Shown piece by piece: positions 1 to 49,044 of a DNA stretch of 49,044 bases; position 1 is the stretch's first letter, and each line of letters opens with the position of its first letter. This DNA is from Chlorobaculum sp. (lineage in GTDB: Bacteria > Bacteroidota > Chlorobiia > Chlorobiales > Chlorobiaceae). Location: positions 1 through 49,044 of the forward strand of contig JAAXXD010000009.1 in assembly GCA_013334655.1 (NCBI GenBank), written 5' to 3'. The notes beneath the pieces were generated by a model. It did no database searches and was not told where the DNA came from. It saw nothing but the letters and a program-made list of their open reading frames with translations. A program made the translations under genes and the position numbers.

Positions 1-138
1 CTCGGCCTGAGCATCTCGTACGACATCATCGCCAACAAGCATGGCGGCACCCTCACCGTCTCCTGCCCGCCGGAGGGAGGATCGCTCTTCACCATCCGGC
101 TGCCGCTGAAAGCCGCCGAAGCATCGATACCATCATGA
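1..138 (+). CDS. Sensor histidine kinase, C-terminal end (partial)
   Basis: Only the last 45 residues are inside the window. The reading frame opens directly in the G2 box of a GHKL ATPase domain (LGLSISYDIIANKHGG) and ends in the usual final strand (GGSLFTIRLPL), which is the standard C-terminus of a histidine kinase. Its stop codon overlaps the start of the next gene (ATGA at 135-138), a response regulator with a phosphatase output, so the two very probably form a cognate two-component pair. The sensor domains lie upstream of the window, so the signal cannot be guessed. Confidence 0.85.
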   Translation, partial: LGLSISYDIIANKHGGTLTVSCPPEGGSLFTIRLPLKAAEASIPS

Positions 139-1793
139 AACAACGTGACGAACTCGCCATCCTTTTCGTCGATGACGAGTCTGATATACTCCACTCGCTC
201 GAACGCTTCCTGAGAAGGGAGGGATACCGGAAATTCTTCTTGGACAACGCCGCCGGGGCGCTCGAACTGCTCGCTGGAACCCCGGTCGATCTGGTCGTTT
301 CCGACCTCCGGATGCCAGGCATGAACGGCCTCGAACTGATCAAGGAGGTCAAGCGGCTCTACCCCGGCACCCTGCGGATGATCGTCAGCGGCTCGCAGGA
401 CATCGAGCAGATCATCGAATCGGTCAACAAGGGCGAGATTTTCCGTTTCATTCCCAAGCCTGTCGAGCCTGAATCGTTTAAAAACATCCTGAACGATGCG
501 CTCGACTACTACTGCATGAAGCTCGAACGCGAGGAGCTGTTCGAGGAGATTTCGCTCAAAAACGGGCAATTGACCGAAGCCAACGCCACGCTCCAGAAAC
601 TGGCCAACGACCTGAAACGAAGCGAGGAGCAGTTCCGCTCAATGAACGACGCGGCGCAGGATGCGGTTTTCATGCTCGATGAAAAGGGGCTGATCCGTTA
701 CCGGAATGTGGCGGCAGAGGTGATGTTCGGCTACCGCAGAAGCGAGCACCAGGCGCAGCCGGTCTCCGATATCTTTCCCGAGCCTTCAACGGCGCTGGAG
801 TTGACCGAGCTGATCTCCAGCGATTCCGGCCTCGTGACCAAAAGCTGTGCCGGTCTGGTCATCCAGATCGAAGGGCTTCGCAAGGATGGTTCCCGCCTGC
901 CGCTCGAAATTTCGAGAGGATGCGTGTATCTGGAAAGCGGCCCGCACAGCGTCCTGATCGCGCGGGACATCACCACGCGCATCGAGGAGGAGAAAAGCCG
1001 CACGCACTACGAAACCATGCAACGGGAGCTGGAGTCGCAGATCGAGAAAAAGTTGTTGCAGAGCCAGGCTCCCATCACGTTGCGAGATGTGGAAATCAGC
1101 TACCTGATGCACTCCTCCGGCCATCTCGACGGCGATTTTACCGAGCTCGTCGAGTACGATCCGTTGCAGGCCGACCTGCTCATCGGCGACGTCATGGGCC
1201 ACGGCATCCAGTCGGCTCTGGTGAGCGCAGGGCTGAAGTCGCTTTTTCTGAAGAGCATCGCCGAAAAGCGCGACGACCCGGAAACGCTTCCGCCACTCGA
1301 ACGGATCGTCGGGCGCATTCATGAACGCTGCATTCACGAACTGATCGATATCGGCATATTCGCGACCCTTCAGTTCCTGCGCCTCGACCTGAAAAACCGG
1401 ATGGCCTCCTTCGTGGATTGCGGCCACAATCCGCTCATCCATCTGCCGTCCAAAACCGGTCGATGCCGGTTGCTCAAGGGGGACAATCTGCCGATGGGTT
1501 TGATCGAAAAGGAGAAGTACCGTCAGTCGGCGTTCGCGGTCGAACAGAACGACCTGCTCGTGCTTTACTCCGACGGAATCACCGAGAACCATTCGGACAA
1601 TAACGAACTGTTCGGAATGGAGCGCTTCACCGCGCTCCTTGAAGAGCACGCCGCGCTGCCGACGACGGAGATTGTGGCGAAAATCGAGCAGCGGCTCGTC
1701 GACTTCTGCTCCTGCCCCAATTTCCCGGACGATGTTACCTGTATCGTGATCAGGGTCGGCGGCAACAACGCCGGGCATCTGGAGCAACGCTGA
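135..1793 (+). CDS. Response regulator with PAS and SpoIIE/PP2C phosphatase domains
   Basis: This 552-residue protein starts with a receiver domain (about residues 8-125). It has the acidic pair D13/D14, the phospho-acceptor D57 in VVSDLRMPGMNG and K108 in FIPKPVEP. A coiled linker (about 130-170) leads to a PAS domain (about 165-285), then a second linker and a SpoIIE-type PP2C phosphatase domain (about 315-548). Metal-binding aspartates are visible in DGDF, LIGDVMGHG, LYSDGITE and FPDDVTC. Family knowledge says such proteins dephosphorylate STAS-domain anti-anti-sigma factors. Two STAS proteins and an RsbW-like kinase are encoded a few genes downstream (3885-6407), so this is the likely phosphatase of a partner switch controlled by the adjacent kinase. 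Its cellular target is inferred. Confidence 0.93.
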   Translation: MKQRDELAILFVDDESDILHSLERFLRREGYRKFFLDNAAGALELLAGTPVDLVVSDLRMPGMNGLELIKEVKRLYPGTLRMIVSGSQDIEQIIESVNKGEIFRFIPKPVEPESFKNILNDALDYYCMKLEREELFEEISLKNGQLTEANATLQKLANDLKRSEEQFRSMNDAAQDAVFMLDEKGLIRYRNVAAEVMFGYRRSEHQAQPVSDIFPEPSTALELTELISSDSGLVTKSCAGLVIQIEGLRKDGSRLPLEISRGCVYLESGPHSVLIARDITTRIEEEKSRTHYETMQRELESQIEKKLLQSQAPITLRDVEISYLMHSSGHLDGDFTELVEYDPLQADLLIGDVMGHGIQSALVSAGLKSLFLKSIAEKRDDPETLPPLERIVGRIHERCIHELIDIGIFATLQFLRLDLKNRMASFVDCGHNPLIHLPSKTGRCRLLKGDNLPMGLIEKEKYRQSAFAVEQNDLLVLYSDGITENHSDNNELFGMERFTALLEEHAALPTTEIVAKIEQRLVDFCSCPNFPDDVTCIVIRVGGNNAGHLEQR

Positions 1794-1801
1794 ACCTGCC
1801 C

Positions 1802-3148
1802 ATGGGCGCGAACAGATCGGCGCAAGAGGCCAGAGCGCTGGAAAAACGGCTTGGCGGGCGCTCGAAAGGGGGGCGCAGCTTGCGGCGACGTCTCGCCTTC
1901 GCGGCGAGCACGGCGCTCTCGGAGCTGATCGTGCGGATGATCGAAATTTTCGTGGCGCTCGCGGTGACGCTCTTCGCTTTCGTTCCGGTGCTGCTCGCGC
2001 GGCTCGCTCTTCGGCTTCCCGCCGGAAAGCCGGTGTTTTCGAAGCGAACCGTGTTTGGGCAGTCAGGCAAACCGCTGACGCTCCTGAGCTTCGACGCGCT
2101 TTCCGGCGAACTGGCCACGCTGCCCTGGTTCCTGGAGCTTTTTACCGGACGGCTTGCACTGGCTGGCACCGCAATTCGCGACTGGCAACCCGCCGCCGCT
2201 CCCGAACAGGGGTACATCAGCATGGTGAAGCCGGGCATCATCTCGCTCTGGAACGTCCGGCAAAGCACGCGGATCGCCCACGAGGGGCGCGAGGCCACCG
2301 AGTGGGAGTATATTTTCAGCAAGCATCCGCTCTACGACTTTTTACTGATCCTGCGCGCCCTGCCCGCGCTGCTCTTTTCCGAAAAGGAGGCATCGCCTTC
2401 GCCGATCTTCGAGCTGCTCGATCTGAAGATCGACAACATCACGATGCACGAGGCGGTCAGGATGATATACCAGGCGCTCGAACAGAAGCGCCAGTCGGCC
2501 ATCTTTTTTGTCAATCCGGACTGCATGAACCAGAGCGTCACCGACCACGACTACCGCAAGGCGCTCATGGCGGCGGATCACATTCTGCCCGACGGCATCG
2601 GCCTGGTCATCGCGGGCAAGATGCTCGGCACGCCGCTTCGCGAAAACATCAACGGCACCGATATGCTGCCCTTTCTCAGCACAATGGCCGCCGATGAGAA
2701 GTACTCGATCTTCCTCTTGGGCGGCAAGCCCAAGGTGGCCGAAATGGCCGCCGACACCATCGCTCAAAACTATGGCGTCACAATCGCGGGCGCGATGCAC
2801 GGCTACTTCGACCGTGAAACAGAGAGCGCCAAGGTGATCGAGGAGATCAACAATTCGAAAGCATCGATCCTGCTGGTGGCCTTCGGGGCTCCGCTTCAGG
2901 AGAAGTGGATCGTGCGTCACCGCGCAGAATTGCGCCCGACCATCCTCATGGGCGTCGGCGGTTTGTTCGACTTTTATTCGGGAAACATCCAGCGAGCGCC
3001 GCGCTGGATGCGAGAAATCGGACTGGAGTGGGTCTACAGAATTTTGCAGGAACCGGGAAGAATGTGGAAACGGTATGTCATAGGAAATCCGCTATTCCTG
3101 TACAGAGTGATGAAATGGAGAGTCTTTAGCCGAAGCACGAACCACTGA
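1802..3148 (+). CDS. WecG/TagA/CpsF (GT26) glycosyltransferase fused to a degenerate sugar-transferase domain
   Basis: 448 residues with two parts. The C-terminal part (about 200-440) is a typical GT26 domain: NPDCMNQSV, the conserved LPDGIG, VAFGAPLQEKW and GVGGLFDFYSG. GT26 enzymes transfer the second sugar (e.g. ManNAc or ManNAcA) onto undecaprenyl-PP-linked sugar on the cytoplasmic face. The N-terminal part (about 35-195) follows the outline of the WcaJ/PglC phosphoglycosyltransferase fold: a membrane helix, then VFGQSGKPLTLLSF, GRLALAGTAI and KPGIISLWNVR. It lacks the catalytic Asp-Glu pair (family DELPQ is here LPWFLE) and the GPRP motif, so it is probably non-catalytic and may serve as a membrane anchor or docking part. 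An intact sugar transferase starts 5 bp downstream. Confidence 0.85.
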   Translation: MGANRSAQEARALEKRLGGRSKGGRSLRRRLAFAASTALSELIVRMIEIFVALAVTLFAFVPVLLARLALRLPAGKPVFSKRTVFGQSGKPLTLLSFDALSGELATLPWFLELFTGRLALAGTAIRDWQPAAAPEQGYISMVKPGIISLWNVRQSTRIAHEGREATEWEYIFSKHPLYDFLLILRALPALLFSEKEASPSPIFELLDLKIDNITMHEAVRMIYQALEQKRQSAIFFVNPDCMNQSVTDHDYRKALMAADHILPDGIGLVIAGKMLGTPLRENINGTDMLPFLSTMAADEKYSIFLLGGKPKVAEMAADTIAQNYGVTIAGAMHGYFDRETESAKVIEEINNSKASILLVAFGAPLQEKWIVRHRAELRPTILMGVGGLFDFYSGNIQRAPRWMREIGLEWVYRILQEPGRMWKRYVIGNPLFLYRVMKWRVFSRSTNH

Positions 3149-3153
3149 AATCG

Positions 3154-3873
3154 ATGGAACTCGATCCAACCGTCCGGCGAGAACTGATCCGGAAAATCAG
3201 CGGGAACATCCGCCCGTCGCTCCGCCTCCGGGGCAAGCTGAAGGTTGCCGCGTGGGAGAATACCATCCGCCTCTCCTATCTGGCGAAGCGGATGCTCGAC
3301 CTCGTGGTTTCGACGCTCGCACTCGTCGCGTTGCTGCCCATTTTCGTTGTCACGGCGCTCTCGATTGTGATTGAAAATCCGGGGCCGGTCTTTTTCGTCC
3401 AGACGCGGGTCGGCAGGAATGGCCGCCACTTCCGCTTCTACAAGTTCCGCTCGATGGTGGTCAACGCCGAAAAGCTCAAGAGCGAACTCGCTGCGCAGAA
3501 TGAGTCGAAGGACGGCGTGATTTTCAAAATGAAAAAAGACCCGCGCATCACCCGCACGGGGCGCATCATCCGCAAATTCAGCATCGACGAGCTTCCTCAG
3601 CTCATCAACGTGCTCAAGGGCGACATGAGCCTGGTGGGGCCGCGCCCGCCGCTGCCGAAGGAGGTGGCGCAGTACACCCTCGAACAGCGCAAGCGGCTGC
3701 ACGCCATTCCGGGCATCACCGGCCTGTGGCAGGTCAGCGGCAGAAGCGACATTTCGTTCACCGATCAGGTGCGGCTCGACTTGCAGTACATCCAGAGCGC
3801 GGGCGTGATCAACGATCTGCGTCTTCTTCTGAAAACCATCCCGGCCGTGCTCAGCGGCAAGGGCGCATATTGA
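3154..3873 (+). CDS. Undecaprenyl-phosphate sugar phosphotransferase (bacterial sugar transferase, PF02397)
   Basis: 239 residues, the size of a short, PglC-like monotopic phosphoglycosyltransferase with no N-terminal four-helix domain. The membrane helix (about 49-72) is followed by PGPVFFVQTRVGRNG, YKFRSM, the catalytic dyad in IDELPQLINVLKGDMSLVGP, then PGITGLWQVSGRS. All signature motifs are intact. It should start glycan assembly by moving a sugar-1-phosphate onto undecaprenyl phosphate at the inner membrane. It sits between two proteins carrying decayed versions of the same domain (1802-3148 and 4247-5644). The sugar cannot be read from the sequence. Confidence 0.93.
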   Translation: MELDPTVRRELIRKISGNIRPSLRLRGKLKVAAWENTIRLSYLAKRMLDLVVSTLALVALLPIFVVTALSIVIENPGPVFFVQTRVGRNGRHFRFYKFRSMVVNAEKLKSELAAQNESKDGVIFKMKKDPRITRTGRIIRKFSIDELPQLINVLKGDMSLVGPRPPLPKEVAQYTLEQRKRLHAIPGITGLWQVSGRSDISFTDQVRLDLQYIQSAGVINDLRLLLKTIPAVLSGKGAY

Positions 3874-3884
3874 AGGAATCTCAC

Positions 3885-4250
3885 ATGAAATTCACTCTCG
3901 ACAACATTGACGGCAAGCTCGTCGGCATCGCGGAACTGGAGGGACGGCTCGACGCCCGCAACGGCAAGTCGCTGAAAAAAATCTTTCTGGAGTGGCTGGA
4001 AATGACGCCGCTGACGGTGTTCGATTGCAGCCGCCTCGATTTTATCGACAGCAGCGGTCTCGGCGCCATCGTGGGTTGCCTGCGCAACGCGCTCGAAAAA
4101 GAGGGCGATGTGAGGCTTGCCGGTCTGAACGCCAAAGTCGCTATGGTTTTCGAACTGACCCAGGCCAAGCGGCTCTTTTCGATCTTTGACAACAGGGACG
4201 AAGCGGCAGCATCGTTCGCCGCCACAGCCGGATCGGGAACAGGACAATGA
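3885..4250 (+). CDS. STAS-domain anti-sigma factor antagonist (first copy)
   Basis: 121 residues. The start ATG at 3885 is preceded by AAGGAAT and gives a protein of normal STAS length; the frame is open further upstream but that part overlaps the sugar transferase. The STAS core (about 14-105) carries FIDSSGLGAIVG, with the serine normally phosphorylated by an RsbW-type kinase. Family role: when dephosphorylated it binds the anti-sigma kinase and frees the kinase's partner. It overlaps the next gene by ATGA (4247-4250) and lies inside the glycan-initiation genes, so it may control exopolysaccharide output directly. The target is inferred from context. Confidence 0.9.
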   Translation: MKFTLDNIDGKLVGIAELEGRLDARNGKSLKKIFLEWLEMTPLTVFDCSRLDFIDSSGLGAIVGCLRNALEKEGDVRLAGLNAKVAMVFELTQAKRLFSIFDNRDEAAASFAATAGSGTGQ

Positions 4251-5644
4251 AAACCATCCTTGTGTTCAGAGAGGAGAAGTTTGCGTGGGCGCACGAGGCG
4301 TTTCCTTTCGTCCACCCACTGCTTTTGCCGCTGTGCAACAAGCCTTACATCGAATATCCGCTCGACCTTGCGATCCTGGCCGGCAGCACGGCTGTTCGCA
4401 TCGTGTGCGATGGCAGGCTCGACGCGGTGGAAAGCTACTGCGAGGATGGAAGCCGCTGGGGCATCGATCTCTCCTACGCGCACATGCACCCTGAGGACAG
4501 CGACGAGATACTGCTCGGCAAGAACCGCAGGTTTTGCGGCGACGAGCGGATCATGATCGTACGGGGCTTTTGCTTCTTCGTTTACAACAAGCGGTTCGAT
4601 TACAAAAGCGAGGCCGCTTCACTGCCCGAATGCAAGTGGGCCGCCTGCCCCGCCGGTGGAAGCATCACGCTATACGGAGCGCCAGTCACGCCTCGGAAGG
4701 ATGGCAAGGACGCGCCGATGTCGATCGTGCCGCTCGACGGCATGGCGAATTACTACCGGGCATCGATGGAGGCGCTCGAAACCGGCGCGGATAACTACGT
4801 GCTGCCGGGCTATGGCGTTGAGCCGGGATGCGCCATCGGCAGGAACGTGGTGATGAGCAAATCGGTACAGATCAGAAAACCGGTGAACATCGGCAACAAC
4901 GTCCAGCTCCTCGGCGATACGATCATCGGCCCGTCGGCCATCATCGGCAGCAACGTCATCATCGACCGACAGAGCGTGGTGGAATCGAGCATTGTGCTCG
5001 ACAATACCTACATCGGCGAGCACCTCGAAGTCAACGGGCGCGTCGCCTCGGGCAACATGCTGAACGATCCGGTAAGCGGCGCGTCGATTGTGATGGAGGA
5101 TCCGCACCTCCTCAGCGGCATCAGGGAGAGCGAAATCCTGAGCACGCTTCCACGCAAGCTCACGCACGCTCTGATCGCTCTTCTTTTCATCGTCGTGCTC
5201 AGCTTTCCGTTCCTGCTTTTCGCGATGCTGCTGAGAATCGGCGGACTATGGAAATCGTCCCGGATCGAGTGCCATTCCGAAAAACCCGGCAAAACCATTT
5301 CGCTCGACAACATCGAGCTGGACGTAAAAAAACCGCTGGGAGCCATCGCCGCCGCGCTTTCGATGGATCGTTATCCAATGCTTTTCAGGGTGCTCACCGG
5401 CCAGCTATCGCTCATCGGCAGCACGGCGCGCGTCGCTGAGGCGAAGCATCCGAACACTCCGTCAAGTTCGCTCGCCTATCGGCCCGCCGTCTTCAGTTAC
5501 GCCGAAGCCGAGGAGTGGCCCACAACCGGCGGCGACGCGGCCATCGTCGAGCGCTACCATCTGGCGCACAGCAACGCAGCGGCGGACGTTGGCCTCGTCT
5601 TCAAAGCGTTCATTAACAACTTTCATAAAAAAAGCTCTGCATGA
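4247..5644 (+). CDS. Pseudo-nucleotidyltransferase / hexapeptide-repeat / pseudo-sugar-transferase membrane protein
   Basis: 465 residues in four parts. Residues 1-120 resemble a sugar-nucleotide transferase (PLCNKPYIEYPL, GSRWGIDLSYAHM), but the glycine-rich GGxGTRL loop that binds nucleotide is missing. Residues about 185-275 are left-handed beta-helix repeats (IGRNVVMSKSVQI, IIGPSAIIGSNVII). Residues about 308-332 are a membrane helix. Residues about 335-465 follow the C-terminal half of a PF02397 sugar transferase (SMDRYPMLFRVLTGQLSLIG), with the catalytic Glu replaced by Arg (DE to DR) and GPRP replaced by GSTA. All recognisable active sites are thus altered. It is probably a scaffold or regulator of chain initiation rather than an enzyme. 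It overlaps STAS genes at both ends (4247-4250 and 5641-5644), which points to tight co-translation. Confidence 0.75.
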   Translation: MKTILVFREEKFAWAHEAFPFVHPLLLPLCNKPYIEYPLDLAILAGSTAVRIVCDGRLDAVESYCEDGSRWGIDLSYAHMHPEDSDEILLGKNRRFCGDERIMIVRGFCFFVYNKRFDYKSEAASLPECKWAACPAGGSITLYGAPVTPRKDGKDAPMSIVPLDGMANYYRASMEALETGADNYVLPGYGVEPGCAIGRNVVMSKSVQIRKPVNIGNNVQLLGDTIIGPSAIIGSNVIIDRQSVVESSIVLDNTYIGEHLEVNGRVASGNMLNDPVSGASIVMEDPHLLSGIRESEILSTLPRKLTHALIALLFIVVLSFPFLLFAMLLRIGGLWKSSRIECHSEKPGKTISLDNIELDVKKPLGAIAAALSMDRYPMLFRVLTGQLSLIGSTARVAEAKHPNTPSSSLAYRPAVFSYAEAEEWPTTGGDAAIVERYHLAHSNAAADVGLVFKAFINNFHKKSSA

Positions 5645-5991
5645 ACATCACCGAAACATCGAATGGCGGCGTTGCCGTTGTCGCCCTCGAAGGCAGGCTC
5701 GACATGCTTTCGGCTCCTGAATTCAGGAACAACCGATCGATCATCGACCCTGAAAAAACGGTCGTCCTTGATCTGGAAAAGCTCGATTTCCTCGACACCA
5801 GCGGCCTCGGAGCAATCGTCGGCGCATCGAGGCAGAAACAAAATCTGGCTTGCGGCATCGTGCTCTCCTGCATGAACGACAAGGTTCGCAGAGTCTTCGA
5901 GATCACCAAAGTCCAGACGCTTTTTCATATTTTCGACGACACCGCCGCCGCCATCGATTTCGCGACAAACCGGCAAAGCGCAAGCACATGA
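5641..5991 (+). CDS. STAS-domain anti-sigma factor antagonist (second copy)
   Basis: 116 residues, nearly all STAS domain. The conserved loop is FLDTSGLGAIVG, so the phosphorylatable serine is kept with a threonine before it; the first copy (3885-4250) has DSSGLG. It overlaps the preceding gene by ATGA and the following RsbW-like kinase gene by ATGA (5988-5991), so all three are translationally coupled. It is the more obvious cognate antagonist of that kinase, while the first copy may have another partner. Role as a partner-switch element is established for the family; the downstream target here is unknown. Confidence 0.92.
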   Translation: MNITETSNGGVAVVALEGRLDMLSAPEFRNNRSIIDPEKTVVLDLEKLDFLDTSGLGAIVGASRQKQNLACGIVLSCMNDKVRRVFEITKVQTLFHIFDDTAAAIDFATNRQSAST

Positions 5992-6407
5992 GCAGCATCA
6001 TAACCCTCACCCTGCCGGGCGAGATTATGTTCGTCCGCTTCGCCTCGCAGACCGCCGCCTCTCTGGCCAGGCTTCTGACCGACGAAAACCCGCCTGCATC
6101 CGATGGCGCGCAATTCGTTCACGACTTCGAGCTTGCCGTCAGCGAAGCTTTCACCAATTCGGTAAAATATACCGGAGAGCACGACGCTTTGCAGATGCTC
6201 ACGCTCACTTTCGAGTTCCAGCCACGGCAACTCACGGTTTCGGTGCGAGACGCCAATCCACCCTTCAGCATCGACAGGCCAGCGCCCGACATCGAAAAGG
6301 GTCAGATAGGGGGCTGGGGGCTGATGCTCATAAGCAAGGTGATGGACAGCGTCACCTACCGTCGGGATGGCGGCTCGAATATTCTTTCCATGTCTAAAGC
6401 GATATAA
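5988..6407 (+). CDS. RsbW-like anti-sigma factor / serine kinase (HATPase_c_2)
   Basis: 139 residues; the start at ATG 5988 overlaps the STAS stop. The protein is a single GHKL ATPase domain with the N-box ELAVSEAFTNSVKY (Glu and Asn of the Mg-ATP site), the degenerate D-box VRDANPPF and the G2 box GGWGLMLI. Proteins of this kind bind and inhibit a sigma factor or another target, and phosphorylate STAS antagonists on serine. With two STAS proteins and a SpoIIE phosphatase in the same cluster, all parts of a partner switch are present. No sigma factor gene is seen in the window, so the output may be a distant sigma factor or an enzyme of the glycan pathway. Confidence 0.92.
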   Translation: MSSIITLTLPGEIMFVRFASQTAASLARLLTDENPPASDGAQFVHDFELAVSEAFTNSVKYTGEHDALQMLTLTFEFQPRQLTVSVRDANPPFSIDRPAPDIEKGQIGGWGLMLISKVMDSVTYRRDGGSNILSMSKAI

Positions 6408-6410
6408 CCG

Positions 6411-7385
6411 ATGGTCACCGTCGTCATCGTCAGCTACAATACGCGGGAGATTCTCTCGAACTGCCTCGACGCGCTCTTCAAAAGCGGCATGGGCAGGGAA
6501 ATGGAGGTCTTCGTCGTGGACAACGACTCCCGCGACCAGTCGGCGGAGATGGTCGCCGAGCGTTTCCCCGAGGCGCGGCTCATCGCCAACAAACAGAATC
6601 TCGGCTTCGCGGCGGCCAACAACCAGGCGTTCCTGCAAGCCGCTGGCAAGTACATCGTGCTGCTCAATCCCGACGCCTATGTCGGTCCGTCGTCGATTCC
6701 CAACGCCGTGCGCTTCATGGAAAGCCACCCGGAGTGCGGCCTGTGCGGCGGCAAGATCATTTCGCCGGAGGGACGGCTGGAGCCGTCGGCGCGTCGCTTT
6801 CCCTCGCCCTTGACCAAGCTGCTCACGCTCTCGGGACTCCGGGCGAAATTTCCGAAATCGCGCTGGCTGAACTGGCACGAGTTCGGCGACTTCGCCCACG
6901 ACCGCCCGATGGAGGTGGACTGGGTGCCCGGCACCTTCACCATCGTCCGCAAGGCGATGCTCGACAAGATCGGCCCTTTCGATGAACGCTTCTTTATTTA
7001 CTACGAGGAGACCGACCTCTGCCTGCGAGCCAAGAAGGCGGGCTGGAAGGTCTACTTCATCCCGGACGCCGAGGTGATGCATATCGGCGGGGCAAGCAGC
7101 AAGACACGCAAGGACAAGACCTTCGACAGCGCCGCCTCACAGGTGCTCTCCTTCAGGATGCGTAGCGAGTGGCTCTACTATCGCAAAAATAACGGCTTCG
7201 TCACCATGCTCCTGAGCGCGGGAATCGAGCTTCTGTGGTTTTCCATGCGCTATCTGAAAAACCTCCTGATTCCGTCCGGCGATGCCGCAAAGAAAAAGGA
7301 GATGGCTCGCGCGACCATGAGCCAAGTCACCCGCTCGGTCTCCGACACCCGCTTCGGCAAGTTCTCGCCGCCAATTCCCTGGTAA
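6411..7385 (+). CDS. GT2 family glycosyltransferase (rhamnosyltransferase-like)
   Basis: 324 residues with a GT-A fold. The N-terminal nucleotide-binding strand is VTVVIVSYNTREIL, the metal-site region is LLNPDAYVG, and the acceptor-side motif FFIYYEETDLCLRAKKAGW is typical of WbbL/RfbF-like rhamnosyltransferases. A hydrophobic stretch near residues 263-283 could bind the membrane. It starts 3 bp after the RsbW-like gene and ends 3 bp before an acyltransferase gene, so it is part of the same transcript. It should add one sugar to the lipid-linked repeat unit in the cytoplasm; donor and linkage cannot be read. Confidence 0.9.
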   Translation: MVTVVIVSYNTREILSNCLDALFKSGMGREMEVFVVDNDSRDQSAEMVAERFPEARLIANKQNLGFAAANNQAFLQAAGKYIVLLNPDAYVGPSSIPNAVRFMESHPECGLCGGKIISPEGRLEPSARRFPSPLTKLLTLSGLRAKFPKSRWLNWHEFGDFAHDRPMEVDWVPGTFTIVRKAMLDKIGPFDERFFIYYEETDLCLRAKKAGWKVYFIPDAEVMHIGGASSKTRKDKTFDSAASQVLSFRMRSEWLYYRKNNGFVTMLLSAGIELLWFSMRYLKNLLIPSGDAAKKKEMARATMSQVTRSVSDTRFGKFSPPIPW

Positions 7386-7388
7386 CGC

Positions 7389-7919
7389 ATGGCGCTCTTC
7401 AGCAACATACGGGCCGACCTGAAAACCTACGGTGGCCAGTGGAGTCAGCAGGGGTTCTGGGTAATGATCGTCTATCGTTACGGGCGCTGGCGCTACAGCA
7501 TCAAAAACCCGCTGCTGCGCAAACCCTTTTCGCTGCTCTACCGGTTTCTCTATAAAGTGGCGCAGATTCTCACCGGCATCGAGCTGCCCTGCGAAGTGCC
7601 GGTTGGCAGGAACTTCAGGATCGACCATTTCGGCGACATCATCATCAGCGGCTACGCAAGCTTCGGCGACGACTGTATCATCCGCAACGGCGTCACTGTG
7701 GGCCTCAAGAACGTCGAGGAGAAAGCCGCCCCGAAAATCGGCAACCAGGTCAACATCGGCGCGGGCGCCAAGCTGCTCGGCAACATCACCATTGGCGATA
7801 ACGTCGATATCGGAGCCAACACCGTGGTCATCGCCTCGGTGCCTGGCAACTCGATTGCCGTGGGCATTCCGGCCAGAATCATTCCCAAAAAGTTGCGACC
7901 GACACCCGTGATTTCATGA
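7389..7919 (+). CDS. Hexapeptide-repeat O-acetyltransferase (CysE/WcaB-like)
   Basis: 176 residues. The N-terminal helical part (about 1-65) is followed by left-handed beta-helix repeats (about 70-165), including FRIDHFGDIIISGYASFGDD, the extended loop after GVTVGLKN, VNIGAGAKLLGNI and the closing SIAVGIPARIIPKK. This is the serine acetyltransferase-like fold used in polysaccharide loci to O-acetylate sugars from acetyl-CoA. Histidine in RIDHFGD is a likely catalytic residue. It overlaps the export lipoprotein gene by ATGA (7916-7919). A second enzyme of the same fold lies at 15442-15993. Confidence 0.88.
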   Translation: MALFSNIRADLKTYGGQWSQQGFWVMIVYRYGRWRYSIKNPLLRKPFSLLYRFLYKVAQILTGIELPCEVPVGRNFRIDHFGDIIISGYASFGDDCIIRNGVTVGLKNVEEKAAPKIGNQVNIGAGAKLLGNITIGDNVDIGANTVVIASVPGNSIAVGIPARIIPKKLRPTPVIS

Positions 7920-9091
7920 GACGAAACGAACGATTCAGCATTTTACGCGCCGCTCATCCCCTACACGGCTCGCCATGCCGGTTCGCGGCCATCACGCTCT
8001 GTTCGCTCTTCATGCTCTTGCTCTCCGCGTGCGGCTCCATCTCGCCGAAAGAGCGCACCGTCAGCGAAAAAGGCGAAACCAACCTAAAAGCCGATCTGCC
8101 GAAAAAGGTGCAGGAGTTCGCCACGCCCGACCGGGTCAAGGCGCTCGACACGAAGGAGGAGTTCGAGTACCGCCTGGGGCCGGGTGACATGCTCAGCATC
8201 CAGGTGTGGCGCAGACCGGAGCTGTCGCAGGAGGGGATCATTGTGTCGCCCGACGGTTTCCTCACCGTGCCGAGAATCGGCAACGTTCAGGTGCTCGGCA
8301 AGAGCGTCAGCGAGGTGCAGGCGCTGGTGAAGGCGAAACTCGAATTCTTCTACATCCAGCCCGAAGTGACCATCCGCGTTCAGGAGTTTCACAACAACAA
8401 GGCCTTCGTACTCGGGCGGGTCAGCAAGCCGGGAGTCATCAACTTCCCCGGCAGAGGCACGCTGCTCGAAGCGCTGGCGCTGGCGGGCGGCATCCCCGAC
8501 CAGAACAAAAACAGCTCTCTGACAAAGTGCGCCATCATCAGGGGCAACGACACCATCATCTGGATCGACCTCGAAGATATGCTCCATAACGGCAACATGG
8601 CGCTGAACGCCCCGGTCAGGAACAACGACGTGATCTACATCCCCGAATCTTCGGACGAGATGGTCTATGTGCTTGGCGAGGTGCAGACGCCGGGCGCGAT
8701 ACAGATCAGAAGCGGCATGACGGTGCTCAAGGCGGTGATGCTGGCGGGCGGCCTGAACAAAAACGCCAACGCTGAAAAAGTGTTCGTCATCCGGCAGCAG
8801 ACGCTCAAGGGGGATGTGATGAGAGTCGATCTGAAAAATCTGCTCGAAAAAGGGGATTTCTCGCAGAATTTCAACCTGATGCCCAACGACATCGTCTACG
8901 TCGGCCCCGGAAGCATGACCAAATTCAACTATGCTATCGAAAAAATCATGCCCTCGTTGCAGATGCTGAACCTCGGCTTCACCGACCTGGAGTCGCTTGG
9001 CATCATGGAGCGGCTGCGCTCGAAGATATGGGGGCAGTCCGGCTTCATCAACAGCAGTTCGAGCGGCACATCCAGCAGCTCTGGCCAGTAA
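7916..9091 (+). CDS. Outer-membrane polysaccharide export lipoprotein (Wza/OPX family)
   Basis: 391 residues. A long positively charged start leads to a lipoprotein signal (hydrophobic run about 23-36, lipobox LSAC, acylated Cys39). A Poly_export domain follows (about 85-165: YRLGPGDMLSIQVWRRPELS), then two SLBB-type domains (about 165-250 and 255-335: VLGRVSKPGVINFPG and VLGEVQTPGAIQIRSG). The C-terminus is a Ser/Gly-rich tail. OPX proteins form the outer-membrane exit channel and dock onto a Wzz/BY-kinase protein, here at 12988-15267. No other in-frame ATG lies before the signal peptide, which supports the start at 7916. Confidence 0.93.
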   Translation: MRRNERFSILRAAHPLHGSPCRFAAITLCSLFMLLLSACGSISPKERTVSEKGETNLKADLPKKVQEFATPDRVKALDTKEEFEYRLGPGDMLSIQVWRRPELSQEGIIVSPDGFLTVPRIGNVQVLGKSVSEVQALVKAKLEFFYIQPEVTIRVQEFHNNKAFVLGRVSKPGVINFPGRGTLLEALALAGGIPDQNKNSSLTKCAIIRGNDTIIWIDLEDMLHNGNMALNAPVRNNDVIYIPESSDEMVYVLGEVQTPGAIQIRSGMTVLKAVMLAGGLNKNANAEKVFVIRQQTLKGDVMRVDLKNLLEKGDFSQNFNLMPNDIVYVGPGSMTKFNYAIEKIMPSLQMLNLGFTDLESLGIMERLRSKIWGQSGFINSSSSGTSSSSGQ

Positions 9092-9114
9092 TCGATACCC
9101 CTAAAATAAGTACA

Positions 9115-10290
9115 GTGGACAAGCCATCGCTCACGATCATTCCCTCCGTTCCGGTATGGAAAAAAAAAGATACGTTTTGTTTCGACCGCAAATTTTATGA
9201 CGGTCTCGCACTCTACGCGCAGCTCTGGCCAGGCCCGGTCACCTGCGTGATGGCGTCGAGCGCCTCTCCGCTTTCGGGTTTCGGCGTCGTCGAGGCAACG
9301 CCCGGCACGATGCCTTTCAACTGCATCGCGCTGAAGGAGAACGAAATCGTCGGAAAAGAACATATCCAGAACGCCACGATCGTGCTCGCTTCGGCGGACG
9401 CCCACGACCAGCTCCATATCGCCGCCCTGTGCCAGGAAAACGGCGTCAAATGCGTCTACGTCATCGAGTACATTCCCGAAACCCGTCAGCAGATCGTCGC
9501 GCTCGACAATAACAACCCCGCCGTACGGCTTCACCAGAATCTTTTCATCAGAATCAGCGAACGCAAGCGGCGCAAGGCTTTCGAGCATTGTGACGGGCTT
9601 CAGTGCAACGGCACGCCGGCCTACAACGAATACAGGGAGATACCGAACCGTCTGCTTTACTTCGATACGAGGTTATCGAGAGAGCAGATTATCGGTGATG
9701 AAGAGCTTGAATCGCGCCTCTCGATGCTCAGAAATAAAAAGCCGCTTCGCCTGGCTTTTTCGGGACGACTCGTGGCCATGAAGGGCGCGGATCATCTTGT
9801 CCAGCTCGCCGTGAAGCTGAAAAGGCTGCGCCTCTGGTTCCACCTCTCCATTTACGGCGCGGGCGAACTCGAAGAGGAGATGAAGCGCTTTATTAAAAAA
9901 CACGATCTGAGCGAACTGGTCACGATGGAGGGGACGGTCGATTTCAATCGGCAACTGGTGCCGGATATGAAGGAGAAGGTCGATATTTTCATCGCCCTGC
10001 ACCGCCAGAGCGATCCGTCGTGTACCTACCTCGAAACGCTCTCCTGCGGCGTGCCGATCGTTGGCTATCGCAACAAGGCATTCGCGGGCATTCTCGATCT
10101 CGAAGATGTCGGCTGGGGAGTCGAGCTGGACAATCTCGACGCGGTCTCGTGGATGATCCTCCGGCTCGATCAGGCTCGGCAGGAGATTGCCGACAAGTCG
10201 AGAAACACCGTCAAATTCGGACGCCTGCACGATTTTGAAACCACGTACAAAAAACGTATCGACCACCTTCTCGCGACAACGAACCGGTAG
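9115..10290 (+). CDS. GT4 family glycosyltransferase
   Basis: About 391 residues if translation begins at GTG 9115; the frame is open back to an ATG at 9028, but that part overlaps the export lipoprotein gene by 64 bp and looks non-coding. No clear ribosome binding site decides between them. The C-terminal half is a GT-B donor domain: LRLAFSGRLVAMKGADHLV, FHLSIYGAGELEEEM, VTMEGTVDF and the acceptor-proximal TYLETLSCGVPIVGYRNKA with the conserved Glu. It should use an NDP-sugar to extend the repeat unit. It is 8 bp upstream of a GT8 gene. Confidence 0.87.
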   Translation: MDKPSLTIIPSVPVWKKKDTFCFDRKFYDGLALYAQLWPGPVTCVMASSASPLSGFGVVEATPGTMPFNCIALKENEIVGKEHIQNATIVLASADAHDQLHIAALCQENGVKCVYVIEYIPETRQQIVALDNNNPAVRLHQNLFIRISERKRRKAFEHCDGLQCNGTPAYNEYREIPNRLLYFDTRLSREQIIGDEELESRLSMLRNKKPLRLAFSGRLVAMKGADHLVQLAVKLKRLRLWFHLSIYGAGELEEEMKRFIKKHDLSELVTMEGTVDFNRQLVPDMKEKVDIFIALHRQSDPSCTYLETLSCGVPIVGYRNKAFAGILDLEDVGWGVELDNLDAVSWMILRLDQARQEIADKSRNTVKFGRLHDFETTYKKRIDHLLATTNR

Positions 10291-10298
10291 CATCAGTC

Positions 10299-11213
10299 AT
10301 GAAAGAGCGGATCAACATCGTCTTCGCCTCCGACAGGAACTACATCCAGCATCTCGGCGCGGCGCTGGTTTCGCTGCTCGTCAACAACCGGGAGCTGGCT
10401 TTCACCGTCTACATCATCAGCAGCGGCATGACGCCGAAAGACCGGCGCAACATCGACGAGATCGTCAAAGGGTACGACTGCGAAGTTCGGCATCTCACCG
10501 TTTCGGACGACCTGTTCGTCAGGCTCGCCACCGAACATCCGATGTACCCCAAGGGCATCTACTACCGCCTGCTCATCCCGTCGTTGATCGATGAAAAAAA
10601 GGTGCTCTACCTCGATTCGGACATCATCGTCAACGGCTCGATCCACGAGCTTTACAATACCGAACTCGGAGACGCTTATGTCGGCGCGATTGAAGACCCC
10701 GGTTTCGACCGGCACGACAAGTTGCGGATGGACAGCTCGTCGCGCTATTTCAACTCGGGGATGATGCTCATCAATCTGGCGAAGTGGAAAGAGAGCGGCT
10801 TGCAGAAAAAGGTGATCGATTTCATCGAACACAATCCCGACGCGATCTGGTTTCCCGACCAGTGCGGCCTCAACTCGATCATCAACGGAAAGTGGAAGCA
10901 AGTGCCGCTGAAATTCAACCAGCAGTCATCGATCTTCAGCGAAGGGTTCGACGAGAAGTTCGACTGCTTCAGCGTGCAGGAGCTCGAAGAGGCAAGGACG
11001 AAGCCCGTCATCATTCACTACACGAGCGGCTCGAAACCCTGGCACTTCAGCAACAAACATCCGTACAAAAGCTATTACTGGAAGTACCTGAAAATGACCC
11101 CCTACCGTAACGCCATCTACTCTGACCTGAGACCGATGCACTTGCTGAAATCGATGATCCCGAAGAATCTCAAGAGCGTCGTCAAGAAAGTTCTGAAGCA
11201 ACAGGCCGGTTAA
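10299..11213 (+). CDS. GT8 family glycosyltransferase (LgtC/RfaJ-like)
   Basis: 304 residues. Typical GT8 features are INIVFASDRNYIQHLGAALV at the start, YYRLLIPSLI, the metal-binding DxD in VLYLDSDIIVNGS (about residue 107), YFNSGMMLINL, and PVIIHYTSGSKPWH near the end with the second metal-site histidines. Retaining GT8 enzymes transfer galactose, glucose or related sugars in LPS cores and capsules. The last 40 residues are basic and amphipathic and could attach to the membrane. It lies 26 bp upstream of the flippase gene. Confidence 0.93.
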   Translation: MKERINIVFASDRNYIQHLGAALVSLLVNNRELAFTVYIISSGMTPKDRRNIDEIVKGYDCEVRHLTVSDDLFVRLATEHPMYPKGIYYRLLIPSLIDEKKVLYLDSDIIVNGSIHELYNTELGDAYVGAIEDPGFDRHDKLRMDSSSRYFNSGMMLINLAKWKESGLQKKVIDFIEHNPDAIWFPDQCGLNSIINGKWKQVPLKFNQQSSIFSEGFDEKFDCFSVQELEEARTKPVIIHYTSGSKPWHFSNKHPYKSYYWKYLKMTPYRNAIYSDLRPMHLLKSMIPKNLKSVVKKVLKQQAG

Positions 11214-11239
11214 CCGCACGGAATCCCTCGCACCACGAT

Positions 11240-12991
11240 ATGAGTCGAAAGGAAAACGCGCAGCACAAACTGGTCAGCAACGCCGTGGCGGGGATGCTCT
11301 CCACGGTTGTCTATATGCTCAGCCGACTGTTGCTGACGCCGGTCATCCTGAGCTATCTCTCTCTGAGCGAGTTCGGCCTCTGGTCGCTCTGCTTCATCAT
11401 CCTCTCGTATGCGGGCATGGGCGGCTTTGGCGTCAACAGCACCTACATCCGCTTTGCGGCGCGATACCTGGCGGAGGGCAAGGAGGAGGAGATCAGCAAG
11501 CTGCTCTCGACCGGCGTTACCTACATGCTCTCGTTCTGCGTGCTCTTCTTCGTCGGCCTGTACTTTTTGATGCCGTTCCTGATGGAGCGCTTCAATGTCG
11601 ATCCTTCGCAAAGGGAGGTCGCCTCGACCTTGATTCTCGGCACGGCAATCGTCTTCAGCATCGAACTCACGCTTGGCGGATTCAGGTTCATCGTCAACGG
11701 AATGCATGAGTTCACGAGGGAAAAAACCGTCACCACTGTTGCCGGGTTGATCGAAATCGGCGCGATTGTGGGCTTTCTCGCCCTCGGCGCGGGGGTGAAG
11801 GGGCTGCTCTATGCCTTCGCGATTCGACTCGTTCTGGAAACCCTCGGCTGCTGGTTCATCGCCAAATCGTTGCTGCCCTCCTTGCGCGTTTCGCTGCGGC
11901 TTTTCAGCCGCGAACATCTGCGGCACTTCTTTGGTTTCGGCGGAAAGGTGCAGATTCTCGGCATTCTCGGCATCTTTCTGACCGCCGTCGATCGGATGTT
12001 CATCACCGCCATCTCCGGGCTTGCCGCCGGAGGTTTGTTTGAAATCGGCCGCAAACTGCCCTCCACGGCCGGGGGTATCTCATCATCCGCTTTTGGCCCG
12101 ATCCTCTCGACGTCGGCGCATCTGGAGGGGGAATGGAAAAGCGGCAGGTGGAAATCTTCGCAGGAACGCGCCATCACCTATCTCCACATCGTGCTGATCA
12201 CCCTGTTCCTTGCGCTCATCCCGATGGCCTTTCTCGACCAGCTTCGTCCCTGGCTGCCCGCAAGCAGCGCGATTACTGCTCTTGTCGCCGCCGTATCGGG
12301 CGGAGCGCTCATGGTGCTGCTCGCTCGGTCGTTCAATACAGAAAAGCGCCTCGAAAGCGCCGAGCTGAAAAACATCTACCTCGACGCGATCCGCTTCACC
12401 AATATTCTCAACTCGGTTTTGTTCGTGTTCCTCATCGTCATGGCCCATCCGCTCATCGACGTCTGGGTCGGAACGCAATACCCCGGAGCCGCCGAAGTCA
12501 TGATTTTTCTCTCCATTGCCTATTCGGTCCAGCTCTGCACCGGCCCGGTCACCATGCTCTTCAGGGGGATCGACCGCAATGGGCGCGAGCTCGAATATCT
12601 GCTGGTGCAGACGCTGCTCATGGTACTCTGGATTCCCTCCGGCACCATCGTCTGGGGGCTGACCGGCGCGGCCGCCGCAATCGCCGCAAGCATGTTCGTC
12701 AGCACGCTCTTCCTTATCTGGCGCAGCAACAAAACCTTCAGCATCCGCATGAGTGAATTCCTCGGCCACACCGTTTTGCCAACGCTTCTGCCGCTCCTGC
12801 CAGCGCTGGCGATCTACGCCATCACCAGGCTCTGGCCGCAGACGGGGCGCATCCATCTGATGATCCAGATTCTCTCGTGCGGAACGCTGTTCGTGCTGTC
12901 GAGCGGAGGACTGTTATGGAGATTCGTCCTCAGCGAGGCTGAAAAATCGAGGGCGCTCGAATTTCTGCCACTGAAAAAAACGTCGGCATGA
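11240..12991 (+). CDS. Wzx-type polysaccharide flippase (MOP superfamily)
   Basis: 583 residues with about 12-14 predicted membrane helices spread over the length. It is longer than the common 420-500 residues, with a soluble-looking stretch around residues 280-320. The opening NAVAGMLSTVVYMLSRLLLTPVI and the following LSEFGLWSL are typical of the PST/MviN-like group. It should move undecaprenyl-PP-linked oligosaccharide to the periplasmic side. Its last codons overlap the Wzz-like gene by ATGA (12988-12991). Confidence 0.9.
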   Translation: MSRKENAQHKLVSNAVAGMLSTVVYMLSRLLLTPVILSYLSLSEFGLWSLCFIILSYAGMGGFGVNSTYIRFAARYLAEGKEEEISKLLSTGVTYMLSFCVLFFVGLYFLMPFLMERFNVDPSQREVASTLILGTAIVFSIELTLGGFRFIVNGMHEFTREKTVTTVAGLIEIGAIVGFLALGAGVKGLLYAFAIRLVLETLGCWFIAKSLLPSLRVSLRLFSREHLRHFFGFGGKVQILGILGIFLTAVDRMFITAISGLAAGGLFEIGRKLPSTAGGISSSAFGPILSTSAHLEGEWKSGRWKSSQERAITYLHIVLITLFLALIPMAFLDQLRPWLPASSAITALVAAVSGGALMVLLARSFNTEKRLESAELKNIYLDAIRFTNILNSVLFVFLIVMAHPLIDVWVGTQYPGAAEVMIFLSIAYSVQLCTGPVTMLFRGIDRNGRELEYLLVQTLLMVLWIPSGTIVWGLTGAAAAIAASMFVSTLFLIWRSNKTFSIRMSEFLGHTVLPTLLPLLPALAIYAITRLWPQTGRIHLMIQILSCGTLFVLSSGGLLWRFVLSEAEKSRALEFLPLKKTSA

Positions 12992-15267
12992 TGCAACTCG
13001 ACGCACCCAAAGAGGCGCTGCCGTTCGGCAAACCGAACAAGCCTGTTGACTTCATTGGCTTCATCAAACGATACGGCCTGTTCGTGCTGGTCATCGGCGC
13101 ATTCCTTTTCACCGTGACAGTGCCGGTCGTGCTGCTCATCAGCAAACCCAATTACGAGGTTCACGCCGTACTGAGGATCGACCCGATCATCCCTTCGGTC
13201 ATCACCAAATCGGAAGATCTCTCGATCATCAACTACTATCAGGATTACGCCAACACCCAGGCCAGGCAGATCATGAATTTCGAGGTGCTCGAAACAACGG
13301 TCAAAAAACTGACCGCTGAACAGCGAGCCTCGGTCTTCGCGCCGAACCTGCCCCCGACAACCTGCGCCGACATTGCCGCGAACATCATCAAGGTCAACCC
13401 CGTGCCGGGCACGCACCTGGTGGACATCTCGGTGTCCGGACCGAAGAAAAAGGGGCTGGCGTCGCTGGTCAACAACCTGATGCAGGTCTATCTCGACAAG
13501 ATGCGCACGGGCAACGAGATGCAGGATAACGAGCGTCTGGTGTACCTGCGGAACAAAAAGGAGGCGCTGACCAATGACATCGCCACTATCGAGGAGAAGC
13601 TCAACCTTCTGACTCAGGATATATCGACTGCCGATTTTGCCGAGAACAACAACATGGCTGGCAAAAAGCTCGGAGAGCTTCAGCAGGTTGCGGTCAACGC
13701 TTTCGCCGACAGAATTTCGGCGGAGAACCAGTTCCGCGAAGCCGAGAAAAACAGCCGACAACTCAAGACGCTCAGTCTCGATCCGATGGTGGAGGAGATC
13801 GTGATGGGCGACCAGTCGCTCGACTTCACCAGCTCATGGACCTATCAGCAGCAGCAGCAGCTCCGCAGCACCACTGACGGCCTGACGACCAGCAACCCTG
13901 ATCGCATTTACGTCGAAGAGCGCATGAAGGCGATGCGTGATTACGAGAAAAAATTGCAGAACGAAGTTCGGAATTCAGCGAAAACAATCGTCTACGGCAA
14001 GCGCGATTACGAGCAGAAAAAAGAGTTGATCCAGACCAGAAACAAGGCCGAAAAAGCCAAAAGTAACGAAGACGAACTGCTCAAAGAGCTCGATAACACA
14101 AAAAAAGAGTCGGTGCGCATCTCGCTTGGCCTGCATCTTGGCGAAGCGCTCAAATCGACCCTGCAACACAAGCGCGAACTGCTCAATCAGATAGATACCC
14201 GCATGCACGAACTCGAACTCGAAGGCAAAGCGCCGCTGCACGTCGCCATCGAGTCGCTGGCCCGCGAACCCGACAACCCGGCTGGTTCCAATACGAAAAA
14301 ACTGATGATGGTTTTTGCCGGCCTCTCTTTTGGCGGCGTTACCGTACTGTTCTTCGTCTTCGATTTTCTCGACAACCGGATCAGGCGAAAAGAGGATATC
14401 AAGGCGGCGCTCGGTTATCCCCCGGCCAAAGAGCTACTCAAATCCGCCGAAGAGAAGCGCTTTTCGCATATTCTCGAAGTGGCCCCCGATGATCCCGAGG
14501 CACAGAAGATTCGAAGCCTCGCGGTGAAGTTCGTGCATGAAAACCAGATCAACAGCTCGAAAATCATTCTCTTCAGCGGCGTCGAACGGCAGAACGGCGC
14601 GACCTCGCTCGCCCGGAACTGCGCGCAGGCGCTGAGCACGCTCACGCCGAAAGTGCTGCTGATCGAGGCCGCGAGCAATACTCCACCGCTCAGCGCCATC
14701 GAGCGGCTGGGGCGCGAACCCGAAGGATTCCAGGAGCTGCTGAGCGGTTCCGCATCGCCTGAACAGCTTATCGTCAAAGGCGGCAATGGTTCGCCTGACA
14801 TGCTTTACCACGGAACAGAGAACGCGCGAATCGTCTTGCAGCAACGCATTCCTGAAATCGTCTCCCGGCTCAGGGAAGCGTACGATTTCATCTGCATCGA
14901 CGCGCCGCCGGTGCTCGAAAGCAACCTGACCGAAAATCTGGCGCTCCATGCGGAAATCGTCACGCTCATCGCTCTTGGCGACAGCACCATGTACCGCGAC
15001 CTTCGTGCGGCTGCGGAGGTTTTCGTGCGGCTGGAGGTTCCGGCAATCATGCCGATCCTGAACTGGGGCGGCCCGGCAAAAAGCTCGCAGATCGACAGAC
15101 TGCTCGAAAAGCCTCCGGAGTTCCTCGACAGGATCAGCGCCGAAAAGCTCGAAGCGCTGCTCCTGAATTTACCGTTGGGACGCCGCCTGTTCGACCTCGT
15201 CAACGGCGCGTTGGAAGCGATCAAAACGGCAGCCAGATCGAACAAATCGGGATCATCCGGCAAATGA
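12988..15267 (+). CDS. Wzz/BY-kinase-like chain-length protein with a broken ATP-binding loop
   Basis: 759 residues. A Wzz domain with membrane helix 1 (about 31-52), a long periplasmic coiled coil (about 170-410), helix 2 (about 438-460) and a cytoplasmic CpsD/CapB-like domain (about 510-700). The Walker B region YDFICIDAPPV is intact. The Walker A loop, however, reads GVERQNGATSLARN (about 529-542): the invariant Lys of GKS/T is Ala. The A' motif VLLIEAA also lacks its Asp. No C-terminal tyrosine cluster is present; the tail is KTAARSNKSGSSGK. It probably keeps the structural role of organising the export channel with the lipoprotein at 7916-9091 but cannot act as a tyrosine kinase. Confidence 0.88.
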   Translation: MMQLDAPKEALPFGKPNKPVDFIGFIKRYGLFVLVIGAFLFTVTVPVVLLISKPNYEVHAVLRIDPIIPSVITKSEDLSIINYYQDYANTQARQIMNFEVLETTVKKLTAEQRASVFAPNLPPTTCADIAANIIKVNPVPGTHLVDISVSGPKKKGLASLVNNLMQVYLDKMRTGNEMQDNERLVYLRNKKEALTNDIATIEEKLNLLTQDISTADFAENNNMAGKKLGELQQVAVNAFADRISAENQFREAEKNSRQLKTLSLDPMVEEIVMGDQSLDFTSSWTYQQQQQLRSTTDGLTTSNPDRIYVEERMKAMRDYEKKLQNEVRNSAKTIVYGKRDYEQKKELIQTRNKAEKAKSNEDELLKELDNTKKESVRISLGLHLGEALKSTLQHKRELLNQIDTRMHELELEGKAPLHVAIESLAREPDNPAGSNTKKLMMVFAGLSFGGVTVLFFVFDFLDNRIRRKEDIKAALGYPPAKELLKSAEEKRFSHILEVAPDDPEAQKIRSLAVKFVHENQINSSKIILFSGVERQNGATSLARNCAQALSTLTPKVLLIEAASNTPPLSAIERLGREPEGFQELLSGSASPEQLIVKGGNGSPDMLYHGTENARIVLQQRIPEIVSRLREAYDFICIDAPPVLESNLTENLALHAEIVTLIALGDSTMYRDLRAAAEVFVRLEVPAIMPILNWGGPAKSSQIDRLLEKPPEFLDRISAEKLEALLLNLPLGRRLFDLVNGALEAIKTAARSNKSGSSGK

Positions 15268-15292
15268 CAACGCGCAACTCAGTGAGGCTGCG

Positions 15293-15445
15293 ATGAAACG
15301 ACGGCTCGTTCTGTCTGGCCGCGACGCATCGAATCCCGGCAACAGCCATGCGGCCACCGGCAAGTTTGCCGGAAACCGTGAGAGAAGAGTAAAACGTACG
15401 TTCCCCGGAACTTTGGAAATGTTGACAGGCCTGCCAACGCGATGA
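15293..15445 (+). CDS. Possible small basic protein, 50 residues (unknown)
   Basis: An open frame from ATG 15293 to TGA 15445 encodes a basic peptide (starts MKRRLVLSGRDA, ends LEMLTGLPTR). It fills the only gap between the Wzz-like gene and the acetyltransferase gene and overlaps the latter by ATGA, the same coupling used across this locus. No domain is recognisable, and the frame may be chance; a leader role for coupling translation is possible. Low certainty. Confidence 0.3.
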   Translation: MKRRLVLSGRDASNPGNSHAATGKFAGNRERRVKRTFPGTLEMLTGLPTR

Positions 15446-15993
15446 ATATGAACGAAAGCCCAAAGCCGATTTCAGCGACCGAGCCTGACTGGAGCCGTGA
15501 AGCGCCGGTTCCGGGACGGTACGAACCCGCCAAACGACTGCTCGCGGCGCTCCGGCGCTATCAGCGCCTGAAGGTTAGCGGCGGAATCGTTGGCCGCGCC
15601 GCGCGTCCGTTGGTCGTCTTGCGGCATCGCCTCTGGAGCGCGATCACGGGCGCGGACATTCCACTCGACTCGAAGATTGGCGGCGGCCTGCTCCTGCCGC
15701 ATCCGAACGGCATCGTCATCCATCCGGATGCCGAAATCGGCCCGAACTGCCTCCTGTTCCAGCAGGTAACCATCGGCATGGGCGGGCGCAAGCCCGGAGC
15801 GCCGAAGATTGGCGGCCATGTCGATATTGGCGCGGGGGCGAAAATTCTCGGCGGCGTCGAGATCGGCGATCACGCGCTCATCGGCGCCAACGCCGTCGTG
15901 CTCGACGACGTTCCGCCACACGCCACCGCCGTGGGCATTCCGGCGCGGATCGTCCGCCGGAGCGATGAAGCAACGGATCGCAACGAACGCTGA
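15442..15993 (+). CDS. Serine acetyltransferase-like hexapeptide O-acetyltransferase
   Basis: 183 residues. The C-terminal two thirds form left-handed beta-helix repeats: GGGLLLPHPNGIVIHPDAEI, FQQVTIGMGGRKPGAPKIGG, VDIGAGAKILGGVEIGDH and the terminal TAVGIPARIVRRS. The catalytic histidine candidates are in HPNG and HPDA. The first 60 residues do not match the usual CysE helical domain, so a role in glycan acetylation is more likely than in cysteine synthesis. The start may be 15442 or the second Met at 15448. Confidence 0.87.
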   Translation: MNMNESPKPISATEPDWSREAPVPGRYEPAKRLLAALRRYQRLKVSGGIVGRAARPLVVLRHRLWSAITGADIPLDSKIGGGLLLPHPNGIVIHPDAEIGPNCLLFQQVTIGMGGRKPGAPKIGGHVDIGAGAKILGGVEIGDHALIGANAVVLDDVPPHATAVGIPARIVRRSDEATDRNER

Positions 15994-16043
15994 GATGCGC
16001 GACACCATCATCACATCGGCAGGGAAGCAAAAACGCCACGCTC

Positions 16044-17483
16044 ATGGTTGAGAACGCCGGAAACTTCATGGTACCCGCCGCCCTGTTCGGCTGGATTCCA
16101 ATCGTCAAGGCGATTTTCAAGCGCTTCGACCCGAGGCTCGCCGTCGCCATCGCCTTTGTAGCCGGGTGGCAGTTTTTGCCAGTCGCTGCCCTGAAGGTCA
16201 AAGGCATTCCCTCCTACAGCAAGGTGACCGCCACCTGCATGGTCATCCTCTACTGGGCGCGCAAATTCGACAAGGATCGGTTCAGCAACTTCTCCTTTAA
16301 ACCGCTCGATTTGCCGATGCTCATCTGGAGCATCGCCCCCTTTTTCTCGTCGGTGTTCAACGACCTCGGCCTCTATGACGGCCTTTCGCAGGTCATGTAC
16401 CAGGGCATCACCTGGTGGGTGCCATACTACATCGGCAGGGTCTATTTTAATGACGCCGACGGGATAAAGCTTCTCGGCATGGCGATTTTCATAGGCGCGA
16501 TAGCCTACATTCCCTTCTGCTGGTTCGAGCTGATCATGAGTCCACAGCTCCACCGTCTGACCTACGGCTTCCACCAGCACAATTTCCTCCAGACGCTCAG
16601 GGATGGCGGCGGATTCCGGCCTATGGTCTACATGGATCACGGCCTCATGACCGCCACATGGATGGGCCTCGCCCTCTTTATCGGCGCATGGCTGCTCTAT
16701 ACCGGAGACCTTCCCGGGAAGATATTGTCGGTGCCTACGCGCCTTCTCTTTCTGGCCCTTGCCGGAACCTTTCTCATGATGAAATCGTACGGCTCGATTT
16801 TTCTGATTTTTTTGGGTTTCCTGTTCGTTTTTCTTTCGAACAAGATGAAAAACATCTGGCTGATCGTGCTGCTCCTCATCGCGCCCCCGCTTTATGTCTA
16901 TACCCGCACGACCGGCATCTGGGACGGCACGAACCTCTCCGGCTTTGTCGCTGAAAAATTCAGTCCGACCCGCGCCCAATCGCTTCAGTTCCGCTTCGAC
17001 AACGAAACGATCCTCATTAAAAAAGCGATGGAAGGCACCGTGTTCGGCTGGGGCGGGTACGGGCGTTCACGAGTGTACGACGATACCGGCAAAGACATCA
17101 CCATCGCCGATGGGCTCTGGATCATCACGCTCGGTCAGAATGGCATCTTCGGCCTACTGGCCCTGATGCTCGCCGTGCAGACGCCGGTAATACTTTATAT
17201 CTCGCGAAGCGATCCGGCGCGCTGGAACGAAAAGAATCGTGGTGCGCCCACGGTCATGATTGTTTTTCTGGCCACCTACATGATCGACAGCCTGCTGAAC
17301 GCCATGATCAATCCGGTCTATATGGTTTTCAGCGGCGGGATCGTCAGCATGTTGCTCAAGGGAGAAGACGCGTTCAGCGTGAACACGGGGGCCGAGTCGA
17401 TCGATGAGCCTCGACTGCTCAAGCCGAAAACCCGTTTCCTGCCCTCGCCCTCCTTCCAGGGCTCTTCACGTTTTATCAGTTGA
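16044..17483 (+). CDS. Wzy/WaaL-like O-antigen polymerase or ligase (multispanning membrane protein)
   Basis: 479 residues with about ten hydrophobic helices, including VAIAFVAGWQFLPVAAL near the start and a cluster around residues 230-290. The large loop in the middle contains the WGGYGRSR segment (about 333-340) with arginine residues that fits the periplasmic loop of the O-antigen ligase/polymerase superfamily. It follows the flippase and Wzz-like genes and is the only polymerase candidate in the cluster, so assignment as the repeat-unit polymerase is reasonable. The sequence of this family is too variable to separate Wzy from WaaL by eye. Confidence 0.75.
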   Translation: MVENAGNFMVPAALFGWIPIVKAIFKRFDPRLAVAIAFVAGWQFLPVAALKVKGIPSYSKVTATCMVILYWARKFDKDRFSNFSFKPLDLPMLIWSIAPFFSSVFNDLGLYDGLSQVMYQGITWWVPYYIGRVYFNDADGIKLLGMAIFIGAIAYIPFCWFELIMSPQLHRLTYGFHQHNFLQTLRDGGGFRPMVYMDHGLMTATWMGLALFIGAWLLYTGDLPGKILSVPTRLLFLALAGTFLMMKSYGSIFLIFLGFLFVFLSNKMKNIWLIVLLLIAPPLYVYTRTTGIWDGTNLSGFVAEKFSPTRAQSLQFRFDNETILIKKAMEGTVFGWGGYGRSRVYDDTGKDITIADGLWIITLGQNGIFGLLALMLAVQTPVILYISRSDPARWNEKNRGAPTVMIVFLATYMIDSLLNAMINPVYMVFSGGIVSMLLKGEDAFSVNTGAESIDEPRLLKPKTRFLPSPSFQGSSRFIS

Positions 17484-17496
17484 GAACCGTCAAGGC

Positions 17497-17916
17497 ATGA
17501 AATCCGCTGCAGAAGATCATTCATTGCCCGAATCCGGCGCGCCGCCCAAACTCACGACGCAATGGATCGGAGCGCTCGCCCTGGCGCTGGCAGGAGCGTT
17601 CGTGCCAAGGCCGGAGTTCCGGTACGGTTTTCTGATGATCGACACCGTTATCCATCTGGTGATCTTCGTCTTTCTGGCCTTCATTCCGATGATCTGTTTC
17701 AGAAACCGGAAAACCACCTTTCTCCTCGCCATTTCGATGGCCCCATTCGGTTATCTGCTTGAAACCCTCCATGTGATGGTTACCGGAGAGAACTTTAACG
17801 CCATCAATGCTCTCGTCAACAACGCCGGAGTTCTTGCCGGTATCGCCGCCGGATTTGTGCTTCGCCTTAAACTGCACTATGAACGCAGAACCCCCGACCC
17901 CCGAAGCGAAGAGTAA
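17497..17916 (+). CDS. VanZ-like small membrane protein
   Basis: 139 residues starting at ATG 17497, 13 bp after the polymerase-like gene. Four hydrophobic segments are seen (about 24-36, 46-66, 72-90, 105-125). The layout MIDTVIHLVIFVFLAFIPM, then FGYLLETLHVMV resembles the VanZ family, in which a conserved D/H pair and an E lie in the helices. VanZ-like proteins are common in exopolysaccharide clusters but their biochemical role is unknown. The C-terminal tail is charged and cytoplasmic in appearance. Confidence 0.65.
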   Translation: MKSAAEDHSLPESGAPPKLTTQWIGALALALAGAFVPRPEFRYGFLMIDTVIHLVIFVFLAFIPMICFRNRKTTFLLAISMAPFGYLLETLHVMVTGENFNAINALVNNAGVLAGIAAGFVLRLKLHYERRTPDPRSEE

Positions 17917-18008
17917 ACAGCAACGTTAACGGCAAATCTGGTCAACCATCGCCAATCTGAACCATCGGCGCGGCAAACCGCTCATTTCAAAACGACAGTG
18001 CGACAGCC

Positions 18009-19043
18009 ATGAAAACCTCTATACTTTATGCAGGTCTCGCCTCACCGCATGTCGGCTGGCTGGCCATTGACGAGTTGGCGGAGCTTTTCGCTCACTATTT
18101 CGATGCTGAAATTCTTTCGCCGAAAACCCGCGCCGCCGAGTGGCCGAAACGCCTGATTCGCCCCGACAGCATCAGCTACGAGCCGTTGCAGACAAACGGC
18201 GGCGATGTGCTGATCGTCATCGCCAGAAATCCGGGCGACCTCGGCATGATCGATGCCATCGCCGATTGCCGTAAAAAATTCAGCAAAATCTACGCCTTCG
18301 TCACCGACTCCTACTTCCATGCGGGGTATGGCAAGGAGACTGCGCAGTTCGATGCCATCACCGTCACCGCGCACGAAGATGTGAATTTTCCGAAAGAGCA
18401 GTTCGGCATCGCGGTGCATCAGCTCTATCAGGGCACGGACGCCATGAAGTGGGCGCCACGCAAGCCGATGGCGAGAGAGATCGATATTACCGGCTTCGGG
18501 CGAATGCCGTCGAGCTATCACGCGAGTTTCGTGGAGCGCTTTCACCCGATGCAATCGCCATACCTCTACCTGCACTCGCCGCTCGGCAATCTGACCGGAC
18601 CGAATATCCGCCTCGAACGCGGAATGCTGTTCAAGCTGCTGCACCGCACCCGAATCTCGCTCGCGTTTCATCTCTACGTGGAGCCGGAGGGCAACCGCCC
18701 GCGCTCGATGATGGTGACGAGCCGATGGCTCGAATCGCTGCTCTCGGGGTGCATCGTCGCCGGAAAGCGGCCTGTGTCGCGGATGGCCGACGAGATGCTC
18801 TTCTGGCCCGGCGCGACGACCGAGCTTTCCGACGATCCCGCCACCGCCGCCGACGAGCTGGTGGATATGCTCTCGCGAAACGACGAGCTGGAGGAGCAGC
18901 GGCGCATCAACATCACGCAAACGATCATGCACCACGACTGGCGCTACAGAATCGAACGCTTCTGCAAACTGATGAACCTGCCGCTTCCCGCCGCGCTGCC
19001 CGGCGATATCGCCCGCCTCCAGGAGCTGCGCCCGTCATTCTGA
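18009..19043 (+). CDS. Putative glycosyltransferase (CgeB-like, GT-B fold)
   Basis: 344 residues. The N-terminal half shows alternating strands and helices (MKTSILYAGLASPHVGWLAI, GGDVLIVIARNPGD). The C-terminal half has a donor-domain pattern SRWLESLLSGCIVAGKRPVS followed by ELSDDPATAADELVDMLS, as in CgeB-like/Glyco_trans_1_2 proteins. The family is only weakly defined, so the call is moderate. It is separated from the VanZ-like gene by 92 bp, a larger gap than elsewhere in the cluster. Its stop codon TGA (19041-19043) lies within GTCATTCTGAATG (19034-19046), the same 13 bases that begin the hairpin repeat at 19117. Confidence 0.65.
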   Translation: MKTSILYAGLASPHVGWLAIDELAELFAHYFDAEILSPKTRAAEWPKRLIRPDSISYEPLQTNGGDVLIVIARNPGDLGMIDAIADCRKKFSKIYAFVTDSYFHAGYGKETAQFDAITVTAHEDVNFPKEQFGIAVHQLYQGTDAMKWAPRKPMAREIDITGFGRMPSSYHASFVERFHPMQSPYLYLHSPLGNLTGPNIRLERGMLFKLLHRTRISLAFHLYVEPEGNRPRSMMVTSRWLESLLSGCIVAGKRPVSRMADEMLFWPGATTELSDDPATAADELVDMLSRNDELEEQRRINITQTIMHHDWRYRIERFCKLMNLPLPAALPGDIARLQELRPSF

Positions 19044-19116
19044 ATGCAGGGCAGAAAGGAAACGACTTTTTTAATCCAGACATTCCGTATCGCAAGGAAA
19101 TTTCGGAAAATCCTCT

Positions 19117-19212
19117 GTCATTCTGAATGAAGCAAAGCGGAATGAAGAATCCATCTTCATACGAAATAAAGAGTTCTGGATTCTTCTCCCGACGTGTCGG
19201 GATCAGAATGAC
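19117..19212 (+). repeat. Hairpin-forming intergenic repeat, copy 1
   Basis: The outer arms are GTCATTCTGA (19117-19126) and TCAGAATGAC (19203-19212). Nested arms are GAAGAATCCA (19144-19153) and TGGATTCTTC (19178-19187), followed by a small hairpin CCCGACGTGTCGGG. The same set of arms in the same order occurs at 32315-32443 inside a larger element, so this is a dispersed MITE/REP-like family. It lies between the GT gene and the radical SAM gene and may fold in the transcript. Confidence 0.85.
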
Positions 19213-19279
19213 ATCGGGAAAGAGTGTCCCTGAACCGACAATTGATACGTTTAGTGAGTAAAGTAATAATTACCACGCC

Positions 19280-20374
19280 ATGAAAGTCACCGAACTGGCC
19301 CGCATGGGCTTGAACCATACGCGCAACGCGGTTGCCGAGTCGCTCTACATTAACCACGGCATCGATTTCACCCGCCCCGTCACCTTTCACGCTCTGGTCA
19401 ACGAGCGCTGCAACTGCAAGTGCCGCCACTGCGAGTACTGGCGGCAGGCGGAGTACATCCCGGAGATGTCGATCGAAGAGTGGCAGAAGACGCTGCTCAG
19501 CATCAAGGAGTTCACCGGGCGATTCTCCGTCAACTTCAGCGGCGGCGAACCCTTGATCAAGAAAGGATTTATCGACCTGTTGCGCTTCTGCCGCGACAAC
19601 GATATTCTCGCTGGCGTCACCACCAACGGCGCGATGCTGAACGAAAAGAACGTGCAGGAGCTGGTAGCCGCGCGTCCGTTCAACCTCAACATTTCGGTGG
19701 ACTCGACCAAAGCTGAGGTACACGACTACGTGCGCGGCATGAAGGGATTGCTCGACCGGATCGTGCGCGGCATCGAACTCTTGAAAGTGGAGCAAGAGAA
19801 GCAGGGAGTCACCTTTCCGATCATCATCAAGCCAACCGTCATGTCGGCGAATTTCCGCGAGCTGCCGGAGATCGTGCGCTGGGCGGAGAATATCGGCGCG
19901 ACGGCGGTGAACTTCCAGCCGCTCGGTCGCTGGACGCCGGAGACCTACGACGAATTGTGGATCGAAGAGAAGGATATGGCCGAGTTCGAGAAGGTCATCG
20001 ACCAACTCGTCGAGATGAAACGCGCGGGATCGCCGATCATGAACAGCGAGGAGATTCTGCGCCTCATGCCCGCGAGCTTCCGCGAAGAGAAGGCGTCGCC
20101 GGAGCACCTGCCCTGCCGCATCGGCCTGCACGAGTTCTACATCCGCCCCGACGGCGAGGTGAAACTCTGCTTCCACTTTCCCTCCATCGGCAACACCACG
20201 AAGGAGTCGGCGAAGGAGATATGGACGGGCGCAAAGGCCAAAAAGATTCGCGAGGCGACCATCAAGTGCGACAAGCTCTGCCTGCTCACCTGCCTGTCGC
20301 AGAAGTCATTGCTCAACAAGGCGAGCCAGGCGCTCACCATTTTGACGCGCCAGAAAACCAAAGCCGCACAGTGA
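19280..20374 (+). CDS. Radical SAM protein with SPASM domain
   Basis: 364 residues. The radical SAM [4Fe-4S] site CNCKCRHC matches CxxxCxxC (about residues 44-51), followed by the SAM-binding NFSGGEPLIKKGF and the beta-strand motif LNISVDS. The C-terminal SPASM region holds further cysteines (CRIGLHEFYIRPDGEVKLC, then CDKLCLLTC), expected to bind auxiliary Fe-S clusters. Such proteins (MoaA/PqqE/AnSME-like) make radical changes on peptides, sugars or lipids. No precursor peptide is seen, and three glycosyltransferase genes follow directly (first gap 7 bp), so a role in making or modifying a glycan building block is possible. Substrate unknown. Confidence 0.9.
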   Translation: MKVTELARMGLNHTRNAVAESLYINHGIDFTRPVTFHALVNERCNCKCRHCEYWRQAEYIPEMSIEEWQKTLLSIKEFTGRFSVNFSGGEPLIKKGFIDLLRFCRDNDILAGVTTNGAMLNEKNVQELVAARPFNLNISVDSTKAEVHDYVRGMKGLLDRIVRGIELLKVEQEKQGVTFPIIIKPTVMSANFRELPEIVRWAENIGATAVNFQPLGRWTPETYDELWIEEKDMAEFEKVIDQLVEMKRAGSPIMNSEEILRLMPASFREEKASPEHLPCRIGLHEFYIRPDGEVKLCFHFPSIGNTTKESAKEIWTGAKAKKIREATIKCDKLCLLTCLSQKSLLNKASQALTILTRQKTKAAQ

Positions 20375-20381
20375 ACCCGCG

Positions 20382-21491
20382 ATGAACGAAGTGCACCCCG
20401 ACAACCTCAACAGCCCGGCCTACAGGAATGGCCGCGACCTGCCCGAGATCGACTGCATCCTCATCGGCGTCAACAGCGCGAAAACGCTGGGGCGCTGCAT
20501 CGAGTCGATCTGCTCCGGCAGCTATCCGGCGGAGAAACTGCATATCATCTACGCCGATGGCGGCTCGACCGACGAGAGCATCGCCGTGGCCAAACGCTTC
20601 GCCGGAGTAACGGTGCTCGCGCTTACCCCAGAGTACCCGACGCCGGGACTTGGCCGGAACGCCGGATGGAAAAGCGGCAACTCGCCCTTCGTGCAATTCC
20701 TCGACTCGGACACCATCGTCGATCCAGAGTGGTTCCGGAAAGCGGTCGCCTGGATGCGCGACGCCCGTCTCGGCGCGGTCATCGGCTTCCGCCGCGAGCT
20801 GCACCCGGAGCGTTCCGTCTACAACTGGATCGGCGATCTCGAATGGAACGGCCCGGTCGGCGAATCGGACTGCTTCGGCGGTGACGTGCTCCTGCGCCGC
20901 GAGGCGCTCGAAGCGACCGGCGGCTACGACGAAACGCTCGTCGGCGGCGAAGACCCGGAGCTGAGCCGCCGCATCATCCGCGCCGGATGGAAGATCGAGC
21001 GCATCGACGCCGTCATGACGCGCCACGACCTGGCGATGACCACCGTGAAGCAGTACCTCAAACGCGCTTACCGCTCCGGCTACGGCTTCGCCGCCGTACG
21101 GGCGCGGGAGGCGAAACTCGGCAGCGATTTCTGGAAAGCGGATTTGCGCAAGATCGCCATCAAGGGCGGCGGCTTCATCGCGGCGGAAAGTCTGGCGACA
21201 GCGATGCTCCTCGCCGCCCGTCCCTCGCTGATCGCGACGCTCGCGGCGGCGGCGCTCTCTGTGGCGGGAGTGCCGCTGCTTTTCTCGCCGCGCCTCTTCA
21301 AGGTCGGCAAGTTCATGCGGGAGAACAAGTTGACCCGCAAGGAGGCCAAAATCTACGCCTTGCACTGCTCGGTGACTGTGCTGCCACAACTCTTCGGCGT
21401 CGCGCGATACTACGCGGGCGCACTTACCGGACGCCCGCTGAAAAACAAACGAAGCGCTTTGAAAACCGGACTTTCACATCCAGAAGCATGA
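20382..21491 (+). CDS. GT2 family glycosyltransferase with C-terminal membrane segments
   Basis: 369 residues. The GT-A domain spans about 20-250: IDCILIGVNSAKTLGRCIES, IIYADGGSTDES, the DxD site VQFLDSDTIVDPEW, GGDVLLRREALEATGGYDE and the GEDPELSRRI motif. The C-terminal 110 residues include a hydrophobic part (about 268-312) that could anchor it to the inner membrane. It overlaps the following GT4 gene by ATGA (21488-21491). Confidence 0.9.
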   Translation: MNEVHPDNLNSPAYRNGRDLPEIDCILIGVNSAKTLGRCIESICSGSYPAEKLHIIYADGGSTDESIAVAKRFAGVTVLALTPEYPTPGLGRNAGWKSGNSPFVQFLDSDTIVDPEWFRKAVAWMRDARLGAVIGFRRELHPERSVYNWIGDLEWNGPVGESDCFGGDVLLRREALEATGGYDETLVGGEDPELSRRIIRAGWKIERIDAVMTRHDLAMTTVKQYLKRAYRSGYGFAAVRAREAKLGSDFWKADLRKIAIKGGGFIAAESLATAMLLAARPSLIATLAAAALSVAGVPLLFSPRLFKVGKFMRENKLTRKEAKIYALHCSVTVLPQLFGVARYYAGALTGRPLKNKRSALKTGLSHPEA

Positions 21492-22708
21492 CTCAAAAGC
21501 CCATCGCCTATCTGTGCAGCGAGTACCCGGCAATCTCGCATACCTTCATCTACCGCGAGATCGAGTCGCTGCGAAAGGCCGGAATGACGGTCCACGCGGC
21601 GTCGATCCACAGGCCGGAAAAGCTCGACCTCATGACCTCTGCCGAGCAGGAGGAGGCTGCCAATACGCTGATGGTGCTCTCGCAATCGGTGACAGACATT
21701 GCCGGAGCGCACCTGCACTGCCTCGCGAAAAATCCCGGCGGATACTTCCGTATGGCGGCGGACGCTTTCCGGCTGCTCTTCCGTGGCCCGAAAAATCCCG
21801 TCAAGGCGGCGGCCTACTTCGCCGAAGCGGGCATTTTGCTGCGCTGGGCGCACAAGCACGGCATCACGCACATTCACGAGCACTTCGGCAACCCGACGGC
21901 TCTCGTGGCGATGCTCATGAAGCGCTACGGCGACATCACCTTCAGCATCTCGGTGCACGGCCCGGACATCTTCTACACGGTCGATTCGGCGATGCTGCCC
22001 GACAAGGTGCGCGAGGCGGCATTCGTGCGCTGCATCAGCCACTACTGCCGCAGCCAGATCATGCGCATCAGCGAGGTGGAGCGCTGGGATCGCTTCCACA
22101 TCGTGCGCTGCGGTATCGATCCCGATCTCTACACGCCGAGGCCCGAACCCGGCAACGCCGTGCCGGAGCTGCTCTGCGTCGGACGGCTGACTCCCGCCAA
22201 GGGACAGCACATCCTGATCGAAGCGTGCGCGATGCTCGACAAGGCGGGCGTGCCGTTCCACCTCACGTTTGTCGGGGACGGCCCCGACCGCGAATCGCTC
22301 AAAAACTACGCGCAGTCGATTGGCATCGCGGGCAAGGTGCTCTTCACCGGCGCGCTCGGCCAGGACAAGGTGCGCGAGCACTACGACCGCGCCGACATCT
22401 TCGTGCTGGCGAGCTTCGCCGAGGGGGTGCCCGTGGTGCTCATGGAGGCGATGGCCAAGGAGATTCCGGTCATCTCGACCCGCATCACCGGCATTCCCGA
22501 GCTGATCGAACACGAAGAGGATGGTTTGCTTGCCGTGCCCGGCGATCCCGAGGATTTGGCGAGACAGATCCGCAAGCTGCTCGACAACCCCGCGCTTCGC
22601 ACGCAGTTCGGCAAAGCGGGACGGCAAAAGGTCAGCGACATGTATAACCAGCATAAAAACAACGACTTGCTGGTGGAGCACTTCCAGAACGAAATGAACG
22701 GCAACTGA
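21488..22708 (+). CDS. GT4 family glycosyltransferase (WcaL/exopolysaccharide type)
   Basis: 406 residues starting at ATG 21488; the open frame continues upstream but there it is only a shadow of the preceding gene. N-terminal acceptor domain: AYLCSEYPAISHTFIYREI, then HIHEHFGNPTALVAML and FSISVHGPDIF. C-terminal donor domain: LLCVGRLTPAKGQHILIEAC, FVGDGPDRESL, then ADIFVLASFAEGVPVVLMEA with the conserved Glu pair. The layout matches colanic acid WcaL-like enzymes. Its stop overlaps the start of the next gene (TGATG at 22706-22710). Confidence 0.93.
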   Translation: MTQKPIAYLCSEYPAISHTFIYREIESLRKAGMTVHAASIHRPEKLDLMTSAEQEEAANTLMVLSQSVTDIAGAHLHCLAKNPGGYFRMAADAFRLLFRGPKNPVKAAAYFAEAGILLRWAHKHGITHIHEHFGNPTALVAMLMKRYGDITFSISVHGPDIFYTVDSAMLPDKVREAAFVRCISHYCRSQIMRISEVERWDRFHIVRCGIDPDLYTPRPEPGNAVPELLCVGRLTPAKGQHILIEACAMLDKAGVPFHLTFVGDGPDRESLKNYAQSIGIAGKVLFTGALGQDKVREHYDRADIFVLASFAEGVPVVLMEAMAKEIPVISTRITGIPELIEHEEDGLLAVPGDPEDLARQIRKLLDNPALRTQFGKAGRQKVSDMYNQHKNNDLLVEHFQNEMNGN

Positions 22709-23910
22709 TGCAGACCATCAAAATCATCGCGGAGCTGCTGGTCATTCTGCTCTCGCTCCCGGCGCTCTACCTGTTCATTGTCACCATCGCCGCATATCTT
22801 TTCAGAAAGGAGGAGCTGGCGACGAACCGTATGTTTGAAATCGGCGTGCTCATCCCGGCGCACAACGAGGAGGCGGGCATCGCGGGCACTATCGAAAGCA
22901 TCCACGCCAACGACTATCCGGCGGAGAGCGTCAAAATCTTCGTCATCGCCGACAACTGCGACGACAACACCGCCGAGGTCGCGCGAAACGCCGGAGCGAC
23001 GGTGGTGGAGCGATTCAACAAGGATCATCGCGGAAAAGGGCAGGCGCTCGACTGGTTCCTCAAAAGGCATAAAGAGCTCTACAACGGCCTCGATGTCATC
23101 ACCATCATTGACGCCGACGTCCGCGCCGACCGCAACTACCTGCGCGAAATCAGCCTCTCCTTCAGCCAGCCGGGCGTCCAGGCGCTTCAGGCATACAACG
23201 GCGTCAGCAACCCCGAGGCCGGATGGCGACCCGCGCTCCTCGACGCGGCTTTCAACGTCTTCAACCACCTGCGCATGGCCGGGCCGTTCCAGCTCTCGGA
23301 AAGCTGCGTGCTCAAGGGCAACGGCATGGCGTTCGACAAATTTCTGATCGAGGAGACCGGCTGGCCCTGCCACTCGATCGTGGAAGACATGGAGTTCAGC
23401 CAGCTCCTCTTGATGAACGACATCAGCGTACACTACAACCCGGACGCCATCGTGCGCAGCGAAATGGTCACCTCCGGCGCAAACGCATCGAGCCAGCGCA
23501 AACGGTGGGAGAGCGGACGCTTCAACCTCGTCGCGACGATGGCATTTCCGCTGCTCAGGCTGTTCTTCAGCACCGGCCAGATTCGCTACCTCGTCGCTTT
23601 CGCCGAGCTCGCCGTCCCCCCACTCACGCTGCTCGTGCTCCTCTTCGCCGCCGTCTCGCTCCTGTCGCTCACGCTGCTCCACGGAGTCTGGAACCAGATC
23701 GTCGCCGCGTGGTGGGCCATTCTCCTTTTCTACGTCGTGTCAGGACAAATCCAGCGCCGCGCTGGACTCCACACCTGGCGCGTTCTCCTCGCCGCCCCCT
23801 TCTACATCCTCTGGAAAATCCCCCTCTATCTGACCATGGCAATCCGCAAAAAAAGCGACGCCTGGGTGAGAACAAAGAGGGAGGGCGAGACCTCAGAGTC
23901 AGAGAAGTGA
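22708..23910 (+). CDS. Membrane-bound processive GT2 glycosyltransferase
   Basis: 400 residues. One N-terminal membrane helix (about 6-30) precedes a GT2 domain with all four signature sites: IADNCDDN, IIDADVRAD, VEDMEFSQ and QRKRWESGR (the QxxRW motif). Three or four helices follow (about 285-385). This is the arrangement of PgaC/cellulose synthase-like enzymes that both polymerise and pass sugar chains through the membrane. It is the last gene of the locus and ends just before the sequence becomes AT-rich. Confidence 0.92.
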   Translation: MQTIKIIAELLVILLSLPALYLFIVTIAAYLFRKEELATNRMFEIGVLIPAHNEEAGIAGTIESIHANDYPAESVKIFVIADNCDDNTAEVARNAGATVVERFNKDHRGKGQALDWFLKRHKELYNGLDVITIIDADVRADRNYLREISLSFSQPGVQALQAYNGVSNPEAGWRPALLDAAFNVFNHLRMAGPFQLSESCVLKGNGMAFDKFLIEETGWPCHSIVEDMEFSQLLLMNDISVHYNPDAIVRSEMVTSGANASSQRKRWESGRFNLVATMAFPLLRLFFSTGQIRYLVAFAELAVPPLTLLVLLFAAVSLLSLTLLHGVWNQIVAAWWAILLFYVVSGQIQRRAGLHTWRVLLAAPFYILWKIPLYLTMAIRKKSDAWVRTKREGETSESEK

Positions 23911-24231
23911 CCCCTGAAGGGAGAAGCCTCTGACATTGACACGCCCTTACCAGCCGACAAACCCGGTCGATACGATCCTCTCCGCCTATACCAATCCCGC
24001 AATGCGAGTATGATCTCGAAAAATCGAGAAGGATAAATAGCTGTTTTTGAAATCCATAAAATCAGAAGTATTTTTTATCACAAATGTATCTTTTTGAAAA
24101 CGCTTGAATTGCAATTGAAAAACGGGATAGCCTCACAAATTGATAGCATAACTGAAATGCGCGATATGCATCACAAGCTTGTTTCTTTGATATCCATCTA
24201 ATCCAACGGCGCCGGAAAAGGCGATTCAGCT
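23911..24231. other. AT-rich intergenic stretch closing the polysaccharide locus
   Basis: From about 24000 the base composition drops clearly compared with the preceding 22 kb, with runs of A and T. No open frame of note and no clear terminator hairpin are seen. It probably carries the promoter of the endolysin-like gene at 24232, but no confident -10/-35 pair can be named. The composition change marks the edge of an accessory region. Confidence 0.5.
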
Positions 24232-24654
24232 ATGATCAACAGTCGTCACATCGAAGAGTTGCACCCCCATGTACAACTACTTGCAAATCAAATGATCGAA
24301 GAGTGCAAAAAAGCTGAAATCGATCTGCTCATAACGAGCACGTATCGAGATTTCGAGAGTCAGAATGCGCTCTACGCCCAGGGCCGGACAACGCCGGGAA
24401 AAATCGTGACCAATGCCAAAGGCGGGCAAAGTTATCATAACTGGCGCGTCGCGTTCGACGTAGTTCCAATCGTAAATGGAAAGGCGATGTGGAATGATTC
24501 GGTACTGTGGCAGAAAATCGGAGCTATCGGACGCTCCTCTGGTCTTGAATGGGCGGGAGACTGGAAAAAATTCAAGGAGTTTCCTCACTTCCAGTTCACC
24601 GGCGGTTTGACGCTCGCTGATTTCCAACAGGGAAAACAGGTTGTTATCGCCTGA
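24232..24654 (+). CDS. Phage-type M15 endolysin (L-alanyl-D-glutamate peptidase-like)
   Basis: 140 residues, the length of the single-domain M15 phage lysins such as that of T5. The zinc site is complete: SYHNWRVAFD gives H69 and D76, GLEWAGDW carries the catalytic Glu (E106), and FPHFQF gives H119. The early STYRDFESQNALYAQGRT motif is also typical of the family. There is no signal peptide, as expected for an enzyme released with a holin. No other phage gene is nearby, so it appears to be an orphan from a lost prophage or a domesticated lysin. Composition is AT-richer than the flanking glycan genes. Confidence 0.9.
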   Translation: MINSRHIEELHPHVQLLANQMIEECKKAEIDLLITSTYRDFESQNALYAQGRTTPGKIVTNAKGGQSYHNWRVAFDVVPIVNGKAMWNDSVLWQKIGAIGRSSGLEWAGDWKKFKEFPHFQFTGGLTLADFQQGKQVVIA

Positions 24655-24694
24655 TACAGAGCCCTAATCTGAACGATTTGGCATAAAAAAAGCC

Positions 24695-24830
24695 CTCAAT
24701 CAAAGGAATAACGTGTTATTTGGTAATGGGTAAACTCGAAATTACCATTGCAGTCAACACCACCCGCAGGAGGAGGGTTTTATGGCTAACAATATTACTA
24801 TGGCATTCAAATAGGTGACTTTTGATTGAG
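24695..24830. repeat. Inverted-repeat-bounded segment with a 10-codon open frame
   Basis: CTCAATCAAA (24695-24704) and TTTGATTGAG (24821-24830) are perfect inverted copies. Between them is an inner pair TGGTAAT/ATTACCA and a strong ribosome binding site AGGAGGAGGG placed 6 bases before ATG 24782, which reads only MANNITMAFK before TAG (24812-24814). The unit may be the left edge of the decayed insertion sequence that follows, or a truncated gene start. Function unknown. Confidence 0.4.
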
Positions 24831-24857
24831 ATTTGCTATTGAAGATTATGATAAGGA

Positions 24858-25234
24858 ATGATGCCCTATCGTATACATCTGATACGCATAATGGCCGTTG
24901 ACATGGTCTTCAAAAATGGAATTTCACAACGTGCAAAGGCCAAGGCGTTCGGTGTTTCACGCCAGCATGTTGTTCAGTGGTGCCAAGGTTTTAAAACGGC
25001 GGCTATGAGGCACTTGAACCTGAACGTCGTGGTCGGCGTCCAGGCGAACAAATGCTTCTGAAGCCTGGCAATGTAGCGTCATTGTCAACTCTATTTGTGA
25101 CCATACTCCCGATCAGCCGAAACTGCGTTTGTGCTGTGGGAGCGAATAGGCATGCGTGCACCTATTCAGAAAAATATGGCATCACCCTGGCGTTGTGAAC
25201 CGTTGCCGAGTATCGCCCCCTATTCCTCACGCAA
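24858..25234 (+). pseudogene. Decayed IS630-family transposase fragment
   Basis: The first frame encodes a helix-turn-helix start (MVFKNGISQRAKAKAFGVSR, then QHVVQWCQGF) and then shifts near 25000 to another frame reading GGYEALEPERRGRRPGEQ, the usual continuation in IS630/Tc1-like transposases. Further on TPDQPKLR, VLWERIG and, in a third frame, YGITLAL-stop-TVAEY match the second HTH part of the same family. At least two frameshifts and one stop separate these blocks, and the DDE catalytic domain is absent, so the element is dead. Confidence 0.75.
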
Positions 25235-26422
25235 TTACACCACCGTCCGCAGTACCTCGACGATGTCCGATTTCGTCATCATGGGCCTGCCAGCAAGTTG
25301 CCCCTGTGCATTACCCGCGACGAGCAGGGTATCTTCGGCGTAGCGGTCGATCAGGTCGTCGCCGATTCCACATTCCGACAAGCGCGTCGGGCAGCCGATG
25401 GAGCGCAGGAACGCCTCGAATCGGTCGATGCCTTGTAGCGCAGCCTCCATGTCGTCGGCGCATTTCAGCTCAATGCCAAAGATGCGTTGCGCGAACTGCG
25501 CGAAGCGGGCCGGGCGCGACTTCGCGGCGAAGCGCATCCAGGCGGGGTTGACGATGGCGAGACCTGCGCCGTGAGCGATGTCGTGCTGCGCGGAGATGGT
25601 GTGCTCGATCATGTGCACCGGGAAGGGCGACAGGCACCCCGACTGCACCCAGCCGTTGAGCGCGACCACCGAGGCCCACTGCACCTGGGCGCGCGCTTCG
25701 ATATCGTTGCCATCGGCGACCACTTTCGGCCCCCACTCGATGGCCGTGCTGATGACGCTTTCGGCGAAACGATCCTGCATGGGAGTGCCATCAACGCCAT
25801 TGAAGTACGACTCGGTGACGTGCGTGATGAGGTCGCAGACGCCGTAAGCCGTCTGATCCTTCGGTACGCTCACGGTCAGCTCGGGATCGACGATGGCCAC
25901 TTTCGGATAAAGGCACTTCGCGCCGACGAAGGATTTTATGGTTGTCTTCTCGTCCGTGATGACCGCACCGCTGTTCATCTCGGAGCCAGTGGCGGCAAGC
26001 GTCGGCACGGTGATGACCGGCAGCGCCTGGGTCGGAAGCCGACGGATTGCCTGCCCGTGCGGGAACATATCCCACAGGTCGCCCTCGTAATACACCGCCG
26101 CAGCCATCACCTTCGCGGCATCCATCACGCTGCCACCGCCAAGAGCGATTACCACGTCGCACCCCTCCTGCCGCGCAATCTGGCCGCCTCGCGCCACCGA
26201 TGAAAGTCGCGGATTCGGCTCGACGCCGTCGCATTCCACACACAAAACGCCAGCAGCTTTCAGGCTCGCGACCCCGCGGTCGAAAACACCGCTACGCTTG
26301 ACGCTGCCGCCGCCGGTGACGATCATCACTTTTTTGCCATATGTTGCGGTCACTTCGCCAAGCCGAGCGAGCGTTCCCGCGCCAAAAACGAGGTGCGTTG
26401 GGTTGTAGTATTCGAATTTCAT
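25235..26422 (-). CDS. Iron-containing alcohol dehydrogenase (butanol dehydrogenase-like)
   Basis: 395 residues, full length for the group III Fe-ADH family. N-terminal NAD(P)-binding part: VFGAGTLARLG, VMIVTGGGSVKRSG, VIALGGGSVMDAAK. Iron-site and catalytic residues fall in YGVCDLITHVTES and in HMIEHTISAQHDIAHGAGLA (Asp and three His). It should interconvert an aldehyde and an alcohol with NAD(P)H; it is closest in look to the NADPH-dependent butanol dehydrogenases. It converges on the transposase remnant and is divergent from the membrane protein gene at 26730, so it is probably a single-gene unit. Confidence 0.92.
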   Translation of the reverse strand: MKFEYYNPTHLVFGAGTLARLGEVTATYGKKVMIVTGGGSVKRSGVFDRGVASLKAAGVLCVECDGVEPNPRLSSVARGGQIARQEGCDVVIALGGGSVMDAAKVMAAAVYYEGDLWDMFPHGQAIRRLPTQALPVITVPTLAATGSEMNSGAVITDEKTTIKSFVGAKCLYPKVAIVDPELTVSVPKDQTAYGVCDLITHVTESYFNGVDGTPMQDRFAESVISTAIEWGPKVVADGNDIEARAQVQWASVVALNGWVQSGCLSPFPVHMIEHTISAQHDIAHGAGLAIVNPAWMRFAAKSRPARFAQFAQRIFGIELKCADDMEAALQGIDRFEAFLRSIGCPTRLSECGIGDDLIDRYAEDTLLVAGNAQGQLAGRPMMTKSDIVEVLRTVV

Positions 26423-26729
26423 GAGGTGCTCCCGGAAATGTTGTTCGTTTTGTCCGTTGCCTTGTGGCGGTCAGTGTTTCACTCTAATTTGCATATGCTT
26501 GCCCGAACTTTACAAACTTTTCGATGGCAATCCCGGTACGCAATGACGATGATGCTCATCGACAGGGCCTGTTATTAGCGTATATTTCAACAGGAAAAGG
26601 ACGATCAGGCGAGGCATCGCGAAAAAGAGTCAGGCAATTCAAGCGGTCTGCCTGCATCAATACAGTATCCAGGTTGAGTTTCCGCTCAAAGGGTCTTGAA
26701 GCACACAAACAACAGAAGGAGGATTCCAA
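26423..26729. promoter_or_regulatory. Divergent intergenic region between the alcohol dehydrogenase and a membrane protein gene
   Basis: 307 bp between two divergent starts, so it must contain promoters for both directions. The only clear signal is a strong ribosome binding site AGAAGGAGG about 7 bases before ATG 26730. I see no clear operator repeat or second gene here. Confidence 0.4.
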
Positions 26730-27674
26730 ATGCAGAAGCCGAGGAGTTTTGGCATTATCGTGCTCATTTATGCGCTCGCGGCGCATCTCTTTGGCGCTAT
26801 TGGCGCTACCGGTTTATTGACGATGTCGCACAAGCCGTTCGAGAATGCCGGGGATTATCTCTTCGTTGTTTTATCCGTGCTGCCGATGCTTCTTTTGCCG
26901 CTCTATCTCGCTGGCGGCGCAGGATTGCTTTTCCTGCGCCGTTGGGCGCTCTTTGCGGTCTTGCTTGCCGCCGGTGTGGATATTCTCAGCTACATTGTTT
27001 CTGTGGTGTCGATCATCATGTCGTCACAAAAAACGATGTTTGCAGGAGTCGATACGATTTCTCTGATCTCGATGCTCGCGCCGTTGACCAGAGTGGTCGT
27101 GCCGGGCATTATCGTTTTTTTTACTCTGAGGTTGCGAGCGGATGCGGATGCGTGGACGCGCTCTCCGTTCGTAGCGCCAGCCAGCAGAGAGATGCCGGTT
27201 GAGCAGCGAAAGGATGCGGTAGACTCTCGCTACCTGTATCTGTTTCGAGGCATGATCGCCACTGGTCTGGTGCTTCCCTGGCTTGTCGGCGTGGGCGTAA
27301 AGCTCTACCTTTCGGCTCACGGAAAGCCTACGATCCCGTGGTCATACTTCATCAACATCGGCAGTATCCTTCTCCTGATTCCCTTTGCGATCTGGTTTTC
27401 ATTGTCCTATATCATGCTCGCCTATGTTGGGCGCACGGTGCTGGCAAAACCATTTTTTGGACTGGAAACCATCACAGGGAGATTGATTTTCGTTTTGGGA
27501 GGATTTGCCGGTGGGGTCATCGGAACGGTCATGACTTTCATCGAGGTCTTCTGGGTTTTCGATTTTCTCTACTTTCTCGCGCCGTTGTGGGCTTTCAACA
27601 TTCCGCATATGCTGGCGGGCGCGCTGGCTGGATATGTGCTTGGAAAAGGGTACGAGAAGTTTTTCCGAAAGTAA
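26730..27674 (+). CDS. Unknown multispanning membrane protein
   Basis: 314 residues with a strong ribosome binding site (AAGGAGG). About eight hydrophobic helices are seen: four in the first 140 residues, then a charged linker (about 145-172, ASREMPVEQRKDAVDSRYL) and four more. The C-terminal part has a glycine-rich helix region (FVLGGFAGGVIGTVMTF). The two-half layout could reflect internal duplication. I do not recognise a family or active site. The neighbours are unrelated, so context gives no help. Confidence 0.8.
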   Translation: MQKPRSFGIIVLIYALAAHLFGAIGATGLLTMSHKPFENAGDYLFVVLSVLPMLLLPLYLAGGAGLLFLRRWALFAVLLAAGVDILSYIVSVVSIIMSSQKTMFAGVDTISLISMLAPLTRVVVPGIIVFFTLRLRADADAWTRSPFVAPASREMPVEQRKDAVDSRYLYLFRGMIATGLVLPWLVGVGVKLYLSAHGKPTIPWSYFINIGSILLLIPFAIWFSLSYIMLAYVGRTVLAKPFFGLETITGRLIFVLGGFAGGVIGTVMTFIEVFWVFDFLYFLAPLWAFNIPHMLAGALAGYVLGKGYEKFFRK

Positions 27675-27818
27675 CGGCGAAGCCTGCTCCATCAATTCAT
27701 TACGGATCGCCCGGATTTGCGGCGCGTCCGTCGAGCTTGATCGCCGGGATGTCGCGGGTCCGGATTTCCCCGGCGGCAACCTTTTGTTTCGGCGCGACGG
27801 CAGGCGTCTTTTTTCCCG

Positions 27819-28847
27819 TTATTCTGTGGAGCCTTCGACCGCGCCGCGACGGTAATCGTCGGTGATCAATCCTGCGATGTTTTGCTGCACTCGCTCCCGA
27901 TCATATTGTTCCACATGGAGAGTTCGGCTTGCTGCTCCCATATTCATTCTCAGCTCTTTATCGAGTATCAGCCGATCGAGCGCCTCGATCCAGCCATCGT
28001 CAGTTTTTACAAGAAATCCATTCACTCCGTGCGCGATGGCCGCTTTGTTTGCGCCGACATCCGAAGCGACGACAGGTTTTCCGTAGGCCATGTACTGGAT
28101 CAGTTTGAAGGCGCATTTGCCCCGGCACCACTCGTCGTCGGTGAGTGGCATGATGCCGATATCGATCGCTGCCAGCCACTGTTTTTCGTTCTCGGACGAC
28201 CACTCGCTCAGTTCCCACTCCGTTTTGACGTCTTCGGGGACTCTTTTGCTCATGATGGAGAAACGAACGCCGGGATGCTGTTCCTGAACCGATCTCAGCG
28301 CATGGTCGATGATTTTCAGGAAATAGAGATTGGATGGAATGCCGATCCAGCCGATGGTGACAGTTTTGCCGTTGTGGTGATTGCCGGTAGCGAGCGGGGG
28401 AGTGCTGAATGCGGTCGGCACCAGATGTACTGTCCGGTTATACTGTTCCGCATAGGATTTGAGCGCCTCGCTGCCTGCAAAAATCAGTGAAGAGCGTTTC
28501 AGTGTGCTGGCGATCCAGTCGAGCTTCATCCGGCTTTCCGGCAGCTGTTTTCCGGTCAGCATGACCTGCTTGACATAGATGGCGTCATCGAAATCGAAGA
28601 TCAATCTCGCTCTGCGCGAAAGCAGCCATATGAAAAGAGGCGGAAACACTTTACGCTGTATCCAGACATAATCATAATTACTGCAAACCGAGAGAGCGCT
28701 CATGACATTGCTCAAGGAATTCTTGCCGGATACGCATATCGAATCGACGTGAATGCCGTGCTGTTGCCAGTGAGGCAGAAATTGTCCTATCCGGTAACGG
28801 TAACTTGGCCGATGAGGGGCAAGGTGCAGACACAACACGGTAATCAT
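27819..28847 (-). CDS. GT4 family glycosyltransferase (stand-alone)
   Basis: 342 residues. The N-terminus MITVLCLHLAPHRPSYRYRI and IFDFDDAIY are typical of a GT4 group in surface glycan loci. The donor domain contains TIGWIGIPSNLYFLKII, ADIGI-like IDIGIMPLTDDEW and FKLIQYMAYGKPVVASDVG, with the conserved E/K-rich loop before the hydrophobic helix. It stands alone on the minus strand, about 4 kb from the main polysaccharide cluster, with somewhat lower GC than that cluster. The substrate is unknown. Confidence 0.87.
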   Translation of the reverse strand: MITVLCLHLAPHRPSYRYRIGQFLPHWQQHGIHVDSICVSGKNSLSNVMSALSVCSNYDYVWIQRKVFPPLFIWLLSRRARLIFDFDDAIYVKQVMLTGKQLPESRMKLDWIASTLKRSSLIFAGSEALKSYAEQYNRTVHLVPTAFSTPPLATGNHHNGKTVTIGWIGIPSNLYFLKIIDHALRSVQEQHPGVRFSIMSKRVPEDVKTEWELSEWSSENEKQWLAAIDIGIMPLTDDEWCRGKCAFKLIQYMAYGKPVVASDVGANKAAIAHGVNGFLVKTDDGWIEALDRLILDKELRMNMGAASRTLHVEQYDRERVQQNIAGLITDDYRRGAVEGSTE

Positions 28848-29230
28848 GAGGCGGAGGTTACTGATTTGACTTGAATCACCACTGTTACCAACCGGGAGCG
28901 AGTATTGAATGATAGAGTTTAAAAGAGTTAACCGTACATGGATAACAGGTGAACTTCATTTGAAGGCTGGGGTTTCCGTCAAGGTGAATCCGGATGCAAC
29001 TTGTGGTCGTGCACTGGAAAAAAACCGGACTTTATAGCTTGATACTTCAGAATATACTCTTTTTCTTTGAATGAAAGTATGTTATAAAGGAAGAAAAGCG
29101 CTCAAAGATCGGGTGAGCATGATGGATGGAGTATACTGCACGCACGGGGCGGAAATGGATGCGAAGGGAAATGCGTATATTGGACGTCGATTCACAAAAG
29201 CTTTATCCATAAACCTTATCAGCCTGATCA
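28848..29230. other. Divergent intergenic region, AT-rich
   Basis: 383 bp between the minus-strand glycosyltransferase and the plus-strand dehydrogenase. A short open frame (29071 onward) runs into the dehydrogenase gene out of frame and is not convincing. Promoters for both neighbours are expected here, but I cannot name one with confidence. Confidence 0.4.
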
Positions 29231-30109
29231 ATGAAGAGAGTGCTTGTGGCCGGGGCGACCGGTTACCTTGGACGTTATGCGGTGCAGGAGTTCAAGAATC
29301 GCGGATACTGGGTGCGTGCGCTGGTGCGCAATCCCGAGAAGTTCAAAAAGCCGGGGCCGTTTTTCGCGCCAGAGATCGACACGCTCGTTGACGAGGTGAT
29401 CTTCGGTGACGCCACGAAGCCCGAAACCATCGCCGGGCTGTGCGACGGCATCGACGTAGTATTTTCGGCACTTGGCATGATCAAGCCTGACTTCGAGCAC
29501 ACTAATTTCGACGTCGATTACCAGGGCAACATGAACATTCTCGCCGAAGCACTCAAGTCTGGCGTAAAAAAATTCGTCTACGTCTCGGTCTTCGACGCGC
29601 ACCGCATGATGAACATTCCCAACGTCCAGGCGCACGAGAAGTTCGTCCGCGAGTTGCAGGCGGCAAAGATCGAGAGCGCGATCATCCGCCCGAACGGTTT
29701 CTACTCGGAGATTGGCCAGTTCGTCGCCCGCGCCCGCCGCGGCTACATGATCTGGGTTGGCGATGGCTACCAGCGCCAGAACCCGATCCACGGCGCTGAC
29801 CTCGCCGCAGTGTGCGCCGACGCGGTGGACAGCAGCGAGCGCGAAGTCGAGGTCGGCGGCCCGGAGGTCTTCACCTACCACGAAATGGTCGATCTGGCCT
29901 GCGAAATCGCCGGAACCAAACCGGTGTTCGTCCCGCTCCCCTTCTGGCTGGCGGATGGCCTTGTCAGCGTGGTCGGTCTCTTCAACCGCGACGTGGCCGA
30001 CGTGGCGCTTTTCGCCACCACGCTCAGCAAAATGGACATCGTTTCGCCGAAATACGGCACCCATCGCCTGCGCGACTTCTTCAACGAGTGCAAGAGCTTG
30101 CCGGTCTGA
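29231..30109 (+). CDS. NmrA-like NAD(P)-binding protein (atypical short-chain dehydrogenase)
   Basis: 292 residues. The Rossmann dinucleotide site is at the very start: VLVAGATGYLGRY (GxxGxxG). It continues with ALVRNPEKF, VVFSALGMI and KKFVYVSVFDAH, then SAIIRPNGFYSEI in place of the classical YxxxK, as in NmrA/complex I NDUFA9-like atypical SDRs. Relatives act as reductases or as assembly factors and redox sensors. It ends in a good terminator hairpin (30136-30160), so it is a monocistronic unit. Confidence 0.85.
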   Translation: MKRVLVAGATGYLGRYAVQEFKNRGYWVRALVRNPEKFKKPGPFFAPEIDTLVDEVIFGDATKPETIAGLCDGIDVVFSALGMIKPDFEHTNFDVDYQGNMNILAEALKSGVKKFVYVSVFDAHRMMNIPNVQAHEKFVRELQAAKIESAIIRPNGFYSEIGQFVARARRGYMIWVGDGYQRQNPIHGADLAAVCADAVDSSEREVEVGGPEVFTYHEMVDLACEIAGTKPVFVPLPFWLADGLVSVVGLFNRDVADVALFATTLSKMDIVSPKYGTHRLRDFFNECKSLPV

Positions 30110-30135
30110 AGCAAAGTCTGTCACCAGAGAACGAG

Positions 30136-30160
30136 TGAAGCCGGACAATCTCCGGCTTCA
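30136..30160 (+). terminator. Hairpin terminator after the NmrA-like gene
   Basis: TGAAGCCGGA and TCCGGCTTCA form a perfect 10 bp stem with a 5-base loop, 27 bases after the stop codon, followed by a T-rich stretch (TGTGTTTCT). Confidence 0.8.
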
Positions 30161-30190
30161 TGTGTTTCTGCTTTGAAATCATGTGACATC

Positions 30191-30372
30191 GACACCCACC
30201 CCCAGGACCGGTATACCGAACCTCACTCCGAATCCGCCATCCTCGCGAAATTAAGCGAAACCGAACAATCCCTCTACAACGACTCCGCAAAAACCGCCAC
30301 GGCGATGGCATCAGGCAGGAAAAGGAAAATATCGGATTCGAGATGCTGATGTTTGCGTTGGGAAATGCGTAA
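30191..30372 (+). pseudogene. Remnant of the 3' end of a second jetD
   Basis: Translated frames match the last 55-60 residues of JetD (36571-37761). DRYTEPHSESAILAKLSETE here equals DHWQTEPHPETAELTRLTEA there, and EQSLYND is identical. After a frameshift the copy resumes with QEKENIGFEMLMFALGNA and a stop, equal to EQEKIGYEMLVAALGKM. Nucleotide likeness continues about 20 bases past the stop (TGTCGAAAGA in both). The copies differ clearly in sequence, so this is a leftover of a diverged jetD rather than a recent duplication. No upstream part of that gene is recognisable. Confidence 0.85.
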
Positions 30373-30734
30373 GGCGCGAGTGTCGAAAGAAAAAATAATG
30401 TACTTTTATATGTACAATGATTACAAGAGTTTTACAGATACAGATTGCGAATTTCTATGATTTAACCGGATAAAAAATCCCGTTACCTGATAATCGAACT
30501 GTGAGATAGCTGAGCGCTAAGATGAGTGCGCGTCCCCGTGAGCCATGTCAATCCGGGAGCCCGATCTTTCGGCAATAACCGGTTTATGGCTTAACTTCTG
30601 GGATAAAACAAGGCCAACTCATCCGCTAAACATGTTTCACTCATGAATCTCCTTCCACACACGCTGAACAGCTCGGATCAACAAGGATCGCGAATATTGT
30701 TCATCGTTTCACCTCGTATTTTCTGACCGCGCCT
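30373..30734. promoter_or_regulatory. Upstream region of the Wadjet operon
   Basis: 362 bp holding the expected jetA promoter. Near the left end a short inverted repeat TGTAC-8-GTACA (about 30399-30416) could be an operator. No clear -10/-35 pair or strong ribosome binding site for jetA is evident. No gene is seen. Confidence 0.35.
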
Positions 30735-32183
30735 ATGGCTCTCGATTACACGACGCTCGATCTGCTCCGGCAGAACCATCCGGCATGGCGGCTGTTGCGG
30801 GCGCAACATGCGCCGCTGGTGGCGTCGTTCCTGCATCGGGTGTTCATTGCGCCGAATGTGCGCAGCCTTTCGCAGGCCGATCTGGTCGAGGCACTCGAGG
30901 ATGAGCTGTTTGCGCTTCGGCGTCAGCTTGGCGACAATGCGTTTCCCGGTTCGGCGCAGAGTTACCTGAACGACTGGGCGGAGAATGACAAGGGGTGGCT
31001 GCGCAAGTTCTATCCGGTCGGCGAGGATGAGCCGCATTTCGACCTGACTCCGGCGACCGAGAAAGCGCTGGCTTGGCTGGAAAGCCTTTCGGAGCGGGCC
31101 TTTGTGGGCACGGAGTCGCGCCTGTTGACCCTCTTCGGGCTGCTGCGCCAGATGAGCACCGGCAGCCAGGCCGACCCGGAGGTGCGCATTGCCGAGCTGA
31201 ACCGCCGCCGCAACGAGATCGATGCGGAGGTCGCCCGCATCCGCGCCGGTGAAATCGCCATGCTCGACGACACGGCGCTCAAGGATCGATTCCAGCAGTT
31301 CCTGCAACTGGCCCGCGAGCTGCTGACCGATTTCCGCGAGGTGGAGCACAACTTTCGCGCCCTTGACCGGCGGGTGCGCGAGCGTATCGCGCTCTGGGAG
31401 GGAGCCAAAGGAACGCTGCTGGAGGAGATCATGGGGCAGCGCGATGCCATTGCCGATTCCGACCAGGGTAAGAGCTTCCGCGCTTTCTGGGACTTCCTGA
31501 TGTCGCAGTCGCGCCAGGAGGAGTTGACCGATCTCCTCGACGAGGTGCTCAACCTGCCGCCGGTGGTGGAGATGCGCCCCGAGCCGCGCCTGAAGCGGGT
31601 GCACTTCGATTGGCTCGATGCGGGCGAACACACGCAGCGCACGGTGGCGCGGCTCTCCGAACAGTTGCGCAAGTTCCTCGACGACAAGGCGTGGCTCGAA
31701 AACCGGCGCATCATGGACATCCTGCACGACATCGAGAACAAAGCACTCGCCCTGCGCGAAGCGATGCCCTCGGGAAGCTTCATGCCGCTTGCCGATGCCT
31801 CCGCCGACATCGAACTGCCGCTCGAAAGGCCGCTCTACCGGCCACCGTTCAAGCCGATGATCGAGGGAATCGCGCTCGACGAGGGTGACGCTGAAATCGA
31901 CACCGCCGCGCTCTATGCGCAGGTGATCGTCGATCGCACCGTGCTGATGCAGAACATCCGCAAGGCATTGCAGGAGCGGAGCCAGATCGCTCTCGGCGAA
32001 CTGATCGCCCGCCACCCCCTGCGCCACGGCCTCGCCGAACTGCTCACCTACCTCCAGATCGCCGGGGAGTGGCCCCGCACAGCGGTTGACGAGGAGACGG
32101 AAGAGCTGATCGAATGGGAAAGCGAAAACAGCGTGAACCGAGTAGCGAAGCTTCCACGGATTATCTTTGTGCGGAATGAGTGA
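30735..32183 (+). CDS. jetA: Wadjet anti-plasmid protein JetA (DUF3375, kleisin-like)
   Basis: 482 residues, the family's normal length. The opening LDLLRQNHPAWRLLRAQHAP is a DUF3375 hallmark, followed by a mostly helical protein with a coiled-coil middle (about 150-225) and a C-terminal winged-helix-like part (LIARHPLRHGLAELLTYLQI). In characterised Wadjet systems JetA is the MukF/kleisin-like subunit that bridges the JetC SMC dimer and recruits JetB. The genes for all four subunits follow in the canonical order. Unusually, 394 bp, including an inverted-repeat element, separate it from jetB. Confidence 0.93.
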   Translation: MALDYTTLDLLRQNHPAWRLLRAQHAPLVASFLHRVFIAPNVRSLSQADLVEALEDELFALRRQLGDNAFPGSAQSYLNDWAENDKGWLRKFYPVGEDEPHFDLTPATEKALAWLESLSERAFVGTESRLLTLFGLLRQMSTGSQADPEVRIAELNRRRNEIDAEVARIRAGEIAMLDDTALKDRFQQFLQLARELLTDFREVEHNFRALDRRVRERIALWEGAKGTLLEEIMGQRDAIADSDQGKSFRAFWDFLMSQSRQEELTDLLDEVLNLPPVVEMRPEPRLKRVHFDWLDAGEHTQRTVARLSEQLRKFLDDKAWLENRRIMDILHDIENKALALREAMPSGSFMPLADASADIELPLERPLYRPPFKPMIEGIALDEGDAEIDTAALYAQVIVDRTVLMQNIRKALQERSQIALGELIARHPLRHGLAELLTYLQIAGEWPRTAVDEETEELIEWESENSVNRVAKLPRIIFVRNE

Positions 32184-32224
32184 GAAGAGGACGATGGTCA
32201 TCCATCGCATCGGTTATCTCGCAG

Positions 32225-32246
32225 GGGCAACCCCCCGTGGTTGCCC
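32225..32246 (+). terminator. Perfect hairpin after jetA
   Basis: GGGCAACC (32225-32232) and GGTTGCCC (32239-32246) form an 8 bp GC-rich stem with a 6-base loop, 42 bases after the jetA stop. There is no U-run, so it may pause or protect the transcript rather than terminate it, or belong to the adjacent repeat element. Confidence 0.4.
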
Positions 32247-32260
32247 GGCATTGTTCAGGG

Positions 32261-32494
32261 AGAGGCTGTCTCAAAAGGTTTATATCCGTGAGTTATTCAG
32301 GACTTCGTTGTTTTGTCATTCTGAACAAAGTGAAGAATCCAGTTTCCGGGGATTTCCAGTAAATGGATAATTTATTGGACGTGACGAGAGTTCTCTGGAT
32401 TCTTCGCCCGCCCCGACAGTCGTCGGGACGAACTCAGAATGACAGACAAAACATGACTATAATCATTGGGGCAACCTCTTTTGAGACAGACTCT
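32261..32494. mobile_element. MITE-like element inserted between jetA and jetB
   Basis: A 234 bp unit without any transposase gene, bounded by imperfect terminal inverted repeats: AGAGGCTGTCTCAAAAGG at the left (32261-32278) and its complement in CCTCTTTTGAGACAGACTCT at the right (32475-32494). Inside lies a copy of the hairpin repeat also found at 19117-19212. No certain target-site duplication is visible. It occupies most of the jetA-jetB gap, where Wadjet genes normally almost touch. Confidence 0.75.
32315..32443 (+). repeat. Hairpin-forming intergenic repeat, copy 2 (nested)
   Basis: Same arm order as the copy at 19117: GTCATTCTGA (32315-32324), GAAGAATCCA, then TGGATTCTTC, a small hairpin CCCGACAGTCGTCGGG and TCAGAATGAC (32434-32443). 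The loop between inner arms is longer than in copy 1. It is nested in the 234 bp element. Confidence 0.85.
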
Positions 32495-32577
32495 GATTCC
32501 ATCATTCCCGATATTTTCGCCTTTGACGAATTGATGCTATACTTGCCGGTGTACTCTCATTTTTTCAAGTCGTCCCG

Positions 32578-33210
32578 ATGAATCCATCCGACACACAGAC
32601 GCCGCGTTCGATAAATGCTCCGCAGGAGCTGTCCCAGATTGTGGTCACCCTGCTGAAAGGGGTGATCTATCAGGAGGAGAGCCTGACCCTCTGGAGCGCC
32701 CTGCTTAACCTGCAAGCCGCCGTGCGTGATTACGTTGCCGTGATGGGCCTCGAACTCATCCTCGACGAGGCCGAGGGGTATGCCTTCCTGCGCTCGCGAA
32801 CAGCGGATGACGAGGAGAACGGCAACGTCATGCCGCGTCTGGTGGCCCGGCGGCAGCTCTCCTACCCTGTCAGCCTGCTGCTCGCGCTGCTCCGCAAGAA
32901 GCTCGCCGAATCCGACGCGGGCGGTGGCGATACGCGCCTGATCCTCTCGCGCGACGAGGTGGTGGAACTCGTCCGCATCTTCCTTCCGGCAGGCAGCAAT
33001 GAAGTGAAGCTGATCGACCAGGTCGATGCCACCCTGAACAAGATCGCCGAACTGGGCTTCGTCCGCCGACTTCGCGGTGAAAAGCAGATGATCGAGGTGC
33101 GCCGCATCATCAAGGCCTTCGTCGATGCGCAGTGGCTGGCGGATTTCGACCGCCGCCTCGACGAGTACCGCCAGCTTGCCGGGCAATCGACGGAGGAAGA
33201 GAATGGCTGA
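32578..33210 (+). CDS. jetB: Wadjet anti-plasmid protein JetB (DUF4194, KITE-like)
   Basis: 210 residues. The DUF4194 core is visible from VVTLLKGVIYQEESLTLWSA through RDYVAVMGLELILDEAEGYA to SYPVSLLLALLRKKLAE and VDATLNKIAELGFVRRL, two winged-helix units. In known Wadjet complexes JetB is the MukE-like partner that dimerises on the JetA kleisin. It overlaps jetC by 8 bp (33203-33210), so B, C and D are translationally coupled. With the element upstream, jetBCD may rely on read-through or on a promoter within or near that element. Confidence 0.93.
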   Translation: MNPSDTQTPRSINAPQELSQIVVTLLKGVIYQEESLTLWSALLNLQAAVRDYVAVMGLELILDEAEGYAFLRSRTADDEENGNVMPRLVARRQLSYPVSLLLALLRKKLAESDAGGGDTRLILSRDEVVELVRIFLPAGSNEVKLIDQVDATLNKIAELGFVRRLRGEKQMIEVRRIIKAFVDAQWLADFDRRLDEYRQLAGQSTEEENG

Positions 33211-36200
33211 GTCTCTCGAATTCGGATTCATCGCGGACGACCGCCTCGCCGGATTCCGCCTCCAGCGCCTCGAAGTGTTCAACTGGGGCACCTTCGACGG
33301 GCGCGTCTGGACGCTCCGGCTCGACGGCAAGAACGGCCTGCTCACGGGCGACATCGGCTCGGGCAAATCGACGCTGGTCGATGCCGTCACCACGCTGCTC
33401 GTCCCCAGCCAGCGCATCGCCTACAACAAGGCCGCCGGCGCCGACACCCGCGAGCGCTCGCTCCGCTCCTACGTGCTCGGTTTCTACAAATCGGAGCGGC
33501 AGGAGTCCCTCGGCGGCAGCGGGGCCAAACCGGTCGCCCTGCGCGACGCCAGCGCGTACTCGGTGGTGCTTGGCGTCTTTCATAACGAAGGGTACGAGAA
33601 AACCGTCACTCTCGCCCAGGTGTTCTGGATGAAAGATCCCGCCGGGCAGCCCGCGCGTCTTTTTGCCGCCGCCGAACGTGACCTCTCCATCGCCTCCGAT
33701 TTTTCAGGATTCGGTACGGAGATCACTGCCCTGAAGAAGCGCCTGCGGGCGGATGGCGTCGAGCTGTTCGACAGTTTCCCGCCTTACGGAGCCTGGTTCC
33801 GCCGCCGATTCGGCATCGACAACGATCAGGCGCTGGAGCTGTTCCATCAGACCGTCTCGCTCAAATCGGTGGGCAACCTCACCGACTTCGTGCGCAGCCA
33901 CATGCTCGAACCCTTCGATGTCGAACCGCGCATTGCCGCCCTGATCCACCATTTTGAAGACCTCAACCGCGCGCACGAAGCGGTGCTCAAGGCCAAGCGG
34001 CAGATCGAGATGCTTGAACCACTCGTACAGGATTGCGACCGCCACAGCGAACTCTCCGCCTCGACCGACGAACTGCGAAGCTGCCGGGAAGCCCTGCGCC
34101 CCTGGTTCGCCTCCCTCAAGCTCGGGCTGCTCCACCAGCGCATCACCTCGCTCGAAGAGGAACTCGCCCGCCACCAGAGCGCTGTCGGGCGACTTGAAGA
34201 GGAGCGCCGCGACGGACAGGAGCGCGAACGCAACCTCCGCCGCACCATCGCCGAAAACGGCGGCGACCGCATCGAGAGCATCGCCTCCGAAATCCGCACG
34301 AAGCAGGCGGAACTCGAACGCAAAAAGCGCAACGCCAACCGTTATGCGGAGCTGCTCAAGCCACTCGGCGAAACGCCCGCAGCCACCGCCGAGGAGTTCC
34401 TCCAGCAACGCTCTGGACACGAAGCGATGCGCGATGAGGCCGGAGAGCGCGAGGCGAGCGTCCAGAACGAGCTGAACGAGCTGGGCGTCACGGTAGCGCA
34501 GGAGCAGCAGGAGTACCGGGAGCTCAACGCCGAAATCGAGAGTCTGAAGGCCCGCAGGAACAACATCGACGACCGGCAGATCGCCATGCGCCGCGAACTC
34601 TGCCGGGCGCTCGGCATCGACGAGGCGGAGATGCCCTTCGCGGGCGAACTGCTTCAGGTGCGTGAAGATGAGGCCGCGTGGGAGGGGGCCATCGAACGGC
34701 TGCTGCGCAACTTCGCTCTCTCGCTGCTCGTGCCCGACCGCCACTACGCGCCGGTTGCCGAGTGGGTTGATCGCACGCACCTCAGAGGACGCCTCGTCTA
34801 CTTCCGGGTACGCCCGCCTGCCCGCCGGGAAGCACTGCCCGACAACCCCGCAAACCTGCCGCGCAAGCTGATGATCAAGGCGGACTCCCCTCACTTCGAC
34901 TGGCTCGAACGGGAGATAGGCAACCGCTTTGACCTGGTCTGCTGCGACACTCAGGAGGAGTTCCGGCGCGAAAAGAAGGCGATCACGATGGCCGGACAGG
35001 TCAAGATGCCCGGCGAGCGCCACGAGAAGGACGACCGCCACCGCCTCGACGACCGCAGCCGCTACGTGCTCGGCTGGACGAATGCCGCCAAAATCGCCGT
35101 GCTCGAAGCGAACGCCCGCATGAAAAGCGAGCGCCTCGGTGAACTGAGGAGCCGCATGAAAGCGCTGCAAGAGGAGCAAACGACGTTCAAAGAACGCCTC
35201 ACCATCCTCTCGCGCCTCGACGAGTATCCCGACTTCAACGACCTCGACTGGCAGCCGGTGGCCGTCGCCATCGCCCGCCTCGAAGCGGAAAAGCGGGAGC
35301 TGGAGAGCACCTCCGACATGCTCCGCACCCTCACCGCGCAGCTCGAAGAGGTTGAGGCGGGACTCCGAGAGACCGAGCGCATCATCGACGACCGCAAGGA
35401 CAAGCGCTCGAAAACCGAGCAGAAGATCAGCAACGCAAAGGAGCTGGAGGAGCAGGCGCGACAGATCGTAAGCGAAGCCGCGCCGGAAGTGGTCGCCCGC
35501 TTTGCTCGACTCGAAAGCCTTCAGGCGGAGATGCCGGAGCAGAAAGCACTCACCGTCGAATCGTGCGACAACCGCGAGCGCGACATGCGCGACTGGCTGC
35601 AATCGCGCATCGATGCCGAAGACAAAAAGCTCTCGCGCCTGAACGAAAAGATCATCCGCGCGATGACCGAGTACAAGGAGCAGTGGAAGCTCGAAACGAG
35701 CGAGTTCGATGCAAGCCTCGCTGCCGTCGAAGAGTACGGCAACATGCTCAAAAACCTGCGTTCGGACAACCTGCCTCGCTTCGAGGGACGCTTCAAGGAG
35801 CTGCTCAACGAAAACACCATCCGCGAAGTGGCCAACTTCCAGTCGCAGCTCGCCCGCGAACGCGAAACCATCAGGGAGCGCATCGGGCGCATCAACGAAT
35901 CGCTCACGCAGATTGACTACAACCCCGGACGCTACATCAGCCTCGAAGCACAGACAAGCCCCGACGCCGACATCCGCGAGTTCCAGTCGGAACTCAGGAG
36001 TTGCACCGAAGGCTCGCTGACCGGCTCGGAGAGCGCCCAGTACTCCGAAGCAAAATTCCTCCAGGTGCGCAAAATCATCGACCGGTTCCGGGGACGCGAT
36101 GAGTACAGCGACCTCGACCGCCGCTGGACGGCGAAAGTGACCGACGTGCGCAACTGGTTCGTCTTCGCGGCCAGCGAGCGGTGGCGCGAAGGCGACGCCG

Positions 36201-36574
36201 AGCACGAGCATTATGCGGACTCGGGCGGCAAATCGGGCGGCCAGAAGGAGAAGCTCGCCTACACGGTGCTCGCCGCCAGCCTCGCCTACCAGTTCGGCCT
36301 CGAATGGGGGGCGGTTCGCTCGCGCTCCTTCCGCTTCGTAGTGATCGACGAAGCTTTCGGACGCGGTTCGGACGAATCGGCCCACTACGGCCTGCAACTC
36401 TTCGCCCAGCTCAACCTGCAACTGCTCATCGTCACGCCGTTGCAGAAGATCCACATCATCGAACCCTTCGTTTCGAGCGTCGGATTCGTGCACAACCAGG
36501 ATGGCCGCGCATCCGTGTTGCGCAACCTCAGCATCGAAGAGTACCGCGCCGAAAAAGCGAAAACGCCCCAATGA
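33203..36574 (+). CDS. jetC: Wadjet SMC-like ATPase JetC (MukB/SbcC-like)
   Basis: 1123 residues from ATG 33203, chosen because CGGAGGAAGAG lies just before it; the frame is open upstream but overlaps jetB. The N-terminal head has Walker A GDIGSGKST (about 49-57). Long coiled coils (about 270-470 and 640-960) flank a hinge region (about 480-600). The C-terminal head has the ABC signature SGGKSGGQKEKLAYT (about 1008-1022) and Walker B FRFVVIDEAFGRGSDE (about 1043-1058). All ATPase motifs are intact. Family role: ATP-driven loop extrusion that detects small circular DNA and presents it to JetD for cutting. It overlaps jetD by ATGA (36571-36574). Confidence 0.95.
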   Translation: MAESLEFGFIADDRLAGFRLQRLEVFNWGTFDGRVWTLRLDGKNGLLTGDIGSGKSTLVDAVTTLLVPSQRIAYNKAAGADTRERSLRSYVLGFYKSERQESLGGSGAKPVALRDASAYSVVLGVFHNEGYEKTVTLAQVFWMKDPAGQPARLFAAAERDLSIASDFSGFGTEITALKKRLRADGVELFDSFPPYGAWFRRRFGIDNDQALELFHQTVSLKSVGNLTDFVRSHMLEPFDVEPRIAALIHHFEDLNRAHEAVLKAKRQIEMLEPLVQDCDRHSELSASTDELRSCREALRPWFASLKLGLLHQRITSLEEELARHQSAVGRLEEERRDGQERERNLRRTIAENGGDRIESIASEIRTKQAELERKKRNANRYAELLKPLGETPAATAEEFLQQRSGHEAMRDEAGEREASVQNELNELGVTVAQEQQEYRELNAEIESLKARRNNIDDRQIAMRRELCRALGIDEAEMPFAGELLQVREDEAAWEGAIERLLRNFALSLLVPDRHYAPVAEWVDRTHLRGRLVYFRVRPPARREALPDNPANLPRKLMIKADSPHFDWLEREIGNRFDLVCCDTQEEFRREKKAITMAGQVKMPGERHEKDDRHRLDDRSRYVLGWTNAAKIAVLEANARMKSERLGELRSRMKALQEEQTTFKERLTILSRLDEYPDFNDLDWQPVAVAIARLEAEKRELESTSDMLRTLTAQLEEVEAGLRETERIIDDRKDKRSKTEQKISNAKELEEQARQIVSEAAPEVVARFARLESLQAEMPEQKALTVESCDNRERDMRDWLQSRIDAEDKKLSRLNEKIIRAMTEYKEQWKLETSEFDASLAAVEEYGNMLKNLRSDNLPRFEGRFKELLNENTIREVANFQSQLARERETIRERIGRINESLTQIDYNPGRYISLEAQTSPDADIREFQSELRSCTEGSLTGSESAQYSEAKFLQVRKIIDRFRGRDEYSDLDRRWTAKVTDVRNWFVFAASERWREGDAEHEHYADSGGKSGGQKEKLAYTVLAASLAYQFGLEWGAVRSRSFRFVVIDEAFGRGSDESAHYGLQLFAQLNLQLLIVTPLQKIHIIEPFVSSVGFVHNQDGRASVLRNLSIEEYRAEKAKTPQ

Positions 36575-37761
36575 GCAGAAGCGCGACCGGCTGGACGACC
36601 GCCGCCGACATCCGGGCACAGGTGCTGAAGCTCTGGAACCGGGGCGCGCTGCTCTCGACGATGGTAGAGGGCGAACAGCTCTTCCCGCTGCGCCTCGCGC
36701 TCAAGGGGCCGGATTCACGCCAGCTCAGCGACCGCTTCGCCGAAGTACGCGAATGGATCAGCGCACTCACCGCCGCCGCCGGGCCGTACCGCATCGCTTG
36801 GCGCACGGTCAACCACCGCGTCCTCGGAAGCAACGACATTCCATCGGAACTCTGGATCGACACAGCGGCGGACGCCCTCGCGCTCATTGGCAAGCGACGC
36901 GACGCGACTCAGTTCGCGGAACTGCTCGAACTGACCCGCGAAGAGGAACCCGCGCTGCTCCCCTGGCTTGCCAAGCGCCCACTCCGTGCCCTCGAACTCT
37001 CCGAATCGTGGCCCCACATGCTTCGACTCGTCGCCTGGCTGCGCGACCATCCCCGCCCCGGCATCTACCTCCGCCAGATCGATTTGCCCGGTGTGCACAC
37101 CAAATTCATCGAAGCGCACCGCGGCGTGCTCTCCGAACTCTTCGACCTCGCACTGCCGCCCGAGTCGATCGATGCAACCGCCACCGGCAGCGCCAACTTC
37201 TGCCAGCGCTACGGCTTCCGCGACAAGCCGCTCCGCGTCCGCTTCCGCCTGCTCGACCCCGCGCTCGCCCTCCTGCCCGACTGCGCGGATATGGACGTCA
37301 CTCTCACGCAAACCGACTTCGCCTGCCTCGCGCTGCCGGTCGAAACCATCTTCGTCACCGAAAACGAAATCAACTTCCTCGCCTTCCCTCCCTTCCCGCG
37401 AGCGATGGTCATCTTCGGCGCAGGCTACGGCTTCCAGAACCTCGCCCGGATCGACTGGCTGTGCCGCCGCAAACTCATCTACTGGGGCGACATCGACACG
37501 CACGGGTTCGCGATCCTGAACCAGTTCCGCGAGCACTTCCCCCACGCCGCCTCGCTCCTGATGGATCGTGAAACCCTCCTCGCCCACCGCGACCACTGGC
37601 AAACCGAACCCCACCCCGAAACCGCCGAGCTGACGAGACTGACCGAAGCCGAACAATCGCTTTACAACGATCTGCGCGAAAACCGGTTAGGCGAACGGGT
37701 ACGGCTGGAACAGGAAAAAATCGGGTATGAGATGCTGGTGGCGGCGCTGGGGAAGATGTGA
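36571..37761 (+). CDS. jetD: Wadjet nuclease JetD (DUF3322/DUF2220, Toprim)
   Basis: 396 residues from ATG 36571. The N-terminal DUF3322 part (about 1-190) is DNA-binding-like. The C-terminal DUF2220 part is a Toprim domain related to topoisomerase VI: the catalytic Glu is in FVTENEINFLAFP (about 264) and the DxD pair in YWGDIDTHGF (about 307-309). All three acidic residues are present, so the nuclease should be active. JetD cuts plasmid DNA caught by the JetABC motor. A hairpin terminator lies about 43 bases after the stop. Part of the 3' end has a diverged remnant upstream of jetA (30191-30372). Confidence 0.94.
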   Translation: MSRSATGWTTAADIRAQVLKLWNRGALLSTMVEGEQLFPLRLALKGPDSRQLSDRFAEVREWISALTAAAGPYRIAWRTVNHRVLGSNDIPSELWIDTAADALALIGKRRDATQFAELLELTREEEPALLPWLAKRPLRALELSESWPHMLRLVAWLRDHPRPGIYLRQIDLPGVHTKFIEAHRGVLSELFDLALPPESIDATATGSANFCQRYGFRDKPLRVRFRLLDPALALLPDCADMDVTLTQTDFACLALPVETIFVTENEINFLAFPPFPRAMVIFGAGYGFQNLARIDWLCRRKLIYWGDIDTHGFAILNQFREHFPHAASLLMDRETLLAHRDHWQTEPHPETAELTRLTEAEQSLYNDLRENRLGERVRLEQEKIGYEMLVAALGKM

Positions 37762-37803
37762 ACCGGCAGGTGTCGAAAGAGAAATTCTGTTTACCCGGAG
37801 AGC

Positions 37804-37829
37804 GCCGAACCCAACCTGTCAGGTTCGGC
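37804..37829 (+). terminator. Hairpin terminator after jetD
   Basis: GCCGAACC and GGTTCGGC pair around a 10-base loop that can itself pair (AACCT/AGGTT). It is followed by ATTTTG. It lies 42 bases after the jetD stop and probably ends the Wadjet transcript. Confidence 0.7.
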
Positions 37830-38023
37830 ATTTTGCCGCGCTTCATGCTCAATGAAAGCAGATTTCGCCTTGTGATATAATGAGCGTGGAATGTCGTGAA
37901 AGGGAAAACAGATTTTCCGATAGCAAATAGTCTTTTATGGATAACGCCGCCTGTTCACCGTTTCGCGCCCACGTCGGCATAACAACAGAAGGCGCGATAA
38001 CGGTGGAACGGCATTGTTCGGCA

Positions 38024-38063
38024 TGATCAATTGTTCAATACTTAAGTATTGAGCAATTGATCA
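38024..38063. repeat. 40 bp near-perfect palindrome between convergent genes
   Basis: TGATCAATTGTTCAATACTT (38024-38043) is followed directly by its inverted complement with one mismatch (38044-38063). There is no loop. The right end supplies the stop codon of the minus-strand gene (TCA at 38061-38063). It may work as a two-way terminator between the Wadjet operon and the next gene, or be a protein-binding or insertion site. Confidence 0.75.
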
Positions 38064-38798
38064 GAGATCATCCAAAATCTTAAACTTCCAATACGCGCTA
38101 TCCCAACTGCAAATCATTTCATTATATTTGATTTTTACCCATTCATATTTGGCTCGAACTTTTTCGTCTATGTGAGAAATACCGGCAAGAATCAGCCTTT
38201 TCAATGCGTCTGCATAGATTGCAAAATCATATTCTGGATCATCGAGATTTTGAATATTTTTGCCAAAATAATCTACAAATAGGCGCTGATCTGTATCCTC
38301 CGAAATAACCTCATTGAGTGCGGCAATTTCATGATGCGGCAAATGATGACTTGCGTGAAATTTGACTCCCAATTCATATACATCCTTAGAAAGGATGACT
38401 CTTGGGAATTTGGCAATTTTAGATTCAAGTTCATAAGCATCTATCATTGCTGGTCCAATCAAAATTTCCGTAGTGTGAACTAATGGCCCAAGAGAAATTC
38501 CGCCTCGCACAATATAGCCACGATAAATCAATCTAGCCAAGTACATCTGAATATCATTCAGTGTATAAAAGACTTCGCTTTCCGTGTCGTAGGGAAATGA
38601 GATAACTATGCTGTCGCTAAATTGGGTGACCACTGTCCGTTTGATAGGATTTTCTATTTCAAAATGTTCACGAGCCATGTTGATGGCTTCAATTATTTTA
38701 TCCAGCTCAGATGGATTTATTGTCGTTTTTTCGACGATTTCTTTGAAGCCGAGAAAATCCAAAAAACAACATACTCGATTTTCGTAATTCATTTTCAT
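38061..38798 (-). CDS. Class III nucleotidyl cyclase-like protein (unknown product)
   Basis: 245 residues from ATG 38798, chosen because GGAG lies 8 bases upstream of it; an earlier ATG at 38846 has no binding site. The core resembles an adenylate/guanylate cyclase fold: VCCFLDFLGFKEIV (first metal Asp), TQFSDSIVISFP (second metal Asp), YIVRGGISLGPLV, then GPAMIDAYELESKIAKFPRV. The two metal-binding aspartates are kept, but the Asn/Arg pair in the NxxxR helix of classical cyclases is replaced (IDAYELES). Pycsar uridylate cyclases (PycC) share this fold. The gene is AT-rich, follows Wadjet tail-to-tail and lies downstream of a small membrane protein gene on the same strand. Cyclase activity is inference. 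Confidence 0.6.
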   Translation of the reverse strand: MKMNYENRVCCFLDFLGFKEIVEKTTINPSELDKIIEAINMAREHFEIENPIKRTVVTQFSDSIVISFPYDTESEVFYTLNDIQMYLARLIYRGYIVRGGISLGPLVHTTEILIGPAMIDAYELESKIAKFPRVILSKDVYELGVKFHASHHLPHHEIAALNEVISEDTDQRLFVDYFGKNIQNLDDPEYDFAIYADALKRLILAGISHIDEKVRAKYEWVKIKYNEMICSWDSAYWKFKILDDL

Positions 38799-39037
38799 GG
38801 CCTTTTCTCCATTATTTGAAGTGGCGATTGATTTCAATGTCATCATTTGATAGTTTATTAAAAACTCGATTGTGTGCTATTTCAATTGCAGTTGTCCCGC
38901 CCAGAGGCTCTGCCTAACATTTAAGCTCGCCGACTGAAATGGCGAACAAAAATACTACAAATAACACAACTGATACAACAGAGACTTTTCAGTTAGGTAC
39001 AGCGCCTTATTCGGCCTTGATGAGATTAGTCCGTCTC

Positions 39038-39481
39038 TTAATGAGATTGTTTGGTTTTGTAGCTATCGATGATCCGTTGGAACGTTATGGGTTCCCAAGA
39101 GATATTGTATATGTTGTAGATGAAAAATGTGATAAGTGCGATTATAAATATAACAGGCAGCACACGCTCAACAAACCTAAAAAACAAACGAGGCCTGATT
39201 CTTTCGGTGTCGGGATTGGCATTGTATGCGATTGCAGCATCTTTGGATACATATATATCCCGCAGCAAATATATAGTCCCACAGACCAGACAAATAAAAA
39301 ACATAAATGCCGATAAAATAAGAAGTTCAGTGTGAACAGAACTATCAGTTACCAGTCTTGTCCAAAAAGTAACAATCAAGGCTAAAAGAGTAGCTGATAA
39401 AGACAATACTGTTCTATTAAAATGTGCGTATGCGTCTCGACGTAAATCTGACAACTCTTTTAAAACTTCTGATGAATACAT
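39038..39481 (-). CDS. Small three-helix membrane protein (unknown)
   Basis: 147 residues from ATG 39481 (a TTG at 39487 is also possible). After a charged N-terminal helix (SEVLKELSDLRRDAYAHFNR) come three membrane helices: TVLSLSATLLALIVTFW, LLILSAFMFFICLVCGTIYL and VLPVIFIIALITFFIYNIYN. A soluble loop between helices 2 and 3 holds about 35 residues. A competing plus-strand frame across the same bases lacks such structure. It precedes the cyclase-like gene by about 240 bp on the same strand. The size and shape recall SLATT/PycTM-like pore effectors of cyclic nucleotide defence, but no nucleotide-binding domain is visible, so this is only a possibility. Confidence 0.55.
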   Translation of the reverse strand: MYSSEVLKELSDLRRDAYAHFNRTVLSLSATLLALIVTFWTRLVTDSSVHTELLILSAFMFFICLVCGTIYLLRDIYVSKDAAIAYNANPDTERIRPRLFFRFVERVLPVIFIIALITFFIYNIYNISWEPITFQRIIDSYKTKQSH

Positions 39482-40062
39482 ATGCAAGTATGGATGAACT
39501 TGTTTATAGTCCGAACAACATTTACACTGATCTGCCTAATCCAGAAAAGCCAGACCGCTTCTTTCTGTATAAGCCCCCCCCTACAACCATACTCACAGAC
39601 CAGCCAATTAATTATTTAAAAACAACTTAACCACATCAACAATTATTGAACCCCGCCGGTTTATACAGATCAGTCTAAACCGGCAACACACTCAGCATCA
39701 CTCAAAGAACGCTTCACGCAAGTTCAGCAGTAACCGCAGGATCAAAGCACCTATCAGCTATTCCGTCACTCGTATTGCATTGAGTCTGTTCTGCTCATTC
39801 GAAACACCGCCTCGAAATGGATTATTGCATAAGCCCGACGGCGGGGCTTATGATTTATATGTACGAATAATCACTGCATTTATCAAGTCCAGACGCTTAA
39901 AAAGCCGCTCCTAAATCTCCCACTCACGCTTTACGAATCATACATCGCCGTGAGGCAGAATCATTCGTAACCTCTTTTCATTCCAAATTTTACGACCGGC
40001 ACGAGCATGAGCGAGGTGAAGGCGACGGCTGATCGGAAACGTCGAGGTAGCGGGCAATTGCG
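39482..40062. other. Intergenic stretch with two hairpins
   Basis: 581 bp without a convincing gene. Two stem-loops are clear: GCCGGTTTA/TAAACCGGC at 39655-39684 and CATAAGCCC/GGGCTTATG at 39828-39852, the second followed by ATTTATAT and so a likely terminator. They may be ends of lost genes. The sequence is AT-rich to about 39950, then becomes GC-rich at the broken aldolase gene. Confidence 0.5.
39828..39852. terminator. Terminator-like hairpin
   Basis: Nine-base perfect stem CATAAGCCC/GGGCTTATG with a 7-base loop, followed by TT-rich sequence. No intact gene ends just before it on either strand, so it may belong to a removed gene. Confidence 0.5.
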
Positions 40063-40991
40063 TCACTCCATCGACGCTTTCAAACTTTGCGCGGCTTCGG
40101 CTATGCGGCTGCGTTCGGGTTCGGCGAAGCGCTGGAACGGTTCGGCCATGATGTCGCTGCACAGGCCGAGGCTGGCGAGGGCGCATTTCAGGCCCTTGAT
40201 GACGCTGGAGGATCCATGACCAGCTTCATAGATGAGGCGGCACACCTCCATCACCTTGCCGTGCAGCTCGACGGTGCGTTGCAACTCGCCCGAAGCGGCG
40301 GCGTGGTAGAGCGCGACGTAGAGCTTCGGAAACAGATTCGCCCCCGCACAGACGCTCCAGTGCGCGCCCGTCAACACGGACTCGGCAAGCAGTTGTTCGG
40401 GGCCGATGAACAGGCTGGCATGGGGCAGCTCCGCAAACAGCGCCCTGATGTTCTGGAAATAGCACATGTCGCCGGAGCTGTCCTTCAACCCCACGATGCC
40501 CGGAATCGTCATGGCCTGACGAGCCGTTTCCGGCGCGAAACCGGAGGCCGATACGGCAAGTTGTAGAGGAAGAGCGGAAGCAGCAGTTGCGGCGCGAGGC
40601 GCTCCAGATAGCCGAGTAGTTCGGCCTGCGTGGCGGGGAAATAGTATGGCGGCGCGAGCACGAGCGCGTCGGCTCCGCACCGGCGGGCCGTTTCGGCGAT
40701 GGCGAGCGACTCCGTGATCGCCGTTTCACTGATGCCCACCAGCACCGGCACCCGCCTGGTGACGATGCCGCAAACCTGCCGCACAAGCTCGTGCTTGAGC
40801 GCCGCGCCGAGACCTGGAGCCTCCCCGGTTGTGCCCAGAATGAAAATACCGTGCACGCCGTCGCCGATCACATGCTCCGTCAGCCGCTCCAACCCTCGCT
40901 CATCGAGTGTCGAGTGGTCGGCAAGAGGGGTGACGAGTGGCGGTATGATGCCCTTCAACGGCACTCCCGGAACTTCACTGGCATGGTGCAT
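40063..40991 (-). pseudogene. Dihydrodipicolinate synthase-family aldolase, frameshifted
   Basis: Two overlapping frames make up one DapA/NAL-family TIM barrel of about 309 residues. The first (from 40991) encodes GIIPPLVTPL, FILGTTGEAPGL and PLFLYNLP with the catalytic Tyr. The second (to 40063) continues VSASGFAPETARQAMTIPGI, then GIVGLKDSSGD with the Schiff-base Lys, and runs to a normal C-terminus. Adding one base at about 40555-40558 joins them (NLP-VSASGF), so a single-base loss explains the break. It is either a young pseudogene or a sequencing error. Substrate within the family (dihydrodipicolinate, keto-sugar acids) cannot be told, and no lysine gene is near. Confidence 0.88.
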
Positions 40992-41529
40992 AGCGTGTTA
41001 TTTTACTGTTTTTATGATGAGCATCGCATCCCCGGCAGCACGGATTGCGCTGAGTCAAATGCATCGAAACCGCTTTTATTGCTCAGTCAGGGATCAAACG
41101 CTTTTCTCCAGCTCATCCGGGAACAGGTCAAATGAGAACCATGATTTGAATGTCATACATAAGAAATCACTTACTTTTCGCAAAATATAAACACCCACAA
41201 CACACCGTTTGCAACGATTTTCCAGCCATTTTAACCACAAACAATTGGCGTGTCAAAGGTAAACGGTTCTGAAGCCTCCGTCATGGCGAGCCACTCGTAT
41301 CCGGCCCGCTTCCGCACGCAGAACATCAACAACGCAGATACATACAGGTGTGACGAAAAAAATCGAGCGACTGGATTTAAGCCCAGAGCATCATTCTGGA
41401 CGTGAAATCACTGCTGAAAATTTTGCATTTCTTGTTGTTCACAGACTTGAACAAGTGATCTGACGTAACCACTGTCTGTAAACCGGGGCAACGCTTCTCG
41501 AAGAAGGGATGGATGAAATGCGGGTGGGC
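40992..41529. other. Intergenic stretch, possible short coding remnant
   Basis: 538 bp without a clear gene. One frame from GTG 41350 to TGA 41463 reads like protein (KKIERLDLSPEHHSG, then FAFLVVHRLEQVI, 37 residues) but matches nothing I know; it may be the tail of a lost gene. No strong hairpin is seen. Confidence 0.35.
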
Positions 41530-42063
41530 TTATGAATCTGGAACAGCGCGGGTAGTGATGATTATCGTTCCCGCCCAGTTTTGGGTGACTCCATAGTATG
41601 TATCCAGAGTTCCGCCCTGGTTGTTGGGCTCTATAGCGGCCACATAGTTTGATGTTGGACTTTTGGTAGCGGGCGGCAACGAAAAATTTCCGAACAGAAC
41701 CAATGCATTGGGAGAATTCGAAGCTTCTGAGATTGAAATGCTTGCAACCAGGGTCAATTCAAGGGAAGCTGGATCGAAGTAACTATTTATAAACGAGAAA
41801 TATCTGGCAATATCGACACCGCCAATAACGAGATGGAGATTACTGATAGGTCCAGCGACGGTATCGTCAGCAGTGAACTTTCCGGCATAGGTGACTGGCG
41901 TTGAGCGTATTTTCCAGTGATTGACGGGAAAATTACCGTTTGTTTGCGGGGTATCCGGGATCGTCACGTAAATGTTATAAGACTTGTTTTTCGCGCTGGC
42001 GGTGACTGACGTAAAAAATGCCAGCAGCGCGAAGAGCAAGAAAAACCCTGATTTTCTTTTCAT
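41530..42063 (-). CDS. Secreted protein of unknown function
   Basis: 177 residues starting at ATG 42063 (MKRKSGFFLLFALLAFFTS), which gives a clean signal peptide ending at about TASA-K (residues 1-25). An in-frame extension upstream has no signal character and is left out. The mature part is rich in Ser, Thr, Asn and beta-strand patterns (YNIYVTIPDTPQTNG, YVAAIEPNNQGGTLDTYYGV, WAGTIIITTRAVPDS) with no cysteines. It looks like a periplasmic or extracellular beta-sandwich. I do not recognise the family. Confidence 0.7.
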   Translation of the reverse strand: MKRKSGFFLLFALLAFFTSVTASAKNKSYNIYVTIPDTPQTNGNFPVNHWKIRSTPVTYAGKFTADDTVAGPISNLHLVIGGVDIARYFSFINSYFDPASLELTLVASISISEASNSPNALVLFGNFSLPPATKSPTSNYVAAIEPNNQGGTLDTYYGVTQNWAGTIIITTRAVPDS

Positions 42064-42639
42064 GATGAGCACAGCCCTCAGTGTTTTGTTGGCCTGACAA
42101 ATCGAGAATCCTCGAAGCGAACTGCCTGGAATCACTCCTTGCGCGTTTTGAAAAATCGATTGAGGGAGTTGTCTACTCAATCGCCCGCTCAACGTTACGG
42201 CTATATATCTGCATGAAAAGCGCTATGATCGGGAGTCCAGGGAGAAAAGATGTTCAGCAAAAACCCTGATGGGGATTCCTGCTGATTAAAATAAATAATA
42301 ATTTCATAAAATATCGAAACCTCTTTGTGTTTGTATACATGCCTGATGCACACAAGACTATATGAACGGTTTTCACTCAGCGTATTGACTTGAAGCATTT
42401 TTGTACGCAGCAGACTCGATGATGACCGAATAAGGTCAAATGCATCGTGGGCTCAGTACATCGAGGAGTGAGAACATGGCGGACTGTTGTTTTGTGACCG
42501 GTCTCGGGTGTCGAAGGCTTGCGGAGTTCCTTTGTCACCAGTGGCGTGAGGTGACTTTTCCTGGAATTATCCCGATTCTGCCGTGTCATTCGTTCAGGGC
42601 AGCTCCGACAACGCTCCTGTCACTCGTTGAGGACTGACC
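42064..42639. other. AT-rich intergenic stretch
   Basis: 576 bp upstream of the secreted protein gene and downstream of the SAM hydrolase gene. Short frames exist on both strands (the longest about 65 codons) but none has a binding site, domain or codon use that I trust. No clear terminator follows the SAM hydrolase stop at 42640. GC content rises sharply to the right of 42640. Confidence 0.4.
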
Positions 42640-43443
42640 CTACAAATGCACCCGCTTCAATTCGCACCTCTGACCTTCCCCAATCCCTAACTCCTTACTG
42701 GCGTTGCCGTTGCGGATGGCGATCTCGATCATGCCGCTGCTGCCGATGTAGGCGAGGGGTTGGGCGGTTTCGACTTCGCCGTAGGTTCGGAGGATGGGGA
42801 GCGGCGGCACATTGCCGACTGTGACCGTCCAACCAACGCCGTCGGCGATCATCGATCCTTCGAGGGTGGTGATGAGGTTGCCGAAGTGGTCGGTGGCGAT
42901 GATTTCGCCTTGCCAGCCATTGCCGTCGTCGAGGGGGCGGTTGCGGAACATTTTCATCCGAGCGCACTCCGTTAGCGGAATTGCAGGGCCGAAGGCTTCA
43001 ATCGGCACTCCGGCGGCGAGGTGGGCGGCGGCGGGGCTGAAAAGGTCGCGTCCATGGAAGGTGGCGCTTTTGTTGGGGAGCTGGTAGGCGACGTTCGTCA
43101 GTTCGTGGCATCGGGCGTCCGGGTATCGCTCAAAGATCGGCGTGAGCAGGCCGTTATCCGGCGCGATGAAGCGGTACGGGCCAGCCTCCACGCCTATGGC
43201 TCTCCGGGCAGTGCCGACGCCGGGATCGACGACGCAGACGAAGATCGTCTCCTCCGGGAAGTAGCCGACGGAGCGTTCGAGGTGAAATGCCGCCTGCCGG
43301 ACGTTCTGGGCGCTGATGGCGTGGGTGAGGTCGATCACGCGGGCGGCGCGACGGATCGAGGCGATCACCCCTTTCATGACGCCGACGAAGGCATCTTCGA
43401 GGCCGAAATCGGTCATGAGCACGATGAGCGGCGGCTGGAGCAT
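42640..43443 (-). CDS. S-adenosyl-L-methionine hydrolase (DUF62/SAM hydroxide adenosyltransferase)
   Basis: 267 residues, the normal length. N-terminal domain: IVLMTDFGLEDAFVGVMKGV, then RVIDLTHAIS and VCVVDPGVGTARRAI, with the conserved Asp in TDFG and the DPGVG loop. The C-terminal barrel includes YRFIAPDNGLLTP and DHFGNLITT. Family enzymes split SAM into adenosine and methionine using hydroxide; the chlorinases/fluorinases are minor relatives. Start ATG 43443 lies 5 bp after the LptF/G-like gene, so it is the last gene of a leftward three-gene operon. Confidence 0.92.
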   Translation of the reverse strand: MLQPPLIVLMTDFGLEDAFVGVMKGVIASIRRAARVIDLTHAISAQNVRQAAFHLERSVGYFPEETIFVCVVDPGVGTARRAIGVEAGPYRFIAPDNGLLTPIFERYPDARCHELTNVAYQLPNKSATFHGRDLFSPAAAHLAAGVPIEAFGPAIPLTECARMKMFRNRPLDDGNGWQGEIIATDHFGNLITTLEGSMIADGVGWTVTVGNVPPLPILRTYGEVETAQPLAYIGSSGMIEIAIRNGNASKELGIGEGQRCELKRVHL

Positions 43444-43448
43444 GAGCG

Positions 43449-44603
43449 TCAGTGGTTGGCCGAGCGGTACAGGAGCGCTCCGGCGGTGATGAAGAGCATG
43501 TCGGGAAGCCAGGCGGCGAGCAGCGGATTGACGAGGCCGTTGTAGCCGAGGCTGCCGATCGTTTTGAGCATCCCGAGATAGAGCAGCCCGACAAGCAGAC
43601 TGATGGAGACCTCGACCGCCAAGCCGCTGCGCTTTTTCTTCGAGGAGAGCGGCACGCCGATGAGCACGATGATCATGCTGGCGAGCGGCAGTGCGATCTT
43701 GGTGTGCAGCTTCACCGTCGCGCGTTCGAGTCCCGGAAGGCCGGAGCGCTCTTTCTGCCGGATGAAATCGAAGTGCTGAAGGATGTTCATCTCGTCCGGG
43801 TCGGTGTCGATCATTTTGAAGGTACTCGGAGACAGCGAGAGCTTGAGCGTGTCCGCGCCCACCTTCTTAGCGAGGGTTTCGACGCCTCCGGAGAAGTTGC
43901 GCTGCTTCGTGTTGTAGAAAATCCAGTCGTTGCGGCGGGTGATGATTCGTAGCGAATCGGCATCGATGCGCGAGACGATTTTGCTGCCGTCGAAGGTTTC
44001 GAGCGAGACCATCGTGGCGCTTTTGCGATCGAGGCCAATCTGCCCAACGGTCAGGATGCGGTTTCTCGACTCCCGGATGTGCAGCGGCCCGCCGTCGTCA
44101 TCTTTCTGGTTTTTCAGATAGCGCTTCTCGTATCCCTTCGACCAGTCGTAGAGCGACGGAGCGATGAAGCAGGAGTTGAGCGTGTTGAGCGTTGTGATCG
44201 CGAGTGTCACGACGAGAAAGGGCTTCATCAGGCGCGACAGGCTCATGCCCGCCGATTTGAGCGCGGGCAGTTCGCTCTGCATCGAGAGCTTTCCGGTGAC
44301 GAAGAGCGAAGCGAGCAGGGCGCTGAGCGGGCTTGTCAGCAGAAAAGTGTCGGGCAGGCCGCTGAGGTAGTAGAGAATGATCCTGCCAAACGGAATCTTC
44401 CGGTCAATAAACCGGTCGAGATTTTCGACCAGGTTGATGATGATGAAGAGCGCGGCGAAGCTCGCGAGCGCGAAGAGAAAGATCGTCAGGAACTGCCGGG
44501 CGATGTAGCGGTCGATGATCGTGAACTTGCCCTGGCCGGGCAGCCTCGGTGGTCGATTCCCCAGGCTGCCCGTTTCGTCCGCTGTCGCTTTTGCGTCACG
44601 CAT
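43449..44603 (-). CDS. LptF/LptG-family permease (YjgP/YjgQ)
   Basis: 384 residues. Three membrane helices at the start (IDRYIARQFLTIFLFALASF and two more), a periplasmic beta-jellyroll-like part (about 140-265) and three helices at the C-terminus (LASMIIVLIGVPLSSKKK, then two). Family members form the LptB2FG transporter that extracts LPS from the inner membrane. Only one of the pair is encoded here; whether it is LptF or LptG cannot be settled by eye. It lies between the M16 peptidase gene (16 bp) and the SAM hydrolase gene (5 bp). Confidence 0.92.
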   Translation of the reverse strand: MRDAKATADETGSLGNRPPRLPGQGKFTIIDRYIARQFLTIFLFALASFAALFIIINLVENLDRFIDRKIPFGRIILYYLSGLPDTFLLTSPLSALLASLFVTGKLSMQSELPALKSAGMSLSRLMKPFLVVTLAITTLNTLNSCFIAPSLYDWSKGYEKRYLKNQKDDDGGPLHIRESRNRILTVGQIGLDRKSATMVSLETFDGSKIVSRIDADSLRIITRRNDWIFYNTKQRNFSGGVETLAKKVGADTLKLSLSPSTFKMIDTDPDEMNILQHFDFIRQKERSGLPGLERATVKLHTKIALPLASMIIVLIGVPLSSKKKRSGLAVEVSISLLVGLLYLGMLKTIGSLGYNGLVNPLLAAWLPDMLFITAGALLYRSANH

Positions 44604-44619
44604 GTGGCCGAACTCCCGC

Positions 44620-47592
44620 TCAGTAGCCGAAAATCTTCCTGAGCGTCAGGAAGCTGATCTCGCCGTACTTTCGCAGCGTCTCCAGATCGAGCTGCTCCTT
44701 TTTGCCGAGCACCAGCATGATCTGCGGCTTGTCGCGGAAGCGGGTCTCGTGGAACTGCTCGATGTCGCTGAACTCCATGCCGGGGGTCTCGCGGAACACA
44801 TCCTCCCGGATGTCGTGGTCGAGGCCGAGCCTGCGAGCCTCTTCGAGGGCGAAAAGTACGTCACCCTTGGTGATGTGCTCCGTGCGAATCTTCTGGTCGA
44901 TGCCCGCCTTGGCCGAGGCGAGCAGCTCCGGCGATTCGGGCAGCTTCTGCATCAGCGACGAAAATCCATCGAGCGCCTCGGGGAGCTTGTCCGCCTGGGT
45001 GCCGATGTAGCTGAAGAGGTAGCTGTGGCGATCCTTCTCCTTCGGCAGGCGGTAGACCGAAAAGACCGAGTAGGCGAGCGCCTTGGCCTCGCGCATCTCC
45101 TGGAACACCACCGACGACATGCCGCCGCCGTAATATTCGTTGAAGAGCGTGACGAGCGGCACCGTCGAGGCGTCGTACCCCTCGCTCCGCGACAGCATGA
45201 TGATCTCCGCCTGCGTCATGTCGTAATCGACCACGTAGACGTGATTTTTCGCCGTCTCCAGCTCCACGAACGGATCGCTCTCCGGCACCGGCTGGAACGC
45301 CTGGCCGAAGTGGCGCATGGAGCGCAGCGCCGTCATCAGCGTTTCGGGCGAGTCCGGGCCGTAGTAGAGCATGCGGTGGCGGTAGTTCATGAACTTCCTG
45401 ATCTCGCCGAGCAGCTCTTCGGGCGTGAGCTTGTCGATCTCCTCGTCGCTCAGGACGTTGGTGAAGGGGGAGTTCGGGCCGTATTTGCCGTAATTCACCA
45501 TCGCCTCGAAAAGGATTTTACGCTTCGAGAGCTTCTCGTCTTCGCGCTCCTTGCGAATGCCCTCCTTGAGCTTTTCGAGCGCCGGAGCGTCGGGCTGCGC
45601 ATCCTGCAACAGCTCGTCGAGCAGTGCAATCGCCTGCGTGAAGTTCTCCTTGAGGCCGGAGAGCTTCACATAGACGTAGTCGTCCGAGGTGAGCACGGTG
45701 AACTCCGCGCCGAGGCGGTACAGCTCCTGGCTGAACTCCGCGGGCGAGAGGCGCGAGGTGCCGAGGTACGACAGGTAGTCGAGCGCCGTGTCGATCTTGC
45801 GGTTCTGGTTGGAACCGGCATCGAACATCAGATAGAGGCTGTACAGCTCGTTCTCCCTGTTCGGCACGTAGTTGAGGCTGATCTCCGGCGTCAGTTCGTA
45901 GTAGCCGATATCCTTTTTGAAATCGACGAACACCGGCTTCACCTCGCCGCTCTTTTGGGCGAGCAGCTCTTCGGCGAAGGCGGAGGAGCGGTCGCGATTG
46001 ACCTTGATCGGCGTGATCTGCGGCTTCTGGATTTTCGCCTCGCTCTCGCGCTGGCCGTGTTTTTTGTAGACGGCGACGTAGTTCTTGCCGTAGTGCTGTT
46101 TCGCGAACTCGACGATCTCCGCCTTGGTGATCTTTTCGAGGCGCTCGAAGCGGTGAACCTGACGATCCCACTCCATGCCCCAGACGAAAGCATCCACGAA
46201 CGCTTCCGAGCGGCCGCGATTCGACTCGCACGCCTTCAGCTCTTCGAGCTTCAGGTCGTTGATCACCGCCGTCACCAGCCAGTCGGGGAACTCGCCTTTT
46301 TTGACCAGATCGAGCTGGTCGAGCAGCAGCGTCTTCACCTCGTCGAGGCTCTGCCCCTCGCGCGGCTTGGCGCTCAGGATGTGCGTCGAGTAGTCCTTCA
46401 TCATCACCAGCATCGAGCCGCCTTCGAGCACCTTCTGCTGCTGGTTGAGGTTGAGGTCGATCAGGCCGGCGGTCTGGTTGAAGAGAATCTTGTCCACGAG
46501 CGCCAGCATGTCGGCATCCGCTGAATCCGCGCCGCCGAAACGGAAGCCGAGCACCAGCTCCTCCGCCTCCGGGCCGGTGACGGTCTTGACGACCGGCGCG
46601 GCGATGGGCGCTTCGACCGGTGGATGGAACTCCGGCACCGGCCTGGGTTCGAGCTTCGAGAACTTCGCGTCGATCAGGCGAATCGTCTCGTCGGGATCAA
46701 AGTCCCCCGCGATGCAGATCGCCATGTTGTTCGGCACGTACCAGGAGCGGTAGTAGTCGATGACGTTTTTGATCGACGGCTTTTTGAGGTGCTCCGCCTT
46801 GCCGATGGTGGTCTGCGTGCCGTAGGTGTGGCGCGTGAAAAGGCCGCTGAACAGCTCCTCCCACAGCTTGCGGCTGTCGCTGTCCATCGTCATGTTCTTC
46901 TCTTCATAGACCGTTTCAAGCTCGGTGTGGAAGAGGCGCATCACGGGGCTGCGGAAGCGCTCCGCCTCGATGGTGAGCCAGCGGTCGAGTTCGTTCGACG
47001 GAATGTCGTTGATATAGACCGTCTGCTCCACCCAGGTGTAGGCGTTGGTGCCCTTCGCGCCGATGGAGTTGAGCAGCTTGTCGTACTCGTTCGGCACGGT
47101 GAACTGCGCCGCGACATTCGAGATGCTGTCGATGTCGCGGTAGATCGCCGCGCGATGCTCGGGATCGCTCGTGGCGCGGTACTTTTCGTACAGCTCGATG
47201 ATCTTCTCCAGTTCGGTGTGTTCGCTGGCGTAGTCGAGCGAGCCGATGGAGTCGGTGCCCTTGAAGAGCATGTGTTCGAGGTAGTGCGCAAGGCCCGTGG
47301 TTTCGGCGGGGTCGTTCTTGCTGCCCGCCCGCACGGCAATGGAGGTGTAGATTCTCGGCTCGTCGTGGTAGGGACTCATATACACGGTGAGGCCGTTTTT
47401 CAGGCGGTAGATTCTCGTGTGCAGCGAATCGCCGGGCACGGTGATGTATGGATATGCTTCGTTCTGGTGCGTCTTTTTTTCACTCATGATTGATCTGCAG
47501 GAGATGAGGTGAAGCAGCGCCGCGCAAATGGCGAGCACTCTGCCCGTTGATTTCAGTATGGAAAACAAGCGCTGGTCATGGTTCGTGGTCAT
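44620..47592 (-). CDS. M16 (pitrilysin/insulinase) zinc peptidase, lipoprotein
   Basis: 990 residues with two M16 halves. A lipoprotein signal ([12 protein letters not shown], Cys32) puts it on a membrane facing the periplasm. The active site HYLEH (H103, E106, H107) is complete, and the third zinc ligand is in [11 protein letters not shown] (about 224-234). The spacing is some 45 residues longer than in classical M16 enzymes because of a helical insert (about 120-165), a feature seen in many Bacteroidota/Chlorobi members. The second half (about 520-990) lacks HxxEH and carries the usual RY-type C-terminal domain ([13 protein letters not shown]). It should degrade peptides in the periplasm; first gene of a leftward operon. 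Confidence 0.93.
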
Positions 47593-47801
47593 GGCAAATT
47601 TCGATCATGCATCCATTCGCTCGTTCCGGTTCAAACAAAACCCTACATTACGAAAAATCCGGCAAAGTGACTGCATAAAACCCGAAGGAGCGCAGTATGC
47701 GTCATGTCATAAGGGTTGGAGTCAAGAACTATCAGCAGAGGTAAATAGTTTTTGTAATAGCTATTATCACCGCTTATGTGAATTACGGAGGTTTGGGATA
47801 T
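47593..47801. promoter_or_regulatory. Divergent promoter region, M16 peptidase and uvrB
   Basis: 209 bp between divergent starts. A strong ribosome binding site ACGGAGGT lies 10 bases before the uvrB ATG. The AT-rich part (47735-47780, AATAGTTTTTGTAATAGC) is the likely promoter location; I see no clear LexA box. Confidence 0.45.
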
Positions 47802-49044
47802 ATGATGTTTAAAGATGGAAATCGGAGTGGAACGTTCAAACTTGCAAGCCCTTACAGCCCGATGGGTGATCAGCCCGCGGCGATCAGGGCGCTGACCGAG
47901 GGGGTGCTGCGAGGCGACCGCTGGCAGACGCTGCTTGGCGTGACCGGCTCGGGCAAGACCTTCACGGTCTCGAATGTCATCGCCGCCGTCAATCGTCCCA
48001 CGCTCGTGCTGAGTCACAACAAGACCCTCGCCGCGCAGCTTTACGGCGAGCTGAAGCAGTTTTTTCCGCACAACGCGGTCGAATACTTCATCAGCTACTA
48101 CGATTTTTACCAGCCCGAGGCGTATATCCCGTCGATGGATAAATACATCGCCAAGGATCTGAAGATCAACGACGAGATCGAGCGGCTGCGGCTGCGGGCA
48201 ACGAGCGCGCTCTTGAGCGGGCGTAATGACGTGATCGTGGTCAGCTCGGTGAGCTGCATCTACGGCCTCGGCTCGCCGGAGGACTGGATGGCGCAGATCG
48301 TCGAGCTGCGGCAGGGGATGGAGATGGATCGCGACGAGTTCCTGCAAAAGCTGGTCAGCCTGCACTACTTCCGGGATGACGTCGATCTTTCGCCGGGGCG
48401 CTTCCGCGTGCGTGGCGACGTGATCGACCTGGTGCCGGGCCACGAGGAGCTGGCGCTGCGCATCGAATTTTTCGGCAGCGAGATCGACTCGATCCAGACC
48501 TTCGATCCCAAATCCGGCGAAATTCTCGGCAGCGAGGAGTACGCCTTCATCTATCCCGCGCGGCAGTTCGTGGCCGACAGGGAGAAGCTGGAGGTGGCGA
48601 TGCTCGCCATCGAGAACGAGCTGGCCGGGCGGCTGAACTCGCTCCGCGCCGAGGAGAAGCTGGTCGAGGCGCAGCGGCTCGAAGAGCGCACCCGCTACGA
48701 TCTCGAAATGATGAAGGAACTCGGCTACTGCTCCGGCATCGAGAACTACGCCCGCCACATCGCCGGACGCAAGCCGGGCGAGCGGCCGTGGTGCCTGCTC
48801 GACTACTTCCCGGAGGATTTTCTTGTCGTCGTGGACGAGTCGCATGTCACCCTGCCGCAGATTCGCGGCATGTACGGCGGCGACCGGTCGCGCAAGACGG
48901 TGCTCGTCGAGCACGGTTTCCGGCTCCCATCGGCGCTCGACAACCGCCCGCTGCGCTTCGAGGAGTTCGAGGAGCTGGCGCCGCAGGTGATCTGCGTTTC
49001 GGCTACTCCCGCGCAGCACGAGCTGATGCGCTCCGGCGGCGTGG
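47802..49044 (+). CDS. uvrB: Excinuclease ABC subunit B (partial, C-terminus outside the window)
   Basis: The first 414 residues of about 680. GGAGG is 10 bases before ATG 47802. The N-terminal helicase part has [17 protein letters not shown], Walker [11 protein letters not shown] (about 44-53) and [20 protein letters not shown]. The DNA-clamping beta-hairpin region has [40 protein letters not shown] is the DEAD-type motif II, followed by [15 protein letters not shown]. All motifs are intact. UvrB accepts damaged DNA from UvrA and recruits UvrC in nucleotide excision repair. The frame is open to the window edge. Confidence 0.97.

Follow-up and report, generated by a model that had tools for sequence, protein, structure and literature searches.

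Why does the decayed 3' end of a second jetD gene stand ahead of a complete Wadjet operon? It may be a displaced piece of its neighbor or the remains of an earlier operon. Gains and losses of defense systems are well known, but their steps are seldom visible, and jetD tails are marks of both. Moreover, the fixed orientation of these tails and the varied cargo beside them let one ask which recombination route drives the turnover of defense islands. Loss of Wadjet is known to be selectable: in Clostridium cellulovorans, a spontaneous mutant that took up plasmids far better carried a 23-kb deletion that had removed jetABCD (PMC12287153).

Identity and decay of the jetD fossil

We analyzed a stretch of 49,044 nucleotides (the window) that holds a complete type I Wadjet operon, with jetABCD all at full length according to PADLOC and Pfam. 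JetD is the Toprim nuclease of this system (PMC10586767). The features on which the argument relies are as follows.

29231 to 30109, plus strand: NAD(P)-binding SDR-like core gene, with a terminator hairpin ending at about 30160
30185 to 30395, plus strand: decayed jetD 3' tail (the fossil), residues about 338-396, with a probable DIDTH scrap at 30185-30199, a frameshift at 30282/30283, a stop codon at 30370-30372, and a shared 3' flank to about 30395
30396 to 30591, no strand assigned: stretch between the fossil and the Wadjet leader, with no match in the relatives compared
30592 to 30734, plus strand: leader upstream of jetA, common to genomes G009 and G005; the conserved Wadjet unit begins here
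30735 to 32183, plus strand: jetA (DUF3375; PADLOC/Pfam)
32578 to 33210, plus strand: jetB (DUF4194, MukE-like; PADLOC/Pfam)
33125 to 36574, plus strand: jetC (SMC-like; PADLOC/Pfam)
36571 to 37761, plus strand: intact jetD (DUF3322 and JetD_C; PADLOC/Pfam)
37583 to 37784, plus strand: 3' counterpart of the fossil in the intact jetD (blastn match)
39514 to 39908, plus strand: dispersed repeat of the genus, 354-395 bp; copies lie directly before jetD tails in G014, G009:C2, and G005, with a common spacer

The fossil aligns with the end of the local jetD at 72% identity over 202 bp (blastn, E = 6e-25; 30195-30394 against 37583-37784), and its local-alignment score of 111 compares with 29 for the best of 300 dinucleotide-preserving shuffles. 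Within its own genome, the 396-aa JetD matches only itself and the fossil, the latter in two frames (residues 339-370 and 367-395), and the JetD C-terminal region (JetD_C, PF09983) shows significant homology there. One base is missing at the frameshift, the stop codon is TAA, and likeness to the local gene continues for 23 bp beyond it. These results bear out the original prediction of a frameshifted JetD C-terminal remnant upstream of jetA with likeness extending past the stop. This likeness ends at nearly the same distance from the stop in the fossil and in intact units; since likeness to the G014 unit likewise ends at 37784, the Wadjet unit has its 3' edge at about this position.

The intact neighbor belongs to type I Wadjet (JetABCD, an anti-plasmid system). 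The fossil corresponds by homology to the C-terminus of the nuclease subunit of this system and lacks jetABC and nearly all of jetD. What is left is the last seventh of the gene (210 bp), with its open reading frame broken by the frameshift and by the absence of the 5' part. At 30185-30199, a 15-mer (GACATCGACACCCAC) corresponds to the jetD DIDTH codons, with 14 of 15 positions identical to the local gene (37489-37503) and all 15 to a jetD fragment of G008. This match, although short, suggests that 30185 is the probable start of the fossil and that an internal piece of about 80 bp, between two CCCAC motifs, was probably lost.

Differences between the fossil and the local jetD are distributed across all codon positions (21/58, 10/59, and 20/58), as expected of a pseudogene without coding constraint, although the sites are few; the intact local and G014 genes differ at 4/58, 2/59, and 13/59 positions. 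In a maximum-likelihood tree, the fossil has a branch length of 0.25 versus 0.035 for the local jetD. Judging from these patterns, the fossil appears to have evolved mostly as a pseudogene. We consider it fairly probable that it represents the last 60-odd jetD codons of an earlier type I Wadjet unit, now without function, that its lineage is older than the present intact jetD genes of the genus, and that a second complete unit came to lie immediately behind the older one, with the same orientation, while the older one was deleted to its 3' terminus.

Two observations concern the rest of the operon region. The intergenic stretch between jetA and jetB (32187-32505) is extra DNA relative to G009, with likeness to a segment of G008:C172 at 32312-32451. 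No Rfam family was found in the window.

Relationship of the fossil to intact jetD genes

If part of the local jetD end had been duplicated in tandem and had decayed since, the result would have the orientation and the 3' edge that we see, and the identity of the fossil to the local and to other intact jetD genes is about equal. Synonymous differences, in contrast, set the fossil apart from every intact jetD of the window's genus (g1). At one Arg-Leu site, all four intact g1 genes read CGGTTA or CGGTTT, whereas the g1 fossils that cover this site read CGCCTC or close to it, with C as the last base of the first codon and CTC as the second codon in all except the window's fossil (CAC). The outgroup gene (G033, genus g2) reads CGTCTC, that is, the fossil state; therefore, the fossil keeps older nucleotides that are absent from all four intact g1 genes.

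Tree-based results point the same way. The window's fossil clusters with those of G005, G008, G009, and G032 (support of 87/88 in the maximum-likelihood tree), a grouping of fast-decaying sequences that may be due in part to long-branch attraction. Forcing the fossil and the local jetD together costs 13.4 lnL units (p-AU 0.071), and a smaller test with intact jetD genes only, taking one tree at a time, placed the fossil as sister to the local gene in 2.7% of RELL resamples (0.027); alignments of about 180 bp limit these placements, and the exact branch is not settled by the test. Given the synonymous differences and the cost of this placement, we regard a tandem duplication as very improbable.

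The copies are thus diverged and not the product of a simple recent duplication, as originally proposed, on the strength of the Arg-Leu site, the grouping with fossils of other genomes, and the spread over codon positions. Nor is the fossil closest to the local jetD at all sites; such closeness had been named in advance as a sign of partial duplication. The further expectation that the fossil would be closer to the jetD of another strain is not supported by overall identity, which does not clearly favor one (73.2% to G014 versus 71.8% to the local gene); the diagnostic sites exclude the intact g1 lineage. The fossil probably predates the divergence of today's alleles. Its parent allele would be an intact jetD with CGCCTCGGCGA and a GTGTCGAAAGA flank; no intact jetD of this lineage was found among the genomes compared. 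Judged by JetD, the closest named relatives of the window's source are Chlorobaculum sp. 24CR and a Chlorobiaceae MAG.

The chromosomal site behind the SDR gene

An older Wadjet operon at this very spot, making the locus a hotspot of Wadjet turnover, had also been proposed. The site does not bear this out: in none of 18 relatives with the SDR gene do the 1.5 kb behind it hold a Wadjet gene or a jetD tail. What acts as the hotspot is the Wadjet unit, irrespective of place. We also considered the SDR-FeADH neighborhood as a possible hotspot; Wadjet is found 12 kb from the SDR gene in G009 and beside an FeADH scrap in G012, but most relatives have none.

Likeness to the 18 relatives ends at 30081-30175 (30161-30175 in the closest ones), left of the fossil edge, so that the fossil has core sequence on one side and the Wadjet unit on the other. 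The source assembly has 146 contigs and is 84.5% complete, and with such fragmentation the junction between the SDR gene and the fossil could be a mis-assembly. A junction at the fossil's edge, with core likeness ending at 30161-30175 and the fossil starting at 30185, would result if the fossil were the left end of an island received as a block from a donor (30185 to about 41000, comprising the tail, Wadjet, two further genes, and the repeat), in which case the turnover happened elsewhere. The order Wadjet, cargo, repeat, dapA recurs at G009:C91, where the stretch reaching from the repeat as far as jetD shares 94% identity with G014. Against such a transfer, no donor was found with a tail and Wadjet in the window's order and allele, and the stretch at 30396-30591 is without a match in the relatives compared. 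We take block transfer to be possible but on the whole doubtful.

jetD tails and Wadjet turnover in Chlorobiaceae

We searched 86 genomes of the family with a sequence profile of jetD 3' ends and found such ends in 47. Sixteen of these genomes carry at least two on one contig, and in all 16 the ends lie on the same strand, which random orientation would yield about once in 65,000. The window's order, a tail followed by jetABCD, is also present in G064. More commonly, an intact jetD is followed by 0.8-6.5 kb of cargo and then by a jetD tail. The cargo between the intact jetD and the tail is as follows.

G009: TacA/TacT
G014: Shango SngABC
G035: MqsA
G081: MqsR/MqsA
G090: ParE-like pair
G100: PIN domain
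G066: ParE-like
G105: HipA, DUF4160/DUF2442

In G100, the tail together with 80 bp beyond its stop aligns farther and scores higher with the intact allele of G066 than with the local allele, supporting allele replacement in that genome. Lone tails occur in G008 and G032, where no intact Wadjet was found; that of G032 retains 188 bp of flank matching the flank of the window's jetD. One exact fossil, consisting of a jetC end and the last 26 jetD codons, is shared by G091, G103, G107, G108, and G109, and in a third arrangement G091:C33 holds an array of partial jetCD copies and fossils. Read together, these genomes show Wadjet loci of Chlorobiaceae turning over and leaving jetD tails behind. The idea that an operon was replaced or deleted, leaving its 3' tail, is supported for the loci of the family (16 of 47 genomes, G064, and G100) and is not supported for the chromosomal spot of the window.

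Two other accounts of the tails were rejected. They are not a high-copy mobile repeat, since there are few per genome at most in the sequence-only profile and, at E ≤ 1e-4, they occur only in g1 genomes with Wadjet genes, except for G008. Nor do all parts of Wadjet survive equally, because JetA and JetC searches found no lone jetA heads, only ones at contig ends or in fusions. Some lone jetC pieces exist (G026 and G027); thus, the bias toward the 3' end is strong but not absolute. JetD had no relative on viral contigs, and its matches in 12 plasmid records were all below 60% identity.

The most likely scenario is the addition of a unit beside a resident one, followed by deletion of the older unit. 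A new Wadjet unit would join the resident in the same orientation via recombination between like sequences, and the older unit would then be deleted with its jetD 3' end spared. Co-orientation and the replacement in G100 support this scenario, for which we infer a once complete operon upstream of the tail, gain preceding loss, and recombination between like units. Addition followed by deletion does not account for the strong predominance of 3' ends among lone fossils, nor for exact left edges beside repeats.

Those edges are shared. In G014, G009:C2, and G005 the tail begins exactly 187 nt upstream of its stop, and in G035, G090, and G081 exactly 154 nt upstream; the adjoining repeat sequence is common and the cargo different. 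A series of independent deletions does not predict exact edges common to several tails beside repeats. Either these edges are single ancient events inherited while the cargo changed, or the jetD end is a preferred boundary of exchange. As for the repeat at 39514-39908, it has inverted arms and occurs in several copies per genome over much of the genus.

Displaced gene 3' ends can arise where islands integrate into the termini of, for example, tRNA or housekeeping genes, and the jetD tails resemble these in that a second copy of a gene 3' end bounds the cargo. By analogy, DNA may have entered the jetD 3' end, bringing a replacement end and pushing the original tail away. The exact edges at -187 and -154 fit such an entry, as do the tails behind jetD with TacAT, MqsRA, ParE-like, PIN, HipA, or Shango cargo. 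Unlike in gene-end islands, no integrase was seen in the cargo stretches inspected, the left edges vary between groups, and the window's tail precedes jetA instead of following jetD, all of which makes displacement decidedly unlikely. We give slightly more credit, while still thinking it unlikely, to the jetD 3' end being a recurrent recombination boundary in Chlorobiaceae, where the intact end and the fossil tail would act as direct repeats bracketing exchangeable cargo (toxin-antitoxin [TA] pairs, Shango, or, in the window, a whole Wadjet operon) that is swapped without an integrase. In G014:C77 (L108:9270-15134), Shango (SngABC) lies between jetD and the tail, and G009:C91 carries the block from jetD to the repeat with 94% identity.

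The fossil is a pseudogene whose gene family is known, as is its kind of setting, the defense island. Like other gene remnants in such islands, it is a decayed part of a defense gene beside an intact system and other defense or TA genes. What differs here is that, across many genomes of a single family, almost every remnant is a jetD 3' end pointing the same way as the intact operon; in a limited literature search, we found no description of recurrent co-oriented jetD tails within one bacterial family.

Some genomes carry a reduced Wadjet, in which jetC (and jetD where the contig reaches) stands behind an in-frame fusion of 49-83 aa that joins the JetA start to the JetB end, with the remaining jetA and jetB absent.

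L318:4078-4320, with jetC starts in L319, L320, L317, L315, and L313: JetA-start/JetB-end fusion (G109, G098, G068, G091, G077, and G089)

The frame is kept in all six fusions, in two of them after further deletions, and the fusion with jetCD could be a working jetCD variant.

Behind jetD in the window, on the minus strand, lie a gene at 38061-38846, whose VTQFSDSIVISF...RGGISLG motifs recall class III nucleotide cyclases, and one at 39038-39487 for a small membrane protein. Neither product matched a family; together they are perhaps a cyclase-effector defense pair. A related protein (30% over 109 aa) is encoded behind the jetD tail of G035. Farther on, also on the minus strand, a dapA-like gene (40063-40991) is split into two frames; it is intact (309 aa) in G020.
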